From positions 2,468,730-2,532,729 of the forward strand of contig CP030887.1 of the NCBI GenBank assembly GCA_006969905.1: a stretch of DNA of 64,000 nucleotides, read 5' to 3'. Positions within the stretch are counted from its first letter, which is position 1, and each line of letters opens with the position of its first letter. This DNA is from Balneolaceae bacterium (GTDB lineage: Bacteria; Bacteroidota; Rhodothermia; Balneolales; Balneolaceae). Below are positions 1 through 64,000 of the stretch, piece after piece. The notes below the pieces were generated by a model that saw only the letters and a program-made list of their open reading frames with translations, was not told the DNA's origin and did not search any database. A program made the position numbers and the translations under genes.

Positions 1-1040
1 TAATCGTTGGTGCCAAACCCGGTTGTGGTTATAATGGCAACTGCCTGGAAAGCTCCATAGCGTAATGCTTCAAGAATAGCATAGCCGTCAAAAAACCACA
101 GGGAGAATGAGATACCCAATATCCCAATTAAACATACCAGCGAATAAAAGCGGACTTCGCGGTTGGCAAAAAAGGTTTGAGTTTCTCCTCTAAGCAGGCG
201 GAAGTGCATGGCAAAGTTAATTCCTGCCAAAAACATGAAAAGCGTAATAACCCAATCAATATATGCAGATTCAAAACCCTGAATACTGGCATTTTTAGTG
301 GAGAAACCACCTGTAGCCAAAGTTGCCATCGCGTGATTAATAGCATCAAACCAATCCATGGAAGGGTGAACCCAGAGCAGAACAAATTCGATAGCGGTAA
401 AGGCTACGTATACCACCCAAAGCAGCTTTGCGGTTTCCTGTACACGGGGTGTGAGTTTATCAGTGGTAGGGCCGGGCGATTCAGCCTGGAAAAGCTGCAT
501 GCCCCCAATTCCTAACAGGGGTAAAATAGCGATGGATAAAACGATTATTCCCATACCGCCTAACCAGTGTGCAAGCGACCTCCAGAAGAGAAAGCTTTTG
601 GGTATAGATTCGATATCAGGGTTGGTAAACCCATCAGAGGTGGTTCCGCCAAGTATGGTAGAGCCTGTAGTGGTAAGCCCGCTGATAGTTTCAAATACGG
701 CATCGGTGTAGCTGGGCAATATCCCGGAAATCACAAAGGGTAAAGCGCCTACCAGGGAGAGGGTAAGCCAGGTAAGGCTTACTACCAAAAACCCTTCCCT
801 GATACGAATCTCGTTTTTGGGTTTAAAGAAATACCAGAGTATACCCCCGCTTGCAAAAGCAATTCCTGCTGAGATCAAAAACGCATGCCAGGTATCTTCT
901 CCGTAAATGAGATCAATAATAGCAGGGAAGAGAAGGGCAAAACCCATAAAGAATACAAAAGCCCCGAGGATGCCCAGAACCACCAGGAAGTCAATAGTGG
1001 GCCGGTTAAAGGCATCAATTACGCTTTTGGGTTTAGCCAT
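1..1040 (-). CDS. trkH: TrkH-family potassium uptake channel subunit (3' end outside window)
   Basis: Membrane channel subunit of a Trk/Ktr K+ uptake system. The gene reads leftward from an ATG at 1038-1040 and stays open to the window edge, so about 346 N-terminal residues are seen of a family usually near 480. The translation shows many hydrophobic helices and three pore-loop selectivity motifs: TTTGST near residues 123-128, ATGGFST near 240 and TTTGFGTND near 340. The ATG directly abuts the trkA stop codon with no gap, so the two are almost certainly one transcript. TrkA should be the cytoplasmic gating ring for this channel. The C-terminus is missing only because the window ends. Confidence 0.93.
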   Translation of the reverse strand, partial: MAKPKSVIDAFNRPTIDFLVVLGILGAFVFFMGFALLFPAIIDLIYGEDTWHAFLISAGIAFASGGILWYFFKPKNEIRIREGFLVVSLTWLTLSLVGALPFVISGILPSYTDAVFETISGLTTTGSTILGGTTSDGFTNPDIESIPKSFLFWRSLAHWLGGMGIIVLSIAILPLLGIGGMQLFQAESPGPTTDKLTPRVQETAKLLWVVYVAFTAIEFVLLWVHPSMDWFDAINHAMATLATGGFSTKNASIQGFESAYIDWVITLFMFLAGINFAMHFRLLRGETQTFFANREVRFYSLVCLIGILGISFSLWFFDGYAILEALRYGAFQAVAIITTTGFGTND

Positions 1041-2393
1041 CTACTGGAAAAGTTGGGTTACTTTTTCAACTGCTTCCGGCAAGCAGAATACCATGACCCT
1101 GTCTTCGGCTTTAATTTCGGTTAAACCGGTAGCGATTTCCACCGAACCGTTACAAAGTATACCCCCGATAATACACCCGTTTGGAAGCTTTAGGTCTTTG
1201 AGTTTTTTCCCCACTGCTTTTGATTTTGGCGAAGTCAGCAGTTCAATTACTTCTGCTTTTATCCCACGTAATTCGGTAACAGAGATGACTTTGCCTTTAC
1301 GGACATAGCGGTGTATTTCGTTAGAAGCTGCTACTTTTTTATTCACTACTGCGTCCAGGCCGATAGTTTGACTTAGGGGAATGAAATCAGGTTTAGAAAC
1401 TAAGGCCACCGTTTTTTTAACATCGAGATGCTTCGCCATCAGGCAGGAGATGATGTTGGATTCTTCATCATCGGTAACCGCTACAAAGGCATCCATATCA
1501 GTAATACCTTCGGTTGCCAGGAGATCAGGGTCTGTAGGATTTCCATGTAAGATCATAGCTGATCTCAGTTCAATGGCGAGTTCTTCAGCAGAATCATAAT
1601 TCGGCTCAATAAGCTTAACCGACCAATCACGTTTTGGATCTCCACATAAAATCCGGGCTATCATAGAACCAATAGCTGAGCCTCCTGCAATCATAATACG
1701 ATTTAGCTTTGCTTCAACTTTCCCGGTTGTTTTAACGATTTCAGGTATATCCGGGGTCTTTGCGAGGATAAATACCTGGTCAAATTTTTGCAGCCGAACC
1801 GGGCCATGGGGAATTAGTGTTAATCCCCGCCTTGCTATCGCTACCACCCGAAAAGTGATATCCGAATGCTCTTGTGCATATTCAATTAGTGATTTTCCAA
1901 TAAGGGGAGAAGTAGAGTCGAGCCGGATTCCAATCAACTGCATTTCCCCTTCAGCAAGGTTGATTACATCGCTGGCGGCAGACCGTTTAAGCAATTGGGC
2001 AATTTCCTGTGCTGCACTCATTTCAGGATGGATCATTACATCAATGCCCAAATCCATTGGCTTTAAAGGGGAATTGTGGGTAGAGAATTCATCACTTCTC
2101 ACCCTGGCAATAACCATTTTAGCACCCAGTTTTTTGCTGATCATGGATGCGATCATGTTTACTTCATCTATACTGGTTACGGCAATGGTAATGTCTGAGT
2201 CTTCAACTCCGGCCTCGGCTAAATCTTTGGCTGAAGTGGCATTTCCTTCTTTTACTAAAACATCAAGTGTATCAGAAACACGGGTAAGGCATTCTTTCTC
2301 ACGATCCAGAACAATTACATCGTGCTTTTCTTTAGATAGTACGCTGGCAAGATCATAACCAATTTCCCCAGCACCAATAATAATAATCTTCAA
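1041..2393 (-). CDS. trkA: Trk system potassium uptake regulatory protein TrkA
   Basis: Cytoplasmic NAD(H)-binding gating protein for the TrkH channel encoded immediately downstream. At 450 residues it has the usual duplicated layout: two RCK_N Rossmann domains, each followed by RCK_C. The first nucleotide-binding loop GAGEIGYDLA lies at residues 7-16, and a second, GGSAIGSMIA, lies near 237-246. The start ATG follows about 80 bp of intergenic DNA after the PKD-protein stop. First in a trkA-trkH operon. Length and domain order match the family and nothing is unusual. Confidence 0.95.
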   Translation of the reverse strand: MKIIIIGAGEIGYDLASVLSKEKHDVIVLDREKECLTRVSDTLDVLVKEGNATSAKDLAEAGVEDSDITIAVTSIDEVNMIASMISKKLGAKMVIARVRSDEFSTHNSPLKPMDLGIDVMIHPEMSAAQEIAQLLKRSAASDVINLAEGEMQLIGIRLDSTSPLIGKSLIEYAQEHSDITFRVVAIARRGLTLIPHGPVRLQKFDQVFILAKTPDIPEIVKTTGKVEAKLNRIMIAGGSAIGSMIARILCGDPKRDWSVKLIEPNYDSAEELAIELRSAMILHGNPTDPDLLATEGITDMDAFVAVTDDEESNIISCLMAKHLDVKKTVALVSKPDFIPLSQTIGLDAVVNKKVAASNEIHRYVRKGKVISVTELRGIKAEVIELLTSPKSKAVGKKLKDLKLPNGCIIGGILCNGSVEIATGLTEIKAEDRVMVFCLPEAVEKVTQLFQ

Positions 2394-2410
2394 AAGAGAT
2401 GTTTACATGT

Positions 2411-2476
2411 GATTAAAAAACAAACTAAGCTACTCCATTTTCAGATGAAAAGAAACATCCTAAGCAGGGTAGCTTA
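2411..2476 (-). terminator. Possible terminator of the histidine kinase-FecR-PKD transcript
   Basis: TAAGCTAC (2426-2433) pairs with GTAGCTTA (2469-2476), with an internal TTTTCA/TGAAAA hairpin between them. On the minus strand the structure is followed by a T-rich stretch (complement of 2411-2424). The outer arm overlaps the stop codon of the PKD gene. The large loop makes this less certain than the other terminators here. Confidence 0.4.
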
Positions 2477-5400
2477 CTCTGTTACAACAATCAGGTCTAC
2501 GGATATCGGTTGTGATTGAGCTACATTTCTGTCTCTTACCTCAACGGTAAACCTGTTTTCTCCTCGGATTAAACGAACGCCTAACTGCATGCCTTTCCCA
2601 ATGATCTCGCCTCGTTGTTTCCAGGTATATTCCACTTCACGCATATTCCTGTTTACGGTTGGGGCTTTAAGGATAAGGCTTGGGTTAGCCGGGTTCCAGT
2701 TCAATCGTTGTGGTTGAATCTGTTCTGTAAATTGCAGAGGCGATACAACTTCAATCTCAAAGGATTGGTTGGTTGCTTCCTGGCCCTGGGGTACCCATGC
2801 TAATTGGAAAGTAGTAACTCCGGGAGAGTATCCAACCCATTGATCCTGGTAAATAGCCTGGTTTTTGAATCTCCAGTTTTGAGGAACTCCCAATTCAGAA
2901 ATAGTAAGTGTACCACCTACAATTATTTTTTCAGGGTAAGTGGGTTTAACAGTTGGCAGCGGAAGGGGGGTAAACTCCACAACTGCTGAATCAATGGAAT
3001 TTGGCAGGCCACGTCCATCATTTTGGATCAGCGTTACTGTGTAACCTTCCATGCTTTCTGCGCGGAAAGCAGGAGTTGGAACGGGGCTCCCATTCACTTT
3101 CCAGCTGGACGACAGCATATCATTATCACGATCCTGCGCTAAACCGCTCTGGAAGTTAACCATTTGATTCAGATAGATCTTTTCAGGGGCTATAATGGAA
3201 GGTGTGGGTGAACTATTAGCGAAGAAGGTTTTTTCCTGTGTTACTTTACTGTTAGATGCCGATGAATTATCAGTAATTTCCAAAGTAACTTTATGCTGCC
3301 CGGGGGCTATGGTTTTTATAAGCTCTGATGCATTTGAGCTTACAAAACCATCATCCAGGTACCATTTATATTCTTTGATGTAACCGTCCGGATCGGAAGA
3401 AGCCATAGCGTCTAATCGTAAATCGGTTCCTGCTGCTACATTTTGAGGCAGGTTCCATGAAATAACCGGAGGTGCATTCACTTTTATCGATTTGGTGAGG
3501 CTTATCGTATTACAGGAAGTGGTGGAATTGGTTTCCAGCTCAAGGGTTACGAAGTATTCACCCGGTTGATTGAAGGTGTATGAATTTGTTAGGCCATTTA
3601 CAACTTGTTGTCCGCTTTCAGTATCAATTAACCAGCGAGCTGTTTTAATACCGCCTTCTGCAACAGATGCAGAACCATCTAAAGTGATAGTTTCTCCAGG
3701 AATGGCATATTCAGGGAGAGTGAAGTCAGCTTCAGGCCCTTCAATTACGCGAACGGTTGCTGTAGTTTGGCTTACATTACTACAACGCCCTGATCCGGAA
3801 CCTTCTACAGTAAGTGACACTGTGTAAATACCTGGCTCGGTAAATACATGGTTAATTCTTGGGCCTGTATTTGTTTTTCCATCACCGGTATCCCAGCTAA
3901 AGGAGGGAAGGGCACCTGAAGGATCGGTACTGGCAGAGCCGTCAAAAGTAATGCTTGAGTTTACGCAAATAGTAGTGTCTACTATATTAAGTTTTGCAAC
4001 CGGAGAACCTTCTATTATAACCGGGATCTTTGTAATTGTTTTTTCCCCAGAGAAACCGTCATCCAAAGTTAGTTTGGCTTCATAAACGCCGGGAGTTTCA
4101 TATACATAAGAAGGGTTGGGTTCATCAGATTGTTCGCCATTTCCAAAATCCCAGTTAACGCTGAACGGGTCTCCATCGGGATCAAAGCTTTGTGCACTAT
4201 TGAATAAAACTGTCTGTCCCGTACAGGAAGCGATCTCAGCATCAACTACTGCCTGTACCGGCCTGTTGACTAGCACACGGATGGATTCTGTATTTTTACT
4301 GTTTGATAGTCCTAACCCATCATCCAGTGTTAAACCGATAAAGTGTACACCGGGCTCCGGGGCAATCCAGGTGAAACTTGCTTCATTTCGTTTACTTCCA
4401 TCGGGTAGTGTCCACTCAAAAGAAACCGGGTTGTTGTCCAGGTCATAGCTTGCAGAAGCGTCCAGTTTTATTGCCATGGAATTTGAGCGAACAACAGGTT
4501 CGGTAACAATATAGGGCTGGTGGTTTACATTGGTTTGATCTTCAATGGTAACCGATGAATTGGAGAGCCCGTCAGAATCTTCTACAGTAAGCCGGAAAGA
4601 TTGAATACCGCTTTCCGGGAATATTCGTTGAATCTGTCGGCCTTGTAGCGTGGTTCCGTCAGCAAACTCCCAAAGATATTCTTTAATGGCTCCATCTGGA
4701 TCATAAGAATCTTCAGCTGTAAAAATTATTTCTGTATCGGGTACCAGGTGATCAGGTGTGGTTTTCCACCGTGGTACAGGAGGGGCATTTACCCGGATCT
4801 GCTTGGTTACAATTCCTTCTGCGAGCTCGTATCCCGAGTTATCTTTTACTCTCAGTGTAACATCATAGGTTCCAACCTGGTCAAAACTCAGGGAAGCATT
4901 AGGGCCGGTTGCAACCGAATTCCCATTAGCAAACCATTCGTAAGAAGTTACTGAACCATCGGCATCTGTACTGAGCGAACCGTCAACTGTAAAGCTTTCC
5001 CCTGGTGCAACCACCTCCTGCATAGCAAAATCAGCAACGGGATATTGATTTATCACTACGATATGTTCGGCAGTACGTGTACTGTTTGAAAGGCCTTCGC
5101 CATCATTTACTGTAAGGGTAACCCTGTACTCTCCGGTGCGTTGGTAAAAATGATCAACATTTGGACCCGATCCTCTGTTTCCATCACCAAAATCCCATGA
5201 GTAAGTGGTTAGTTCTGATTCAGAATCAGTGCTTTGTTCAGCAGAAAACGAAACCTTAGAAACTGAAGTCATATCCAAGGCAGTAATTATGGGGTTTGGA
5301 GCAGAATTAATCCGGATAGTCCTGGACAGCTCCTGTGTTGAATTGGAAACTCCTCGTCCGTCATCCACTACCAGTTTTACTGTATATGTGCCAGGTTCGC

Positions 5401-7192
5401 TAAAACTATATTCAGCAAGCTGGTTTTCAGCGACTAAGCCATCATTAACAAACCAGTTAAAACTTAATGGATCTGAGTTTGAGTCAGTGGAAGACGCTGC
5501 ATTAAGATTGATAATATCACCTGGGGCAGCTTTTTCAGCGATTGTAAAAGAAGGAACAGGGGCAGAGTTAACCTCATAAGTTCTTGAAACAGTATACTCC
5601 GCATTATCAGAAGGCGAGCCATCATTAACGGTCAGATTTACAGTATAAATGCCCGCAGCTGCATGAGAAACGGAAACACTATTTCCCACAGTGGTTTCCT
5701 GGATGCCATCACCACTCCATGTATAACTGAGTGTATCATTATCAGCATCACTTTGATTAATTGCGCTAATGGTAACGGTTTCGTCAGTACCAATTACAGG
5801 TGTTAATCCAATTTCGGAGTAGGGCTGTGTATTAACACGGATACGAATCTGCTTTTGATCAATGCTACAGTTCGGAGTGTTTCCTCCATCTGAAACCCGA
5901 ACGGAAATAGTGTATAAACCAGAAACAGTGCTTGAGAAACTAAAGGTTTTATCAGTACCTCTTAAAGATCCGTTTACAAACCAGGAAAATGAAATTGGCC
6001 TTCCTTCCAAATCATAAGATTTCTCAGCGGATAAAACGAGTACTTCTGAGGGAGAAATGATTTCTTTGGGGGTTTCGAGCCGGGCAAGTGGAGGCGTATT
6101 GACAAACACTTCTTCGCGATAGCTCCAGTACTCAGGAAAATATGTTTTTTGATTGGGTATAAGGATATCGAGAGGGGCGGGCCCTGTTGTTTGAAATGAA
6201 ATATTAGGAGAAGCTCCGTCTGCAAGCTGTTGTGTTCCCAAGATCCAGCGGGCACTACCTAGATCAGTAGAGGAGAACGCATTACCACTAATTTCAAAAG
6301 ACTTTTCGGTACACCTCCGGGAAATAACTTCATCAATAACCAAATCAGGTTTTGTTATTTGATCAGTTACAATGGGTTCAAATAGCCATAAAACGGGAGA
6401 GTTGACCCCATACACCGTTAAGGTATTCAACCTGTCTCTGGAGCCGCTTATGGTTAAGCCCCACTTATTGTCTATTCCAAACTTTGAGGGTAGAATGCCT
6501 GAGTTTCTTATCGGGTAAATTTCCCCGAATGAGTCAATTTTACGAATGCGGGAGTCTTCATTTCCTGCAGCTACCAGATCGGGCTGATCACCTGAACTTA
6601 ATAGATAGGGTTTCAACTGGTAGTTCTTACCAGGGTTTGAAGCATATAAACCAATAGAAAGATCAATGGCGATGATTTGCCATGACCTTCCGGATAGAAC
6701 TTCCCCGTTGGAAGAAACCACTCTGAAATTGAAACTGTTAACATCATCTCCATCATCAACACTAACGCGTACCACGTAGCCATTTGCGCCGGCATTTGCA
6801 TTTAGCTGGGCAAGTGGAACCCAACGGTTTTTAAAACGCTCTTCATCGAGGGTGGTAAGCTCAGTTAGGGAATTGGCTGTTGCACTTTTTACCTGAACGG
6901 TGTTGCCGGATATTGAATATATATCATCAAAACGGAAGGTCTGGAATAAACTCGTTGTATTGGCACCTCCCTGGGTTATTAAATCTACAGCACCCCCCAG
7001 GCCTGCATCAAAAATCTGGAGGCTCCCGTTTGGGGCGCCATTTGTTGGTTTTATCCAAATGTCATATTGGTTACGGGAGTCACCACTCAGGATGGTTGAA
7101 CTTTTTCCTGAGATGGAAAAATATATTTCCTGTGCTGAAGCCGTTTTTCCTAAAACAATAAATAAAACAACAATAAAAAGTCGTTTAATCAT
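2474..7192 (-). CDS. Large secreted protein with about 12 tandem PKD-like domains
   Basis: A 1572-residue exported protein of unknown function. Residues 1-20 form a signal peptide ending in ASAQ. Residues about 20-370 are an unassigned N-terminal region. From about 370 to 1400 come some 12 PKD/Ig-like repeats of 80-90 residues, recognised by an opening NxxP, a central SxDxD and W(x)FGDG-like strand, and a recurrent LSNS before each boundary. The final 170 residues are another beta-rich region. PKD domains mediate binding on extracellular proteins. No catalytic domain, cell-wall anchor or clear type IX sorting domain is visible. It is the last gene after the FecR protein (11-bp gap) and histidine kinase, which suggests a surface partner of that pair. 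Confidence 0.85.
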   Translation of the reverse strand: MIKRLFIVVLFIVLGKTASAQEIYFSISGKSSTILSGDSRNQYDIWIKPTNGAPNGSLQIFDAGLGGAVDLITQGGANTTSLFQTFRFDDIYSISGNTVQVKSATANSLTELTTLDEERFKNRWVPLAQLNANAGANGYVVRVSVDDGDDVNSFNFRVVSSNGEVLSGRSWQIIAIDLSIGLYASNPGKNYQLKPYLLSSGDQPDLVAAGNEDSRIRKIDSFGEIYPIRNSGILPSKFGIDNKWGLTISGSRDRLNTLTVYGVNSPVLWLFEPIVTDQITKPDLVIDEVISRRCTEKSFEISGNAFSSTDLGSARWILGTQQLADGASPNISFQTTGPAPLDILIPNQKTYFPEYWSYREEVFVNTPPLARLETPKEIISPSEVLVLSAEKSYDLEGRPISFSWFVNGSLRGTDKTFSFSSTVSGLYTISVRVSDGGNTPNCSIDQKQIRIRVNTQPYSEIGLTPVIGTDETVTISAINQSDADNDTLSYTWSGDGIQETTVGNSVSVSHAAAGIYTVNLTVNDGSPSDNAEYTVSRTYEVNSAPVPSFTIAEKAAPGDIINLNAASSTDSNSDPLSFNWFVNDGLVAENQLAEYSFSEPGTYTVKLVVDDGRGVSNSTQELSRTIRINSAPNPIITALDMTSVSKVSFSAEQSTDSESELTTYSWDFGDGNRGSGPNVDHFYQRTGEYRVTLTVNDGEGLSNSTRTAEHIVVINQYPVADFAMQEVVAPGESFTVDGSLSTDADGSVTSYEWFANGNSVATGPNASLSFDQVGTYDVTLRVKDNSGYELAEGIVTKQIRVNAPPVPRWKTTPDHLVPDTEIIFTAEDSYDPDGAIKEYLWEFADGTTLQGRQIQRIFPESGIQSFRLTVEDSDGLSNSSVTIEDQTNVNHQPYIVTEPVVRSNSMAIKLDASASYDLDNNPVSFEWTLPDGSKRNEASFTWIAPEPGVHFIGLTLDDGLGLSNSKNTESIRVLVNRPVQAVVDAEIASCTGQTVLFNSAQSFDPDGDPFSVNWDFGNGEQSDEPNPSYVYETPGVYEAKLTLDDGFSGEKTITKIPVIIEGSPVAKLNIVDTTICVNSSITFDGSASTDPSGALPSFSWDTGDGKTNTGPRINHVFTEPGIYTVSLTVEGSGSGRCSNVSQTTATVRVIEGPEADFTLPEYAIPGETITLDGSASVAEGGIKTARWLIDTESGQQVVNGLTNSYTFNQPGEYFVTLELETNSTTSCNTISLTKSIKVNAPPVISWNLPQNVAAGTDLRLDAMASSDPDGYIKEYKWYLDDGFVSSNASELIKTIAPGQHKVTLEITDNSSASNSKVTQEKTFFANSSPTPSIIAPEKIYLNQMVNFQSGLAQDRDNDMLSSSWKVNGSPVPTPAFRAESMEGYTVTLIQNDGRGLPNSIDSAVVEFTPLPLPTVKPTYPEKIIVGGTLTISELGVPQNWRFKNQAIYQDQWVGYSPGVTTFQLAWVPQGQEATNQSFEIEVVSPLQFTEQIQPQRLNWNPANPSLILKAPTVNRNMREVEYTWKQRGEIIGKGMQLGVRLIRGENRFTVEVRDRNVAQSQPISVDLIVVTE

Positions 7193-7203
7193 GCTTCCCT
7201 AGA

Positions 7204-8964
7204 TTACTTTACTGTAAATGATTTAGTTAAATAAGTGACTCCGCTTTGAACATCTTTGAATGTAACAGAAAGTTTGCCTTGTTGCACATTCATTGTTACA
7301 CCCCAACGGCCTTGAGAGTCAGTTTTAATCAGTTTTTTAGTTTGATTGTTTTCAAATACTACTTCCAGGTTTGGGTAAGCCCTTCCCGAAAATGTAATGG
7401 GTTTGTCAGAAGCATTAAACTCTTCCCGCAAAGCACCAAGATTTGTATTTATTTTGAATACTACTTCAGGTGTTAATTTAACAATCCGAAGGGATTTTAT
7501 TGATTCATTCCCGGAATCATCAACCGCCTTAATATCTGTTTTTTCATCAATTCCTGAAAGTGTATAATTGGATTTAAATACCCCCGAGCTTGTAACAGGA
7601 ACATTCAGATCATTTACGCTAACCTTTGCATCCGGTTCGGTGACTCCTTCAATGGTTATTTGATCAGAAGTAGTAAACAATACTGAGTTATTTAGTTTGT
7701 CTCCAAAAATTGGCGGGGCCTGTGTATCCACATTTCTGATAACACGGGTAACCGGAGAGTAGGGGCCTCTTAAGCCAAGTTCATCAACTGCCAATACCTT
7801 TACGTAAGTAGTGCCTAAAGGTATGTCCTGTATGTTGACCCGGGTTCGATTAGTTTCTACTTCAGTAATATCCTGTTCAAAATTGTATGATGAACTATAC
7901 TGAATTATATAGTTCACGGCCCTTTCAACAGGTTTAAAATTGTATATAAAATCTTCGTTATAAATAATGGAGTCTTTCTTTGTAGTAGCTAGTTCAGGGG
8001 CAGGCAGCAGCTTGATTGGAGGAAGAGGAGCGCTATTACCCCTGATGATTGTACCTTCATTTTTATTGATAGTAACAGTGATGTCATTAACACTCACATT
8101 TGCTACGCCATCATAGTTCGTTAGCTTCACATTATCACCGGCTTCATTTTCAGCATAGAAGTTTTGAGTTTTAAGCTCAGTGGTTGACGCACCTGCATTC
8201 AGGATATAATTACTCTTTTCCCTGCCGGCTGCAGAAAGTTTTGAAAGCAGACCGCCTTCCACCAGGGTAATTTCTGTATCGGCACTCTCGTCAAGGCGGT
8301 CAATACGGGATTTACGGATTACAGCTGTTGTTACAGGATTAACAGTAATATTACTGCCATCTGTGAATGAGAGCGTAGCGTAGCTTTCCTCAGCAGTTTT
8401 AATCCCATCCGATTCCTTGAAAAGATCCCCTTCAAAAGCATCTTGCCAGTTTGCCAACAGGCCAATTCTTTTGTCAACATTTCCGCTCTTCTTACTGAGT
8501 TGAGCCTGAACATTTACCAGCCGATTAGTGGTTAACGTTGACTCAAGATTATCTACCATAGATTTTAAGGAAGTGCCAATAGATGAAGCAGTTTCAATAT
8601 CTCCATTCTTAACGGCTTCCAGGTAATCAGAAAAAGCCTTATTGGTGTCTTTAAGCTCATTTTTTGCAAAGATGGTAGCTCCCTCGCTAATCAGTTTTTT
8701 TACCCTGTCTTGCTGCTCTTCATAAGAGAGGGATATGGAAGAGAAGTTTTGCAGTTGGGTAACATCAGCCTTAGTTAAGATAAATGTGTTGTTCCCAACA
8801 TCGTGATTGGCTAGGCTTACCAATATCGGCCAGTTTAAACTGTTACCACTATAGCGTTGTGCCATTTCCTGAAGATCACTTGCAGAAAATGACAAATTAC
8901 CCTGGGCAGCCAGATTTGTAACCACAATTGTCAGGAAAAGAAAGAGGGCAAAAGTCTTTTTCAT
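7204..8964 (-). CDS. Exported FecR-domain protein with Fn3/Ig-like C-terminal domains
   Basis: 586 residues with an N-terminal signal peptide ending in LAAQ. The first 180 residues are helical and charged. A FecR-like beta domain follows at about 190-320, with the typical pattern of a TDGS turn, a VEGG segment and later asparagine-rich strands. A fibronectin-like domain lies near 335-420 and two Ig-like domains follow to the end. FecR domains in Gram-negative anti-sigma regulators sense periplasmic signals, but here there is no transmembrane segment or sigma factor nearby, so a scaffold or sensor role in the periplasm is inferred. The start overlaps the kinase stop by 4 nt (ATGA), showing translational coupling. 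Confidence 0.8.
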   Translation of the reverse strand: MKKTFALFLFLTIVVTNLAAQGNLSFSASDLQEMAQRYSGNSLNWPILVSLANHDVGNNTFILTKADVTQLQNFSSISLSYEEQQDRVKKLISEGATIFAKNELKDTNKAFSDYLEAVKNGDIETASSIGTSLKSMVDNLESTLTTNRLVNVQAQLSKKSGNVDKRIGLLANWQDAFEGDLFKESDGIKTAEESYATLSFTDGSNITVNPVTTAVIRKSRIDRLDESADTEITLVEGGLLSKLSAAGREKSNYILNAGASTTELKTQNFYAENEAGDNVKLTNYDGVANVSVNDITVTINKNEGTIIRGNSAPLPPIKLLPAPELATTKKDSIIYNEDFIYNFKPVERAVNYIIQYSSSYNFEQDITEVETNRTRVNIQDIPLGTTYVKVLAVDELGLRGPYSPVTRVIRNVDTQAPPIFGDKLNNSVLFTTSDQITIEGVTEPDAKVSVNDLNVPVTSSGVFKSNYTLSGIDEKTDIKAVDDSGNESIKSLRIVKLTPEVVFKINTNLGALREEFNASDKPITFSGRAYPNLEVVFENNQTKKLIKTDSQGRWGVTMNVQQGKLSVTFKDVQSGVTYLTKSFTVK

Positions 8965-11081
8965 TCGTTTGGCTGAGTTTTCGGGAATGTTAAGGTAAAC
9001 CTGCTCCCAATTTCCGGTGTAGATTCCAATTCGATATTTCCGTGATGAATAGCCATGATTTCTTTTACATAGGCTAAACCCAGCCCTGTACCTTTTTCTT
9101 TTGCTGCTTTTACGTTTGATTTAACACGGAAGAATTTATCAAATACTTTCTTTTGATCTTCAATACTTATTCCAAAACCAAAATCTGTAATCTGGACTTT
9201 CAAATGCTCTTCTTCTTCAAAGAGATATATTTCTATAGTACGATTAGGCTCTCCGTATTTGGCAGCGTTACTAATCAGGTTCTGAACAGCATCAAATACT
9301 AAATCCTTACTTGCTTTAATTATAAAGTCAGAACCTTCAACCCGGATATTTGCCTTAAGATTTTTACTGCTTAACAGGGCGTTAGAGAGTATTTTTACAT
9401 CATTGATGATTTGGAGCACATCTACATTGGTAAAATCAACGCTTGTTTTTCCGGCTTCGAGTTTTTGAACTTCAAGGAAACGGTTTACCAATTCATTCAT
9501 CCGTTCTCCCGACATGTATACTTCTTTCAACAACACATTTTCCTCATCCTTACTCATGGATTGATTATCCATTATAAGTTTAGTGATGCCTACAACACCC
9601 GTGATCGGATTCTTAAGTTCATGCACAATTACATTAATCATATCGTTGCGCTTCATATCCAGCAAACGGTCTTCAGTTTTGTCATGGATAATTACATAAG
9701 CGCCTTGTTGTTGTTCGTTTTCATCCAGTATGGACAGGTACTGGTAGTCGTAATAATAGGATGTTTCCTTATCACCATAAACAGTAAGCTCAGCCTGGTC
9801 TACCCGGACCGTGAAAGGATCGGGATAGTGCAGGGATTGAGTAGGTTTACTAAGAATAACATTTCTGTGTTTTAGAACTTCTTCAAGTGTGGTTTCTTTA
9901 GGATTTAATCGCAAACCTGCCAGCAAATCTATAAACTGGTTGTTTAGAAAACTGAATTTTTTATCAGACCCTATAACCCCTATCATGTCTTCAGAATAGG
10001 TTACCATATATCGGTTTTTCCATTCTTCAAGGATAATCTTTTCTACGTTAATTTTTTTATACCTCTTAAGGGTTAAGCGAATATTTTCCAAGGTTTCGTG
10101 CATCTGGTTAAATTCTGGCAGCTCAACATTACGGATGGAGTGCTCAAAATTAAGATCAGACAGAAAAGCTACATCTTCCAGCAGTGCCTGAACAGGTTTG
10201 TTTACCCGGGTACTTACATACCAGCTAAAAATGAACATAAAGAAAAGGATGGAGCCGGCAGCAATAAATGAAAATCTTATCAGCTGGTTCACAGGGTTTA
10301 AGATGAAACTATCTTCTACTGCAATGAGATGCCAAAACGGTATGCTTTGAAACCGGGACGAAACCACAAACCAGTTCCGGTTATCGAGAGCAATTGTTTT
10401 TTCACGTGAGAAACTTGCATCACCTATCAATTCAGCAGGGAAATCAAACTGTGCTCCCGGAATAATATTTGTTCCATTGGCATCTACAATGTTAGCTACA
10501 TAAATATCATCTCCCCCTAATGGAATGTTGATAAGATTATCACTCAGGGTCTGTGAGTTAAAGAACATATCCAGGTTATAAATATCACTGCCTATCTGGA
10601 TGGCACGTCTGCTCAGGAAAAAATCTACATCCTGTTCAGGGTCAGATACCCAGCTGACACTAATCAGGTTGCTTAAGCGGGAAGTAACCCAAGTTGGATT
10701 TATATTCGAATAGTCTACCTGGTTATAGATAGAACGATTTATGTTTACTTCCTGCCCCGTGCTGATATCAGTAATAATAATACGCATTAAACCGGGAGTA
10801 TAATTGATCGCTTTTGATACCAGGTTTTGTGTTTCTCCGGGGTTCAATATTAAATCTTCAGCGAGTTGATTGGCAGAATTTATCCAGTTTCTAAGGGTAT
10901 TGTCAGTTTGCCTGAGAGTATACTCCTGGAGTTGAGATACAATAGTAGTTCGCTCACGAATAATAGTCTCCCGGTATTGGGGACGTATAAACACCCAAAT
11001 AAGAGCTATTGCAGTAAGAATTAACGCAGAAGAGATAAAAAATATCCTATCCCTGAGCGTGAGCTTTTTGAACATTGTCAC
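8961..11081 (-). CDS. Membrane sensor histidine kinase with extracytoplasmic sensor domain
   Basis: A 706-residue two-component sensor kinase. One membrane segment lies at about 13-32 and another near 276-298, with a roughly 240-residue extracytoplasmic part between them that looks like a double-Cache fold. A PAS-like domain follows near 370-470. The kinase core has the H box HELKNP near 489, N box NLISNAAKYG near 600, G1 DFGFGIS and G2 GTGLGLAYV. No receiver domain is attached and no response regulator gene is adjacent, so its partner is elsewhere. It heads the three-gene unit with the FecR and PKD proteins. A second ATG two codons in is equally usable. Confidence 0.93.
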   Translation of the reverse strand: MTMFKKLTLRDRIFFISSALILTAIALIWVFIRPQYRETIIRERTTIVSQLQEYTLRQTDNTLRNWINSANQLAEDLILNPGETQNLVSKAINYTPGLMRIIITDISTGQEVNINRSIYNQVDYSNINPTWVTSRLSNLISVSWVSDPEQDVDFFLSRRAIQIGSDIYNLDMFFNSQTLSDNLINIPLGGDDIYVANIVDANGTNIIPGAQFDFPAELIGDASFSREKTIALDNRNWFVVSSRFQSIPFWHLIAVEDSFILNPVNQLIRFSFIAAGSILFFMFIFSWYVSTRVNKPVQALLEDVAFLSDLNFEHSIRNVELPEFNQMHETLENIRLTLKRYKKINVEKIILEEWKNRYMVTYSEDMIGVIGSDKKFSFLNNQFIDLLAGLRLNPKETTLEEVLKHRNVILSKPTQSLHYPDPFTVRVDQAELTVYGDKETSYYYDYQYLSILDENEQQQGAYVIIHDKTEDRLLDMKRNDMINVIVHELKNPITGVVGITKLIMDNQSMSKDEENVLLKEVYMSGERMNELVNRFLEVQKLEAGKTSVDFTNVDVLQIINDVKILSNALLSSKNLKANIRVEGSDFIIKASKDLVFDAVQNLISNAAKYGEPNRTIEIYLFEEEEHLKVQITDFGFGISIEDQKKVFDKFFRVKSNVKAAKEKGTGLGLAYVKEIMAIHHGNIELESTPEIGSRFTLTFPKTQPNE

Positions 11082-11232
11082 CCCTTAATTAATCAAGGTA
11101 ATTTCGATCTATTGCTAAATAAATGCGATTAGAATCAATTAAGATATTTCACTTTCTTATTTCCGGCAGTTAATGGTAACTTAACAAAATGTTAATCCAG
11201 TTTTTTGTCGGGAAAGTGTTTCTTTTTATAAC

Positions 11233-11505
11233 ATGTTAACGAATATGATTATTGGAAAGGACTTTAATACCAAGGCGAAATTATTGCTTTCAAAAATTGC
11301 TGAATCGGGATATGAGGAAGGAGGTAAGGCTGTAAGTGTAAAACCTATTTGTAAAGAGCTTAAGCTTGATAAAACAGAAGCAAAAAACCTACTGGAGTAC
11401 CTGGAATCTAAATCCTGTTTAGTTCTGCACAGCTATGGTGGGCCTTATCTCTATGATGAAGTATACCTCACAAAAAAAGGTTTACACAAAAGCCAAAAAA
11501 AATAG
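11233..11505 (+). CDS. Small winged-helix-like protein, unknown function
   Basis: 90 residues, mostly helical with a charged C-terminus. The pattern (KAKLLLSKIAES, then CKELKLDKTEAKNLLEYLESKSCLV, then a basic beta-like end) looks like a small winged-helix fold such as those that bind DNA, but I cannot assign a family. It stands alone on the plus strand between the divergent kinase operon and the convergent metalloprotease, and a strong terminator begins at the last base of its stop codon, which supports it being a real gene. Confidence 0.6.
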   Translation: MLTNMIIGKDFNTKAKLLLSKIAESGYEEGGKAVSVKPICKELKLDKTEAKNLLEYLESKSCLVLHSYGGPYLYDEVYLTKKGLHKSQKK

Positions 11506-11524
11506 GGCTCCGGAAGAGCCCTTT
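11505..11524. terminator. Bidirectional terminator
   Basis: GGGCTC (11505-11510) pairs perfectly with GAGCCC (11516-11521) around a 5-nt loop. The hairpin is followed by TTT on the plus strand and preceded by eight A residues (11495-11502), which give a T tract on the minus strand. It sits between two convergent genes, so it can serve both. Confidence 0.85.
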
Positions 11525-11528
11525 GTTA

Positions 11529-13994
11529 TTATTCAGGATTAATTATCTGATCGATTCTTTCAATCGAATCTTTTATATGTGCAAGAGATGCAGGATTACT
11601 TATTGATCTTGAAGCTGATGTTAAGTCTTTTTTGAGTTGGTTTAGCTCAAACCTTAATGCAGGCCGAATATCAGAATCCTTGATATCTATTCTTGGCCCA
11701 AAGAAGCCTCCGCCAAAGGTATCGGTTTCGAAATGTGTTTGTACAGAGCTTAAGTATTCACGTTGCAGATTTCTTCTGAAAGCATCAATCGAGCGATTCC
11801 CATAGATCTCAGACCAAATTCCTCTTCTCAGGTCTTTTAGCATACTGTAGAGATTGTATGAATTTTTGGGATCCATTTCGTTTTGTTCAACCAAACGAAC
11901 AATAACCCCCGGGTTTAGTATGCCGTTTAAGATACTTGACTGAAGCCCTTTTATTCGTTCAAGGGCACCCGCATGCTCTATTCGCGAAAGTATGTCTTGG
12001 TCTAACAACCAATCCGGAGTGGTAAAAGCATGTTCGTTTAAGAACTCCATAGCACGCTCCTGGTCTTTTTTGGAAACAGGTTGATAGGCCGGGCCGGGTT
12101 GATTGGAAGCCTTCCTTTGCTGATAGACACCGCCTATGTTTGTAGTTACATGACGGGCATAACGCCTCCACTGAAAAACAAGCTCGCCATAAATTTCCTC
12201 AAGATCGGAGTAATCCTCACCGGGAGTAGATGTCCATTCAATCAGGTTTGGAACTACTCTTTTAAGATTCATAAGGCCATAAGTGCTGGCTTTTACCGGG
12301 TCATCGCCCAGGTCTTCTGTTTGTGAAGAAGGATCATACCCCGTAGATGAAGCAAAACGATAGACAGGATCTCCGGCCTTTTCTTCAATCCATTGATCAA
12401 GTATAGGTTTTTCATCTTCGGGAGTTTCAACATCCGGGATCACACGATAACCCCAGTTGATGGAGTATTTGTCATAAGGGCCAATTTGCCTGATGAAGCG
12501 AATACCTTCATCACCGGGTTGTGCGATATAGTTTTGGCGGGCATACTCCATTATTGTAGTAGCAATACCATATTTTTGAGTAAAGGAACCGGATCGTAAA
12601 GAGTCAACAGGGTAAGCCGAACTGGATTGCATGTTGTGAGGGAGCCCAAGTGCATGCCCCACTTCATGCGAGATAACACGGCGCATGGTTTCACCAATCA
12701 AATCATCATCAAGAATCAGTTTTCTTGCATCAGGGTTTGCAGCACCTGTCTCAATCATCAAGCGGTTTCTGTAAGACCGCATATGATTATGGTACCATAC
12801 AATATCACTTTCAATTATTTCTCCGGAACGCGGGTCAGAAACACTAGGGCCTACAGCATTGCGAACCGTGCTGGCAACCCAGCGTACAGTGGAATACCTG
12901 ATATCTTCGGGGCTCCAATCCGGGTCTTCTTCCGGCGTTGGAGGCAATTTCGCAATAACAGCATTTTTGAAGCCCGCTTCTTCAAAAGCTTCGTTCCAAT
13001 CTTCAATACCCTGTATTATATAGCTGCGATATTTTTCGGGGGTAGCTGGGTCCAGGTAGTATACAATAGGCTCAACAGGTTCAACAAGCTCTCCTCGAAA
13101 GTAAGCATCCGGGTTTTTAGGCTCCAAGCGCCATCTTCTTATGTACTGTTCTTGGGAAGCTTTCTGCTCTTCTGAGCCAAAGTCGATTTGTCGTATCGTA
13201 AACCAACCGACTCTATAATCGGCATAACGTTTTTGCATGGGTTCTTCAGGCAATAATACTATTGACTGGCTTACTTCCATAGAAAGAGTCTGTGCATTAT
13301 TATCAGAAGGAGGGTTAGCAGAGATATAGGTCATTATTTGCCTCACCTCAATATTTTCAGGAAAGCTTCGGATTGATTGTATAAAACTTCTTTTACTATC
13401 CAGCCTGCGTACCTGGTATCTTTTTCTGAGAAACTGTGGTAACCCGCTAATTGCCTCAACATCTGTTGAAAACAGGTCAGTAACATCAATGATTACGCCT
13501 GATGAATCTTTATTAAGGGCTTCAATATTAAATGCAAAGAGGACGGGCTCAAAGTTGTTAGCCCTTACTGATTTGTATACCGGTAATTCCTCATCAGCTA
13601 TGGCTTCAAAAGATCTTTTCCGCATCAAGATCTTATCCTTTTCCCTGTAGAAACTGATCACCTGTTCTGCAGATTTTGAGCCGGCTGAGTTAAAGCCTGA
13701 ATATCCCGAAGGTACACCTGCAACCCTGCTTACCATTAAAAAGTCCCGGTTCAGTAATTCATTTGATATTTCGAAGTAATACTTGTCATCTTGCTCATAA
13801 ATAGTAATTACTCCTTCATCTGTTTTAGCGGAACTTTTAATTACATCTGAGAAAGTTTTAATGCCATCCTTTTTAGGAGGGGGCTTTTTCAGGGAAGTGG
13901 CATTGTTTGTACTTACCTCTTTTGATCCTGTACATCCATTAAAAATAACCACAATACCTATTAGTAAAGAAAGAAATAGAAATCGCTTTGACAT
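11529..13994 (-). CDS. Zinc-dependent metalloprotease, DUF5117/DUF4953-type lipoprotein
   Basis: Large secreted metallopeptidase of about 821 residues from the chosen start. The chosen ATG (13994) is nine codons inside the longest frame (14021) because it gives a compact signal peptide with lipobox FNGC, making it a probable lipoprotein. Around residues 443-453 lies the extended zinc motif HEVGHALGLPHN (HExxHxxGxxH), with a downstream TTIMEYAR segment that fits a met-turn, as in the metzincin-like DUF5117/DUF4953 family. Natural substrates of this family are unknown. It is alone on its strand, convergent with the small gene to its left. Confidence 0.88.
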   Translation of the reverse strand: MSKRFLFLSLLIGIVVIFNGCTGSKEVSTNNATSLKKPPPKKDGIKTFSDVIKSSAKTDEGVITIYEQDDKYYFEISNELLNRDFLMVSRVAGVPSGYSGFNSAGSKSAEQVISFYREKDKILMRKRSFEAIADEELPVYKSVRANNFEPVLFAFNIEALNKDSSGVIIDVTDLFSTDVEAISGLPQFLRKRYQVRRLDSKRSFIQSIRSFPENIEVRQIMTYISANPPSDNNAQTLSMEVSQSIVLLPEEPMQKRYADYRVGWFTIRQIDFGSEEQKASQEQYIRRWRLEPKNPDAYFRGELVEPVEPIVYYLDPATPEKYRSYIIQGIEDWNEAFEEAGFKNAVIAKLPPTPEEDPDWSPEDIRYSTVRWVASTVRNAVGPSVSDPRSGEIIESDIVWYHNHMRSYRNRLMIETGAANPDARKLILDDDLIGETMRRVISHEVGHALGLPHNMQSSSAYPVDSLRSGSFTQKYGIATTIMEYARQNYIAQPGDEGIRFIRQIGPYDKYSINWGYRVIPDVETPEDEKPILDQWIEEKAGDPVYRFASSTGYDPSSQTEDLGDDPVKASTYGLMNLKRVVPNLIEWTSTPGEDYSDLEEIYGELVFQWRRYARHVTTNIGGVYQQRKASNQPGPAYQPVSKKDQERAMEFLNEHAFTTPDWLLDQDILSRIEHAGALERIKGLQSSILNGILNPGVIVRLVEQNEMDPKNSYNLYSMLKDLRRGIWSEIYGNRSIDAFRRNLQREYLSSVQTHFETDTFGGGFFGPRIDIKDSDIRPALRFELNQLKKDLTSASRSISNPASLAHIKDSIERIDQIINPE

Positions 13995-14207
13995 AATTAT
14001 GCTTTGATTTAATGATTGCAATGAAAGTAGGTAAAAAGTACCTGCTCAAAAGTAAAAATGAATTAAGCATAGTTGTTGTTTTCTTACTCTGTACTGAGCG
14101 TAAAGTTTTGCAGAAACCTTATTACTATTTACAAACTGTAAGCGTTTTTTCAGGAAAAAATACCTACCTTTTCGCACCAAAAATTTTAGCAAAAAAACCT
14201 TCAGATT

Positions 14208-15323
14208 ATGATTATCGGAGTACCAAAAGAAATTAAAACACACGAAAACCGCGTAGCTATTCAACCAGGCGGAGTAATGCAGATGAAGAGAAACGGGCAT
14301 GACGTTCTCATCCAGAAAGGAGCAGGTTTAGGTAGTGGCTTCAGTGACCAGGAATACATGAATGCCGGGGCAACTATTTTAAGTGATGTAGATGATCTTT
14401 GGAAGCGTGCTGATATGATTATGAAGGTAAAAGAGCCTATTGCGGAAGAATATCCGCGTATGAAGGAAGGCCAGGTTATTTTTACCTATTTCCATTTTGC
14501 AGCTGACGAAGCATTAACCAAAGCGGTAGTTGATTCAAAGTGTATTGCAATTGCCTACGAAACTGTAGAAAAAGCAGACCGGTCTCTGCCCCTGTTAATA
14601 CCAATGAGTGAAGTAGCAGGAAGGATGGCATCTCAGGAAGGCGCAAAATATCTTGAGAAATCCCTTGGAGGAAGGGGAGTTCTTATGGGAGGAATCCCAG
14701 GCGTACCTCCTGCAAATGTTTTAGTACTGGGTGGTGGAATTGTAGGTGTTAATGCTGCAAAAATAGCGGCAGGAATGGGTGCCAATACTACTATAATGGA
14801 TATTAGTATGCCTCGCCTTCGCTACCTGGATGATGTAATGCCAGCTAATATTACAACCATGTTTTCTTCTGAGGCTCATATCCGCAATATGCTGCCTCAT
14901 GTTGATTTGATCATTGGGGCTGTATTGAAGCCGGGTGCAAAAGCCCCCCATTTGATTACCCGTGATATGTTAAAAGAAATGCGTCCCGGCACGGTTTTGG
15001 TTGATGTAGCCATTGATCAGGGAGGTTGCTTTGAAACTGCTAAGCCCACTACACATGATGACCCGATTTACATTATTGATGATATTGTACATTATTGTGT
15101 AGCCAATATGCCGGGTGCGGTTCCTTTCACTTCTACACTGGGGCTTACCAATGTAACACTGCCTTATGCGGTAGCACTTGCTAATAAAGGATGGAAGCAG
15201 GCCCTTAAGGATGATAAAGAGTTATTGATGGGCTTAAATGTGGCGTATGGAACTATTGTTTATGAAGATGTAGCCACTGCCTTTGGAATGGATTGGGAAC
15301 CTGTTGAAACAGTTCTTAATTAA
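14208..15323 (+). CDS. ald: Alanine dehydrogenase
   Basis: NAD-dependent L-alanine dehydrogenase (L-alanine + NAD+ to pyruvate + ammonium). 371 residues matches the family length. The N-terminal GVPKEIKTHENRVA signature lies at residues 4-17. A glycine-rich nucleotide loop (LGGGIVGVNAAK) is near 172-183 and a conserved DVAIDQGGCFET segment near 266-277. A possible weak half-site for a LacI-type regulator lies upstream at 14137-14150 but is not convincing. A monocistronic unit, closed by a strong terminator. Confidence 0.97.
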   Translation: MIIGVPKEIKTHENRVAIQPGGVMQMKRNGHDVLIQKGAGLGSGFSDQEYMNAGATILSDVDDLWKRADMIMKVKEPIAEEYPRMKEGQVIFTYFHFAADEALTKAVVDSKCIAIAYETVEKADRSLPLLIPMSEVAGRMASQEGAKYLEKSLGGRGVLMGGIPGVPPANVLVLGGGIVGVNAAKIAAGMGANTTIMDISMPRLRYLDDVMPANITTMFSSEAHIRNMLPHVDLIIGAVLKPGAKAPHLITRDMLKEMRPGTVLVDVAIDQGGCFETAKPTTHDDPIYIIDDIVHYCVANMPGAVPFTSTLGLTNVTLPYAVALANKGWKQALKDDKELLMGLNVAYGTIVYEDVATAFGMDWEPVETVLN

Positions 15324-15350
15324 ATTTCTTTTTCAAATTATTAATCGAAC

Positions 15351-15381
15351 AAAAAAGCCAATCATTTCGATTGGCTTTTTT
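15351..15381. terminator. Bidirectional terminator after ald
   Basis: GCCAATC (15357-15363) pairs with GATTGGC (15369-15375) around ATTTC, flanked by AAAAAA on the left and TTTTTT on the right. The symmetric A/T tracts let it end both ald and the DUF2892 gene on the opposite strand. Confidence 0.93.
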
Positions 15382-15394
15382 AATATCAGCTAAT

Positions 15395-15604
15395 TTATGC
15401 TTCGGTAACTTTGCAAGTCTTAATTCCGAAAGGAGCGTAAAGCGGACAAAAGCTTACAAGGCTGGTTAATACAAAAACACCTGATAGTACCATTAGTGTA
15501 ATTCCTAATGCCCCGGTAATTATGTCCATGAAGTATAGTGTGGTAAAAATGGCAGCAATAATTACGCGGATGATTCGGTCTGCTGTTCCCATATTCTTTT
15601 TCAT
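15395..15604 (-). CDS. DUF2892 small membrane protein
   Basis: 69 residues with two hydrophobic helices (about 8-27 and 30-50) and a C-terminal loop holding two cysteines (CPLYAPFGIKTC). This is the YgaP-like transmembrane family DUF2892, often found beside rhodaneses and other sulfur-handling genes. It lies 76 bp downstream of a Crp/Fnr regulator gene whose stop codon is overlapped by a palindrome, so it is probably this regulator's direct target. The biochemical role of stand-alone DUF2892 proteins is not established. Confidence 0.85.
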   Translation of the reverse strand: MKKNMGTADRIIRVIIAAIFTTLYFMDIITGALGITLMVLSGVFVLTSLVSFCPLYAPFGIKTCKVTEA

Positions 15605-15644
15605 AGGTCTGTTGGTTTATTGAGGTTTATCTATTTGCTTGACG

Positions 15645-15690
15645 CAATATTAATGAATCTGCAAAAACTATTCTGTGACTTTAGTCACCA
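15645..15690 (-). promoter_or_regulatory. Candidate Crp/Fnr operator and promoter for the DUF2892 gene
   Basis: A perfect palindrome, GTGAC TTTA GTCAC (15675-15688), covers the stop codon of the Crp/Fnr gene. On the minus strand a TAATATTG box (15645-15652), one mismatch from the Bacteroidota -7 consensus TAnnTTTG, is centred exactly 33 bp downstream of the palindrome centre. That puts the operator near -42 from a predicted start, the classical activator position. The same spacing occurs at 53825-53868. Confidence 0.6.
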
Positions 15691-16310
15691 CTGCCAATTA
15701 TTTTTATACCTTGTTCTGTTTGCTCAATAGAACCTTCAGATTCGAGTTTTTTGAGAAGCCTGCTAACCACTTCCCTGGCTGTTCCAAGTTCATTTGCTAT
15801 TTCACGATGGGATAAACTTAAGATATCTGAATAGGTAAGGCTGGATTTCTCCTTTAGATATTTTAAAAGCCGTACATCAAGCTTATCAAAAAGAATATGA
15901 TTGATGGTATCCAGAAGTTCGCTATATCTCAGGTTGTACTGCTCATAAAAAAGTGTGTTAAGTCCGGGATATTGTTTTATCCAATCCGGTATTTTTTCAA
16001 CAGGTAAAAGCAATACTTCAGTTTCCTCTTCGGTAATTGCAAAGATTTTACTGGGTTCGTCCTTTAAACTTGCAGCAAAAGACATTATGCAGCTTTCGTT
16101 GGGTTTTATATAGTACAAAAGCAATTCCTTTTCTTCGTACCTGGTAAAGACTTTAATAAGCCCTTTCAATACAAGTGGAATAGCACCTACATATTGTCCC
16201 TTCCGGAGAATCTCAAAGTTTTTGGGAATTGTTTTTACCGTTGAGTTCAATTCAATGGCTGAAACAAGATCGGGATTAAAACCGGAAAGTATATCGAAGC
16301 CTTTATCCAT
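15681..16310 (-). CDS. Crp/Fnr-family transcriptional regulator (first of two paralogs)
   Basis: A 209-residue regulator with an N-terminal cyclic-nucleotide-binding-like beta barrel and a C-terminal winged helix; the recognition region ELGTAREVVSRLLKKLE is near 172-188. A single cysteine sits in a conserved LLYYIKPNESCIMSF block, shared with the paralog at 53865-54485, which has LLYYIHPGETCVMSF. There is no N-terminal Fnr iron-sulfur cysteine cluster. The gene is 14 bp after the permease gene and directly upstream of the DUF2892 gene. Likely responds to a redox or sulfur-related signal; this is inferred from neighbours only. Confidence 0.9.
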   Translation of the reverse strand: MDKGFDILSGFNPDLVSAIELNSTVKTIPKNFEILRKGQYVGAIPLVLKGLIKVFTRYEEKELLLYYIKPNESCIMSFAASLKDEPSKIFAITEEETEVLLLPVEKIPDWIKQYPGLNTLFYEQYNLRYSELLDTINHILFDKLDVRLLKYLKEKSSLTYSDILSLSHREIANELGTAREVVSRLLKKLESEGSIEQTEQGIKIIGSGD

Positions 16311-16324
16311 GAGTCATTGAATTA

Positions 16325-17551
16325 TCACCGCCCATAAGAAATAACCTTAAGCGGATCTGTTTTGGCAGCTATTCGGGCAGGAATCCAGGAAGCGAGGCCA
16401 CATAACACGAAGGTAACAAGGGCTACGATAAGAAAGTCCAAAAGGTGAGGTTCCACCGGCGCATAGCTCATATAATAATTTTCTTCTGATAGTGGGATGA
16501 TCTGGAATTCACTTTGCAGAAATGCAAAAAGCAATGATATGCCAATACCAATAGAAAGCCCTATAGCTGCCACAATCAATCCCTCTAAAAGAAAAACCTT
16601 GCGAACAGTGCCGGATTTGGTTCCCATTGTCTTTAGTATGCCAATGTCACGTGTTCGTTCAAGAATCATCATTAAAACCGTTCCAATCAGGTTAAAAGCA
16701 GCAACAATAATCATTACACTAATAACCAATGGGATCAGGTTTTCCTGAAGCTCAACCCAGGCAAAAATATTTCCGAACTTATCATAAATGGAGGTATTGA
16801 AATAAGGGAAAGGTATGCGGTCATCAAGAACAGTTTGGAAAGCTTTGACTTGAGACGCATCCGCTAACTGGATTTCTATTCCATTAGCTTCTTTATCATT
16901 CATTTTAAAAAGCTCGCGTACATGGCTTTTTTCGGAAATGGCAAACACATCATCAAACTGATCAATACCGGTTTCATACAGCCCGGTAAGGACAAACTGT
17001 TTAATGTTGGGTGAATTAAGTAATGATGGGATTCCCTCAATCGTATAAACGGTAATAATATCCCCAACCTCAGCTTGTAGCTGGGATGCGAGTTTTGAGC
17101 CCAACACCAAGCCGGGCATACCATTCGATTGAGTTCCCAGGTCATATACCCCAGTTCTAACATATTCCTTAAGGTCAGAGACCCCACCTTCACGTTCAAC
17201 TCCTTTCAGGATGGTTCCGGTAACCTCATCCCTGGTTTGTATCATAACCTGTCCTTCAATTACAGCTTGCTTTTGCTCTATCTCAGGGAATTGATCAAGG
17301 TAGGTAAGAAGAGTGTCAGAACGCTCTACAAAAGGATCAAGATACTGGGTGATTGTAAAATGCGGTGCAAACCCAAGCACTTTATCATTGATGGTAGATT
17401 TGAATCCATGAACAATTGAAAGTGCAATCAGCAACCCGGCTGAACCAATAGCAACGCCCGTAATGGACATAATTTTTATAAAAGACAAAAACCGAGACCC
17501 CTTGCGGCTTCCTTTAAAATACCGGAGTGCTAAATAGGTCTCTAATTTCAT
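16325..17551 (-). CDS. ABC transporter permease, LolC/LolE type
   Basis: 408 residues with one N-terminal membrane helix (about 25-47), a large periplasmic MacB/LolC-like domain (about 50-270), then three helices in an FtsX-type domain (about 272-400). Members of this family extract lipoproteins from the inner membrane for transfer to LolA, working with the ATPase LolD. The N-terminal ALRYFKGSRKGSRFLSFI segment is typical of LolC/E. No ATPase gene is adjacent. It follows lysS by 29 bp on the same strand and precedes the Crp/Fnr gene by 14 bp. Whether it is LolC or LolE cannot be decided from sequence alone. Confidence 0.88.
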   Translation of the reverse strand: MKLETYLALRYFKGSRKGSRFLSFIKIMSITGVAIGSAGLLIALSIVHGFKSTINDKVLGFAPHFTITQYLDPFVERSDTLLTYLDQFPEIEQKQAVIEGQVMIQTRDEVTGTILKGVEREGGVSDLKEYVRTGVYDLGTQSNGMPGLVLGSKLASQLQAEVGDIITVYTIEGIPSLLNSPNIKQFVLTGLYETGIDQFDDVFAISEKSHVRELFKMNDKEANGIEIQLADASQVKAFQTVLDDRIPFPYFNTSIYDKFGNIFAWVELQENLIPLVISVMIIVAAFNLIGTVLMMILERTRDIGILKTMGTKSGTVRKVFLLEGLIVAAIGLSIGIGISLLFAFLQSEFQIIPLSEENYYMSYAPVEPHLLDFLIVALVTFVLCGLASWIPARIAAKTDPLKVISYGR

Positions 17552-17580
17552 AGTTGGGAGTGTATCGGTTGGCCAGAGTT

Positions 17581-19110
17581 TTACTCAGGTTTCATTTGGG
17601 GGAAAAAGAGAACGTCCCTGATTGATTCTGAGTCTGTCATAATCATAGAAAGCCGGTCAATACCTATTCCAATGCCTGCAGTGGGGGGCATGCCGTATTC
17701 CAGGGCACGGATGAAATCCTCATCTATAGTCATGGCTTCATCATCGCCATCGGCACGTAAGCTCGCTTGCTCTTCCAAACGCTCTCGTTGATCGATAGGA
17801 TCATTAAGCTCTGAATAGGCATTTGCAATTTCTTTGCCATTGCAAATACACTCAAACCGTTCTACCAGGCCTTCTTTGCTGCGGTGTTTTTTGGTAAGCG
17901 GGCTCATCTCCACCGGGTAGTCAATAATAAAAGTAGGCTGGATAAGTTTGGATTCAACATATTCTCCAAATATTTCATCAATGATTTTTCCTTTACCGTA
18001 ACTCTCATCGATCTCAACATGAAGCTCCTTTGCAGTAGCTTTCATTTCGTCCAGGCTCATTCCGGAAAGGTCTTTACCTGTCTCATTTTTGATAGCATCG
18101 AGAAGAGGGATGCGCGGCCAGGGCGCTTTAAAGTCAATTTCGTGTTCCCCGCATTTCACTTTTGTAGAGCCGTGCATATCAATAGCTACCTGCTCGATCA
18201 TTTTTTCTGTGAAATCCATCATCCAGTTGTAATCTTTGTAAGCTACATACAGTTCAACTTGTGTGAACTCAGGATTATGGAACCGGGATAATCCTTCGTT
18301 CCTAAAATCTTTTGAAAACTCATATACCCCGTCAAATCCTCCAACAATCAGCCGCTTGAGGTACAATTCATTGGCAATACGCAGATATAGATCCATATCC
18401 AGCGTATTATGATGGGTTACAAAAGGCCGGGCAGCTGCACCCCCATAAAGAGGTTGCAGGATAGGGGTTTCCACTTCCAGGTAACCGGCATCATTCATCA
18501 CGTTACGCATGGTTTGAACCAACTGGGTACGCTTCCGGAAGGTATCTCTCACTTCCGGATTTACGATAAGGTCTACATATCGTTGCCGGTATCTTAATTC
18601 TTTATCAGCAAAGGCATCGTAAATAACTTTCTCACCATCTTCGTTAACTACTTCCTTAGGGATGGGAATCGGGCGTAAGGTTTTGGTCAATAATTCAAAA
18701 TGCTCGGCATGAACCGTGGTTTCCCCGGTCCTGGTTTTAAATACAAAGCCTTTAATGCCTACAATATCACCTATATCCACCATTTTTTTGAATACGGTAT
18801 TGTATTCTTCAACTCCTACATCATCCCTTGAAATGTATACCTGGATGTTTCCTTCTGAATCCTGCAGGTTAAAAAAAGCAGCCTTCCCCATAATCCTGCG
18901 GGTCATAATTCGCCCGGCAATAGATACAGTTTCAGTATCCGGGTTAGATTCTTCATCCCTGATTAGTGACGGCTTTTCCTTTATTTCTTCACTGGTGTGA
19001 GTAACATCAAACTCGTAAGGATATGGATTTACCCCCATTTCAAGGAGCTGGGTAAGTTTCTCTCTTCTTATTTCTTCCTGTTCAGAAAGAGAAAGTTCGT
19101 TCTGGGACAT
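17581..19110 (-). CDS. lysS: Lysyl-tRNA synthetase, class II
   Basis: Charges tRNA-Lys. At 509 residues it matches bacterial LysRS. It has an N-terminal OB-fold anticodon-binding domain (about 60-165, including [18 protein letters not shown]). Class II motif 2, [18 protein letters not shown], lies near 267-284 and motif 3, [11 protein letters not shown], near 485-495. The start ATG is at 19108-19110. It is first in the run leading to the LolC/E permease and the Crp/Fnr regulator. Confidence 0.98.
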
Positions 19111-19210
19111 GTATTTAATTTGTTAAAGTGTATTTTGCCAATCAAAGGTTGCAAAAATACCGAATTGTGCAGAAAATTGTAGCATTAACCTTAACCTTTA
19201 TTCCAGACGA

Positions 19211-19834
19211 TTGAACGTTTTAGATACCTTTCAAATTCCAAATTTCCCAAATGAAGTAAAGTTAGGCTGGAGCAAAGTTAAAGAAGGACTTGACGAGAGT
19301 ATTCTATCAGAAGAGGATTATAATACTATTCAAAGCTTTACCAATGCATATAGAAAAGGCGAATTTTTAACAGCCCGGCATTTATTTTGGAAGTTGATCA
19401 ACGAATTCGGTTGGCACCCTGAAAAAATCCAATTAATGAAAGAAGAGACCGGTAAACCTTACATCAAAACTTCCGGGGGAAAAAAGTATGTTAGTTTTTC
19501 GCACTCGCAAAGTTTAGTGTTGTGTGCGGTTTCGGGCTCAGTGGATATCGGATTGGATGTTGAAACTCTTGATCGGCAGGTTAACCCGGCAATTGTAAAA
19601 AGGATTTTAAGTGAGAACGAATGGAAAGTATATGGTGAAGAAGATCCGATATCACTTTGGACTATTAAGGAAGCTGCAGTTAAGAAAATAGGAACGGGAT
19701 TGCGAAAAAATCTGAAAGATTTGAAGCTGGAAAAGTATAAAGACGGTAGTTTCCATATTAAGATTGACGGGAAAGAAGAGGTTAACGGAGTTTGCTTTAA
19801 AGCACTGAATCATTACATATCCATTGCTTTTTAA
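19211..19834 (+). CDS. 4'-phosphopantetheinyl transferase superfamily protein
   Basis: Transfers 4'-phosphopantetheine from CoA to a carrier protein serine. 207 residues, Sfp/AcpT-like. The magnesium-binding motif VDIGLDVE is at 111-118 (D112, D116, E118), the SHS motif is at 97-99, and the second signature WTIKEAAVKK spans 150-159 (K153, E154, K158). The only workable start near the N-terminus is TTG at 19211. No carrier-protein or biosynthetic cluster is adjacent, so the substrate (fatty-acid ACP or a secondary carrier) is unknown. Divergent from lysS. Confidence 0.9.
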   Translation: MNVLDTFQIPNFPNEVKLGWSKVKEGLDESILSEEDYNTIQSFTNAYRKGEFLTARHLFWKLINEFGWHPEKIQLMKEETGKPYIKTSGGKKYVSFSHSQSLVLCAVSGSVDIGLDVETLDRQVNPAIVKRILSENEWKVYGEEDPISLWTIKEAAVKKIGTGLRKNLKDLKLEKYKDGSFHIKIDGKEEVNGVCFKALNHYISIAF

Positions 19835-19892
19835 GTATTGATCCGGAATTATTATTTGCCTGCAAAAGCTATCCTGTGTGGCTTTAGATCTC

Positions 19893-20780
19893 TTATTTTT
19901 TATAGATGAAAAAACCTGGTTTGACAGGACTCTCCATATTCTTTAACCCAAGTTTATTAATTAAGTCTCTGTAAGTAAGCAGTGTAACCCCCTCTTTTTC
20001 CAGGGCTGTTTTAAATTCATCTGAGATTAATGCATCAAGTTCAGCATTTCGGTGCCTACTCATATTTTCGGGACCAAACGGGTTTAAATCAGTCATAGCT
20101 GCCAGTTCGGGATTGTCGTAACCCACATGAGTTACCAGAAGGTTGAAACTATCAGGTTGAAGGTTGTAAACCACTTTCAAAAGAGTGTCTTTCTTGGCTT
20201 CAAATGCAGCAAAGTACATGTTTTCAGTATCCCTTTCTCCAAAGTATCTTGAGATTGCCAAATTGTATTCTACAGCAAGTTTCTCAAGAATAGAGCGGTA
20301 TTCGGGCTTATCCACAGCTGTACCCATATGGTAGTCCATATAATCAATTTGGAGACCGCTGTTTATTGCACGCTCAATCTGAGCTCTTAATTCAGTTTCT
20401 ATATCCTCTAAAGTGGGGTTGTTTGCATTGAATGTTGTCCTGGAAGGGAAAAAATAGCCGAATTCATCAACAAGACTTGGAACTGCTTCTTGTCCTGCAA
20501 CCGGTCCCCATCGATAATTTTTCCACTCTGCGTTGAGAGTTAAGTGGATACCTACTGAAATATGTTGCTGGTCTTTCAAGATATCAACAGCCTCCTGATA
20601 CCAAGGGCAGGCAAACATGACAGATGCAGAAAACGGCAATCCTGTTTCCACTAAAGTCTTGGCGGCTAAGTTAACAGAATGTGACATTCCAATGTCATCA
20701 GAACGAATTAGCAGATACTTCTCAGATTGGGCAAAAACTGAAGTGCTGATAAAGACAAAAACTACAAATAAGTATTTCAT
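19893..20780 (-). CDS. Secreted YdjC/ChbG-type carbohydrate deacetylase
   Basis: 295 residues with a signal peptide (1-17, ending FAQ), so periplasmic or exported, unlike cytoplasmic ChbG. The YdjC fold is indicated by the metal-site motif RSDDIG at 26-31, the GIHLTLN strand near 77-83 and a later MDYHMGT motif near 147-153 that supplies a further histidine. Family members remove N-acetyl groups from chito-oligosaccharides or related sugars using a divalent metal. The gene is alone and convergent with the phosphopantetheinyl transferase. The actual substrate is not predictable here. Confidence 0.85.
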   Translation of the reverse strand: MKYLFVVFVFISTSVFAQSEKYLLIRSDDIGMSHSVNLAAKTLVETGLPFSASVMFACPWYQEAVDILKDQQHISVGIHLTLNAEWKNYRWGPVAGQEAVPSLVDEFGYFFPSRTTFNANNPTLEDIETELRAQIERAINSGLQIDYMDYHMGTAVDKPEYRSILEKLAVEYNLAISRYFGERDTENMYFAAFEAKKDTLLKVVYNLQPDSFNLLVTHVGYDNPELAAMTDLNPFGPENMSRHRNAELDALISDEFKTALEKEGVTLLTYRDLINKLGLKNMESPVKPGFFIYKK

Positions 20781-21172
20781 GAAAATGATTAAATCGATAT
20801 GTGTACTTATCGGTGATTATAACTTAAAATATTCTATAGACAGAAAATATTAGATTTGATCTTGTATCGACATGCTATGCTGGTGTTTTAATCTTAAAAG
20901 CAGTCATAAGAAGTTTTAAGTGAACCTGAGAATTAGCCTGTAAGATCAGGAATTGAAAAAGATTGATAAGAACTATTTTTCAATAAGAATTAATGATGAT
21001 AAGTCTTTTCAAATTTGTAGTTTTAGTGCGTTAGATCACCAAATTTCTATTGCTTATTAGAGCTTTAAATACAGATTTGAGTTTTCTGAAACCTGAAGGG
21101 ATATTCTTCTAATGGAAGAAGTGTTTTCAGGTTTTTTTATGCATTGCAAAATAAATCATCAATAATCAGCAC
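20781..21172. other. 392-bp intergenic region between divergent genes
   Basis: No convincing open reading frame. It must hold the promoter of the deacetylase gene (left) and whatever drives the MEMO-like operon (right). A strong plus-strand terminator hairpin occupies 21089-21138, so some plus-strand transcript starting in 20781-21088 ends here. Candidates are a small RNA or an attenuated leader. Confidence 0.7.
21089..21138 (+). terminator. Rho-independent terminator or attenuator upstream of the MEMO-like operon
   Basis: AAACCTGAA (21089-21097) pairs with TTCAGGTTT (21126-21134), with an inner CTTC/GAAG stem in the loop and a run of seven T residues (21132-21138) at the 3' side. It lies 34 nt before the first ATG of the operon at 21173, leaving little room for a separate promoter after it. 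Confidence 0.75.
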
Positions 21173-21928
21173 ATGCCATTTACCAATCTTAGTCAGTCAA
21201 AACTTGAAGAAGCCATTAAATCAGCTCCTTTAAAGGTTAAAGATTCGAATTCCATCCGGTTATTATTTGCACCTACCCACATTGATGCAAACCGCCCTGA
21301 AGATCAGGCAGCTATTTACAGAAATGTTTATGGGGGAAATTTCAACACACTGGTGGTAATTGAATCCTATTCCGGTGAATTGGAGAAAAAGCTGAGCATT
21401 CCATCCAATCAATCTTTTGAAACTTCTTTCGGCACTGTTGAAGTAAATGACAAATACCGCAACGAGTTGTGTGATGAGGAAGATGACTTTTTTATTAGCG
21501 ATAGCGGCCTTAGTGATGCCATGAGCCTTTATACCCAGCTAATGATGTTCCAGACCTGTCAAAAGGACTTTGACGTAGTAAGTGTACAAATCGGGGATTA
21601 TGATACATCTATTGTAAAAGAGCTGGTTTATGCCCTCGATGAGTTATTCAGGACCAGGAACGTACTTTTGGTTTTTTGCTGTGATATTCCCTCTACAAAT
21701 ACCGGGGAGTTAGAAGAACTGAAATCTCTTATTGAGCGAAATAATGAGTCAGCATTACATAATTATATCAATAGTAATGATAAGCGAATTAATGGTGCGC
21801 GTGCGCTTATGACGGGCGTACTTCTAGCTCGAAACTGGGACCTGGACATTCACTTTTTAGAAGATTCCAAAGAGGCTGCCTTTATCGGAGGCTTTGCCCA
21901 GATACCTGTTTCCAATATGGTTAAATAA
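21173..21928 (+). CDS. Divergent MEMO-family-like protein (AmmeMemoRadiSam B fold)
   Basis: 251 residues. I see distant similarity to the MEMO family: APTHIDANRPEDQAAIYRN near 38-56 aligns with the PHAGY..A..AY region, SFETSFGTVEVN near 83-94 with the W-T-P-G-x-V strand, LLVFCCDIPS near 163-172 with the VASSDLSH strand, and INGARALMTGVLLA plus FIGGFAQIPV with the C-terminal region. The usual metal-ligand-like histidines of MEMO are not conserved (the strand ends CDIPS rather than SDLSH), so activity may be lost or changed. Function of even canonical bacterial MEMO is uncertain. First gene of a coupled five-gene run; its stop overlaps the next ATG by 1 nt. Confidence 0.5.
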   Translation: MPFTNLSQSKLEEAIKSAPLKVKDSNSIRLLFAPTHIDANRPEDQAAIYRNVYGGNFNTLVVIESYSGELEKKLSIPSNQSFETSFGTVEVNDKYRNELCDEEDDFFISDSGLSDAMSLYTQLMMFQTCQKDFDVVSVQIGDYDTSIVKELVYALDELFRTRNVLLVFCCDIPSTNTGELEELKSLIERNNESALHNYINSNDKRINGARALMTGVLLARNWDLDIHFLEDSKEAAFIGGFAQIPVSNMVK

Positions 21929-22758
21929 TGAATACAAAGCCTTCCATATCAATCATAGGTTTAGGAAGAGTAGGGAAGGCACTCTATTATTCTTTAAAAG
22001 AGAAAGGATATCCGGTTAAGTCTGTTTTCTCCCGCACAAAAAAGGATATTTCAGAATATCAGGGAGGTTTCCCGGAAGATTTACAAAGTTTAGGGAAACT
22101 TACCTTTGTTACAGTTACAGATGCAGAGCTAGCTGTAACCGCTGAATTATTAGCCTTGCTGGATGGTGATTTTTCCGATCATGTTTTTGCTCATTGCTCG
22201 GGCACGTTAAGTTCTTCAGTGTTTAAAAAATTGAAATCTCAGGAGGTTGAGGTTGTTTCATTTCATCCTTTAAAAGCAGTAACCGATTTAACGAAAGAAT
22301 TTAGTGGTACATGGTTTGATGTAGAAGGAAGCACAGAGGGGGTAAACTTATTGTCCGGAATAGCAAATGAGATGGGAGCCAGGACAATTACGATCACTGA
22401 GGAGGCAAAACCATTATTGCATATTGCAGCAGTAATGGCATCTAATTATGTGGTAACCCTGCTTAAGGTTGCGAGCCAGATTGCTTCTGAATCAGGATTA
22501 AATGAACAGGAAGCTTCAGGGGCATTATTAACTCTTATGCAATCTTCTATAAAAAATATTGAAGCTGAAGGAGTTGATAAGGCTTTGACAGGCCCAATTG
22601 AAAGAGCCGATATCACAACTATCGAAAATCATTTGGATATTCTGAAAAAGAATAAAGCGTTTCTGGCTCTTTATAAAGACATGGGGTTACATACGGTTCA
22701 GCTTTCAAAAAGCGAAAATAAAGAAGCCCTGGAAACCATAGAACGGTTGTTACAGTGA
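21928..22758 (+). CDS. DUF2520 / Rossmann-fold dehydrogenase-like protein
   Basis: 276 residues. The N-terminal nucleotide-binding loop GLGRVGKALYYSL at 11-23 and the following strand resemble ProC/F420-dependent oxidoreductases. A CSGTLSS segment near 91-97 and the FHPLKAV motif near 112-118 are characteristic of the DUF2520 family, followed by an all-helical C-terminal domain. Probably an NADP-dependent oxidoreductase with unknown substrate. The ATG overlaps the previous stop (TAATG) and its stop overlaps the next GTG (GTGA), so the genes are translationally coupled. Confidence 0.8.
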   Translation: MNTKPSISIIGLGRVGKALYYSLKEKGYPVKSVFSRTKKDISEYQGGFPEDLQSLGKLTFVTVTDAELAVTAELLALLDGDFSDHVFAHCSGTLSSSVFKKLKSQEVEVVSFHPLKAVTDLTKEFSGTWFDVEGSTEGVNLLSGIANEMGARTITITEEAKPLLHIAAVMASNYVVTLLKVASQIASESGLNEQEASGALLTLMQSSIKNIEAEGVDKALTGPIERADITTIENHLDILKKNKAFLALYKDMGLHTVQLSKSENKEALETIERLLQ

Positions 22759-23099
22759 GCAAAACCAATACCAATGATTTTTACCAAAAAGTATACGAGA
22801 TAGTAGCCCGGATACCCGAAGGAAAGGTTACCAGCTATGGTGCTATTGCCGGTTATTTGGGAGTAGAGTCCGGCGCGCGAATGGTGGGTTATGCACTTAA
22901 CAATTATAATAGTGCCGATTTAGGCTTCTATATCCCGGCACACAGAGTATTGAACAGGTTGGGACAGCTTACAGGCAGGGGGCACTTTGAAGGGGATACA
23001 ATGCGTGAAAGACTGGAACAGGATGGGGTAGAATTTGTAGAGGAATATACCGTTAACATGGAAAAGCATTTCTGGACCCCCTATGAACTTGAAGACTAA
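22755..23099 (+). CDS. Alkyltransferase-like (MGMT-family) DNA-binding protein without catalytic cysteine
   Basis: 114 residues from a GTG start that overlaps the preceding stop. The sequence follows the DNA-binding domain of O6-methylguanine methyltransferase (GKVTSYGAIAGYLG near 23-36, RMVGYALNN near 42-50), but the active-site PCHRV is PAHRV at 61-65, so Ala62 replaces the acceptor cysteine. This is the hallmark of ATL proteins, which bind and flip O6-alkylguanine and recruit nucleotide excision repair rather than repairing directly. The 3' end overlaps the next gene by 17 nt. Confidence 0.9.
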   Translation: MSKTNTNDFYQKVYEIVARIPEGKVTSYGAIAGYLGVESGARMVGYALNNYNSADLGFYIPAHRVLNRLGQLTGRGHFEGDTMRERLEQDGVEFVEEYTVNMEKHFWTPYELED

Positions 23100-23586
23100 A
23101 CTTATACTGTTTTGCTGGTGTGCTATGTTGCCGTTGACCTCTTTAGCACAGCCGGCCTTAGAAGATGCGAATGCAGATCAGATCCTGGAGCTTATCGAAT
23201 CACAAAAAGGTGAAAAAGCTGTTTTACTAAATGTTTGGGCTACCTGGTGTGGGCCCTGTAGAGAAGAATTTCCCTACCTGATGGATTTAAAAGAGAAATA
23301 CAGTGATCAGTTTAAACTTATTTTAGTGAGTGGAGATTTTGAAGATGCCCGTTCTGAAGCTATCGAGTTTCTCGAAGAACACGGTGTAGACTTCACTACC
23401 TACTTTAAAAAGGAATCCGATCAAAGTTTTATAAGTAAATTATCAGACAATTGGACGGGGGCACTTCCGTTTACAGTTATTGTTGGGGTAAACGGAGAGG
23501 TAACTGCACAGTGGGAAGACAAAGCTGATTTTAGTACCTTTGAAAAAGAACTTTTAAAAGCAATAAACCAGAAAACAGATCAATGA
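23083..23586 (+). CDS. Exported TlpA/ResA-like thiol-disulfide protein
   Basis: 167 residues with a signal peptide (about 1-22, ending SLAQ) and a thioredoxin fold. The active-site WATWCGPC spans 52-59, with Cys56 and Cys59, and a GALPFTVIV strand lies near 126-134 carrying the cis-proline. It should act in the periplasm, reducing or isomerising disulfides. The start ATG lies inside the end of the alkyltransferase-like gene, and the stop overlaps the next ATG (ATGA), so it is coupled to both neighbours. Confidence 0.9.
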   Translation: MNLKTKLILFCWCAMLPLTSLAQPALEDANADQILELIESQKGEKAVLLNVWATWCGPCREEFPYLMDLKEKYSDQFKLILVSGDFEDARSEAIEFLEEHGVDFTTYFKKESDQSFISKLSDNWTGALPFTVIVGVNGEVTAQWEDKADFSTFEKELLKAINQKTDQ

Positions 23587-24194
23587 AAGTACTGGCAAAA
23601 CGTATCACTTTATTTGTAACCCTGATTTTTATGGTTGCAGTTACTGCAAATGCACAAGAGCTTAAACTCGGTGCTGCAGCTCCTTTAACGGATCTGAAAA
23701 TGGATGATGTTTCCAACAGGTCAATAAGCCTGGCTGAAGCAGCGAAAGACAACGGCTTATTGGTGATCTTTTCCTGTAATACTTGCCCATGGGTAGCACG
23801 ATGGGAAGATCGTTACCTGGACCTTGCAAATATTACAACCCAGAATAATGTAGGTATGATCGCCTTAAACCCTAATGAGCGAATCAGGGACAGGGGTGAA
23901 TCGATGGATGACATGAAGAAAAGAGCTGAAAAGAAGGGATATACTTTCTTCTACGCCCTGGATAAAGATCACAAAGTTGCCGATGCTTTCGGAGCAACCC
24001 GGACTCCCCACATTTTCCTGTTTGATAAAGATATGAAGCTGGTTTACAGGGGTGCTATCGATGATAATGCAAATGACGCAACAAAAGTAAAAGAATACTT
24101 TTTGAAAGATGCTATTGAGGCAATGGTGGCTGGTACTGCTGTTGTCAGGCCTTCAACAAAATCGCTGGGTTGCACCATAAAGCGAACAGAGTAA
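23583..24194 (+). CDS. Exported peroxiredoxin-like thioredoxin-fold protein
   Basis: 203 residues with a signal peptide ending ANAQ at about 25. The redox site is SCNTCPW at 64-70 (Cys65, Cys68), followed by VARWEDRY, which places it in the PRX-like AhpC/TSA group rather than classical thioredoxin. A TRTPHIFLFD strand with cis-proline lies near 139-148. A further cysteine lies close to the C-terminus (LGCTIK). It likely pairs with the coupled TlpA-like protein in periplasmic thiol chemistry. Last gene of the run, closed by a terminator. Confidence 0.85.
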   Translation: MKVLAKRITLFVTLIFMVAVTANAQELKLGAAAPLTDLKMDDVSNRSISLAEAAKDNGLLVIFSCNTCPWVARWEDRYLDLANITTQNNVGMIALNPNERIRDRGESMDDMKKRAEKKGYTFFYALDKDHKVADAFGATRTPHIFLFDKDMKLVYRGAIDDNANDATKVKEYFLKDAIEAMVAGTAVVRPSTKSLGCTIKRTE

Positions 24195-24218
24195 CTTTCG
24201 GATAAAAAGCTTATTTTT

Positions 24219-24255
24219 AAATCCCGTTTATAAATATATGAACGGGATTTTTTTT
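24219..24255 (+). terminator. Rho-independent terminator
   Basis: AATCCCGTT (24220-24228) pairs with AACGGGATT (24241-24249), followed by a T run to 24255. It ends the redox operon. The queD ATG comes only 21 nt later, so queD either has a promoter overlapping this hairpin or depends on read-through. Confidence 0.9.
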
Positions 24256-24276
24256 GAAACGATATCAGAAATATAA

Positions 24277-24666
24277 ATGCCGACCTGGACTTTACATACC
24301 GAGTTTAAATTTGATGCCGCTCACTTTATTGATGGATATGATGGCAAGTGCGGGCGAATGCACGGCCATTCTTACAAAGTAAAAGTGACAGCCAAGTCTC
24401 ATAAACTCAACCCATCTGCTTATTTGGATACAAATGATATGGTATGTGATTTTAAAGAGTTGAAATGGGCAGCTAAAGATGCTGAAAAAGGCGGATTAGA
24501 TCATGGTGTGCTCAATGAGCTTATGGATGTTAATACAACTGCGGAGCGTATTGCTGAATACATTCATAAAGAAACCATGAAGAAAATCCCTGAGGGGATT
24601 GAACTAAAAGTGATTGTTTGGGAAACTGAAAGCTGTTGGGTGGAATACACTGATAAGGATGAATAA
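24277..24666 (+). CDS. queD: 6-carboxy-5,6,7,8-tetrahydropterin synthase
   Basis: Second step of 7-deazaguanine (queuosine precursor) synthesis: 7,8-dihydroneopterin triphosphate to 6-carboxy-tetrahydropterin. 129 residues, normal length. The zinc ligands His16, His29 and His31 (in RMHGHSYKV) and catalytic Cys25 are all present, along with an LDHGVLNELM segment near 71-80 carrying the catalytic Asp-His. The gene overlaps queE by 8 nt. queC and queF are not in this window. Confidence 0.96.
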   Translation: MPTWTLHTEFKFDAAHFIDGYDGKCGRMHGHSYKVKVTAKSHKLNPSAYLDTNDMVCDFKELKWAAKDAEKGGLDHGVLNELMDVNTTAERIAEYIHKETMKKIPEGIELKVIVWETESCWVEYTDKDE

Positions 24667-25303
24667 TTCAGGTTCCAAAGAGTTAGTAAAAGAAGTTGAT
24701 ATATGGGATGTTACATATCCCATTGTGGAACACTTTTATACAATCCAAGGTGAGGGAGCGCACGCGGGAAAGGCATCATATTTTATCAGGACAGCTGGTT
24801 GCGATGTAGGTTGCTGGTGGTGTGATGTAAAGGAAAGCTGGGAAGAAGAAGGCCACCCGGTTATGAAGGTTTCTGAACTTGTGGAAGCTGTAAAGCAAAG
24901 CAAAGCACCCTTTGTAGTCATTACAGGAGGAGAGCCTTTATTACACGATCTTTACCCGCTTACTACCGCTTTACATACACTGGGAGTTAAGATCCATATT
25001 GAAACCAGCGGATCTTGGCCGCTAACCGGTGAACTTGATTGGATTACCCTTTCCCCAAAGCGTTTTAAAAAACCTACGGATGATATTTTTGAGTTTGTGG
25101 ATGAGTTAAAAGTTGTGGTGCTTACCAAAAAAGACCTCGCCTGGGCAGAAGAGAATGCCGCTAAATGTCCGAAAGGAACTGTCTTATTACTTCAACCCGA
25201 ATGGGATACACCAAAATCTATTCCGCTTATTGTGGACTATGTTAAAAAGAATCCACATTGGGGCATCAGTTTACAAACCCATAAATACCTGCAGGTTCCT
25301 TAA
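24659..25303 (+). CDS. queE: 7-carboxy-7-deazaguanine synthase (radical SAM)
   Basis: Radical SAM enzyme converting 6-carboxy-tetrahydropterin to 7-carboxy-7-deazaguanine. I use the ATG at 24659 (preceded by AAGGAT, overlapping the queD end) rather than the longer frame from 24614, giving 214 residues. The substrate-binding FYTIQGEG segment is at 26-33. The 4Fe-4S ligands are Cys48, Cys52 and Cys55 in a CxxxCxxC motif (CDVGCWWC), and the SAM-binding GGEPLLH is near 88-94. Translationally coupled to queD and to the following SDR gene. Confidence 0.95.
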   Translation: MNNSGSKELVKEVDIWDVTYPIVEHFYTIQGEGAHAGKASYFIRTAGCDVGCWWCDVKESWEEEGHPVMKVSELVEAVKQSKAPFVVITGGEPLLHDLYPLTTALHTLGVKIHIETSGSWPLTGELDWITLSPKRFKKPTDDIFEFVDELKVVVLTKKDLAWAEENAAKCPKGTVLLLQPEWDTPKSIPLIVDYVKKNPHWGISLQTHKYLQVP

Positions 25304-26016
25304 TGGGTTTTAACGAGGCATCCGTGATAATTACCGGGGGCAGTAAAGGGATAGGCCTTTCTATAGCTAAGGTTTTTGCTGAAAGAACAAACCGAAAACT
25401 GGTTTTGATTGCCAGGAATTATGATGATTTGCAAACTGCAAAACAACAATGCCTGGAATGGGGAGCACCAGGTGTTGAAATTATTTCTGCCGACCTCACT
25501 TCTGAAGACGAAGTTTCAAACATTGATTTTGAAGCGTTAAACCCTGGCATCCTGGTAAATAATGCCGGGGTATTTTTGTTTAAAAAACTGGCAGAAACTT
25601 CAGGTAATGAATTCGATCGCCAATACAGCTTAAATACCTTTTCAGCTTTTAATCTTACAAAGCATGTACTTCCTGTTCTAAAGAAAAAGGAAAGGGGATT
25701 GATAGTGAATGTATGCTCGCAGGCATCGTTAAAAGGTTATGGCGATAGCGGTGCCTATACAATGAGCAAACATGCCTTGCTTGGATACACACGTTCGCTT
25801 CGTAAAGAACTTATAAATTCTAAAATCGCTGTTTCTGCTATTAACCTTGGTCAAACCTATTCAACGTCATGGGAAGATGTGGATATTGATCCAAAGAAGC
25901 TTATTGATCCTGAAGATGTGGGTAGAATAATTGTTTCCCTTTCTGAACTAAGCCCGCAAAGTGTGGTTGAAGAAATTATCCTGATGCCACAAGGCGGCGA
26001 AGTAGACCCCATGTAA
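25303..26016 (+). CDS. Short-chain dehydrogenase/reductase
   Basis: 237-residue classical SDR. The cofactor loop GGSKGIGLS is at 12-20, NNAG near 86-89, and the catalytic Tyr-Lys pair lies in YTMSK near 152-156 with the preceding Ser. The region after the first beta strand (ARNYDD) suggests NADP preference. Its ATG overlaps the queE stop by 1 nt, so it is part of the queDE transcript. A role in pterin or deazaguanine metabolism is possible (sepiapterin-reductase-like enzymes are SDRs), but nothing in the sequence proves it. Confidence 0.88.
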   Translation: MGFNEASVIITGGSKGIGLSIAKVFAERTNRKLVLIARNYDDLQTAKQQCLEWGAPGVEIISADLTSEDEVSNIDFEALNPGILVNNAGVFLFKKLAETSGNEFDRQYSLNTFSAFNLTKHVLPVLKKKERGLIVNVCSQASLKGYGDSGAYTMSKHALLGYTRSLRKELINSKIAVSAINLGQTYSTSWEDVDIDPKKLIDPEDVGRIIVSLSELSPQSVVEEIILMPQGGEVDPM

Positions 26017-26028
26017 GATTTGATACTG

Positions 26029-26709
26029 CTACCTGTTTAAGTAGAACGAAGTAGCAATCAAAAATACATGGCCAAGAGCATCACCTGTAAAAAAATCCTG
26101 TGCACGATATTCCAGGTTAATTTCCAGTTTTCTTTTTGAATTAAACAACCAACCCATACCTGCATTAATCCGGTTTTCACCTTCGAAATTATCCGAATTG
26201 AAGCTGCTTAAAAGCTCATTGCTCAAAATCATGTACCATTCCCCGGGGTCAAGCCGCTCACCTTCAAGGGGGAAATCATAGCTCAACCGGTATCTCCAAC
26301 GATTTACGTAGGAACTGGAGCGAAAGCGTTGCTCGGTTCTGAAGCGATGAGATAGCCGTCGGTCTCCGATAAAACTAACAAATGCTGCCTGCTGCATTAA
26401 ACGATGCTCATAGCCTTGTTCATTTTCCAGGGGAGTGGTAAGGCGGTATAAGTACCCGCCTCCCGCTTTCATTCTCACAGTTAGGTTATATGCAAATGAG
26501 AAAGCAGTTTCTATATGCTCAATAGAAGAAGAATTATCCAGGTTTTGAATAGAGTTGAACAGCGTTGTTTTACTGTTAAAGGCCAACCTGTCTGAATGTT
26601 TCCATGAGTATGAAAATTCAGGTTCCCAAATAAACTCCGCTTGTTGGGAAACTCCCGAAAATGGGATAAGAATGGCGATTACCACCATTCCATACCTAAT
26701 GTATTGCAT
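26029..26709 (-). CDS. DUF2490 outer-membrane protein
   Basis: 226 residues with a signal peptide (1-21, ending GVSQQ) and alternating hydrophobic/polar strands rich in aromatic residues (HRFRTEQRFRSS, RWRYRLSYDF, KLEINLEYRAQDF), ending in a barrel-type C-terminus (SFYLNR). This fits the DUF2490 beta-barrel family common in Bacteroidota. Function unknown. It follows the PepSY-like gene by 3 bp on the same strand, so the pair is one transcript. Confidence 0.8.
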   Translation of the reverse strand: MQYIRYGMVVIAILIPFSGVSQQAEFIWEPEFSYSWKHSDRLAFNSKTTLFNSIQNLDNSSSIEHIETAFSFAYNLTVRMKAGGGYLYRLTTPLENEQGYEHRLMQQAAFVSFIGDRRLSHRFRTEQRFRSSSYVNRWRYRLSYDFPLEGERLDPGEWYMILSNELLSSFNSDNFEGENRINAGMGWLFNSKRKLEINLEYRAQDFFTGDALGHVFLIATSFYLNR

Positions 26710-26712
26710 AGT

Positions 26713-27303
26713 TTACCAAATATTGTCTATGGAGCGCCGGATGATTTTTCTTTTTTGAAGAAGTGTACCGTTATCATCGAAGAGTAATTCAAATGAGCCG
26801 AGTTCTTTCCTGTTTTGTGCATCTATTTCAAGTTCATACCGGAGGTTGAGGTCATCAAAATCTCCTTCAAGGAAATCTTCTATTTTCTCATCTAATTCAC
26901 CATCTGAATACTGCCGCTGAATCCTGGTGATTTCATACTTTGTGTACTGATCTTCAATTTTTTGTAGAATGGCCATTCTTAGCTCATTATCTATTTCGCT
27001 TATATCTATTAATTGTTCGATGTCTAATAAAACACCTGTCTCGTCAAATTCTACGCTGTACGTGTAACCCTGCCAGTCAATTTTTACTTCAAAGGTAGTT
27101 GTTTCTCCATCTGTTTCTTTAAAAAATTCAATATCCTCATATTCCTCAAAGTACTCTTCAATTATCTTAAGTGCCTTGGATGGTATTTCATCCTGTTTTA
27201 TTGATTTTTCAACTTCCTGCTTATCAATTTGTGCCTGTACTGAAACAGAGAATAAGACACTAAAAAAAAGGGATATGAACGGAGTTTTTTTACCGGGTTT
27301 CAT
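26713..27303 (-). CDS. Exported PepSY-like acidic protein
   Basis: 196 residues with a signal peptide ending VQAQ near 25. The mature part is very acidic and has two similar alpha-plus-beta halves (IPSKALKIIEEYF...FEVKIDWQGYTYSVEFDETG and ...YELEIDAQNR..SFELLFDDNG), reminiscent of the PepSY-like/DUF2874 fold, in which repeats bind or inhibit other periplasmic proteins. No enzymatic residues are apparent. It is paired with the DUF2490 barrel gene downstream. Confidence 0.6.
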   Translation of the reverse strand: MKPGKKTPFISLFFSVLFSVSVQAQIDKQEVEKSIKQDEIPSKALKIIEEYFEEYEDIEFFKETDGETTTFEVKIDWQGYTYSVEFDETGVLLDIEQLIDISEIDNELRMAILQKIEDQYTKYEITRIQRQYSDGELDEKIEDFLEGDFDDLNLRYELEIDAQNRKELGSFELLFDDNGTLLQKRKIIRRSIDNIW

Positions 27304-27337
27304 CTTCTTGATTATTGAATATTATGCATAAGAAATA

Positions 27338-27856
27338 CTATATGGCTTCAATTCGTTCGCCCAAACATTCTTCCATAAAGTGATGAAGATAGATCATTTG
27401 TTTCTGCCCGAATTTTTGCCCTAAGTAAGCTGCCAGGTATAACGAAAAAAACAGGAGGATGAGTACAGGAACCCACCAAAGAATGGAGGCATCTTTATCC
27501 AACGACCAGAACGAAAGCCCGGTCAGGGCTACAATCATAGTGGCAAAGCCAATAAAGGAATAAAAGAAAATAAACATGGTCCATACGGAAGGCTGGGGTC
27601 CGTACAATCCCCTTATAAGGCTTCCGGCTTCTGTTTCTTCAATGGTTAGGGTAAGCTGTGGTGACCAGTAATGCTGATCTTCTTTAACAGGGTAAACTGT
27701 GATAAAATTAGGAAGCACTTTCCCTTCAATCTTCTGCTGATCCCTAAGGTTATTTTTTACTTTTTCAGCAAGCAGGGCGGGGGATAGTTCACTTTGAACC
27801 CGAATACGGGGACGAATCCGATGAAACTCTATGTGGTCGAGATGTTTTTCTGACAT
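27338..27856 (-). CDS. Membrane protein of unknown function
   Basis: 172 residues. An N-terminal soluble part of about 85 residues with basic and beta-like segments is followed by two hydrophobic helices (about 91-113 and 124-146) and a short C-terminal tail. No family recognised. It lies 34 bp upstream of the PepSY-like gene on the same strand and could share its transcript. Confidence 0.6.
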   Translation of the reverse strand: MSEKHLDHIEFHRIRPRIRVQSELSPALLAEKVKNNLRDQQKIEGKVLPNFITVYPVKEDQHYWSPQLTLTIEETEAGSLIRGLYGPQPSVWTMFIFFYSFIGFATMIVALTGLSFWSLDKDASILWWVPVLILLFFSLYLAAYLGQKFGQKQMIYLHHFMEECLGERIEAI

Positions 27857-28001
27857 AATGCTAATAAATCAGGCTTCATGGAATGATAGCTTTAAATGAG
27901 GATAGATGGAATAGGGGAAAGCGGTGGCAATTAAGTTATGAACTATTTACAGATGATCGTAATCATAAAGCGGTTATCAGAACTATTTTAATGATACGGC
28001 T

Positions 28002-29024
28002 TTAATCCCAGTTCAGAATAACCTTCCCACAGTTTGTGGCTTCCATAATGTCGAAGCCTTTTTGGAAATCATCAATATGGTATCTATGAGTAATGATAGG
28101 CGAAACATCCAGACCGGAAATCAGCATTTGCTCCATTTGATACCAGGTTTCATACATCTCGCGGCCGTAAATGCCTTTTAAGGTTAATCCCTTAAAAATG
28201 ATCTTATTCCAATTCACCTCAGTTTTAAGCGGAAGAATACCAAGTAAAGCGATCTTTCCGGAGTTGTACATGTGTGATACCATTTGATTAAAGGCGATGG
28301 GTGATCCGGAACATTCCAGCCCAATATCAAATCCTCGCATGCCCAGCTCACCCATTACATCTGCTAGGTTTTCGTGCAATGGATTTACAACCCGTGTTGC
28401 TCCGAATTTACCGGCTAAGTTAGCTCGGTATTCGCTCGTCTCAGTAGCAATGATATTCCGGGCTCCGGCAAACTTGGCGATGGCTATACACATACTGCCA
28501 ATTAATCCCGAACCTGTGATTAATACATCCTCCCCGATCACCGGAAAAGAAAGAGTAGTGTGAGTAGCATTTCCCAGTGGATCCATAATGGCTACAATCT
28601 CATCCGGTATTTTTTTGTTGATCTTCAACACATTGGAAGCGGGGATTTTAACATACTCTGCAAATGCTCCGTTGATGTTCACTCCCACACCCAGCGTAAG
28701 TTCACAAATATGCTGGCGCCCACGCCGACAGTTGCGGCAATGTCCGCATGCAATGTGGCCTTCTCCCGTAACCCGGTCGCCTTCTTTAAACTCAGTGACT
28801 TCACTCCCCATTTTTGCTATATGCCCCACGTATTCATGGCCAATTGTTAGCCCAACGGGAATGGTTTGTTGCGCCCAGTCATCCCACAAATAGATGTGTA
28901 AATCAGTTCCACAAATAGCTGTTTTTGAGACTTTGATCAGAACATCGTTGGGGCCGATTTCGGGGACGGGAATATCTTCCATCCAAAGTCCTTTTTCCGG
29001 CTTGGACTTAACCAGTGCTTTCAT
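28002..29024 (-). CDS. tdh: L-threonine 3-dehydrogenase
   Basis: Zinc-dependent oxidation of L-threonine to 2-amino-3-ketobutyrate with NAD+. 340 residues, the family length. The catalytic-zinc motif ICGTDLHIY is at 37-45 and GHEYVGH near 62-68. The structural zinc site has four cysteines in [15 protein letters not shown] near 93-107, and a GSGLIGSMC nucleotide loop is near 171-179. It diverges from kbl, the next enzyme of the same pathway, across a 139-bp region holding an inverted repeat. Confidence 0.96.
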
Positions 29025-29082
29025 TTGGTAATAATTTCAGGTTGGTACTTGGCTGCAATGAAAAGTATTTCGGGTTGATAAT

Positions 29083-29103
29083 AAATGCAACCTTCTTGCA
29101 ATT
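29083..29103. promoter_or_regulatory. Inverted repeat between tdh and kbl, candidate operator
   Basis: AAATGCAA and TTGCAATT around CCTTC, matching at seven of eight positions. It sits in the only non-coding stretch between two divergent genes of one pathway, where a shared regulator would bind. No regulator is identified in the window. Confidence 0.4.
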
Positions 29104-29163
29104 AGCTAACGATCTCTTCATTTTCAAAAATAAAGAGTCACTAACAAGTATAGTAAGAAAATT

Positions 29164-30354
29164 ATGTACACCCAGTTCAGGAATCACCTGCAAAAAGAGC
29201 TTTCAGAAATTAACGATGCCGGTTTATATAAAGATGAACGAATTATCGTTTCGCCACAGGATGCCGAAGTAACATTGAACACCGGACAGAAGGTGATCAA
29301 TTTTTGCGCGAATAATTATCTGGGACTTTCTAATGACGCCGAGCTGGTGAAATCCGCGAAAGAGTCTCTCGACTCTCATGGGTACGGGATGTCCTCCGTT
29401 CGTTTTATTTGCGGAACCACGGATATTCACAAAGAGCTGGAGCAGAAAATCGCGGAGTTTTTTGGCACCGAAGACACCATCTTGTACGCCGCTTGTTTTG
29501 ATGCCAATGGCGGTGTATTCGAACCGCTGCTAACCGCAGAAGACGCGATTATTTCTGATGCACTCAACCATGCTTCCATCATTGATGGAGTTCGCTTATG
29601 CAAAGCTGTTCGCTACCGTTATAACTCAGCTGATATTGCGGATCTGGAGGAACAATTGAAGAAAACGCAGGAGCAACGGTTTCGTATAATTGTAACCGAT
29701 GGCGTGTTTTCTATGGATGGAAATGTAGCCCCAATGGATAAAATTGTAGAACTCGCGGAAAAATACGACGCGATGGTAATGGTGGACGAATGTCATTCAG
29801 CCGGGGTGGTAGGAAAAACCGGGAGAGGTGTTACTGAGCTTTTTGATATTATGGGACAAGTGGAGATTATAACCGGGACGCTTGGAAAAGCCTTTGGCGG
29901 AGCCATTGGTGGATTTACTACCGGTAAGAAAGAGATCATCGAAATGTTACGACAGCGAAGCCGTCCATATTTATTCTCTAATTCCATTCCTCCTCTAATT
30001 GCAGCAGCCGGGGTTAAAATGTTTGATATGATGACCGAAACCAACAATTTGCAGGAGAAACTGCAATCGAACATCGCCTACTTCAATTCCGAAATCAAAA
30101 AAGCCGGCTTTGACATTAAACCCACCCAATCGGCCATTATTGCGGTGATGTTGTACGATGCAAAACTCTCTAAAGAATTTGCCGCTCGTTTACTTGAAGA
30201 AGGTATTTACGTGATCGGATTCAGCTACCCCGTTGTTCCCAAAGAACAGGCTCGGATCCGGGTTCAATTATCCGCAGCTCACGAAAAGGAACACATTGAT
30301 AAGGCGGTTGCAGCTTTCACTAAGATTGGGAAAGAGTTGAAGGTGATTGGGTAA
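29164..30354 (+). CDS. kbl: Glycine C-acetyltransferase (2-amino-3-ketobutyrate CoA ligase)
   Basis: PLP enzyme converting 2-amino-3-ketobutyrate plus CoA to glycine and acetyl-CoA, completing threonine breakdown begun by Tdh. 396 residues, alpha-oxoamine synthase family. NNYLGLS is near 48-54, the DALNHASIIDG segment near 133-143, VDECHSAG near 205-212, and the PLP-lysine motif TGTLGKAFGG near 237-246. By eye its composition is somewhat richer in G+C than the neighbouring accessory genes. Divergent from tdh. Confidence 0.96.
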   Translation: MYTQFRNHLQKELSEINDAGLYKDERIIVSPQDAEVTLNTGQKVINFCANNYLGLSNDAELVKSAKESLDSHGYGMSSVRFICGTTDIHKELEQKIAEFFGTEDTILYAACFDANGGVFEPLLTAEDAIISDALNHASIIDGVRLCKAVRYRYNSADIADLEEQLKKTQEQRFRIIVTDGVFSMDGNVAPMDKIVELAEKYDAMVMVDECHSAGVVGKTGRGVTELFDIMGQVEIITGTLGKAFGGAIGGFTTGKKEIIEMLRQRSRPYLFSNSIPPLIAAAGVKMFDMMTETNNLQEKLQSNIAYFNSEIKKAGFDIKPTQSAIIAVMLYDAKLSKEFAARLLEEGIYVIGFSYPVVPKEQARIRVQLSAAHEKEHIDKAVAAFTKIGKELKVIG

Positions 30355-30383
30355 GGTTTGCTATAAAAACGCAACTTAAAAAA

Positions 30384-30408
30384 GAGTGAAGCGAATTCAT
30401 CTACAATG
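30384..30408. repeat. Short repeat, copy 1, at left edge of accessory block
   Basis: A 25-nt stretch matching 34084-34108 at 21 positions, sharing the core AGCGAATTCATCT. It is followed by a TGCAGGTTG (30430-30438) and TTGTTAGC (30455-30462), both of which also occur beside copy 2 but in the opposite order. Confidence 0.5.
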
Positions 30409-30424
30409 TTCCTTAGCATTGTAG
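30401..30424. other. Perfect 8-bp inverted repeat (hairpin)
   Basis: CTACAATG (30401-30408) and CATTGTAG (30417-30424) around an 8-nt loop, between convergent kbl and the VOC gene. No T tract follows on either side, so I do not call it a terminator. It may be the stem of a recombination-site-like element. Confidence 0.5.
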
Positions 30425-30470
30425 GATCCTGCAGGTTGCTATGTATTTACACATTGTTAGCGGTTATTTT

Positions 30471-30938
30471 TCAGTCGTACCTTTGGTGCAGGGCAATTCG
30501 ATTCCCTTCGCTGTCTTCAAATTCCGCTACCATACCAAGCTCTCCAATCGAGGTTTTGGGATAGAGGACTTTTCCGCCATTTTCTACAGCGAGTCTTAGT
30601 GTGTTATCTATATCTAAGGTTTTGAAGTAAATAATCACACCGTCTTTGGTCGGTTTGTAAACCTCTCCTTTAGCTAATGCACCTGAAATTCCTTTTGCAT
30701 CATCTGTAAATGGAAATAGAGCCATTTCATTGTTGTCAATGATTTCTCTTTCAAACGCGAAATCGAAAACATTTTTGTAAAATTTAACCGCCCTCTCCAT
30801 ATCCTTAACCGGTATTTCAAAATATATAACAGGATTATGATTTGTATTCATTTGTGTAGGTGAATTTTTACTGTTTTCTTGAGCATAACATAGATTTGCT
30901 AGCATACTTATAAAGCCGAAAATTAAAAATCTTTTCAT
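30471..30938 (-). CDS. VOC/glyoxalase-family protein with signal peptide
   Basis: 155 residues. Residues 1-19 look like a signal peptide ending in CYAQ. The rest is one vicinal-oxygen-chelate domain starting VIYFEIPVKDMERAVKFYK, with FAFEREII and a C-terminal VAEFEDSEGNRIALHQ strand. VOC proteins of this group are usually cytoplasmic, so the leader is unusual. There is an internal Met (MNTNHNPV) where homologues would normally begin. Substrate unknown. Last gene of a minus-strand block, 7 bp after the DUF6624 gene. Confidence 0.8.
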   Translation of the reverse strand: MKRFLIFGFISMLANLCYAQENSKNSPTQMNTNHNPVIYFEIPVKDMERAVKFYKNVFDFAFEREIIDNNEMALFPFTDDAKGISGALAKGEVYKPTKDGVIIYFKTLDIDNTLRLAVENGGKVLYPKTSIGELGMVAEFEDSEGNRIALHQRYD

Positions 30939-30945
30939 TTGCTTA

Positions 30946-31545
30946 TTATTTTATCCAGCCTACAGATTTTCGCCAGGCATCATATGCTCGTTTTCTTTCT
31001 ACAAAGTCTTTCGGTGGACGTTGATTTTCATGTTTTACCCTTTCGTTCATAATTTCAATTTGTTCTTGAAGCGTGTTGAGGCCAATAGCCTTTCTCCTTT
31101 GGTTGACTTTAGTAAGATCGTCAAATGGGTTTGGGTTCATTTTACCATTTTCGTCCCAATCAAATTGAGTTCCATAGAGTTGCGGTTTTCCTTCAAAAAC
31201 AGCTATTCGATCGGTCAAATAGGCTAAGCTCTTTGGATCTGCTTTGTTTTTGCGAACAGCTTCTTCGAGTAATTTTGCGGATTTTTTCATGAACTCAGGT
31301 TGTCCAATGGAATGTTGAATGATTAACCAGGCAGCATCGCTAGCTTCTTGCCCAATTTTTTCTGCTGTTGGGTACCCGATTGTATCCATTATTTGGTAGA
31401 GTTCTTTGGCATTACTGTTATGCAAAGCTTCCATTTCCTGATGGTAACCATTAAGAAGAGTTCCTTTTTTTATAAGCTCATTTCTCAGGTTTTCATCTCT
31501 TGTTTTGAGACGGATGATTTTTTGGGCAATAATTTCAGCATCCAT
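30946..31545 (-). CDS. DUF6624-like protein
   Basis: 199 residues, helical and charged, no signal peptide. The arrangement of an N-terminal KTRDENLRNELIKK helix, a central GYPTAEKIGQEASDAAWLIIQHS segment and a late LYGTQFDWDENGKMNPNPFDD segment is what I associate with DUF6624, a family without known function that often occurs in accessory regions of Bacteroidota. Lies between the VOC and RidA-like genes with gaps of 7 and 18 bp. Confidence 0.6.
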   Translation of the reverse strand: MDAEIIAQKIIRLKTRDENLRNELIKKGTLLNGYHQEMEALHNSNAKELYQIMDTIGYPTAEKIGQEASDAAWLIIQHSIGQPEFMKKSAKLLEEAVRKNKADPKSLAYLTDRIAVFEGKPQLYGTQFDWDENGKMNPNPFDDLTKVNQRRKAIGLNTLQEQIEIMNERVKHENQRPPKDFVERKRAYDAWRKSVGWIK

Positions 31546-31563
31546 AAAACTTTTAGAGATACT

Positions 31564-32100
31564 TCATTCTTTCGCATTTGTAATTACAGCAATTAAATCA
31601 ACTTCCAATTTGGCATCGGGTTCGTATAATCTACTGATCTGGACCCAGCTGGCTGCCGGATAGTCGCCTTTATAGAACTCTTTTCGTACATCATTATACT
31701 TTTTCATTGTCTCAATATCGGTCGTATAGAGCGTTTCTTTGACAACATCTTTTGGTGTTGCTCCAAAAGCCTTCAAAGATTGTTCTAGTGTGTCATACAG
31801 TCTGCTTATCCCTTCTGGACTCAAATTACTTGTTGGAACTCCTGATACATAGATAGTATTGCCTACTTTTACAACCTGTGCATATCCAGCACTTTCACTT
31901 TGTTCGTCAGGATTGTCCCAATGCCATTTTTCTTTAACTAAAAGAGGTTTCTCCACTTCGTTTTTTTGTACTCTCGTTGAATCGCTCATATCTTCACATC
32001 CAAAGTTGCCCAATAAAACTGTTACAATTAAAACCACTTCCAATGGTGTTATACATTTGAAAGATTTGAAGTTTATTTTTCGTGTTTTTGTATTATTCAT
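31564..32100 (-). CDS. RidA-family protein with putative lipoprotein leader
   Basis: 178 residues. An N-terminal hydrophobic segment (about 18-33) ending in GNFGC resembles a lipobox. After a linker, a RidA/YjgF domain of about 120 residues follows (YAQVVKVGNTIYVSGVPTSN, then LEQSLKAFGATPKDVVKETLYTTD). RidA hydrolyses reactive enamine/imine intermediates in the cytoplasm, so a membrane-anchored exported form is odd. The arginine typical of catalytic RidA is not clearly present. Two bp downstream of the serine hydrolase gene. Confidence 0.75.
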   Translation of the reverse strand: MNNTKTRKINFKSFKCITPLEVVLIVTVLLGNFGCEDMSDSTRVQKNEVEKPLLVKEKWHWDNPDEQSESAGYAQVVKVGNTIYVSGVPTSNLSPEGISRLYDTLEQSLKAFGATPKDVVKETLYTTDIETMKKYNDVRKEFYKGDYPAASWVQISRLYEPDAKLEVDLIAVITNAKE

Positions 32101-32102
32101 TT

Positions 32103-33170
32103 TTAACGTTCGTTTTGTAATATCGGGATAAGGTGTTTTAACAAAATGTCGAAGGGTAATTTACCTCTCCAGTTTCCATAATTGCTTCCGGTAAAGGCAA
32201 TCGCAGCGTCATAATCTTCCAATATCATTATGTATTGCCCACCATTACCGGATGCAAACAATACTTCAGTATTGATATCTCCATATTGCAATAATTCACG
32301 ATACCAAAAATAGCCATATTTAGCCGTGTTATATTTTGCATTTTCTATTCTGGCAAAACGTGTAAAAGACATTTCAACATCGGTCTTACAATTGGTTGAT
32401 TCGTTTATCCAGCTTTCACTAACAAGTTGTTTTCCTTTCCAGTTGCCATTATCCAAAACCAATTGGGCGATTTTTAGCATATCGAGGGGTTTCATCAAAA
32501 AAGAACCAGCAGCATAGCCTCCACCATTTGGTGTTATATGCCATTTATAATCCAAAATCTCAAGCGGTTCAAACAGGTGTTTTTTAGCAAATTCCATAAG
32601 TGTCAAGTTGCTTGCTCTTGAGATAATAATACCAATAAGTTCAGGTTCTATTGAGGTGTAAGCCCAATTCAAACCAGGATCGTGCCGAAGTGGGATGTTT
32701 AGAATGTAATTTAACCAGTCGCCTTTTTCCCACATTTCGGATTCGCAGTCAGGCCCAATGCCAAAGAACCCCTCACAAGCTAATCCCGATTTCATTTCTA
32801 AGAGGTTCTTTATGGTAATCTTTCCTCTTGGGTCATTTTCCCATTCAGTTATAAATCTCCCTATTTCATCTTCTACAGCAAATAGCCCTTTGTCAATAGC
32901 TATGCCAGCGAGGATACTGGTAATTGATTTGAATGAAGAGCGTGTGTCATGCAATCTGTCTTTTTTGAAACCATTAAAATATTCTTCAAAAAGAATTTCG
33001 TTATTCTTGGCAACAACAATTGAGTTGATGTTAGTATATGCATCAGTATCAATAAGCCCTTTAAGTTCGGTGAGTTTACTTTTTGCTGATTGTTGAGCAT
33101 TACAACCTACACTCGATAATAAAAATGATACAATCAGAAGGCATTGTGCTTTCTTAGTCGTGTATTTCAT
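32103..33170 (-). CDS. Serine hydrolase, beta-lactamase/penicillin-binding-like lipoprotein
   Basis: 355 residues from the ATG at 33170, preferred over 33194 because it starts a clean lipoprotein signal peptide with lipobox SSVGC. The catalytic SxxK motif lies in TRSSFKSITS near 76-85. A YTS triad in the position of YxN lies in WAYTSIE near 174-180, and FASGNGGQY near 306-314 matches the third motif region. This group of class C-like hydrolases includes esterases and peptidases, and the substrate is unknown. Part of the accessory minus-strand block. Confidence 0.85.
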   Translation of the reverse strand: MKYTTKKAQCLLIVSFLLSSVGCNAQQSAKSKLTELKGLIDTDAYTNINSIVVAKNNEILFEEYFNGFKKDRLHDTRSSFKSITSILAGIAIDKGLFAVEDEIGRFITEWENDPRGKITIKNLLEMKSGLACEGFFGIGPDCESEMWEKGDWLNYILNIPLRHDPGLNWAYTSIEPELIGIIISRASNLTLMEFAKKHLFEPLEILDYKWHITPNGGGYAAGSFLMKPLDMLKIAQLVLDNGNWKGKQLVSESWINESTNCKTDVEMSFTRFARIENAKYNTAKYGYFWYRELLQYGDINTEVLFASGNGGQYIMILEDYDAAIAFTGSNYGNWRGKLPFDILLKHLIPILQNER

Positions 33171-33225
33171 GATTGCAGAAAACAGTTTGAACATGGCGCG
33201 TTTGATATTTCGACACCTCAGCTTT

Positions 33226-34053
33226 TCAATTTTTGATATTATCCTTTATTTCTAACCAGCGTTTTGTCCCTATTTTACTTATTTGTCCTCTCTTGGCAAA
33301 TTCAAATTTATTCCATGCTCTATGAGGGTTTTCCGGTATCAACATATTATCCTTAGTTTTAGATTTTAAAAGTTCAAATGCTTCCAGAAATCTTTCATCA
33401 TTCTTTGCGGTATCAAAGAATGATAGAATGTAAACATAGTAGAATAAGTTATATCGTAAAAAAGGGTATTCAATTTTCATAAATCTTGAGCCTATTCCAA
33501 AAGTACAAGGGCCGACAGGCTCTTTAACCTCCCAATGTTGCAAAAGGAAATCAACGCCTTTTTCCAGTTGCTTTGTATCTTTCAATGAATTATCCCTGAA
33601 TCGAAAAGCATCTAAAACATATAAAGTTGTTCCGGGATTACTGGCATCAGTTAGCGGGGATTTCCCAAGCTTTACCGTATTGCACCTCCAGCCACCGTCA
33701 GCCCATTGGGTCTCTAAAAGTTGTTGATAACTTTTTTCTATTCTTTCATCAATAGGAAAATCCAATCGTCCGGTTGCTGAAAGAATACGAGCTGTCATGC
33801 ATGGTAATTTTGAACTTGTCTTTGAATACTTAAAACTTCCGTCCAAAGTTTGATAAGTAAGTACAAATTCAATTGCTTTTAAGATTATTTGATAATCTTG
33901 GTGGGTTGCTCCTAATTCACCAAGTACATTCAAAGTATCAATAGTACTATATCCGTGGGGTGCGTGAATGTCTCCGTCAATCCTTGACCAAAATTGACCT
34001 CCATTGTCGTTCTGTCGTTGTAATATTTTTTCAATCATTGTTTTGTTAGCCAC
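33226..34053 (-). CDS. Terpenoid-cyclase/prenyltransferase-fold protein (alpha-alpha toroid)
   Basis: 275 residues from a GTG at 34053; an ATG five codons later is an alternative. Repeated motifs typical of squalene-hopene cyclase/prenyltransferase alpha-alpha barrels are visible: VLTYQTLDGSFKY near 69-81 and LLETQWADGGWR near 112-123, both QW-like, and FLLQHWEV near 189-196. No DxDD catalytic motif is seen, so it may be a non-catalytic or lyase-like member. The start region overlaps a TTGTTAGC element shared with the left edge of the block. Confidence 0.6.
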   Translation of the reverse strand: MANKTMIEKILQRQNDNGGQFWSRIDGDIHAPHGYSTIDTLNVLGELGATHQDYQIILKAIEFVLTYQTLDGSFKYSKTSSKLPCMTARILSATGRLDFPIDERIEKSYQQLLETQWADGGWRCNTVKLGKSPLTDASNPGTTLYVLDAFRFRDNSLKDTKQLEKGVDFLLQHWEVKEPVGPCTFGIGSRFMKIEYPFLRYNLFYYVYILSFFDTAKNDERFLEAFELLKSKTKDNMLIPENPHRAWNKFEFAKRGQISKIGTKRWLEIKDNIKN

Positions 34054-34083
34054 TGGCTTTTTTGCTTGCAGGTTGGAGAAGAA

Positions 34084-34108
34084 GAGCGTAGCGAATTCAT
34101 CTTCAACG
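34084..34108. repeat. Short repeat, copy 2, within accessory block
   Basis: Matches 30384-30408 at 21 of 25 positions. Nearby are TTGTTAGC (34043-34050) and TGCAGGTTG (34067-34075), the same extra words as around copy 1. TGTTAGCCA at the left and TTTGGCTAAAC near 34114-34124 are roughly inverted, giving an outer imperfect pairing. Confidence 0.5.
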
Positions 34109-34126
34109 ATTTGGCTAAACTGCGTT

Positions 34127-35104
34127 TTAATGAAGTTTAGGTGTTCTTGTGTATTCGTTATTCTTTTCTTGAATATTTATAATCACTTTACCAGGTGAGT
34201 GTCCTTTACTTAAATAATCCATTGCTTCTGCTGCCTGGTTAAGGGGATAACGTTTATGAATGACCGCTTTAACATTTCCTTTATCCAATAATTTTGCAAC
34301 GTACTCTAAATCTTCAGGATCAGATTTTGCGGCAAGAGTTTTCATCTTCTTCCCTCCAAAAGACAATAACCAACCGAAGAAAATAGATTTGAATATCTGG
34401 GCAAGTGCACCGCCTATTATAACACATGTGCCCTTTGGTTTCAAAATCCGTCTGTAGCCTAATAACGGATAATTACCATTGATTGCCAAGATGAGGTCGT
34501 AACGAATGCTGCCTTTGGTAAAATCATTTTTTGTATAGTCTATTACCTTGTCTGCTCCTAATGAAGTTGTTTGTTCAATGTTTTTAGTACTGCAGACGGC
34601 TGTCACTTTTGCTCCAAAATATTTAGCTAGTTGTAGGGCATGGGCTCCAACTCCACCTGCGCTGCCAACAATTAACACATGTTGTCCCTTTTGGATATTG
34701 CCTTTGTCTCGTAATGCTTTCAAGGCAGTAGTTGCTGCCACCGGCAATGTTGCCGCATCTTCGAAGGATGTATTTGGTTGTTTGTGTGCAAATGCTCTTT
34801 CGGGAGCTACAACAAATTCTGCTAGTCCTCCAAATCCAAAATCTGAAAGGTCTCCGACTACCTCATCGGCAGGTTTGAAATGCTTGACGTTTTTACCAAC
34901 TGATTCTATTGTGCCTGATACTGCAGATCCGAATATTTTTTTTGGGGGAATAGACCCCATTTTTATTGAACGGTAGTCAGCAGCATTCAACGATACGGAT
35001 ACAACTTTTATCAGCACTTCGTTGTCGTTGAGTACGGGTTTGTCTACCTCTTTGAGACATAATCGGAAGGGTGAGTGTTTCTTATCATAAATAACTGCTT
35101 TCAT
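34127..35104 (-). CDS. NAD(P)-dependent MDR-family alcohol dehydrogenase/quinone oxidoreductase
   Basis: 325 residues from the ATG at 35104, chosen over 35146 because family members start MKAVIYDK. It lacks the structural zinc cysteines, as in quinone-oxidoreductase-like MDR proteins. The nucleotide loop VGSAGGVGAHALQLAKYFGA is near 145-164, preceded by ATLPVAATTALKAL. The final residues (NNEYTRTPKLH) extend beyond the usual end and run toward the repeat element. Oldest upstream member of the minus-strand accessory block; substrate unknown. Confidence 0.87.
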   Translation of the reverse strand: MKAVIYDKKHSPFRLCLKEVDKPVLNDNEVLIKVVSVSLNAADYRSIKMGSIPPKKIFGSAVSGTIESVGKNVKHFKPADEVVGDLSDFGFGGLAEFVVAPERAFAHKQPNTSFEDAATLPVAATTALKALRDKGNIQKGQHVLIVGSAGGVGAHALQLAKYFGAKVTAVCSTKNIEQTTSLGADKVIDYTKNDFTKGSIRYDLILAINGNYPLLGYRRILKPKGTCVIIGGALAQIFKSIFFGWLLSFGGKKMKTLAAKSDPEDLEYVAKLLDKGNVKAVIHKRYPLNQAAEAMDYLSKGHSPGKVIINIQEKNNEYTRTPKLH

Positions 35105-35182
35105 AAAACTATTTTTTACCCTCTTTCTTTTGTGTAATGATAACACGCACTCTATTCATGTTATCCCAATTACATGTGTAAG

Positions 35183-35229
35183 TTTTATTCACTTTATCCC
35201 TGGATAATGTTAGAGTAAAATGAATAAAA
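35183..35229. promoter_or_regulatory. Imperfect inverted repeat in the gap between purC and the MDR gene
   Basis: TTTTATTCACTTTA (35183-35196) and TAAAATGAATAAAA (35216-35229) match inverted at 13 of 14 positions, with an inner TTATCC/GGATAA pair. It lies upstream of the MDR oxidoreductase gene in about 290 bp of non-coding DNA (35105-35397) that otherwise shows no gene. Confidence 0.4.
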
Positions 35230-35397
35230 GCGATTTATTATCAAAATAAGAAAGTAAGCTTATCCTCAATAACTACAGCGACAAAAAGATGGATGTTTAT
35301 CCTGGAATTATTGGGATATAAACATATTTCTATAACAAAAATCTATACTTAGGTATTTTTCAGGAAATAATAAGGATGGGAAAAGCGGATCGAAAAC

Positions 35398-36357
35398 TTA
35401 GATATCCAGGAAAATATCACTCAGCACAGAGTCAAAATCTTTTTCCAGTTTCGGCTCAAATTCTTTGCCTGTAAGCAGCCCGAACAATTCCGCATAACGC
35501 TCATACACTTCCAGCCGGAAGGAGTCGGGGAGATCAGGAAGAACCTGGCCGTCCAGTCCCTGGAAATCATGATCCATCAGCCATTCCCGCAGAAACTCCT
35601 TCGAAAGCTGTTTCTGGGGCTCACCTTTAGCCTGGCGTTCTTCATAACCATCCAGGTAAAAGTAACGGGAAGAATCGGTAGTGTGTACTTCATCGATTAA
35701 CGTAAGCTCGCCATTGTATAGCCCAAATTCGTATTTGGTATCTACAAGAATAAGTCCCCGGTTGGCAGCTACTTCGGTTCCCCGTGCAAATAGCCTGAAA
35801 GCAATCTCACGGATCTGGTTCCAAAGCGATTCTTCCACCATTCCTTTCTTAAGGATATCTGCTTCTGAAATATCTTCATCATGGCCTTCTTCCGCTTTAG
35901 TGGCAGGGGTAAGAAGAGGTTCCGGAAATTTGTCATGTTCTTTCATCCCCTCAGGAAGGGGGGCACCACAAAGCTCTCGTAATCCTGATTTATAAGTTCT
36001 CCATGCATGGCCGGTAAGATATCCACGAATAACCACTTCAATAGGAATGGGAGTACATTTTTTTGCAATGGTAACGTTAGGGTGGGGTACATCTATGATA
36101 TGATTCGGAACAATATCTTTCACTTTGTCAAAAGAAAAGGCTGCCATTTGATTCAGTATCTGCCCCTTAAAAGGGATGGCCTGTTTCATAATGTGATCGA
36201 AGGCTGAGATACGATCAGTAACAACTATTCCAAGCCGGTCAGCAGTAAGTTCATATACTTCTCTGACCTTACCACGGTAGGGCTCGCCTAATTCAGTAAG
36301 AGTTGTGGATGTAATGCAATGCTCTAAAGCCTCAGAAGGCTCAAAAGATGTATTCAC
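35398..36357 (-). CDS. purC: Phosphoribosylaminoimidazole-succinocarboxamide synthase
   Basis: SAICAR synthetase of purine biosynthesis, joining CAIR and aspartate with ATP. 319 residues, the longer form. The N-terminal GKVREVYEL signature is near 29-37, VVTDRISAFDHIM near 50-62, and the PIPIEVVIRGYLTGHAW block near 102-118. LILVDTKYEFG near 205-215 closes the ATP site. The gene follows the LacI-family regulator by 2 bp, so they are probably cotranscribed. Confidence 0.96.
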   Translation of the reverse strand: MNTSFEPSEALEHCITSTTLTELGEPYRGKVREVYELTADRLGIVVTDRISAFDHIMKQAIPFKGQILNQMAAFSFDKVKDIVPNHIIDVPHPNVTIAKKCTPIPIEVVIRGYLTGHAWRTYKSGLRELCGAPLPEGMKEHDKFPEPLLTPATKAEEGHDEDISEADILKKGMVEESLWNQIREIAFRLFARGTEVAANRGLILVDTKYEFGLYNGELTLIDEVHTTDSSRYFYLDGYEERQAKGEPQKQLSKEFLREWLMDHDFQGLDGQVLPDLPDSFRLEVYERYAELFGLLTGKEFEPKLEKDFDSVLSDIFLDI

Positions 36358-36359
36358 GC

Positions 36360-37373
36360 TTAGTTTACTTTTTGGGTTGAACCTCGCTCAACCAATATTG
36401 GATTCACAGTTTTCTGTACAAGTTTACCATCTTTCTTTTTGATGATCTCTGCTAACCGGGCGGTTGCCTGTACTCCTATCGAGTGCATTTGCTGGTCTAT
36501 GGTTGTCAAATCCATGTACTTGGTGAACTTGATATTATCAAAACCCATTAAGGCGATATCTTTTGGTACACTCATTCCAAGTTTTGTAAGCGCATGTAAC
36601 GCACCCAGGGCTTGCGTATCATTTGAGCAAAAAACAGCATCAGGAAATTTACCAAGTTTGTCGTATTTATGAATTGCTTCAAAACCGGCTTCTTCTGTAA
36701 ATCCACCATGCTTTTCCGAATCTCCTGCTACAAACAGCTCCTTATCGATATTCATTTTGTAGTTTTTCAATGCATCAATAAAACCTCTTTCCCTGTCGGT
36801 GGATGAACGGTTGGGAGTGAGGGTAGAGATCATGCCTAAGCGCTCAAATCCCTTTTTAACCAGGTGTTCTCCTGCCATATAGCCACCCTGGTAATCGTTG
36901 AGCATAAAGTAGTTGTAAGAAGGGTGTGATGAATTTACCAGCACAATAGGCACCTTGGTTATCTGGAGCATTTCATGCACATCGGGTTTTATATCAATAG
37001 AAAGAAGGATAACGGCATCCGCAGTTCCCCGGTCAAAAAAGCTTTGCACCGCTTCTTCAGGATTTCGTGAGCCGGTATTGTACATAATGATATCGAGATC
37101 CATTTTTTTGATCTCATCCTTAACCCCCTTTAGAACCTCATTAAAAAATGGAGTGGTAAAGGAGGGAACAGCAATAGCCAGCATTTGTGGCTCTTTGCTG
37201 GCAAGCTTTCGGGCGCTAACCTGCGGCCTGAAATTAAGCTCATTAATAGCTTTTTGAACTTTTTCTTTTGTTTCTTCAGATACGTTCGGTGAGTTATTTA
37301 AAACCCTCGACACAGTAGATATTGCAACCCCTGCATTTTTTGCTACTTCGTAAATTGTTGCTTTCTTATTCAT
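36360..37373 (-). CDS. LacI-family transcriptional regulator
   Basis: 337 residues. The helix-turn-helix and hinge are at the N-terminus (TIYEVAKNAGVAISTVSRVL, residues 5-24; KLASKEP near 57-63), followed by a periplasmic-binding-protein-like effector domain (SFTTPFFNEVLKGV near 75-88, CSNDTQALGALHAL near 246-259). The effector is unknown. Its position before purC suggests PurR-like control, but no operator is evident near either gene. Two LacI-type operator candidates lie upstream of icmF (54619-54703), making icmF another possible target. Confidence 0.93.
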   Translation of the reverse strand: MNKKATIYEVAKNAGVAISTVSRVLNNSPNVSEETKEKVQKAINELNFRPQVSARKLASKEPQMLAIAVPSFTTPFFNEVLKGVKDEIKKMDLDIIMYNTGSRNPEEAVQSFFDRGTADAVILLSIDIKPDVHEMLQITKVPIVLVNSSHPSYNYFMLNDYQGGYMAGEHLVKKGFERLGMISTLTPNRSSTDRERGFIDALKNYKMNIDKELFVAGDSEKHGGFTEEAGFEAIHKYDKLGKFPDAVFCSNDTQALGALHALTKLGMSVPKDIALMGFDNIKFTKYMDLTTIDQQMHSIGVQATARLAEIIKKKDGKLVQKTVNPILVERGSTQKVN

Positions 37374-37544
37374 ACGTACAATGATTCATTCAAAGATGAA
37401 GGTGTAAAAGTTAATGCTGCTGTATTAACCTAAAGTTACTTTATTAATACACTAGCAGATAATAAACAACTTATTTAGAAGATGTAATGAATCAGCAAAT
37501 ATTTATTTTGCAGTTTAAATGGAACTATTTTCCCTTTTTTGCGC

Positions 37545-37560
37545 ATTACTATCATGTAAT
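37545..37560. promoter_or_regulatory. Inverted repeat next to the crtB-like start
   Basis: ATTAC (37545-37549) and GTAAT (37556-37560) around a 6-nt spacer, ending 8 bp before the ATG of the phytoene/squalene synthase gene. The position would suit a repressor site or a leader hairpin. Confidence 0.35.
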
Positions 37561-37568
37561 TTACTCAC

Positions 37569-38546
37569 ATGTCAAGTATCCTTCGTATCCCATATAACAC
37601 TCTTTTCAGGCCTCTTTATGAGCGTACATCTTTTCACCGTTCGGTCATTGATGATGTAAGTGATGAAGGGTTAAAAGATGCGTACCGTCATTGCCGGGCT
37701 ATTACACGGTTCCATGCCAAAACCTTTTATATGGCTACCCGCTTTTTACCCAATGAAAAGCAAAGGGGTATTTTTGCAATTTACGGACTATGCAGGTACC
37801 TGGATAATCTGGTTGATGAATGTGAAGATTTGGTAGCTAAAAGTGCCATATCATTAGAAGAGGTAGATGCTAAGCTGGATTTTTTTAAGAACCGGTTGGT
37901 TGATATTTATAAAGGCAAATCATTTGATGACCCTATACTTTTGGCATTTGCTGATACCTTAAAAACTTATTCTATTTCTATTGAGCTTCCTTTCTTTTTG
38001 ATTGAAGGGGTACGCCAGGATTTAGTAAAAAGCCGTTACCAGGATTTTAACGAGGTGTACGAATACTCCTATAAGGTTGCATCAGTGGTAGGATTAATGA
38101 CCAGTGAGGTTTTTGGTTACCGGGACGAAAAAGCACTCGACTACGCAATTGACCTTGGCATTGCGATGCAGTTAACCAACATACTACGGGATGTAGGAGA
38201 AGATTTACAGAGGGGAAGGATTTACCTGCCTAAATCGGATCTGGAAATGTTTGGTATTTCTGAGGAACAGTTATTTAACAGGGTTCTGGATGAGAATTTT
38301 AAGAACTTAATGCGTTTTCAGATTAATCGCGCCAGGGAGTATTACCGTAAAGCCGACAAAGGCATTGTAATGTTAAGCAGGGATTCCCGGTTACCTGTTT
38401 ATTTGGCAAGACATAACTACAGCCGTATACTCGAAAAAATAGAGCAAAACGAATATAATGTATTCGACCAGCGGGCTTACCTGAATCAAACCGAAAAGCT
38501 TTCTATAATCCCGAAAATTTTATTCGATATCAGGGCCAAAAGCTAA
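37569..38546 (+). CDS. Phytoene/squalene synthase family protein
   Basis: Head-to-head prenyl transferase, 325 residues. The first aspartate-rich motif is in YLDNLVDECED near 76-86 and the second in DVGEDLQRGRIYLP near 204-217. HAKTFYMATRFLP near 48-60 is the substrate pocket. Product could be phytoene (carotenoids) or squalene. No desaturase or cyclase gene is adjacent, so I leave the symbol empty, although a CrtB-like enzyme for carotenoids is most likely in this group. Divergent from the LacI regulator. Confidence 0.9.
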   Translation: MSSILRIPYNTLFRPLYERTSFHRSVIDDVSDEGLKDAYRHCRAITRFHAKTFYMATRFLPNEKQRGIFAIYGLCRYLDNLVDECEDLVAKSAISLEEVDAKLDFFKNRLVDIYKGKSFDDPILLAFADTLKTYSISIELPFFLIEGVRQDLVKSRYQDFNEVYEYSYKVASVVGLMTSEVFGYRDEKALDYAIDLGIAMQLTNILRDVGEDLQRGRIYLPKSDLEMFGISEEQLFNRVLDENFKNLMRFQINRAREYYRKADKGIVMLSRDSRLPVYLARHNYSRILEKIEQNEYNVFDQRAYLNQTEKLSIIPKILFDIRAKS

Positions 38547-38609
38547 TTTATCTTGGTTAATCTTTGAGTAAAATGATAAATTGAGCGAACCCAAAAATCT
38601 CAATTTATT

Positions 38610-40103
38610 ATGCCTGAAATTAAAAAAGTCCTGATTGCAAACAGAGCTGAAATTGCACTCAGGGTTATTCACACCTGTAAAGAACTTGGAATTGGAACTG
38701 TAGCTGTTTATTCACGTCCGGATGCCGCTTCTCCTCATGTTTTACACGCGGATGAATCCGTTTTTATTGGTGAAGCAGCCTCATCAGAAAGTTACCTGGT
38801 GATGGATAAAATCATAGATGCCGCTAAACAAACAGGTGCTGATGCGATTCATCCCGGTTATGGGTTTTTAAGCGAGAATGCAGCATTTGCAGAACGATGT
38901 AAAAAAGAAGGGATAATATTTATAGGCCCTGAGCCTTACGCTATCAGGGTAATGGGTGATAAAACCGAAGCCCGTGAACTGGTAACCAAGCTGGGAATCC
39001 CCACACCTCCGGGATTAAAATCCGAGCTTCAGGATTTGGATGAAGCCGCCCGGGTTGCTGATGAAATTGGTTACCCCATACTGGTAAAAGCTGCTGCCGG
39101 TGGCGGCGGTAAAGGTATGCGCATTGTACACAAAAAAGAAGAATTTGAAAGCAATATCAAAGCTGCAAAATCTGAGGCAAAGAATGCTTTTGGAGATGAT
39201 CGTATCTATATAGAAAAGTATTTGGAAGAACCGCGCCATGTTGAGTTCCAGATAATGGCCGATACCCATGGTAATGTAGTTCATGTGTTTGACAGGGAAT
39301 GTTCTATTCAGCGAAGGCACCAGAAAGTAATAGAAGAAGCTCCGTGCGCATTACTTACCCCGGAACTGAGACAGGAAATGGCCGAATGTGCTATTAAGGC
39401 AGCAAAAGGATGTGATTATGTTGGTGCCGGAACCATTGAGTTTTTAGTAGATAAGCACCTGAATTTCTATTTCCTCGAAATGAATACCCGCTTACAGGTA
39501 GAGCATCCGGTTACAGAAATGATTTCCGGTGTTGATTTGGTTGCTGCCCAGATTCGGGTTGCTGAAGGGAAAAAGCTTCCATTCAGGCAAGAAGATTTGC
39601 AGATGACTGGTGCTGCCATAGAATGCCGTATTTATGCGGAAGACCCCTCCAATAACTTTTTGCCAAGTACCGGTATGCTTAAAAAGCACCGTGTGCCTAC
39701 CGGTGATGGTGTTCGTGTAGATGCCGGAGTGGAAGAAGGGCAAGCCATAACAATCAATTATGATCCTATGATCTCCAAATTGACCGTTCACGGAAAAGAT
39801 CGAGATCATGCTATACAGCGAATGCTGCGGGCGTTAGATGAATACGAAATTGTGGGCTGCAGAACTACCATTCCATTTTGTGAGTTTACTTTAAAGCATG
39901 AGGCATTCAGAACAGCTAAGTATGATACTCATTTCGTCCCCGATTATTTTAGTCCTGAATTATTAGAAAAAGGAGCCTCTGACGAGGTACTTGCACTAGC
40001 TGCATCTCTTCTGAAAATAACTCAGGAAACCAAGCCTCAACAAACAGTTACTGCGGCTGGGGGAGGAGAGTACTCAGAGTGGTGGAAAAATAGAAGGAAT
40101 TAA
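38610..40103 (+). CDS. accC: Biotin carboxylase (acetyl-CoA/acyl-CoA carboxylase subunit)
   Basis: ATP-dependent carboxylation of biotin on a carrier protein. 497 residues, about 50 longer than E. coli AccC, with an extra C-terminal tail rich in Q, T, G and W. The N-terminal KVLIANRAEIALRV is near 6-19, the ATP-grasp loop KAAAGGGGKGMRI near 158-170, and the catalytic region EMNTRLQVEHPVTEM near 290-304. No biotin carrier or carboxyltransferase gene is adjacent, so it could serve either acetyl-CoA or propionyl-CoA carboxylase. It precedes murQ by 2 bp. Confidence 0.93.
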   Translation: MPEIKKVLIANRAEIALRVIHTCKELGIGTVAVYSRPDAASPHVLHADESVFIGEAASSESYLVMDKIIDAAKQTGADAIHPGYGFLSENAAFAERCKKEGIIFIGPEPYAIRVMGDKTEARELVTKLGIPTPPGLKSELQDLDEAARVADEIGYPILVKAAAGGGGKGMRIVHKKEEFESNIKAAKSEAKNAFGDDRIYIEKYLEEPRHVEFQIMADTHGNVVHVFDRECSIQRRHQKVIEEAPCALLTPELRQEMAECAIKAAKGCDYVGAGTIEFLVDKHLNFYFLEMNTRLQVEHPVTEMISGVDLVAAQIRVAEGKKLPFRQEDLQMTGAAIECRIYAEDPSNNFLPSTGMLKKHRVPTGDGVRVDAGVEEGQAITINYDPMISKLTVHGKDRDHAIQRMLRALDEYEIVGCRTTIPFCEFTLKHEAFRTAKYDTHFVPDYFSPELLEKGASDEVLALAASLLKITQETKPQQTVTAAGGGEYSEWWKNRRN

Positions 40104-40105
40104 TA

Positions 40106-41035
40106 TTGAGTACAGTAAACCAGGAGCTTTTTGAAAAGCTCGAAAAACTGGCAACAGAGCAGAGAAATCCTAAGACAATGGGAATTGATCTGGCTGACGC
40201 ACAGGAGATCGTAACACTCATTAATAATGAAGACCAGCTTGTTGCCCAACTTATTCAAACCCGGTTGCCTCAAATAGCTAAGGCTGTTGAAACTATAAGT
40301 GAAAGCTTCTCGATTGGAGGCCGGTTACTATATTTTGGAGCAGGTACCAGCGGCCGTTTAGGGGTTGTTGATGCTTCTGAATGCCCTCCTACTTTCGGTT
40401 CAAATCCGGAACAGGTTCAGGGTATAATGGCTGGTGGAGAAGAAGCTATGTTTGTTGCCCAGGAAGGCGCTGAAGATTCGGAAGAAATTGGTGCGAATGA
40501 TGTTGATGAACTAAAAGTAGCCCCACCGGATATTATTTGCGGTATTGCTGCCAGTGGAAGAACTCCATACGTACATGGCGCTATTAAAGAAGCCAAAAAA
40601 CGTGGCTGCAAAACAATTTTTATAACTACAGTTCCAAAAGAACAGCTGGATATTGAAGTGGATCACATACTGGATGTACCTGTGGGACCAGAAGTAGTTA
40701 TGGGAAGTACCAGGATGAAAAGTGGTACTGCTCAAAAAATGGTTTTGAATATGCTTACCACAGGCGCTATGATCAGGCAAGGCAAGGTGTATGAAAATGT
40801 GATGGTTGATTTACAGTTAACCAACAAGAAGCTGGTAGAACGCGCAAAACGCATTATCATGATGTTTACAAAAATCAGTTATGATGAAGCTTCCGAACTG
40901 CTGGAGTTAGCCAGGGGGCATGTAAAAACTGCAATGGTAATGCAGCTGGGAGGCTTAAACCGGCAGGAAGCAGATGTGCTATTGAAAAAAAATGGAGGGT
41001 TTATCAGGAAAGCATTACTGGAGGTCAACAGTTGA
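40106..41035 (+). CDS. murQ: N-acetylmuramic acid 6-phosphate etherase
   Basis: Cleaves the lactyl ether of MurNAc-6-phosphate to GlcNAc-6-phosphate in peptidoglycan recycling. 309 residues beginning at a TTG, which directly follows the accC stop and matches the usual N-terminus (TEQRNPKTMGID). SIS-domain signature FGAGTSGRLGVVDASECPPTF spans about 73-93 (catalytic Glu in ASEC), and a second signature, GIAASGRTPYV, lies near 147-157. The C-terminal helical region (LNRQEADVLL) is complete. Stop overlaps the plsC ATG (TGATG). No MurP or amidase gene nearby. Confidence 0.96.
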   Translation: MSTVNQELFEKLEKLATEQRNPKTMGIDLADAQEIVTLINNEDQLVAQLIQTRLPQIAKAVETISESFSIGGRLLYFGAGTSGRLGVVDASECPPTFGSNPEQVQGIMAGGEEAMFVAQEGAEDSEEIGANDVDELKVAPPDIICGIAASGRTPYVHGAIKEAKKRGCKTIFITTVPKEQLDIEVDHILDVPVGPEVVMGSTRMKSGTAQKMVLNMLTTGAMIRQGKVYENVMVDLQLTNKKLVERAKRIIMMFTKISYDEASELLELARGHVKTAMVMQLGGLNRQEADVLLKKNGGFIRKALLEVNS

Positions 41036-41760
41036 TGCGGGGCTTCTTTAGCGTTTTTGTATGGGTCTATTATGTAGTACTGTTTTTGCTGTTTTTTATA
41101 ATTATCCTTTTTGCCTTTATTCTCACTTTTCCATTTGATAAATACAGGAAAATACCCAATCGAATACTAGCGGTAATGGCCACTTTGATGATGAAGGCCA
41201 GCCCTTTTTGGAGTATACAAATGGAAGGAATTGGGAATTATAATCCAAGTGAGCCTACTATTTTCGTAGGAAACCACTTGAGCTTTTTGGATATGGCGCT
41301 GATATATCAACTCCCCTGGCAGATGAAATGGGTTTCTAAACAAAGCCTGGCATTTATTCCTGTAATGGGATGGATGGTATGGCTCACGGGCCATCTTACT
41401 ATTAACAGGAGCAAAAAATCGGCCCTAAAACGGTTATCAAATTTAGTGCAGCCGCTTAATGATAAGGTTCCAGTAATGATTTTCCCGGAGGGAACGAGGT
41501 CGTTGGATGGAGAGTTAAAAGCTTTTAAAAATGGTGCTTTTTTACTGGCAAAGGAATATGATTTTAAGCTTCAGCCAATAGTTGTTGATGGGGGGCATAT
41601 TGCTTTGCGTTCAGGATCAAAATTGGTAGAGCCTAAAGTGGATTTTAAAATTTCAATATTACCGGCCATAGAGAGTGAAAATTTTGAGGACATGAAGTCG
41701 TTAAAGGAGCATACCCATACTTTGATTAAAAAAGAACTTGAACGAATACGTTCTCATTGA
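41035..41760 (+). CDS. plsC: 1-acyl-sn-glycerol-3-phosphate acyltransferase
   Basis: Makes phosphatidic acid from lysophosphatidic acid. About 241 residues from the ATG at 41035, which overlaps the murQ stop; a TTG three bases earlier is possible. An N-terminal membrane helix spans about 5-28. The catalytic HxxxxD motif is in GNHLSFLD near 78-85, and the second motif, FPEGTRS, is near 148-154. Its stop overlaps the TTG of the following tonB-like gene. Essential lipid function; its grouping with murQ suggests an envelope-related operon. Confidence 0.92.
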   Translation: MRGFFSVFVWVYYVVLFLLFFIIILFAFILTFPFDKYRKIPNRILAVMATLMMKASPFWSIQMEGIGNYNPSEPTIFVGNHLSFLDMALIYQLPWQMKWVSKQSLAFIPVMGWMVWLTGHLTINRSKKSALKRLSNLVQPLNDKVPVMIFPEGTRSLDGELKAFKNGAFLLAKEYDFKLQPIVVDGGHIALRSGSKLVEPKVDFKISILPAIESENFEDMKSLKEHTHTLIKKELERIRSH

Positions 41761-42437
41761 ACCTTCCGGATCCTAACACTATCTACAAAAAAACCACGTA
41801 TCAGCATAGAATTATGCTTACGCTGATTTTTTCTGAATTACTTTTGATAAGTGTGTTCAGGTTTTGGCCTCAAACACAGAGGGTTTCAAATGATTCAATA
41901 CATTATATCTCTGATCAGGAAGTATTTGTAGAAGAAATGATTATTACTAGGCAAAGTGATGCGCCCGCCCGCCCCCCAAAGCCTCAGGTTCCGATTCCTG
42001 TGCCTACCGAAGAAGTGATCGATGAAGAGATTGAGATTTTAGAGTTCGAGAACATATTATCATTAGAGCCGCTTGGTGAGTTTGATGCAGGCCAAACCGG
42101 TGAATCAGATACTATAGTAGGTAATCCACAACGAAAACCGGGATTATTAAAAATTGTAGAACCCTCAACCCCTGAAGCAGCACGCTTAGCAGGGGTAAAA
42201 GCAGAAGTGTTTGTCACTTTTTTGGTTAAAACCGATGGCAGTGTGGAAGATATATACATATCAAGAATACACAAATATAAGGGCAGGGGAGATGAGTTTG
42301 AGATTGTTAATGAAGTTGGGTACGGTATAATGGGTGCTTCGCTTGAGGCAGCAGCGCAATGGAGGTTCAGGCCGGCCCAACACAATGGAAAACCTGTAAA
42401 AGCTTATACTACCCAGGTTTTCTCATTTGGCTTTTGA
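41757..42437 (+). CDS. TonB-like energy transducer / TonB C-terminal domain protein
   Basis: 226 residues from a TTG overlapping the plsC stop. One N-terminal membrane helix (about 19-38), a proline- and acid-rich periplasmic linker (RPPKPQVPIPVPTEE), and a C-terminal TonB domain (KAEVFVTFLVKTDGSVEDIYISR ... AAAQWRFRPAQHNGKPVKAY), here cited only in part. This fits an energy transducer spanning the periplasm to outer-membrane transporters. ExbB/ExbD genes are not adjacent. Last coding gene before the tRNA. Confidence 0.87.
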   Translation: MNLPDPNTIYKKTTYQHRIMLTLIFSELLLISVFRFWPQTQRVSNDSIHYISDQEVFVEEMIITRQSDAPARPPKPQVPIPVPTEEVIDEEIEILEFENILSLEPLGEFDAGQTGESDTIVGNPQRKPGLLKIVEPSTPEAARLAGVKAEVFVTFLVKTDGSVEDIYISRIHKYKGRGDEFEIVNEVGYGIMGASLEAAAQWRFRPAQHNGKPVKAYTTQVFSFGF

Positions 42438-42490
42438 TATGCGTTGCGATAGGGTATAATATGCTCTATATTTGCCAGCCTTTATTGAAA

Positions 42491-42578
42491 GGAGAGGTGC
42501 CGGAGTGGTCGAACGGGCTCGCCTGGAAAGCGTGTGTGCCTCACAAGGGTACCGAGGGTTCGAATCCCTCCCTCTCCG
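42491..42578 (+). tRNA. tRNA-Ser (anticodon GGA)
   Basis: An 88-nt type II tRNA. The acceptor arms GGAGAGG (42491-42497) and CCTCTCC (42571-42577) pair fully, with G as discriminator. GAGGGTTCGAATCCCTC forms the T arm, the anticodon loop reads TGGAAAG, and a long variable arm is present, as expected for serine tRNAs. The 3' CCA is not encoded (the sequence continues CTAAAA). Reads UCC/UCU codons. Confidence 0.97.
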
Positions 42579-42728
42579 CTAAAAAAAAATTGAGTATTAG
42601 GTTAGTATTAGCTTATATAGTTAAGTATCAAATACATAGTTATGTATTACAGATTCTTAATGTCATTCTATTTTAAAACTGTGTATCATTTCCAAATAGG
42701 GATTTAAAACGAAACCAATCTTGTACAA

Positions 42729-44999
42729 ATGCAAAGAATAAAAATACCACTTCTGACAGTATTGGGTTTTATCTTGGTCATTTCATGTGACCTGAGCATA
42801 CCTAGCAAACCAGATTTTACTACTTCTCATGCCGTAGAAATACCGGTTATTAATAACAGAACTTTTGTTTTTCTCGGCGACAGCAGCGGTGCTTTAATTG
42901 ATACAACAAAAGAAGATCTTGACTCACTTTTTACTATTGCCAATAATGGATTGGTTTCTATTTCGACTGAAGAGGAGTTTGATTTTGGGGATTTGAATGA
43001 TGCAATTCCTGAAATTGACGGTTCCTCAACAAATTTTAATGCTGAAGTAGGCGAATTGGAAATTGGCAGTTTTGCATCTGGAAACGGAGGTAACCTTGGT
43101 GAAGCTAATTTCCAGGCATTAACAGGTTTGAATCCGGCTTTAATTTCTGTCGGTGATCCTGTTCCTGCCCAGGTAATACAACCCGAAGTAACAATTGACT
43201 TAGATACAGACTTCTTTACCAGTGCTACATTCAAAAGTGGATCTCTGGATATAGTTATAACCAATAATCTAGGTTTTAACCTTGATGATATAAATGTAAC
43301 ACTTGTAAGTGACCCAAATCCGGGTGCCGGAGGCGATGAATTCGATGTGGTTACGGCATCCTCAGGTACTGTAAATGATAATTCGTCGACAACTATATCT
43401 CTCCCTTTCAGTAATGGAGATGAACTTGCTAATCCGCAGGTAAGGGTTTCCATTGAATGGTCAAATGGTCAGAATTTTCAAAGAAGTCCCGAATCAATAG
43501 TGGTAAATAGTGCTTCAGGTAATAATTTGATCGCTTCTTCGGTAACTGCGAACTTAGAATCGCAAGATTTTAACACCTCAAGTACTTCTTCATTTAGCGA
43601 TACTGAATTTCAATTTACTGATCCGTCTCACTATATAGAATTGAGTGCTGGACAGATTTCTGTTACAAACTTGGTCAATAATATGGGGATTGGAATTGAA
43701 ACCCTTCAGATCTCATTTCCAAACATAAGGGATGATAATTTTGGTGAGGAAGACAGCCTGGTAATTAACTTCCCGGCAATTGCCAGAAACTCTTCAGCAG
43801 CGGATGTTAATCAGGATTTGACAGGATACCGGATTTTTGCTCTTAACAATGAAGTCACTTACAACATTATATCTGCAACCGAAAACACCCAAACGGGGCC
43901 TAATGCCGGACCTGTAACAATTACGGAGAACGATGATATAAGTGCTTCCGTAGATATATCGGGACTTACAGTTGGTTCTGCATTTGGTGTCGTACTTAGC
44001 CAAAGTGTATTACTAGGAGATAACGATCCTTCAAATGATGATGGTACTGAAATTTTAGATGTCTTTAATGATATAGAAGCAGATACTACCAGTATTGACG
44101 GACTTGATGAGTTTTCAGATCAGATTGATGGTCTTAGCTTCACAAATCCAATTATTAATATTGACTATAGTACGAATATTGGAATTGAAACTACCATATA
44201 TGCAGCTATGGTTGGTGTGGATAGTGAAGGAAATGAAGTTTATTTAACAGGTAATTCAGGAAGCCCGAACGAGGTTGTTGCCGGAGACCCGATAACCGGA
44301 CTTTTTGCTAATGGCGAACAGCTTCTGCCAAGTGAATTGATAAAGTTTAGTATTACTAATGCTCCTGTTGGAACTACAATTAATGATCAGATTTCATTTA
44401 ATACGAATACAACAAACGTTGATGAGTTTTTGAATAATCTGCCCAGTGAGATCAGGTTTGTTGGAAGGGCAATAGTAAATGAAAGTGAGAATGTAGGATC
44501 AATTTCTACGCCTTTAGAATTTGATCCCACTTTAGCTGTAGATCTGCCACTTGCTTTACAAACTGAGGCAGGTAACCCAATTAGTTTTACGGATACTACT
44601 GAGTTTGAAGTAGATCTTGATGAAGACCAGAATTTTTCCGAAGCCCGGTTCTTTATGACCTATACTAATGATTTGCCACTAGGAATAGATGTAGAATTAG
44701 TTTTTGCCGACTCATTAGGAAATACATTATTTACCAATAATGATATTTCTTTAGCGGCTGCACCAGTTAATGCTGCAACGCGTTTTTCAGCCGGAGGTAC
44801 AGAAGATGTTTTAATTTTTGAGTTGGAAAATAATGGTGGTATAAATGAATTAGATTTACTCAAAGAAACCTCTGATATCATTTTTACAGCCTCGATTCAA
44901 ACTTCAGGCAATGAAGAGGTAAGGCTAAGGGCGAGTGACTCATTCACATTAAGTCTTGCGGCTAAAATAAGATTACAAACTAAAGTGGGTGGAGAATAA
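42729..44999 (+). CDS. Large beta-rich lipoprotein of unknown function
   Basis: 756 residues with a lipoprotein signal peptide and lipobox VISC (Cys20). The mature protein is acidic, rich in D, N, S and T and made of short alternating strands such as ITNNLGFNLDDINVTL and VSDPNPGAGGDEFD, typical of large surface-exposed lipoproteins of the Bacteroidota. No catalytic motif seen. It ends 2 bp before the DUF5723 barrel gene, so the two are probably coexpressed and may form a surface complex. Confidence 0.8.
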   Translation: MQRIKIPLLTVLGFILVISCDLSIPSKPDFTTSHAVEIPVINNRTFVFLGDSSGALIDTTKEDLDSLFTIANNGLVSISTEEEFDFGDLNDAIPEIDGSSTNFNAEVGELEIGSFASGNGGNLGEANFQALTGLNPALISVGDPVPAQVIQPEVTIDLDTDFFTSATFKSGSLDIVITNNLGFNLDDINVTLVSDPNPGAGGDEFDVVTASSGTVNDNSSTTISLPFSNGDELANPQVRVSIEWSNGQNFQRSPESIVVNSASGNNLIASSVTANLESQDFNTSSTSSFSDTEFQFTDPSHYIELSAGQISVTNLVNNMGIGIETLQISFPNIRDDNFGEEDSLVINFPAIARNSSAADVNQDLTGYRIFALNNEVTYNIISATENTQTGPNAGPVTITENDDISASVDISGLTVGSAFGVVLSQSVLLGDNDPSNDDGTEILDVFNDIEADTTSIDGLDEFSDQIDGLSFTNPIINIDYSTNIGIETTIYAAMVGVDSEGNEVYLTGNSGSPNEVVAGDPITGLFANGEQLLPSELIKFSITNAPVGTTINDQISFNTNTTNVDEFLNNLPSEIRFVGRAIVNESENVGSISTPLEFDPTLAVDLPLALQTEAGNPISFTDTTEFEVDLDEDQNFSEARFFMTYTNDLPLGIDVELVFADSLGNTLFTNNDISLAAAPVNAATRFSAGGTEDVLIFELENNGGINELDLLKETSDIIFTASIQTSGNEEVRLRASDSFTLSLAAKIRLQTKVGGE

Positions 45000-45001
45000 A
45001 G

Positions 45002-46525
45002 ATGAGTATCATGAAAAGAGTTTTATCAATTAGTTTTTTTATTGTTCTTTGCACCACTTTAAGTGGGTTCAGCCAGTCAAGGCATTACAATTCTATGAGT
45101 ATTGGAATGGGCGGCGGTGGAACTGCCTATGTAGACGGTTACCATGCTAATTTCATCAACCCCGCTAACTTGATGATCAATCCAACCAATAACAGGCCTA
45201 AAAGGAGTTTAGGCTTAATGGGCGGTGTAGGTGTTCGCCTTGGTGGAACACTAGTGAATTTAGATGCCTATGATACTTACCTAACAAAAGGCCTGGTGCT
45301 GGAAGGACAGGTGGCCGAAGACATGTTAGGTGCCTTCTTTGGAGGCACTGATCTTACCATAGAGCGGGATGTTTCAAGTACATTAAATTTGGTTCCTCTT
45401 GGTTTTTCAAACAGAGGTAAAAAATCAGCTTTTAGTTTGGCAACACGAGTGCGTGTTACCCAGGATTTTGTAATTAACAGGGGTTTTGCTGAACTGGGTG
45501 TTTATGGTTTGGATCCAGCCCGTTTTGGTGCAGAGACTCCGGTTGATTTTACATTCGGAGCAGTGGCTTTTTCTGAAATATCAATTGGATATGCACGCGA
45601 AGTGTTATCTCTTCCCAACCTGTTATTTGCTAGAAACGTTAAACTATATGCAGGTATAGCACCAAAATATTTGATTGGGGTGCAGTACTCCACTCTTGAT
45701 TTCAATTCAACGCTATTAATGCAACAACGCCAGGTAGGAGGGGAGTCTGTTACTGACAGAATTCTTCATGAATTTTCTTACAGGTGGAATACAGTAGGAG
45801 CACTTGCAGAAGACCTAAGAGAATTTGAAGCTGCTTATGAGCAAGATAATTCTGTAGTGCTTAACGATTACTTGGTTAATGATGACAAGTATGCAGATGT
45901 AAATGCTACGGGCTTTGGGCTTGATATGGGAGCTACTCTTGAGATGGATATTTCCGGTGTGCCCATTCTGGACGGTTTTTTTGGTAGAAAGAAAACTCTG
46001 CGGTTGTCAATGGCTATTACCGATTTAGGCTCGTTGAACTTTGATAAAACGCCGACTTCTCTTTTTGCAGAAGGTGAGTTCGACTTTACCGGTCAGGGAA
46101 ATGATGATGATGATGATTTCTTTGATGATTTGGCTGATAGTTTACAAAATGAAGTATATGGACAGTTTGATGCCGAAGACATTGATGGAGTTGAATATAA
46201 ATTACCGGCAATGTATAACTTTGGCGCCTCACTGGTGATGGGTAAGCTAACTACATCTTTAGATTTCGGATTTGGATTCAATGATTCAGGGACAAACAGT
46301 AGACGAAGCGCCCTTAACCTAGGCCTAGAATATCGCTTATTAGGGATTGTACCATTAAGAGCAGGAACCCGGATTGGCGGATTTAGCTCAACCGTTTATT
46401 CTTTTGGAGCAGGAATTGATTTGAACTTCCTTGAGTTTTCAGCGGGGCTTTCGTTGGTGGGTAACGACCAGGATAACGGAGGCTCAGTCACAGCAGCATT
46501 TAGCGGCCTGGCAATTCGGTTCTAA
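45002..46525 (+). CDS. DUF5723 outer-membrane beta-barrel protein
   Basis: 507 residues with a signal peptide ending GFSQS. The first mature segment, SMSIGMGGGGTAYVDGYHANFINPAN (given here as landmarks MGGGG and INPAN), is characteristic of DUF5723/FadL-like barrels. Many amphipathic strands follow, ending in an aromatic barrel C-terminus. An acidic GNDDDDDFFDDL loop near 366-377 is encoded by GAT repeats. ATG at 45002 has a GGTGGAG nine bases upstream; ATG at 45011 is an alternative. Coupled to the preceding lipoprotein gene. Confidence 0.82.
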   Translation: MSIMKRVLSISFFIVLCTTLSGFSQSRHYNSMSIGMGGGGTAYVDGYHANFINPANLMINPTNNRPKRSLGLMGGVGVRLGGTLVNLDAYDTYLTKGLVLEGQVAEDMLGAFFGGTDLTIERDVSSTLNLVPLGFSNRGKKSAFSLATRVRVTQDFVINRGFAELGVYGLDPARFGAETPVDFTFGAVAFSEISIGYAREVLSLPNLLFARNVKLYAGIAPKYLIGVQYSTLDFNSTLLMQQRQVGGESVTDRILHEFSYRWNTVGALAEDLREFEAAYEQDNSVVLNDYLVNDDKYADVNATGFGLDMGATLEMDISGVPILDGFFGRKKTLRLSMAITDLGSLNFDKTPTSLFAEGEFDFTGQGNDDDDDFFDDLADSLQNEVYGQFDAEDIDGVEYKLPAMYNFGASLVMGKLTTSLDFGFGFNDSGTNSRRSALNLGLEYRLLGIVPLRAGTRIGGFSSTVYSFGAGIDLNFLEFSAGLSLVGNDQDNGGSVTAAFSGLAIRF

Positions 46526-46547
46526 TTTTCATCTTGTGAAATCACTT

Positions 46548-46580
46548 AAAGGCCCATTAAGAAATTAATGGGCCTTTTTT
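46548..46580. terminator. Bidirectional terminator
   Basis: AAGGCCCATTAA (46549-46560) pairs perfectly with TTAATGGGCCTT (46565-46576) around GAAA, followed by more T residues. It lies between the convergent DUF5723 gene and the FAD oxidoreductase gene. Confidence 0.92.
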
Positions 46581-46615
46581 GTTTTCTTTTTGAACAAGCC
46601 AGGGTCTCCGGCTAC

Positions 46616-47698
46616 TTAAGAAAACCTGGTTATAGAGACTTCTACTGGGAGTACAGTTTTCTCTACAAGAAAATCACAAAACAGATCAGCTAAGTAAGAG
46701 CTATACAACATTCCTTTTGACCCCAGCCCGGCAAATACAGAAATATTCTCTATTTCAGGGTGCCTGCCTAAAATAGGCATACGATCCGGGGTAGAAGCTC
46801 TTATTCCCGCCCATTGAGACTTTAAGGTTGCAGTTTCAGCAAAATCGGGTAGTACCTTTTTCAAACGTTTGGTTAAGTATTCAGTCCCGTATTCATCTGT
46901 ATCGGGAGTTTGAAACTTATGCTCATAAGTACTGCCTGCAACAAAGTGTTTATCATTCATAGCGGAATAGTAACCCAGCGCTGATACGGAAGAGGAGTAA
47001 GGAAAGCCATGCTTGCTTTTAAAAACGGCTAGTTGCCCTTTCACAGGAATTAGAGGTAAAGAATCCCAACCATCAAAGCTTTTGCTTTTTATGCCTGTCG
47101 TAATAATGATTTCTTTAGCCTTTATCGATTCTTTGGTTTCTAAAATGATATCCCAATGAGAACTGGTAAAAGTGTATGAGTAAATGCTTTCAAAGCAATA
47201 ATCCAGGTTCAGTTGTTTTAACTGATCAAAATAGCATTCCAGGAATGCAGACATTTTTACGGACAATCCTATGGGTAACCAAACCCCTCCTTCAACACAG
47301 GCAAGGCCGGGAAATCTCTCATTAATCTTCTTTTTGCTTAGCCAGGTACACCAGTCTTTACCCCAATGGGTTGCATCATAATTCTCCTTCATTCTTTGGG
47401 CAATTTTTTCGTCCATAGCAGGACGGATTACTCCATTCTTTTTAAAAAAGGATGCATTCGAATGAGATTGAATATGCTCTAAAGTAGCCAATATTGCTTC
47501 GTAGCAAGCCTCCGCACGCCATGACTTATTCGCAAAACGGCCTGTTGCCGGATTTACTAACCCAAGGGGTGCTCCCGAAGCCCCTCCGGCAATCCCTTTT
47601 GGGTCGATTAAGATAACCGAGCAATCTTTAGCTATGAGTTTATCTGCGAGAGAAAGACCTGCCAGGCCGCCGCCAAAAATGCAATAGTCATACACCAT
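46616..47698 (-). CDS. FAD-dependent oxidoreductase, DAO family, MnmC2-like
   Basis: 360 residues. The FAD-binding loop FGGGLAGLSLADKL is at 8-21, followed by IDPKGIAGGASGAPLGLVNP near 31-50. C-terminal motifs QWAGIRASTPDRMPILG near 291-307 and AGLGSKGMLYSS near 318-329 closely resemble the oxidase half of MnmC, which demodifies cmnm5s2U in tRNA. A stand-alone MnmC2 or an amino-acid oxidase are both possible. Its start overlaps the end of pncA by 11 nt, so it is the last gene of the pncB-pncA run. Confidence 0.82.
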   Translation of the reverse strand: MVYDYCIFGGGLAGLSLADKLIAKDCSVILIDPKGIAGGASGAPLGLVNPATGRFANKSWRAEACYEAILATLEHIQSHSNASFFKKNGVIRPAMDEKIAQRMKENYDATHWGKDWCTWLSKKKINERFPGLACVEGGVWLPIGLSVKMSAFLECYFDQLKQLNLDYCFESIYSYTFTSSHWDIILETKESIKAKEIIITTGIKSKSFDGWDSLPLIPVKGQLAVFKSKHGFPYSSSVSALGYYSAMNDKHFVAGSTYEHKFQTPDTDEYGTEYLTKRLKKVLPDFAETATLKSQWAGIRASTPDRMPILGRHPEIENISVFAGLGSKGMLYSSYLADLFCDFLVEKTVLPVEVSITRFS

Positions 47699-48326
47699 AT
47701 AGTGATTGGAAAAAATCTTTTACTTTCGATGAATTGGTGAATTTAATTCCCGAAACCATCATTTCTTTTATTGCTTCTTTTACTGAACCATTTAAATCAA
47801 TACCCTTGACTGCATCTTCGATAACATACACCTCGAATCCCTCTTTTATAGCATCCAAAGCTGTCCACTTCACACAAAAATCAGTGGCAAGCCCCGCCAG
47901 GAAAACTGTATCCACATCCATTTCCTGAAGATAACCTTTTAATCCGGTTGAGGTTTTTTGGTCATTCTCATAGAAAGCAGAATAGGAGTCTATGGATGTC
48001 CGGTACCCTTTTCGAATGATCAAATGAGTATGAGTGGTATCCAGTTCCGAATGAAAATCTGCACCACGGCTTCCAATTACACAATGGTTAGGCCATAAAA
48101 CCTGTGTCCCATAATCAAGCTCTATGGTTTCATAAGGCTCTTTTTCAGCATGGTTTGTAGCAAAACTGGTGTGATCAAGAGGGTGCCAATCCTGGGTTTG
48201 TATAACCACTGGGAAATAGGGGCTAAGACTATTTACCGGTTTAACAACCTCATTACCATTCGGTACGGCTAACTTGCCTCCGGGGCAAAAATCATTTTGT
48301 ACATCAATAATTACTAATGCTTGCAT
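47688..48326 (-). CDS. pncA: Nicotinamidase
   Basis: Hydrolyses nicotinamide to nicotinate for NAD salvage. 212 residues. The catalytic triad is Asp in IDVQNDFCPGGKL (D8 to D11 region), Lys in IRKGYRTSIDSYSAF near 105, and Cys in GLATDFCVKWTALDA near 147. The metal-binding WHPLDHTSF motif lies near 48-56. Only 2 bp separate it from pncB, whose product uses nicotinate, so the two steps are made together. Confidence 0.96.
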   Translation of the reverse strand: MQALVIIDVQNDFCPGGKLAVPNGNEVVKPVNSLSPYFPVVIQTQDWHPLDHTSFATNHAEKEPYETIELDYGTQVLWPNHCVIGSRGADFHSELDTTHTHLIIRKGYRTSIDSYSAFYENDQKTSTGLKGYLQEMDVDTVFLAGLATDFCVKWTALDAIKEGFEVYVIEDAVKGIDLNGSVKEAIKEMMVSGIKFTNSSKVKDFFQSLYGV

Positions 48327-48328
48327 AT

Positions 48329-49732
48329 CTAGCTGTTTTGAGAATTCAATAAGTGATCCCTGAGATCTTTGAGTTGTTTCGTAATACCTACTTTATAGAC
48401 ATGGGGATTGTCGAACCTTTTGTATTCATCCCCTAATTTTGATAATTGAGTGCTAGCGTATCCGGCACTTTCTTTTGCTGAACTGGCTTGGATTACAATA
48501 GTCCCATTAATTACTACAGGGTGCAGAAGATTAACTGATTGCAAGCCTTTCACTGTAGTTCTTTTTACCGGGAAATGGGGGTGTTGTATTTCAGAAACTG
48601 TTTCTTCATTAATAAGGGAGAGTGCATCCGCATAAAAATCTCCATTCTCATCAAAAAACCGGGTGACATTTTTAGCTCCCGGCAATGTGATTTTTTCCAC
48701 ATTTTCGGACACTTTGAGTTTTGGTTCGTTATTAATGGAACTGAGCTTATACACACCATCAAGGGCAGGATAGTCATAGGCAGTTGTTAATTTGGTACCG
48801 ACCCCAAAAATATCAATAGGTGCTTTTTGTTCCAGCAGGCTTTTTATAAGATATTCATCCAGTTGATTTGACACAGCTATCTGCACATACTCAAGGTTTG
48901 CACTATCCAATTGTTGGCGGGCCTGCTTTGAAAGATAGGCGAGGTCACCACTATCAAGACGAACGGCTTGTAAACGTGAACCTTTTTTTTCGAGTTCTTC
49001 TGCTACTGTAATAGCATTGGGAATTCCACTTTCCAACGTGCTGTATGTGTCAACAAGTAACACACAGGAATCCGGGTAATGCTCTGCGTATTTTTGGAAA
49101 GCGGTGAGTTCATTTTCGAACGACTGTATCCAGGAATGAGCCATGGTTCCGCTCACATCCAAACTGTGTTGCATAGCAGCATATACATTTGAAGTACCAT
49201 CAAGGCCGCCTATTATGCTTGCTTTGGTTGCCTGGATACCTCCATATCCCTGGGAGCGCCTAAGGCCAAAATCAAGTACTACTTTGTCACCGGAAGCTTG
49301 CCGTATTCGCGAGGCTTTGGTTGCTACCAGCGATTCAAAGTTGAGCAGGTTTAATAGGAGCGTTTCAATAATCTGGGTTTCAATCAGGTTTCCTTCTACC
49401 CGTACAATGGGTTCATTAGGAAATACAATCTCTCCTTCTTTTACAGAATGAATGTTGCCACTGAAGCTGAAAGTTTTGAGATAATCCAGAAAGTCACTTT
49501 CAAACCCTTTGGATGCTAAGTATTCAAGTTCTTCCGTCCCAAACCGGAAAGCCTGGACCAGCCCCAGGAAATCGCTTATTCCGGCAAAAAGTACATATCC
49601 GCCTTTAAAAGGGAGCCTTCGGAAGAAGTAATCGAAAGTTGCTGTATCGTTTTTTCTCCCGGTTAAGAAGAAACCCTGAGCCATGGTCAATTCATAAAAG
49701 TCAGTATAAAGAGCAGGGTTTTTTAAAGGCAT
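48329..49732 (-). CDS. pncB: Nicotinate phosphoribosyltransferase
   Basis: Converts nicotinate, PRPP and ATP to nicotinate mononucleotide. 467 residues. The N-terminal YTDFYELTMAQGFF is at 9-22, DFGLRRSQGYGG near 154-165 and the phosphohistidine region SGTMAHSWIQSF near 194-205; RLDSGDLAYLSKQ near 245-257 and FGVGTKLTTAYD near 298-309 complete the active site. Divergent from the Ig-like lipoprotein gene. First gene of the NAD-salvage run. Confidence 0.96.
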   Translation of the reverse strand: MPLKNPALYTDFYELTMAQGFFLTGRKNDTATFDYFFRRLPFKGGYVLFAGISDFLGLVQAFRFGTEELEYLASKGFESDFLDYLKTFSFSGNIHSVKEGEIVFPNEPIVRVEGNLIETQIIETLLLNLLNFESLVATKASRIRQASGDKVVLDFGLRRSQGYGGIQATKASIIGGLDGTSNVYAAMQHSLDVSGTMAHSWIQSFENELTAFQKYAEHYPDSCVLLVDTYSTLESGIPNAITVAEELEKKGSRLQAVRLDSGDLAYLSKQARQQLDSANLEYVQIAVSNQLDEYLIKSLLEQKAPIDIFGVGTKLTTAYDYPALDGVYKLSSINNEPKLKVSENVEKITLPGAKNVTRFFDENGDFYADALSLINEETVSEIQHPHFPVKRTTVKGLQSVNLLHPVVINGTIVIQASSAKESAGYASTQLSKLGDEYKRFDNPHVYKVGITKQLKDLRDHLLNSQNS

Positions 49733-49878
49733 AAATCCATAATTAAGGATTGAAAATAATAAGCAATCCAGTAAATGAGAAGGTGAAACTGTGTATTTTA
49801 TAATTAAAGCCGGGGCTTTATGTTTGGGAGCACCTTAGTATATTAGCTCACCAAAAGAATTTATTTCAAAGAAGCTCC

Positions 49879-51486
49879 TTGAAGTTAAAAACCTCATTTT
49901 TTCTTTTTTGCGTTGTGGTTTTTGGATGTGCCACACCCAAAGCACCAACTGGTGGCCCACCTGATAAAAAGGGACCTAATATACTGGAAACCTACCCGGA
50001 AACGGGAACCACAAACTTTACTGGAAAAGTGTTTGAGTTCAGTTTTTCAGAATTTGTAAACAGGGGTTCTGTGCAAAAAGAATTGGTGGTAGAACCCGAC
50101 CTGGATATGGAGTATGATATAAAATGGAAGAGAAAGAAAGCCATAGTCAGGTTTAAAGAAGAGTTACCTGAAAACACTACGATCATCTTGACCCTTGGTG
50201 GAAATGTAACAGATGTAAAGAACAACAAGATGGGTGCTCCGGTAAAGCTTGCCGTTTCTACCGGTGACGAAATAGATAGCGGTGAAATTATAGGGAGAAT
50301 CCGGGAAGCAAATAATGGACAACCCAGGGAAAATCAAAAAGTGCTGTTGTACAGGTTTCCGTCAACTATCCAAGATAAAGCCACTTATATTGCAGAAACA
50401 GATACAGGAGGGGTATTTCGTTTTGAGTATCTGCGTGCAGGCCGCTACCAGGTTTATGCTGTTGACGATAGAAACCTTAATAAAACCTGGGACGAGGGAA
50501 GGGAAGCTGCCCGGCCTTTTGCTAAGGATATCTTCTTTCTCGAAAAAGAACAAAAAGACACCCTTGATGTGCTGTATTGGTCTAACCCGGATACCCTTCG
50601 GCCCGAATTACAAGCGGTAGGGTTACTGTCAACTAACAGGTTACGTCTTCGGTTCAGCGAAGAAATTGAGTACCAGGATTCAGTTGATGTTTCTTTAACG
50701 GATACATTAGGGAATGTTATTGGAAACACATTTCCACTGTATGTATCGCAAAAAGACCCTTTTATTGGTTTTGCCTATCACGAAGATGGAACGAGCAGTG
50801 AAGAAAATTACCTGATTGAACTAAAAGGAATTACAGATCTCGGTGGAAACCTTCCATTAGCAGATTTAAAACCATTCTCGGGAAGTGAACAAGCAGATAC
50901 AGTTAGGCAAAAGATTTATTCAACAAATATGGAAGGGGGGCTATTACGCACCGAACCTTTTGTGGTTGAATACACGGGGCCTGTTCGTGAGCAGGAGATT
51001 ATAGACTCGTTAGTAGTTATTGAAGGAGAGGTGGATTTTGATGATTGGCCTAATGTTCAGGTTAGAAACAATAAGTTGTTCATTCTTCCTCAAACTGAGT
51101 GGATAAATGGAGAAGACTACCAATTCCTGGTATGGAATCCATTTACAAACCGGAGGCAAATGTTTAACCCTGAAACATGGGATGAGATTGATTTGGGCGG
51201 CATTGAAGTTTTGGTAGAAGATGCTGATAGTTTACAGGAGTATCATTTGCAGTTGGAGCACGAGGAGTCAGGCTTTAAGCTGGATACTACATTTAATAAA
51301 ACCATTTTAATAAATGATCTGATTCCCGTTGGATACAAACTCAGGATATTCGAAGATATAAATGGCAATAATACCTGGGATTTTGGTACTATTGATCCAT
51401 TCACTAAACCTGAACCTTATTATGTACAGGCAAGGACTAATGTTCAAAGGGGCTTTACTTCAGAAGTAATCATAAGATTTAAGTAA
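49879..51486 (+). CDS. Lipoprotein with SbsA-type Ig-like domain
   Basis: 535 residues from a TTG start. A short signal peptide with lipobox VFGC (Cys17) is followed by PPDKKGPNILETYPETGTTNF, the start of a bacterial Ig-like domain (about 30-125), then a carboxypeptidase-regulatory-like segment (GEIIGRIREAN near 134-144; YLRAGRYQVYAVDDRN near 180-195) and further beta domains. Widespread in Bacteroidota, no known enzymatic activity. Its stop overlaps the mscS start (TAATG). Confidence 0.82.
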   Translation: MKLKTSFFLFCVVVFGCATPKAPTGGPPDKKGPNILETYPETGTTNFTGKVFEFSFSEFVNRGSVQKELVVEPDLDMEYDIKWKRKKAIVRFKEELPENTTIILTLGGNVTDVKNNKMGAPVKLAVSTGDEIDSGEIIGRIREANNGQPRENQKVLLYRFPSTIQDKATYIAETDTGGVFRFEYLRAGRYQVYAVDDRNLNKTWDEGREAARPFAKDIFFLEKEQKDTLDVLYWSNPDTLRPELQAVGLLSTNRLRLRFSEEIEYQDSVDVSLTDTLGNVIGNTFPLYVSQKDPFIGFAYHEDGTSSEENYLIELKGITDLGGNLPLADLKPFSGSEQADTVRQKIYSTNMEGGLLRTEPFVVEYTGPVREQEIIDSLVVIEGEVDFDDWPNVQVRNNKLFILPQTEWINGEDYQFLVWNPFTNRRQMFNPETWDEIDLGGIEVLVEDADSLQEYHLQLEHEESGFKLDTTFNKTILINDLIPVGYKLRIFEDINGNNTWDFGTIDPFTKPEPYYVQARTNVQRGFTSEVIIRFK

Positions 51487-52385
51487 TGGATACGCTAAAA
51501 GAAATATTGGATATAATACAGCAGATTATTGCAAATAATCAGTTGCCATTGCTGGTGGCAACTATTTTGCTTGCTACGGTTATTACAGCGGTAGTTACCG
51601 GCAGAATATTCGATGTGGCAATCAAAAGAACTGAGGATTCAGATTCATCGGACCTGACAAATCTGAAGTTTTTAAAAAGAGGTATAAGCGTACTTATATA
51701 CCTGGCGGGTATCAGTTTTGCAATTTATATGATTCCCGACCTCAGGATTATAGCCACTTCGCTGCTGGCCAGTGCAGGTTTATTTGCGGTTGCGTTGGGT
51801 TTTGCCTCGCAAGCTGCCCTTTCCAATATTGTGAGCGGGGTTTTTATTGTAATTTTTAAACCTTACAAAATCGGAGACAGGATTCAGATTCGCACTGATC
51901 TTAATGGGGTGATAGAGGATATTAACCTCAGGCATACAGTGATTCGAAATTTTGAAAACAGGCGGATCATCATTCCAAACTCAGTAATAAGCGATGAAGT
52001 AGTGATTAATTCGAATTACACCGATAGCAGAATTATAAAATGGGTGGATATATCAATTAGCTACGATTCTGATATTGATCTTGCCCGAAAGATCATGCAG
52101 GAGGAAATAGAAAATCACCCAAATTTTATTGATGGAAGAACCCAGGAACAGATTGATGCCGGAGATGCCTTAGTTCCGGTAAGGGTAATTTCATTTGGGG
52201 ATTCATCGGTTAATTTGCGCGGATGGGCAACAGCAGAAGAACCTGCAAAAGCATTTCTTATGGGTACTGATTTAAATGAAAGCATCAAGAAACGGTTTGA
52301 TAAAGAAGGGGTAGAAATTCCATTTCCTTACCGCACATTAGTATATAAAAAGCCTAAGAATGATCCTGAAGCAAAACCGCTGTAG
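51486..52385 (+). CDS. Small-conductance mechanosensitive channel, MscS family
   Basis: 299 residues with three membrane helices: about 20-38, 65-83 and the pore helix near 93-120. The pore helix holds the MscS signature LGFASQAALSNIVSGVFI. The cytoplasmic part follows (KPYKIGDRIQI, then ENRRIIIPNSVI near 158-169) with the usual beta domain and vestibule. Protects against osmotic downshift. The 3' end of this gene carries, on the other strand, the terminator of the osmC operon. Confidence 0.93.
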   Translation: MDTLKEILDIIQQIIANNQLPLLVATILLATVITAVVTGRIFDVAIKRTEDSDSSDLTNLKFLKRGISVLIYLAGISFAIYMIPDLRIIATSLLASAGLFAVALGFASQAALSNIVSGVFIVIFKPYKIGDRIQIRTDLNGVIEDINLRHTVIRNFENRRIIIPNSVISDEVVINSNYTDSRIIKWVDISISYDSDIDLARKIMQEEIENHPNFIDGRTQEQIDAGDALVPVRVISFGDSSVNLRGWATAEEPAKAFLMGTDLNESIKKRFDKEGVEIPFPYRTLVYKKPKNDPEAKPL

Positions 52386-52397
52386 GATTCTTAGGCT
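52345..52397 (-). terminator. Terminator of the rhodanese-osmC operon, overlapping the 3' end of mscS
   Basis: AGCCTAAGAAT (52351-52361) and ATTCTTAGGCT (52387-52397) are a perfect 11-bp inverted repeat. On the minus strand the stem is followed by TTTTTATAT (complement of 52342-52350). The left arm and T tract lie within mscS coding sequence. The plus-strand side lacks a T tract. Confidence 0.75.
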
Positions 52398-52425
52398 CCC
52401 TTTAACGCCCCCAAATAGCCCTAGA

Positions 52426-52881
52426 TCAGGAAGCTAAAGTTTCTTCTGTTACCACTATTTCTGATTCCATCATTACTTTTGACGTGATGGAGTTGGAAAT
52501 CAAACATGCCGCTTCTGATTTATGAAGTATACGCTCTGCCTTTGCGGTGTCTACTCCTTCAGGAACTGTTAAAACCGGGCGAAGAATGATTTCGCTCATC
52601 ATAAACTTGCCGTCCACTTTTTCAAGCTTACCGGTAGCATTAACTGTAAGGCTGGTATACTTCAGTTTTGAGTATTCAGAAATCGCAAGAAATGTGGTCA
52701 TAAGGCAGCTGCTTACCGATGCAACAAACAGGTGCTCGGGAGACCAAATGCCTTCCATTCCTTTTGGGAATTCGGGCGGTGTGGCCACCTCTAATTCAGT
52801 ATTCAATACAGGTGAACTCAGGGTTCCTTTCCTGTCAGCGTCCCATTGTAAGTTAACTTCGTAGTTATGTACGGTATCCAT
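52426..52881 (-). CDS. OsmC/Ohr-family protein
   Basis: 151 residues of the OsmC family, thiol-dependent peroxidases for organic hydroperoxides. The N-terminal GIWSPEHLFVASVSSCLMTT near 43-62 supplies the first redox cysteine and AERILHKSEAACLISNSI near 114-131 the second. Last gene of the rhodanese-DUF2892-thioredoxin run, 2 bp after thioredoxin, which may be its reductant. Confidence 0.9.
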   Translation of the reverse strand: MDTVHNYEVNLQWDADRKGTLSSPVLNTELEVATPPEFPKGMEGIWSPEHLFVASVSSCLMTTFLAISEYSKLKYTSLTVNATGKLEKVDGKFMMSEIILRPVLTVPEGVDTAKAERILHKSEAACLISNSITSKVMMESEIVVTEETLAS

Positions 52882-52883
52882 GA

Positions 52884-53201
52884 TTATAGTCTTTTAGATT
52901 CGATAATTTGTTGTAATTGGTTGGCTTGCACTACCCCTGATTGTTGCCAGAGTATATGCCCTTGCTGGAATAAAAGAAGAGAGGGTACACCACGTACCTG
53001 GTACTTAATAGCAGCAGCAGGATTCTTTTCGGCATCAATTTTAATAATAATGATGCTTTCTCCCATCTTGTTTTTGAGTTCTTTTAAGATGGGATTCATC
53101 ATCTTGCAAGGAGCGCACCAGTCTGCATAAAAATCAACTAGTACGGGAGTGTCACCCTTAATAAGTTCAGAGAAAGATTGTTGTTTAACTTCTTCACTCA
53201 T
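52884..53201 (-). CDS. Thioredoxin
   Basis: 105-residue cytoplasmic thioredoxin with active site WCAPCKM near 28-34 and the VRGVPSLLLF cis-proline segment near 72-81. It overlaps the DUF2892-like gene by 4 nt (ATGA) and precedes osmC by 2 bp. The context of rhodanese and OsmC suggests it reduces persulfides or peroxidised substrates in this module rather than being the general housekeeping thioredoxin. Confidence 0.93.
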   Translation of the reverse strand: MSEEVKQQSFSELIKGDTPVLVDFYADWCAPCKMMNPILKELKNKMGESIIIIKIDAEKNPAAAIKYQVRGVPSLLLFQQGHILWQQSGVVQANQLQQIIESKRL

Positions 53202-53476
53202 AACTGCTCTTGTTTTACCTCAGTAAATTTCACGTCTTTAATTTCATTCCCTGTATTGTCAGTCTCAGCCTGCTCGTGATAGTTTATTGAACAACCTGCG
53301 CTTCCAAAACAACCTGTGTTGGTAACAACCTGAAAGAGCAGCAGAACGCTTATCACACCTATAAGTGCATCACCAAGCTGAATGGACTGAATAGCAAAAA
53401 ATAAAGCCAAACCCAGCCCGAGAAAACGCCTGAAGCCCCAGTTTGTGAATATATGTTGTTTGAAGGAAGCAGGCAT
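53198..53476 (-). CDS. DUF2892-like small membrane protein
   Basis: 92 residues. Two hydrophobic helices (about 15-32 and 35-52) are followed by TNTGCFGSAGCSIN with two cysteines and a charged cytoplasmic tail. It resembles the 69-residue DUF2892 protein at 15395-15604, including the WGFRRFLGLGL start and the cysteine-bearing loop after helix two. It is between rhodanese (1-bp gap) and thioredoxin (overlap). Confidence 0.8.
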   Translation of the reverse strand: MPASFKQHIFTNWGFRRFLGLGLALFFAIQSIQLGDALIGVISVLLLFQVVTNTGCFGSAGCSINYHEQAETDNTGNEIKDVKFTEVKQEQL

Positions 53477-53477
53477 A

Positions 53478-53792
53478 TTAGCTGATTATACTTTGTAGAT
53501 ATTGCCAGCCGCCACCGTTATGTACATTTGTAAAGCCATTAGACTCAAGCATACGCTTTGCTGAACTGCTGCGTGCTCCTGAAGCACAGCAAACAATTAA
53601 AGGTTCCTGGGAATTTAGCTTGTTTAGCTGTTTTGTTAATGATTGAAGGGGGATGTTTTTGGAATTTTTTATATGGCCGGACCTGAATTCCTGGCTTGTT
53701 CTAACATCAATGATTTTAGCACCGCCTTTATAAAATTCTGCAAGGTCTACAGGATCTTCGGTGGAAAACATATTTTTTAAAAACTGAAGCAT
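53478..53792 (-). CDS. Rhodanese-like sulfurtransferase
   Basis: About 104 residues from the ATG at 53792, chosen over 53840 because the longer frame would extend through the predicted promoter and because rhodanese homologues start near this point. A single rhodanese domain: IDVRTSQEFRSGHI near 30-43 and the active-site loop CCASGARSSSAK near 68-79, with the catalytic cysteine at the first or second position. It transfers sulfane sulfur. First structural gene after the Crp/Fnr regulator. Confidence 0.9.
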   Translation of the reverse strand: MLQFLKNMFSTEDPVDLAEFYKGGAKIIDVRTSQEFRSGHIKNSKNIPLQSLTKQLNKLNSQEPLIVCCASGARSSSAKRMLESNGFTNVHNGGGWQYLQSIIS

Positions 53793-53824
53793 AGAAAAAG
53801 TATTTGTTTGGTTAATAATCTTCA

Positions 53825-53868
53825 CAAACTTACCGTTCAAATTTTAGAACTTCAGCAACTTTTGTTAC
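53825..53868 (-). promoter_or_regulatory. Candidate Crp/Fnr operator and promoter for the rhodanese operon
   Basis: On the minus strand GTAAC AAAA GTTGC (53855-53868), a palindrome with one mismatch, overlaps the stop codon of the Crp/Fnr gene. A perfect TAnnTTTG box, TAAGTTTG, lies at 53825-53832. Centre-to-centre distance is 33 bp, identical to the site pair at 15645-15690. Confidence 0.62.
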
Positions 53869-54485
53869 ATAAGAACTATTTTATTTCTGCCCAGTTTAAT
53901 AAGCCTTTCATACTCCATTTGTTTGAGAAGGCGTGATATCACCACACGCGAAGTTCCCATCTCATTGGCAACCTGTTCGTGAGTTATAATAAGTTCCTTT
54001 GACCCGATTGCCTCACTTTTTCTTTTAAGTAATTGAAGAAGCCTTGTATCCATTTTCTGAAATGAAAGCTCGTTCACGATCTCAAGTAAGTTTTCGAAGC
54101 GCCTGTGATAGATAAAGAATATGTATTCAATCCACTCAGGGAATTCTTTAACCAGTTGCGCAGCTTTCTCTATGGGGATGAGTAGTACTTCACTTTTTTC
54201 TTCAGCTACTGCTTTAATTTTACTTTTTTCGCTATGGATACCTTCAAAAAAAGACATCACGCAGGTTTCTCCCGGATGGATGTAATAAAGCAGTATTTCC
54301 CTGTAATCGTCGTCAGTCTGAATTATTTTGATAGTTCCTTTGGTGACGATGGGTATAGAACGGATAAATGCATGTTCATTTAACAGTACCTCATTCTTTT
54401 GAAATGTCCGTGATTCACCTAATTGCGAAAGCCGTTCAAGCATTTTTGGGGAAGCAATAAACTTTTGAATGGGAGAGGATGCCAT
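53865..54485 (-). CDS. Crp/Fnr-family transcriptional regulator (second paralog)
   Basis: 206 residues with the effector barrel and a C-terminal winged helix (EQVANEMGTSRVVISRLLKQME near 168-189; partial landmarks EMGTSR and RLLKQ). Shares the LLYYIxPxExCxMSF block with the paralog at 15681-16310, including its lone cysteine, and lacks the N-terminal Fnr cluster. It sits immediately upstream of rhodanese, DUF2892-like, thioredoxin and osmC genes, so a role in sensing sulfane sulfur, peroxide or NO is inferred. Divergent from icmF. Confidence 0.9.
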   Translation of the reverse strand: MASSPIQKFIASPKMLERLSQLGESRTFQKNEVLLNEHAFIRSIPIVTKGTIKIIQTDDDYREILLYYIHPGETCVMSFFEGIHSEKSKIKAVAEEKSEVLLIPIEKAAQLVKEFPEWIEYIFFIYHRRFENLLEIVNELSFQKMDTRLLQLLKRKSEAIGSKELIITHEQVANEMGTSRVVISRLLKQMEYERLIKLGRNKIVLM

Positions 54486-54618
54486 ATTCTGAAAGAGATT
54501 TAATTATAAAGAAGGTAATGACATTAGAATTCAGAATCTTATTCAGCAGCTATAACAAGGCGATATTTCCTGCATTTTCAGTTTTATAAGAACTAGCATG
54601 AATTGAATTATTCTCAGA

Positions 54619-54632
54619 TAAAAACGATTTCA
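54619..54632. promoter_or_regulatory. LacI-family operator candidate, distal site upstream of icmF
   Basis: TAAAAACGATTTCA fits the LacI-family pattern TGnAAnCGnTTnCA with one mismatch at position 2. Its centre is 70 bp upstream of the centre of a second, better site at 54688-54703, a spacing close to an integral number of helical turns. Confidence 0.45.
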
Positions 54633-54687
54633 AAAAATGTAACTGATTCTGCCACGGCTTAAATCAGTCTTTTAAATTCCTTACTTT

Positions 54688-54703
54688 ATGGAAACGCTTC
54701 CAT
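54688..54703. promoter_or_regulatory. LacI-family operator candidate, proximal site upstream of icmF
   Basis: ATGGAAACGCTTCCAT is a palindrome centred on CG with a single mismatched pair, matching the LacI-family pattern. It ends 21 bp before the icmF ATG, where a bound repressor could block initiation. A LacI-family regulator is encoded at 36360-37373. Confidence 0.6.
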
Positions 54704-54724
54704 GAAAAACAACTAAAGCAACGT

Positions 54725-57700
54725 ATGTCTACTAAGACTCAGGAAACTTCTACAGAACCTACATCTAAAAAGTACCCGTTTAGTTTAACTGAACCTCATA
54801 AACCAACTAATAAAGTTCGTTTTGTAACGGCAGCCAGTTTGTTTGACGGGCATGATGCAAGCATTAACATTATGCGGCGAATTTTGCAAAGCAGTGGCGT
54901 GGAGGTCATTCATTTAGGGCACAATCGCTCGGTTCATGAAATTGTAAACTGTGCTATCCAGGAAGATGTACAGGGAATAGCTATCAGTTCGTACCAGGGT
55001 GGCCACGTTGAATATTTTAAATACATGATTGAACTGCTGAACGAGCAGGGAGCAGGCCACATTAAGGTATTTGGTGGTGGTGGTGGTGTGATTGTACAGG
55101 ACGAAATTGATGATTTACACCAGGCAGGAATATCCAGGATCTTTTCTGTAAATGATGGAAGTGAAATGGGCTTACAGGGAATGATCAATTATATGATCCA
55201 TGAATGTGATTATGACCCGGTAGCCAAAACAGGTGTAGATATTGATGAGGTATTTAAGAAAGAGCCAAAAGCTCTTGCGCGGGCAATTACGGCACTGGAG
55301 AATGGAAATGGGGAGTTGCTCAGCTTTGAAGATGGAAAGCTTCTAAAGAAAAACGGGAAGCAATTAGCAGCTAAATCTGGTAAAGTAATCCCTGTTTTAG
55401 GAATTACTGGAACCGGTGGGGCAGGGAAAAGCTCATTGACTGATGAGATTGTTCTGAGATTCCTTACAGAGTTCGAAAATATCCATATCGGTATCATTTC
55501 AGTAGACCCCTCCAAAATTAAGACAGGAGGAGCGCTTTTAGGTGATCGTATACGGATGAACAGTATAGACACGGAACGCGTGTATATGAGAAGTTTAGCA
55601 ACAAGAGCATCTAACAGAAGTACAAGCGCAGCGTTAACCGGTGTTATTGAGCTGTATAAGCAAGCGGGATTTGACCTGATTATTGTGGAAACGAGTGGGA
55701 TCGGCCAAAGCGGAACTGAAATTGTGGATATTTCAGATATCCCGGTTTATGTAATGACCAGTGAATACGGAGCAGCAACCCAGCTTGAAAAGATCAACAT
55801 GCTGGATTTGGCTGAAATCGTGGTTTTGAACAAGTTTGAAAAGAAAGGTTCTTTAGATGCTTACCGGGATATCCGTAAGCAAATGATCCGAAACAGGGGG
55901 GAATGGCACGCTAAACCGGAAGACATGCCGGTGTATCCGACCATTGCTGCACAATTCAATGACAAAGGGGTGAATAACCTGTTTGCTGCTATCGTTGAGA
56001 AGATCAATAAGCGATTTAGTTTTGATTGGAAGCCGGAGATATTCACGGATGCCAGCCCTGCGGAAGATATCCAGGCACAAGCCATCATTCCCGGCAAGCG
56101 TGTCCGTTACCTGTCCGAGATTTCCGAAACGATCCGGAATTACCATGACTGGGCAAAAGAGCAATCAGAAATTGCTTCACGATTAGATGAAGTACGCGGA
56201 ACATTGAATCAGCTAAGCAATTGGAAGCCAGATAATAAAGATGTATTAGTTAATGATCTTTCTAAGATGGAAGAGCATTGGATTTCTGAACTGGATACTA
56301 CACCAAAGAAAGTCCTTGATGGTTGGGATGAGCTTTATGAACGATATAAACAAGATACTTTTGACGTTCAGATTCGCGACAAGGTCATTAAGAACGATTT
56401 GTACAGGGAATCATTGAGTGGACTCAAAATCCCAAGGGTAGCTTTACCCGGTACCAAACACGCCGGTGAACGTGTTAAATTTGCATTGAAAGAGAATCTG
56501 CCTGGTTATTTTCCATATACTGCGGGTGTATTTCCATTTAAGCGGGAGGGAGAAGACCCAACCCGGATGTTTGCAGGTGAAGGAACGCCGGAGCGCACGA
56601 ACAAGCGATTCCATTTTGTTAGTGAAGGATTAGATGCAGCCCGGCTTTCCACAGCTTTTGATTCGGTAACGCTATATGGTGAAGATCCCGGTTACCGTCC
56701 GGATATCTACGGAAAAATTGGCAATTCCGGTGTGAGCATTTGTACGCTGGATGATATGAAAAAACTTTACTCAGGTTTTGAATTGACACAGCCAACTACT
56801 TCTGTATCAATGACTATCAACGGTCCGGCACCTATGATTCTGGCCATGTTTATGAACACAGCTATTGACCAGGAAGTGGAGCGGTACCTGAAAGCAGAAG
56901 GTAGGTGGGACAAGGCAATTAAAGACATTAAAGCGAAATATGATAAGCTTGGATTACCAATCCCGAAATATGCGAACGCGATTCCTGCAGGTAATAATGA
57001 ATTTGGATTGGGCTTACTTGGGGTTTCAGGGGATGAGGTAATTGATATTGAAACCTATAACAAAATTAAGGCGCAAACACTTTCAGCAGTACGGGGAACT
57101 GTACAGGCAGATATTTTGAAAGAAGACCAGGCACAGAATACCTGTATTTTCTCTACAGAGTTTGCTTTAAAGATGATGGGAGATATTCAGGAGTATTTCA
57201 CACAGCATAAGGTGCGTAATTACTACTCGGTTTCTATTTCAGGATATCATATCGCAGAAGCAGGGGCAAATCCTGTTACCCAGGCGGCACTTACCTTGGC
57301 GAACGGGTTTACCTATGTGGAATACTATCTCGCCCGTGGTTTGAATATTGATGATTTCGCGCACAACCTTTCATTCTTCTTTAGTAACGGACTTGATCCC
57401 GAATATGCGGTGATCGGGCGTGTGGCACGACGTATTTGGGCGGTAGCCATGAAGAATAAATACGGAGCGAATGATCGCTCGCAAAAACTGAAGTACCATA
57501 TCCAGACCAGTGGACGTTCGCTGCATGCTCAGGAAATCCAGTTCAATGATATCCGTACCACATTACAGGCATTACTGGCAGTATATGATAATTGTAACTC
57601 ACTGCACACCAATGCTTATGATGAGGCAATTACCACCCCAACTGAAGAATCAGTTCGCCGTGCATTAGCGATACAAATGATTATTAATAAGGAAATGGGA

Positions 57701-58192
57701 ACGGCTAAAAACGAGAATATCAACCAGGGTTCATATTTCATTTCTGAAATGACCGATTTGGTGGAAGAAGCCATTCTTACCGAGTTCGATCGAATCACAG
57801 AACGTGGCGGAGTATTAGGGGCTATGGAAAGCATGTATCAACGAGGTAAGATCCAGGATGAGAGTTTGTATTACGAAACCAAGAAGCATACCGGTGAACT
57901 CCCGATTATTGGGGTGAATACCTTCCTGAGTGAGGGAGAAGACGAAGAACAAAAGCCTGTTGAACTGATCCGATCTACCGAAGAAGAGAAGAAGCAACAG
58001 ATCGATAACCTGGAAGCATTCTGGAAACGCAATGAAAGCAGGAGTGAGATTGCTATCGAAAGCTTGAAGACCGCAGCCCGAAACAACGGCAATCTGTTTA
58101 ATGAGCTAATGGAAACCGTTAAAGTGGCTTCTTTAGGACAAATTTCAAGGGCTCTTTACGAAGTAGGCGGCCAGTATAGACGGAATATGTAA
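54725..58192 (+). CDS. icmF: Fused isobutyryl-CoA mutase IcmF (B12 domain, G-protein chaperone, mutase)
   Basis: 1155-residue adenosylcobalamin enzyme interconverting isobutyryl-CoA and butyryl-CoA (or related acyl-CoAs). N-terminal B12-binding domain with DGHDAS at 41-46, whose His43 is the cobalt ligand. Then a MeaB-like G domain with P-loop GTGGAGKSS near 229-237 and NKFEKKG near 371-377. The mutase TIM barrel runs from about 560 to the end, including [13 protein letters not shown] near 594-606. This order defines IcmF rather than methylmalonyl-CoA mutase. Two LacI-type operators precede it; used in branched-chain amino acid or fatty acid breakdown. Confidence 0.95.
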
Positions 58193-58227
58193 CAACTTAC
58201 ATCTTTTTATTTCGGTAAATGTTTACG

Positions 58228-60006
58228 TTAGCTTTTACTGAAATCCTCGATTTTTTTTATCAAATCATGCATTTCTTTGGGTATCTCCTTTGTACCCATT
58301 GATTTGATAATCTGGGCATTAGTAATTGAAATCTTGTAATTATTTTGTAGAAACTCGTTCAATGTACTTAGTAGTTCTTTCCCTGAAATTAGGTCAAGTC
58401 GATTTTCTAAATTGTTCCATTTAATCTCAAAATCTTCAAGAAAACTCTTCATGATAGTTGAGTCATCAAGTGACGGATTAGTTATTTTTTTAAAGTTAAG
58501 AAAGTAAGATTGTAACAAAGATTGAGTTTCTATTTTTTTTGAATTAGTTAATTCTTCGAGAATCGATGATATTTTATGATCAAATTTGATATTGCTTCCA
58601 GTCCTATTCCCTCTGTTTTTAAGTCTTTCCTTAATGGCTCTTTCTAATGCACTGTCTACAAATAAATAGTTTTCTATTTCCTTTTTTTCGAAAATATGAA
58701 CAAACTCATTTTTTTCAACAAGTTTGGATTTGATAAAGGTTACTTCATCAAGGGATCTATAATCTTTGTCAAATATTGCAGCATTTTTAATACTTGATCC
58801 TATTGTTTTTTCGATTCCTTCCTTAATGTTTTGGAGTTTAATTGGATCAAAACCTTTCATTGGAATCACTGCAAAATCACTCCGATTTGCTATTCGATTT
58901 TTGCCTAAAGAACGAGCAAATCTAGATAAAACAGTAAAATCGTCTCCTTCCACAAAAAGCACTTTTCTTGTTTTTGCAATTTGGGTAAGTACGGGATTTA
59001 AATTAGATCCCAATAGCTCAAAAACTTCATTCAGTTGAGATAGGTTTTTAATTCTCTTTGCAGAGCTATTTTTCTTGTTTACAAGAAGAACATTATTGAT
59101 GTCAGCTTCGCTCAATAACTCTGTCGAATGTGTTGCGATAATGATATCAGGTCCAAGTTCTTTTAAGATTCCCATTAGTTGTCTTTGTAAATCAGAATGC
59201 AGGTATATGTCAGGTTCGTCAATTATGAATAAGGAGCTATCTTTATTCTTTACCATATAAGTCAACATCTGACACCATACTTGAAAGCCAAATCCTGCCC
59301 AGTATATCTCTCTTGGAATACGCTCTTCTGGGCATAGCATATATAATTCAGGACCTTTTTTAGTATTTCTCATTTCAGGTTTTTCTATATCCATCCCGGG
59401 CCAAGTTGCCTTGACTATTTCACGAAAGTCATTGAAATCAGAATCAAAATGGAACCAAATATTTCTAAAATTTCTAGAAGCTGTTCGAGATAGTAATGCA
59501 AGCCTTGCTGCCTCTTTTTGGTATAGTTTTTCTGAATGATCAACAGGCCCTAATACTGGAACAAAACCAATATTTAAGTTTACTTTGTTTCGGAATTCAC
59601 TTGGGGTTTTTATTCTCCCTTTGGGTGGAGAATAAATCATATAGCATCTTCCTTGAGATAGAAAGTAAATGACAAATTCACCTTTATTATTAAGTTGGTA
59701 AGTTACTTTTGCAGGTTCAGATTCGTCATAATTATGAAATACATTTTCTGTTGCTAGGGGTAAGTTTCCAAGATCAATTATGTAACCTAAGGTAGAATCA
59801 CCTACTAGACCCTTGATAAGTTCAGGCTTTCTTGACCTAGCCTTTCTGATACCTTCAGCCAGAATTCTCAATGAACTTATAATTGTAGATTTTCCTGCAT
59901 TATTTGGTCCAACTAGGATATTAAATTCATTCAAAGAAATTGAATAAGATCTAAATGCCTTAAAGTTTTTGAACCTTATCGATGTAATATTGAGCTTTTG
60001 AGACAT
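58228..60006 (-). CDS. OLD-family AAA ATPase with TOPRIM nuclease domain
   Basis: 592 residues. N-terminal ABC-type ATPase with Walker A GPNNAGKST at 33-41 and Walker B LFIIDEPDIYLHSD near 257-270, followed by ATHSTELL. A TOPRIM domain follows: LFVEGDDFTVLSRF near 350-363, then AIFDKDYRS near 411-419 with the DxD metal site, and KKEIENYL. This is the class 1 OLD (overcoming lysogenization defect) layout. Solitary OLD nucleases can act in phage defence or DNA repair; no UvrD-like partner (Gabija) or AriB-like partner is adjacent. Lower G+C than icmF and beside a repeat element, consistent with acquisition. Confidence 0.85.
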   Translation of the reverse strand: MSQKLNITSIRFKNFKAFRSYSISLNEFNILVGPNNAGKSTIISSLRILAEGIRKARSRKPELIKGLVGDSTLGYIIDLGNLPLATENVFHNYDESEPAKVTYQLNNKGEFVIYFLSQGRCYMIYSPPKGRIKTPSEFRNKVNLNIGFVPVLGPVDHSEKLYQKEAARLALLSRTASRNFRNIWFHFDSDFNDFREIVKATWPGMDIEKPEMRNTKKGPELYMLCPEERIPREIYWAGFGFQVWCQMLTYMVKNKDSSLFIIDEPDIYLHSDLQRQLMGILKELGPDIIIATHSTELLSEADINNVLLVNKKNSSAKRIKNLSQLNEVFELLGSNLNPVLTQIAKTRKVLFVEGDDFTVLSRFARSLGKNRIANRSDFAVIPMKGFDPIKLQNIKEGIEKTIGSSIKNAAIFDKDYRSLDEVTFIKSKLVEKNEFVHIFEKKEIENYLFVDSALERAIKERLKNRGNRTGSNIKFDHKISSILEELTNSKKIETQSLLQSYFLNFKKITNPSLDDSTIMKSFLEDFEIKWNNLENRLDLISGKELLSTLNEFLQNNYKISITNAQIIKSMGTKEIPKEMHDLIKKIEDFSKS

Positions 60007-60160
60007 TTAATTAATACTTATAACCTTACAAAGGGCTGCTCAAATAATAAAAGAAATACTTAAATCAAATCCTTACAAAAAGATCGAAAAAATAAGTGGT
60101 TAGCTAAAAATTATCCTGAGGCAACTGCCGAAGGATCTTTTCTTGCATCAAATAACCTGG

Positions 60161-60443
60161 TCATTGCGAGGAGTTTCGAAAGAGATGAAGGATATAGATA
60201 TAGTTCGACGAAGCAATCCCCTAGAATAGGCTAAAGCTTTGATAAAAAGATTGCATCAGTTTTGGCTTCGCTGCAAACTTCGCAATGACGAAGGGTGGTC
60301 ATCGCGAGGAGACAGGAGAGAAGTAAAGGGAATTAATAGAACCGACGCGGCGATCTCCCTGAATACGAATGAGGCTTTGTTAAGGGGATTACTTCGTCGA
60401 TAATTTTTCAAACCAGTTCAGAAAGTGATGCTCCTCGTAATGA
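60161..60443 (+). repeat. REP-like palindromic repeat, copy A (core 60161-60363)
   Basis: Begins TCATTGCGAGGAG (60161-60173), which is inverted at CTCCTCGTAATGA (60431-60443, 12 of 13 positions). Inside, CGACGAAGCAATCCCC (60206-60221) is inverted at 60384-60399 (15 of 16), CTTCGCAATGA (60278-60288) inverts the first arm again, and TCATCGCGAGGAG (60299-60311) repeats it directly. The core is highly similar, in the same orientation, to copy B. No protein is encoded. It fills the non-coding stretch left of the GIY-YIG gene; 60007-60160 shows nothing recognisable. Confidence 0.85.
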
Positions 60444-60487
60444 CGGATTTGCTTTCGTATGACGGTAAGAATTTTATACTTTTCTTT

Positions 60488-60790
60488 ATGGCAAGAGATA
60501 AATCGCTATATGTTTACATCATGACAAACCAGAACAATACCGTTCTGTACACAGGTGTAACAAGCGATTTAATAAATAGGGTATGGCAACATAAGAACAA
60601 AGCAGTGAAAGGATTTACTACCAGGTATAACATCAATAAGCTGGTTTACTTTGAAGGTGGCGGGGATGCTGAGTATGCTATCAAAAGGGAAAAACAGATT
60701 AAAGCAGGTTCCAGGCAAAAGAAGATCGATTTAATAAATTCGATAAACCCGGAATGGAAAGATTTATATGAGTCCATTCTTCCTCATTAG
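60488..60790 (+). CDS. Small GIY-YIG nuclease
   Basis: 100 residues from the ATG at 60488; the longer frame from 60425 runs back into the repeat and is rejected. A single GIY-YIG domain: VYIMTNQ near 9-15, LYTGVTSDLINRVWQHK near 20-36 carrying the catalytic tyrosine and arginine, FTTRYNINKLVYFE near 43-56, and the metal-binding glutamate in AIKREKQIK near 66-74. The UvrC/UPF0213-like small proteins have this size. The gene sits exactly between two similar palindrome-rich repeats, suggesting it is the enzyme that acts on or moves them. Confidence 0.92.
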   Translation: MARDKSLYVYIMTNQNNTVLYTGVTSDLINRVWQHKNKAVKGFTTRYNINKLVYFEGGGDAEYAIKREKQIKAGSRQKKIDLINSINPEWKDLYESILPH

Positions 60791-60805
60791 AGAACCCAAA
60801 ACCCG

Positions 60806-61012
60806 TCATTGAGGAGTCTCGAAAGAGATGAAGGGATATAGCTATAGTTTGACGAAGCAATCTCATGAAATGGGTTCTAGGCAATTGATAAAGAGATTGC
60901 TTCAGTTTTGGCTTTGCTGCAAACTTCGCAATGACGAGGGAGTGGTGATCGCGAGGAGGCAGGAGAGAAGTAAAAGGCAGGTAATGATACCCACGTGGAG
61001 ACCTTCCTGAAC
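60806..61012 (+). repeat. REP-like palindromic repeat, copy B
   Basis: Aligns along its length with 60161-60363 in the same orientation, with a few indels. Shared landmarks are TCATTGAGGAG (60806-60816), GACGAAGCAATC, GAGATTGCTTCAGTTTTGG, CTGCAAACTTCGCAATGACG, GATCGCGAGGAG and CAGGAGAGAAGTAAA. It lies 15 bp after the GIY-YIG stop and ends about 70 bp before the convergent gene. Unlike copy A, it lacks the distal inverted arm. Confidence 0.85.
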
Positions 61013-61084
61013 CCAACTTATCTAGTTCCGGTTCTCTGATATTGATCAAGCTTACGATGTTGCAGGGTTTGGTTTTGCTTCCGG

Positions 61085-61660
61085 TTATTCTTTTTGCTTT
61101 GCACAATCTATTTTCCAGGTTGGGTATACAATAGTTTCATCAGTATTTACCCATTCTCCTATCCATTTAAAGCTCTCATCTTTGATCTCATAAAAAGTTA
61201 GCCTGTAAAATCCATCCAGTCCGTTAGGAGCCGTTTGTTCTCGGTAGAGTACTATGTTTCCGTTTTCTCGTTTAAGGCCTTCCCATACAGGTAATGTGCT
61301 GCTGGCAGAACCGGATGAGTAATAATGCACATACCATTTGGTGCTGTCAGCATTAAACTGACGGATGCTTCCTGAATGTATGCCATCACTTTTTAAGGTT
61401 TCATCCTGAACACCCATACCATTCATTATGTATTTCCATTTCCAGATCATAGAAATCGCAGCATTCCAGCTTCCGTCAGGAGCCCTGGTTTCAGATGTAC
61501 ATTCACTTATTCCTATCAATGGGGCAAAGTCAGCAGTTTGTTCAGGGGCATTGGGATTCAGCTTTCCAAAAGGGGTTTTATCAGAGGCTTCATAGTCATA
61601 CTGTGCAGATGATGAAGCAGATAGCATTAATAGAATTGGTAAAATGAGGAGTTGTTTCAT
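61085..61660 (-). CDS. Secreted DUF1579-like (lipocalin-like) protein
   Basis: 191 residues with a signal peptide ending SSAQ near 19. The mature part is one beta-rich domain: FAPLIGISECTSETRAPDG, then WKWKYIMNGMGVQDE, then TKWYVHYYSS and FKWIGEWVNTDE. This resembles DUF1579-type proteins measuring about 150 residues, whose function is unknown. Next upstream on the same strand is the LytTR gene, 77 bp away. The right end of the repeat element lies close to its 3' end. Confidence 0.6.
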   Translation of the reverse strand: MKQLLILPILLMLSASSSAQYDYEASDKTPFGKLNPNAPEQTADFAPLIGISECTSETRAPDGSWNAAISMIWKWKYIMNGMGVQDETLKSDGIHSGSIRQFNADSTKWYVHYYSSGSASSTLPVWEGLKRENGNIVLYREQTAPNGLDGFYRLTFYEIKDESFKWIGEWVNTDETIVYPTWKIDCAKQKE

Positions 61661-61737
61661 GGGTTTTCTTTTTAAGAAACAACAAAATGAGTTATTGTTA
61701 AGCTAAATGCAGTAAACAACCAGCAGATTGCAGTAAG

Positions 61738-62586
61738 CTAGATAGAACTTGCTTTTAAAGCTTTTCTAAGTACCTGGGCACCGGACTTGGAAAGGGGAAG
61801 TTCTGATGAATCCTGGAGTTTTATTACCGACTGTTCAAAGTCAACCTGGTCAAGATAACCTAAGTTCAGTAAGGCACCACGGTGTACCCGGACAAATTGA
61901 AAAGGTGCCAGTTGTTCTTCCAATGATTTCAGGCTTTTCCTGAATGAATACGACTTATGCTCCGTGTGTATCTTTACGCAATAATCATCAGATTCAATCC
62001 AGGTTACTTCATTAAGTGAAATGAGCTTTACACGATTGCCAATTTTAATACTTACCTGGGGATTAAGGTTTTGAGTGCCGGAGGCAGAAGAATCGGTTTT
62101 CAGGGTTTCTATCTCCAGCCATTGAGCATCTATAACCTGCTCTTTGGATTTATTAAATAAGATTAAAACCAGGAGGCAGTAAGCAAAAAGAAAAGTAATT
62201 CCCTTTTGGACGGTAAAGAAAAGCAGTGTTTCTGAAAAGGCATTAATTGAAAACGACATTCCTGAAATGCTTATTAAGCTTATGGATACAATTGCAAGAA
62301 TCCAGCATATAAATCCTGTAGCAATTATTTTTGTCCAGGTACTAGCCGGGATATCCATTTTCGTATTCGAAAATATCTTCCATGAAAAAAGAGAAAGAGG
62401 AATTGCTGAGGCAGCCCAAACCAGCCATCTTATGAAATGAGTTTGGAACAGATTAGTAAACAGAATTTCAGATCTGTTTTCGACAATATCGAAATTGGTG
62501 AGGTAGTAGTATTGCTGAAACGCATCAAATAAAATGATGAGCAACAAAAAGAAGGAGAATGCGATTGTAGTCTTCCTGAAATTCAT
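61738..62586 (-). CDS. Membrane LytTR-family DNA-binding regulator
   Basis: 282 residues. Four hydrophobic helices (about 7-25, 48-66, 87-110, 120-145) are followed by a linker and a C-terminal LytTR domain from about 178 (VKLISLNEVTWIESDDYCVKIHT near 192-214; landmarks WIESDDYCV and FVRVHRGALLN). Such proteins regulate transcription from the membrane without a histidine kinase partner. No kinase is adjacent. Possible target is its own operon or the DUF1579-like gene downstream. Confidence 0.88.
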   Translation of the reverse strand: MNFRKTTIAFSFFLLLIILFDAFQQYYYLTNFDIVENRSEILFTNLFQTHFIRWLVWAASAIPLSLFSWKIFSNTKMDIPASTWTKIIATGFICWILAIVSISLISISGMSFSINAFSETLLFFTVQKGITFLFAYCLLVLILFNKSKEQVIDAQWLEIETLKTDSSASGTQNLNPQVSIKIGNRVKLISLNEVTWIESDDYCVKIHTEHKSYSFRKSLKSLEEQLAPFQFVRVHRGALLNLGYLDQVDFEQSVIKLQDSSELPLSKSGAQVLRKALKASSI

Positions 62587-62770
62587 GTCATAGTATCGTG
62601 TGTTTTATTTTCTTTTCAAAAAGCAGTTGAAAACTTTAGCACTATAAAAGGCTTTTCATTTCACCAGGAGTTAAATGGCCTCACTCAAATTGAAAAAAAT
62701 CATTTTAATTCGGCATCAGTAATTAGTAAAATAAGCCGGATACAGAAGCACACTTACAAAATGGGTTAGT

Positions 62771-63646
62771 ATGGCTGAACGAAAAGACCGCGAGCGCGGC
62801 AGATTAACGAATGATTTAAATCCTGATGAGCCGGACTTTGACCTGGATCACTTTATTGATGAACAATCAGGAAGTGAAGAAGCCTCACCGTCACCGGGAG
62901 CTACTCATATTCCCAAACGAAGTACTTTAAAACGAGATTTTATTGCCATTGGCTTGCTTTCGGTAATCGCCTTTTTGTGGTATTTCGACTGGAACCCTAT
63001 GAATGCTTTTGGAGATTCGGGTAGCAGCCAACAGGTTGTGGTTGTGGGTGAAGGTGCCCAGGCAGGCGCTTCACAACAAGCAACAGCTGGCAGCAGTGCT
63101 TTAGCTTTTTTAGACTATATGCAGGCTGTTCAATCTATGGATTTCAGAAGTACTCCTTCTGAATCTCAGGTTAGGGCACTCTACAATAATGGGGTCCCAA
63201 CAGAGTATATTCAGAAACTGGATAAAATCAATTTTCTGGGTGAAGTAAACTATTCCGGGATAATAGCTTTATACACAAATGGGGTAACCGAGGAGTACCT
63301 GGATGTATTGGTAGAAGTGGATTACCTGGATGAGGTAAACTATTCAGGTATTGTAGGTTTGAGGGCAAATGGTGTTCCTGCTGATTACTTAAAGAAACTG
63401 GATGAACTTGATTATCTCGATGAAGTGAACTATTCCGGGATTATAGGGATGTATGTAAACGGGGTAGATGAAGCGTATCTTGAGGGTTTGGACGAAGCAG
63501 ACTACCTGGACGAAGTGAACTATTCAGGCATTATCGGTTTAAAGGCAAATAATATACCCATTGAGTTTATCCAGGAACTAAAGAATCGTGATTTGCTGGA
63601 TGATATGAACTATTCCCAGATCATCTCGTTGTATAGAAACAACTAG
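62771..63646 (+). CDS. Single-pass membrane protein with exact 30-residue tandem repeats
   Basis: 291 residues. A charged cytoplasmic part (1-53), one membrane helix near 56-73 (IAIGLLSVIAFLWYF), a Gly/Gln/Ala-rich linker, then from about 131 to the end five and a half repeats of exactly 30 residues. The core NYSGIIGL begins at residues 160, 190, 220, 250 and 280, followed by ANGVPxxYLxxLDExDYLDEV. The repeats resemble the helical-hairpin GVxxxYIxxL units found at the C-terminus of some BlaR1-type peptidases and probably form a solenoid binding surface. No family or function is assigned. Confidence 0.85.
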   Translation: MAERKDRERGRLTNDLNPDEPDFDLDHFIDEQSGSEEASPSPGATHIPKRSTLKRDFIAIGLLSVIAFLWYFDWNPMNAFGDSGSSQQVVVVGEGAQAGASQQATAGSSALAFLDYMQAVQSMDFRSTPSESQVRALYNNGVPTEYIQKLDKINFLGEVNYSGIIALYTNGVTEEYLDVLVEVDYLDEVNYSGIVGLRANGVPADYLKKLDELDYLDEVNYSGIIGMYVNGVDEAYLEGLDEADYLDEVNYSGIIGLKANNIPIEFIQELKNRDLLDDMNYSQIISLYRNN

Positions 63647-63711
63647 CCTGGTTTTTTATATCTCTTCCCCTAAAAACCTGCTTTAGCATAGTATAATCCG
63701 TACTTTTTAAG

Positions 63712-64000
63712 ATGTCTAATTCAAAGAAACTACTCATTATTGGTAAAGTATGGCCTGAGTCAGCGTCATCGGCAGCGGGTAGCCGAATGCTTCAGTTGAT
63801 AGACTTTTTTCTTAAGGCAAGATGGGATATTACGTTTGTATGCCCCGCAAAAAAGAATGAACACTCTGATGATTTATCAGGGATAGATATCGATCTGGCT
63901 GAAGTTAAAATGAACGATTCATCCTTCGATGTATTCATTAAGCAACTGAAACCTGATGCGGTACTTTTTGACCGGTTTATGACCGAAGAACAGTTTGGAT
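63712..64000 (+). CDS. Probable glycosyltransferase, N-terminal part (runs off window)
   Basis: The frame is open from the ATG at 63712 to the window end, about 96 residues. It starts with LLIIGKVWPESASSAAGSRM, a pattern I associate with GT-B glycosyltransferases that begin with a Rossmann strand and SSAAG loop, then WDITFVCPAKK and DAVLFDRFMTEEQFG. The catalytic C-terminal half is not visible, so the donor and acceptor are unknown. Confidence 0.65.
   Translation, partial: MSNSKKLLIIGKVWPESASSAAGSRMLQLIDFFLKARWDITFVCPAKKNEHSDDLSGIDIDLAEVKMNDSSFDVFIKQLKPDAVLFDRFMTEEQFG

Follow-up and report, generated by a model that had tools for sequence, protein, structure and literature searches.

Gene organization of the locus

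The 64-kb window (the whole stretch of Balneolaceae DNA that was analyzed) carries three adjacent genes that encode a sensor histidine kinase, a secreted FecR-domain protein, and a giant PKD-repeat protein (Table 1). The original prediction, made from the letters of the sequence, had described this arrangement, and its coordinates, ATGA overlap, and 11-bp gap were all confirmed: the FecR ATG at 8964–8962 overlaps the kinase stop, and the FecR TAA (7206–7204) is followed by the PKD ATG at 7192. It had also noted the absence of a response regulator, sigma factor, and TonB receptor, which agrees with our scans. All 44 Response_reg matches of this genome (E up to 1e-5) lie outside the window, leaving the kinase with no adjoining cognate regulator, and neither of the other two was found in the Pfam scan, which covered 16 proteins of the window. 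Orphan kinases are common, and a missing neighboring regulator is compatible with kinase function. Because a GC-rich hairpin with a T-run precedes the kinase (11522–11504, between it and the metalloprotease gene), the cassette is likely transcribed separately from the metalloprotease, which we infer from the hairpin since counts in the site scan matched those of shuffled sequence (terminator-like sites: 8 vs. 8.0; promoter-like sites: 20 vs. 20.5).

Table 1 Positions of genes and features of the kinase–FecR–PKD cassette in the window.
Feature	Position	Strand	Basis
Sensor histidine kinase	8961..11081	(-)	ORF list, Pfam, hydropathy TM segments, orthologue alignment, AF2 model
Periplasmic sensor region between two TM helices, fast evolving	10278..10991	(-)	Hydropathy, p-distance
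Kinase linker with family signature around NVEKIILEEWKN; specific probe for the kinase family	9927..10214	(-)	Alignment/probe search
ATGA stop/start overlap, 4 bp, kinase to FecR	8961..8964	(-)	Read from sequence
FecR-domain secreted protein, 586 aa	7204..8964	(-)	ORF list, Pfam, hydropathy, AF2, Foldseek
Beta-alpha-alpha-beta unit, residues 24-63, LysM-like	8776..8895	(-)	Homology to relatives, predicted secondary structure
FecR domain, residues 188-286	8107..8403	(-)	Pfam PF04773, 6.4e-6
Gap FecR to PKD, 11 bp	7193..7203	(-)	Read from sequence
Giant PKD-repeat protein, 1572 aa	2474..7192	(-)	ORF list, Pfam, NCBIfam, hydropathy
Conserved N-terminal region, residues 22-372; specific probe for the PKD family	6077..7129	(-)	Orthologue comparison
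Tandem PKD/Ig-like array	2477..6076	(-)	11 PKD_4 stretches; register kept with most distant orthologues

Domain structure of the three proteins

The kinase is 706 aa long from the listed GTG and 704 aa from an ATG two codons on (11075), which we consider the likelier start. Its layout comprises TM1, a periplasmic Cache-like sensor, TM2, a linker, a PAS-like region, HisKA (Pfam: 6.1e-12), and HATPase_c (7.2e-23). The phospho-acceptor histidine of HisKA and the N and G boxes of HATPase_c that define histidine kinases are present with intact catalytic residues, and H487, N601, N605, G635, G637, G664, G666, and G668 are invariant among 22 aligned kinase orthologues (AF2 model: mean pLDDT 81.2, pTM 0.43). 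The sensor region has diverged faster than the kinase core (mean pairwise p-distance 0.70 vs. 0.52). Pfam gave no Cache match in the window kinase; dCache_1 was matched in one of the 26 members of set A2, and below the cut-off in two proteins of L105, L106 and L200. When sensors of the window type were compared with relatives that bear dCache, hhalign gave a weak match (probability 12%, E 0.0025), and the structure search with the full kinase model was dominated by kinase cores and barely probed the sensor fold. Neither the window kinase nor any of the 26 A2 members gave a match to CHASE2.

The FecR-domain protein consists of a signal-like N-terminus, a LysM-like unit, a helical hairpin, the FecR domain, and three Ig-like domains. 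The Pfam FecR match scores 27 bits against a cut-off of 24, and the domain was matched in all 17 aligned members. The name 'FecR protein' used in the original prediction suggests an anti-sigma function, against which several features speak: hydropathy shows the N-terminal hydrophobic segment and no second TM segment, Pfam finds no anti-sigma domain, and in relatives the FecR domain comes after a LysM or OmpA N-terminal domain. Judged by these sequence features, it is therefore not of the anti-sigma type and is a secreted protein carrying a FecR domain, as in the LysM-FecR proteins of the COG4254 type. The unit at residues 24–63 is probably a degenerate LysM: the window protein, which has no Pfam LysM match itself, aligns collinearly with its L058 counterpart, and LysM is matched in the FecR protein of relative L105 (6.6e-7) and in one of the 17 aligned members (0.0029). 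Foldseek, run with the AF2 model (mean pLDDT 80.5), returned adhesin and Ig-chain fragments as top matches and no LysM among the 50 matches listed. The solved FecR-type anti-sigma structures 4m0n and 4m0h were also matched, in rows that give no aligned range, so that their assignment to the FecR part is our reading.

In the PKD protein, Pfam PKD_4 scored 11 stretches. The original prediction called it a surface protein, a label that found no support: none of the 49 ORFs in the PKD slot has a lipobox, and no model of a T9SS sorting domain occurs among the six NCBIfam matches of the protein up to E 0.01. Because its N-terminus is hydrophobic and signal-like, and given these two negative results, a periplasmic location is the simplest assumption. 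Most of the orthologues sampled keep the length of the chain and its register. The median length is 1572 aa (n = 39 without L095 and L100; IQR 1568–1589.5, range 1427–1725; starts taken as the first ATG/GTG/TTG), and 98 of 126 best matches of 86-aa cuts of the window protein, which do not follow true repeat borders, fall no more than 60 aa from the expected position. The 28 misses comprise all 14 cuts in L096 (13 with a steady shift of 105–149), 11 of 14 in L058, and three single cases. Six PKD ORFs reach a contig end (L100, L103, L104, L152, L154, and L159).

Conservation and joint loss of the cassette

Among 394 genomes of the phylum, the kinase, FecR, and PKD N-terminal families (cut-offs placed at gaps in the score distributions) co-occur in the same 41 genomes; no genome holds the kinase or the FecR family alone, and one (G093) holds the PKD family alone. 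In each of the 41, the three genes lie next to one another on a shared strand with the order unchanged (26 loci, 14 loci, and the window), and therefore the order is beyond chance. The original prediction had made this its test, with failure to find the order elsewhere as the refuting outcome; the order recurs in other Balneolaceae and beyond, and the view of one coupled unit, neither a standard two-component nor a FecIR system, is supported. The kinase linker probe identified 28 named contigs, many of them from the same genomes; 26 of the contigs show the order and two end inside the cassette. A contig scan with the single window FecR sequence recovered no relative. At one locus (L095, the same as L144), the kinase is divided into two ORFs. 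An apparent kinase–FecR fusion at L155 (one frame of 1292 codons) was rejected, as it is an out-of-frame upstream reading with the kinase in another frame.

The cassette is found in Balneolaceae and on contigs that bear the names Chlorobiales and Ignavibacteriae; a FecR–PKD–cyclase form occurs in one alphaproteobacterial genus. In Balneolaceae the losses are joint: the 20 listed genomes without FecR also lack the kinase and PKD genes, and in a comparison of joint loss PKD was present in six of six genomes with FecR and in none of 13 without. In G313, the metalloprotease and TrkA genes lie 421 bp apart, with all three cassette genes cleanly gone. Joint inheritance of a short operon shows that its genes are linked in function; it is silent on which of the proteins senses. 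Distances among the three proteins correlate as well (Spearman 0.65–0.85), mostly through shared ancestry, and were not used as evidence.

Exchange of the output enzyme

More distant relatives vary at the kinase position. In L058, a diverged relative, a class III cyclase takes the place of the kinase (cyclase–FecR–PKD), and in L105 a unit of this kind stands in tandem with kinase–FecR–PKD. In Skermanella rosea and S. mucosa, plasmids also carry units in the order FecR–PKD–cyclase. Over 1608 alignment columns, the PKD protein of S. rosea shares 44% identity with the L105 protein, and its identity to the window protein is 29%; the S. rosea cyclase shows 48% identity over 98% of the query. An alphaproteobacterial PKD copy (1620 aa) aligns with a relative of 1618 aa along the full length of both. 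Because the cyclase replaces the kinase while the FecR/PKD pair persists, the conserved core is this extracytoplasmic pair, as the probable input, and the transmembrane output enzyme varies.

Seven of the 10 genomes with weaker FecR matches have an adjacent kinase or cyclase gene (L057/L058, L059, L103–L106, and L108). The other three have no adjacent transducer: the FecR gene of L107 adjoins a carboxyltransferase on a contig that stops shortly beyond, and L207 and L208 have weak FecR matches and no triad. Partial units include a FecR-type protein beside a kinase with no PKD gene (L057, and L106 and L108, where it is of the OmpA-FecR form) and a kinase–PKD pair (L206). PKD genes also stand free: all four cassette-holding f10 genomes have a second copy (L202–L205), and G093 has the PKD family without the kinase and FecR families. 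At L201 the PKD gene is alone, and an unrelated-looking kinase gene lies farther down on the opposite strand. The lone copies in the f10 genomes and G093 imply some use of the PKD protein without the kinase and FecR.

Candidate regulators adjoin some relatives. A response regulator fused to SpoIIE lies upstream of the first cassette gene in L104, L105, and L206, and a CheY-like regulator lies 3' of FecR in L057; no regulator directly adjoins the units of L058, L103, and L059. By position, the 5 SpoIIE and 44 receiver matches of the window's genome include no such receiver–SpoIIE fusion. Sixteen of the 30 receiver loci examined have no kinase ORF within 1.5 kb, giving many orphan candidates, and a partner regulator of the kinase was not found among these matches and loci.

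A candidate extracytoplasmic input module

We consider it probable that the three genes form one module sensing the envelope or the outside, in which the secreted pair modulates the kinase and an unlinked regulator acts downstream. Two secreted proteins would act outside the inner membrane. One, an adaptor with the LysM-like unit, FecR domain, and Ig-like domains, would probably be anchored to the wall; the other is a long chain of PKD domains that varies little in length. The pair may bind a ligand or report on the condition of the wall or of the envelope. Putatively through direct contact, it would tune the Cache-like sensor region of the transmembrane kinase encoded with it, and the kinase would then phosphorylate an unlinked response regulator. 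In other genomes, the same extracytoplasmic pair would work with a class III nucleotide cyclase. A FecR/PKD pair feeding a transmembrane transducer is the best reading, in line with the signal route suggested in the original prediction.

It is less likely, and we think improbable, that the kinase senses alone and that FecR and PKD are envelope or adhesion structures under its control, co-expressed with it and not co-receptors. The free-standing PKD copies in the four f10 genomes and G093 fit this, as do the adhesin and Ig-chain fragments that head the Foldseek matches of the FecR model. However, the cyclase takes over the output place while FecR and PKD remain, none of the 41 genomes of the strong group has FecR without the kinase, and FecR-type proteins adjoin kinases where there is no PKD gene.

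A more specific and distinctly speculative form of the modular reading is a strain gauge, in which FecR/PKD would tether peptidoglycan to the Cache-like domain and strain on the chain would set kinase or cyclase output. The idea derives from the conserved chain length and register together with the PKD domains of polycystin-1, which are reported to gain strength under force (PMC2862302).

It is very unlikely that the FecR protein serves an unlinked sigma factor as its anti-sigma factor or transmembrane transducer and that the kinase lies beside it by accident: the Pfam FecR match and the 4m0n/4m0h hits would agree with it, but the solitary N-terminal hydrophobic segment, the absence of a Pfam anti-sigma domain, the LysM or OmpA domains ahead of FecR in relatives, and the adjacency of the same kinase family in all 41 genomes argue against it. 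Chance adjacency or mere synteny of a conserved chromosomal region can practically be dismissed. In its favor, the metalloprotease, TrkA, and next gene flank nearly all Balneolaceae loci, but beyond this family the flanks change (look-alike single genes near L096 and L097 aside) while the three genes stay together, losses take all three, and the gene-order counts contradict it.

Comparison with known systems

FecI/FecR sigma/anti-sigma systems have the FecR domain in common with the window protein, whereas the cassette lacks a sigma factor and TonB receptor (among the 16 scanned proteins) as well as the second TM segment and anti-sigma domain. WalK has extracytoplasmic partner proteins, of other kinds than FecR and PKD. 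By NCBIfam, the kinase core is WalK/PnpS/PhoR-like, and the WalK–YycH integrative model 9a5d was the top structural match when the whole kinase model was searched (Z 24.3, 569 aligned, rmsd 18), a match driven by the kinase core. The window kinase is not WalK, because the NCBIfam matches listed (25 of 82) are all far under their curated cut-offs.

The nearest known system is BiofilmReg, a LysM-FecR/CHASE2-kinase operon described in Burkholderia contaminans (PMC5192318). Other Burkholderiales have it as well, and Pseudomonas aeruginosa has a form of two genes. There, too, a secreted LysM-FecR protein and a transmembrane sensor histidine kinase share an operon whose genes overlap or are separated by short gaps, and in that study an insertion in the response-regulator gene abolished biofilm formation. 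BiofilmReg has a CHASE2 sensor, a leading response regulator, and DUF4136 as its last gene, whereas the present cassette has a Cache-like sensor, no regulator, a giant PKD protein in third place, and in relatives a cyclase for the kinase. That paper never uses the term 'PKD'. A literature search, with subscription journals mostly outside its reach, returned no paper on a FecR–PKD–kinase or FecR–PKD–cyclase unit.

The cassette links three uncharacterized families and provides a natural experiment, in which the same input is joined to differing output enzymes, in one case with both together at a single locus. It raises the questions of how FecR-domain proteins signal without a sigma factor and what purpose is served by a giant PKD chain whose length stays steady.

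Gene order and coupling of the three genes

The kinase, FecR-domain protein and PKD protein genes follow one another on the minus strand and, as stated in the original prediction, are closely coupled: an ATGA is common to the kinase stop and the FecR start, and the PKD start lies 11 bp past the FecR stop. Upstream of the kinase are a small plus-strand HTH-like ORF, which many members of the window's family (f1) share at that place, though some do not, and a metalloprotease gene followed by a terminator-like hairpin, a kind of site that the scan gives no more often than in shuffled sequences. Downstream, on the same strand as the cassette, are TrkA (Pfam match) and a second gene taken as TrkH-like from its sequence and place. 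In almost every f1 locus with the cassette both occupy this place, and read-through transcription from the cassette into them is possible. Elsewhere in the window, B12-binding, MeaB GTPase and mutase domains are fused in one protein of the IcmF type.

Features of the window, with the regions used as family-specific probes
Feature	Length	Position	Strand
Sensor kinase	706 codons	8961-11081	minus
FecR-domain protein	586 aa	7204-8964	minus
PKD protein	1572 aa	2474-7192	minus
Kinase linker (probe)		9927-10214	
PKD N-terminal region (probe)		6077-7129	
HTH-like ORF, between metalloprotease and kinase	90 aa	11233-11505	plus
TrkA and putative TrkH-like gene		1-2393	minus
Gene with a look-alike after the L096 cassette		15681-16310	
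B12-binding/MeaB/mutase fusion	1155 aa	54725-58192	plus

Conservation, co-occurrence and joint loss

A FecR query matched 29 of 148 phylum genomes, and profile searches of 394 phylum genomes matched 51 (FecR), 46 (PKD N-terminal region) and 60 (kinase linker). Using cut-offs fixed after the score gaps were seen, we obtained a strong group for each of the three families. The kinase group has 41 genomes with E values no higher than 4e-21, the next match being at 1e-12. The FecR group also has 41, to 6e-178, followed at 2e-167 by a diverged f15 sequence that is itself a row of the search profile and by weaker matches from 4e-103 on. The PKD group has 42, to 8e-79, ahead of a next match at 2e-11. 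The same 41 genomes make up all three groups, with G093 added for PKD only. The order kinase-FecR-PKD, on one strand, recurred in all 40 fetched strong-group loci (26 + 14), the window being the 41st. Among the other 10 FecR-profile genomes, a kinase or cyclase gene adjoins FecR in seven and not in three. The linker probe identified 28 named contigs, many from the same genomes as the loci (L) and relatives (G) named here; the order is present in 26, and two end within the cassette. They are named as Balneola, Gracilimonas, Balneolaceae, a Rhodothermia bacterium, Chloroherpetonaceae, Thermochlorobacteriaceae, Chlorobiales, Ignavibacteriae and unplaced Bacteroidetes. Because flanking gene order differs outside f1, the kinase, FecR and PKD genes are the unit. 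Two order-mates have a single look-alike of a flank gene close by: in L097 it is a metalloprotease relative on the other strand, and in L096 a counterpart of window gene 15681-16310 follows the cassette.

At least 20 f1 genomes had no FecR-profile match, and the same 20 also lacked the PKD region and the kinase linker. In a separate PKD search of 19 f1 genomes, PKD was found in 6/6 with FecR and 0/13 without it. Eight TrkA regions were fetched from cassette-less genomes: in G313 the metalloprotease lies 421 bp from TrkA and all three cassette genes are absent, in G278 the HTH gene is kept and three other genes occupy the place of the cassette, and in the remaining six the listed upstream genes match none of the query proteins.

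Lone PKD copies in four genomes of family f10 and in G093 count against a strict unit. These free-standing copies (1578-1595 aa; loci L202-L205 of G001, G011, G006 and G016, and L201 of G093) have neither a FecR nor a kinase gene directly adjoining, and are second copies in four of the five genomes (the f10 ones).

Exchange of the output enzyme and partial units

In families f15 and f33, two kinds of enzyme occupy the first position: a kinase (633-680 aa) in L057, L059, L103, L104 and L105, and in L058 and L105 a class III cyclase (574-579 aa) that matches HAMP and, weakly, dCache. Locus L105 carries both, cyclase-FecR-PKD and directly afterwards kinase-FecR-PKD; these tandem cassettes (L105:3146-19901) sit behind a response regulator-SpoIIE gene. 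Plasmids of the alphaproteobacteria Skermanella rosea and S. mucosa have the order FecR, PKD, cyclase. Aligned over 1608 columns, the PKD proteins of S. rosea (1620 aa) and L105 (1618 aa) share 44% identity, and the S. rosea one shares 29% with the window protein over 1446 columns. The cyclases of S. rosea and L105 are 48% identical over 98% of the latter, and the window and Skermanella FecR proteins are 23% identical over 83% of the window length (E 1e-25). That FecR and PKD both stay while the enzyme changes argues that they are the input parts. Partial units comprise kinase-FecR without an adjoining PKD gene (L057, L108 and L106, the last with a hybrid kinase and the order reversed) and kinase-PKD without FecR (L206).

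The nearest described system is the BiofilmReg operon of Burkholderia, which encodes a response regulator, a LysM-FecR protein, a CHASE2 kinase and DUF4136; Pseudomonas aeruginosa is reported to have a two-gene LysM-FecR/kinase form (PMC5192318). Since both share the LysM-FecR and kinase pairing, that pairing is not new. No description of a FecR-PKD-kinase or FecR-PKD-cyclase unit turned up in the literature searched.

Architecture of the proteins

The kinase has hydrophobic segments at residues 11-34 and 266-291 (hydropathy), enclosing a periplasmic region of ~230 residues, followed by the linker, a PAS-like region (predicted model) and HisKA/HATPase_c. Catalytic residues of HisKA/HATPase_c are invariant across 22 aligned orthologues, and the sensor region is the fastest-evolving part (mean p-distance 0.70 vs 0.52 for the core).

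The N-terminus of the FecR protein is signal-like. In its predicted model (mean pLDDT 80.5), a beta-alpha-alpha-beta unit at residues 24-63 is followed by a helical hairpin at 65-158; after a low-confidence linker come a beta-rich FecR domain at 187-308 and more beta domains. Foldseek matches include the solved FecR-type anti-sigma structures 4m0n/4m0h (~3 A, 135-138 columns). Because a LysM is recognisable at the N-terminus of one diverged relative (L105, E 6.6e-7) and an OmpA-family domain takes that place in others (L106, L108, L207), the N-terminus of the window protein, in which a Pfam scan found no LysM match, is read as a putative degenerate LysM. A kinase gene adjoins the OmpA-FecR fusion in L108 and in L106, where it encodes a hybrid kinase that includes two receivers and an Hpt domain; no neighbouring kinase gene was matched in L207. 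Lipobox-like motifs are rare, in 1/50 FecR ORFs and 0/49 ORFs in the PKD slot.

In the PKD protein, a signal-like N-terminus precedes a conserved N-terminal region of 350 residues, after which comes the PKD array; no T9SS model (NCBIfam) matched the window protein. Chain length (median 1572, IQR 1568-1589.5, n=39) and register (98/126 cuts held; misses mostly in L096, with a steady shift, and L058) vary little for a repeat protein, a hint that chain length matters.

Response regulators and proposed mechanism

The absence of a response regulator was confirmed for the window by placing the Response_reg matches of its own genome by position. In relatives, a regulator fused to a SpoIIE phosphatase lies upstream of the cassette (L104, L105, L206) and a CheY-like regulator follows FecR (L057), suggesting two outputs. 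No regulator-SpoIIE fusion was found in the window's genome by position of matches; of 30 receiver loci fetched from it, 16 have no kinase ORF within 1.5 kb, giving many orphan receivers.

Beyond the gene order, co-occurrence, joint loss and output exchange observed here, we infer that the LysM-like part would hold the FecR protein at the wall, and that the PKD chain would lie in the periplasm or extend beyond it. FecR, PKD or both would touch the Cache-like region of the kinase, setting its activity. In the boldest reading, the PKD chain would be a putative force-bearing tether.
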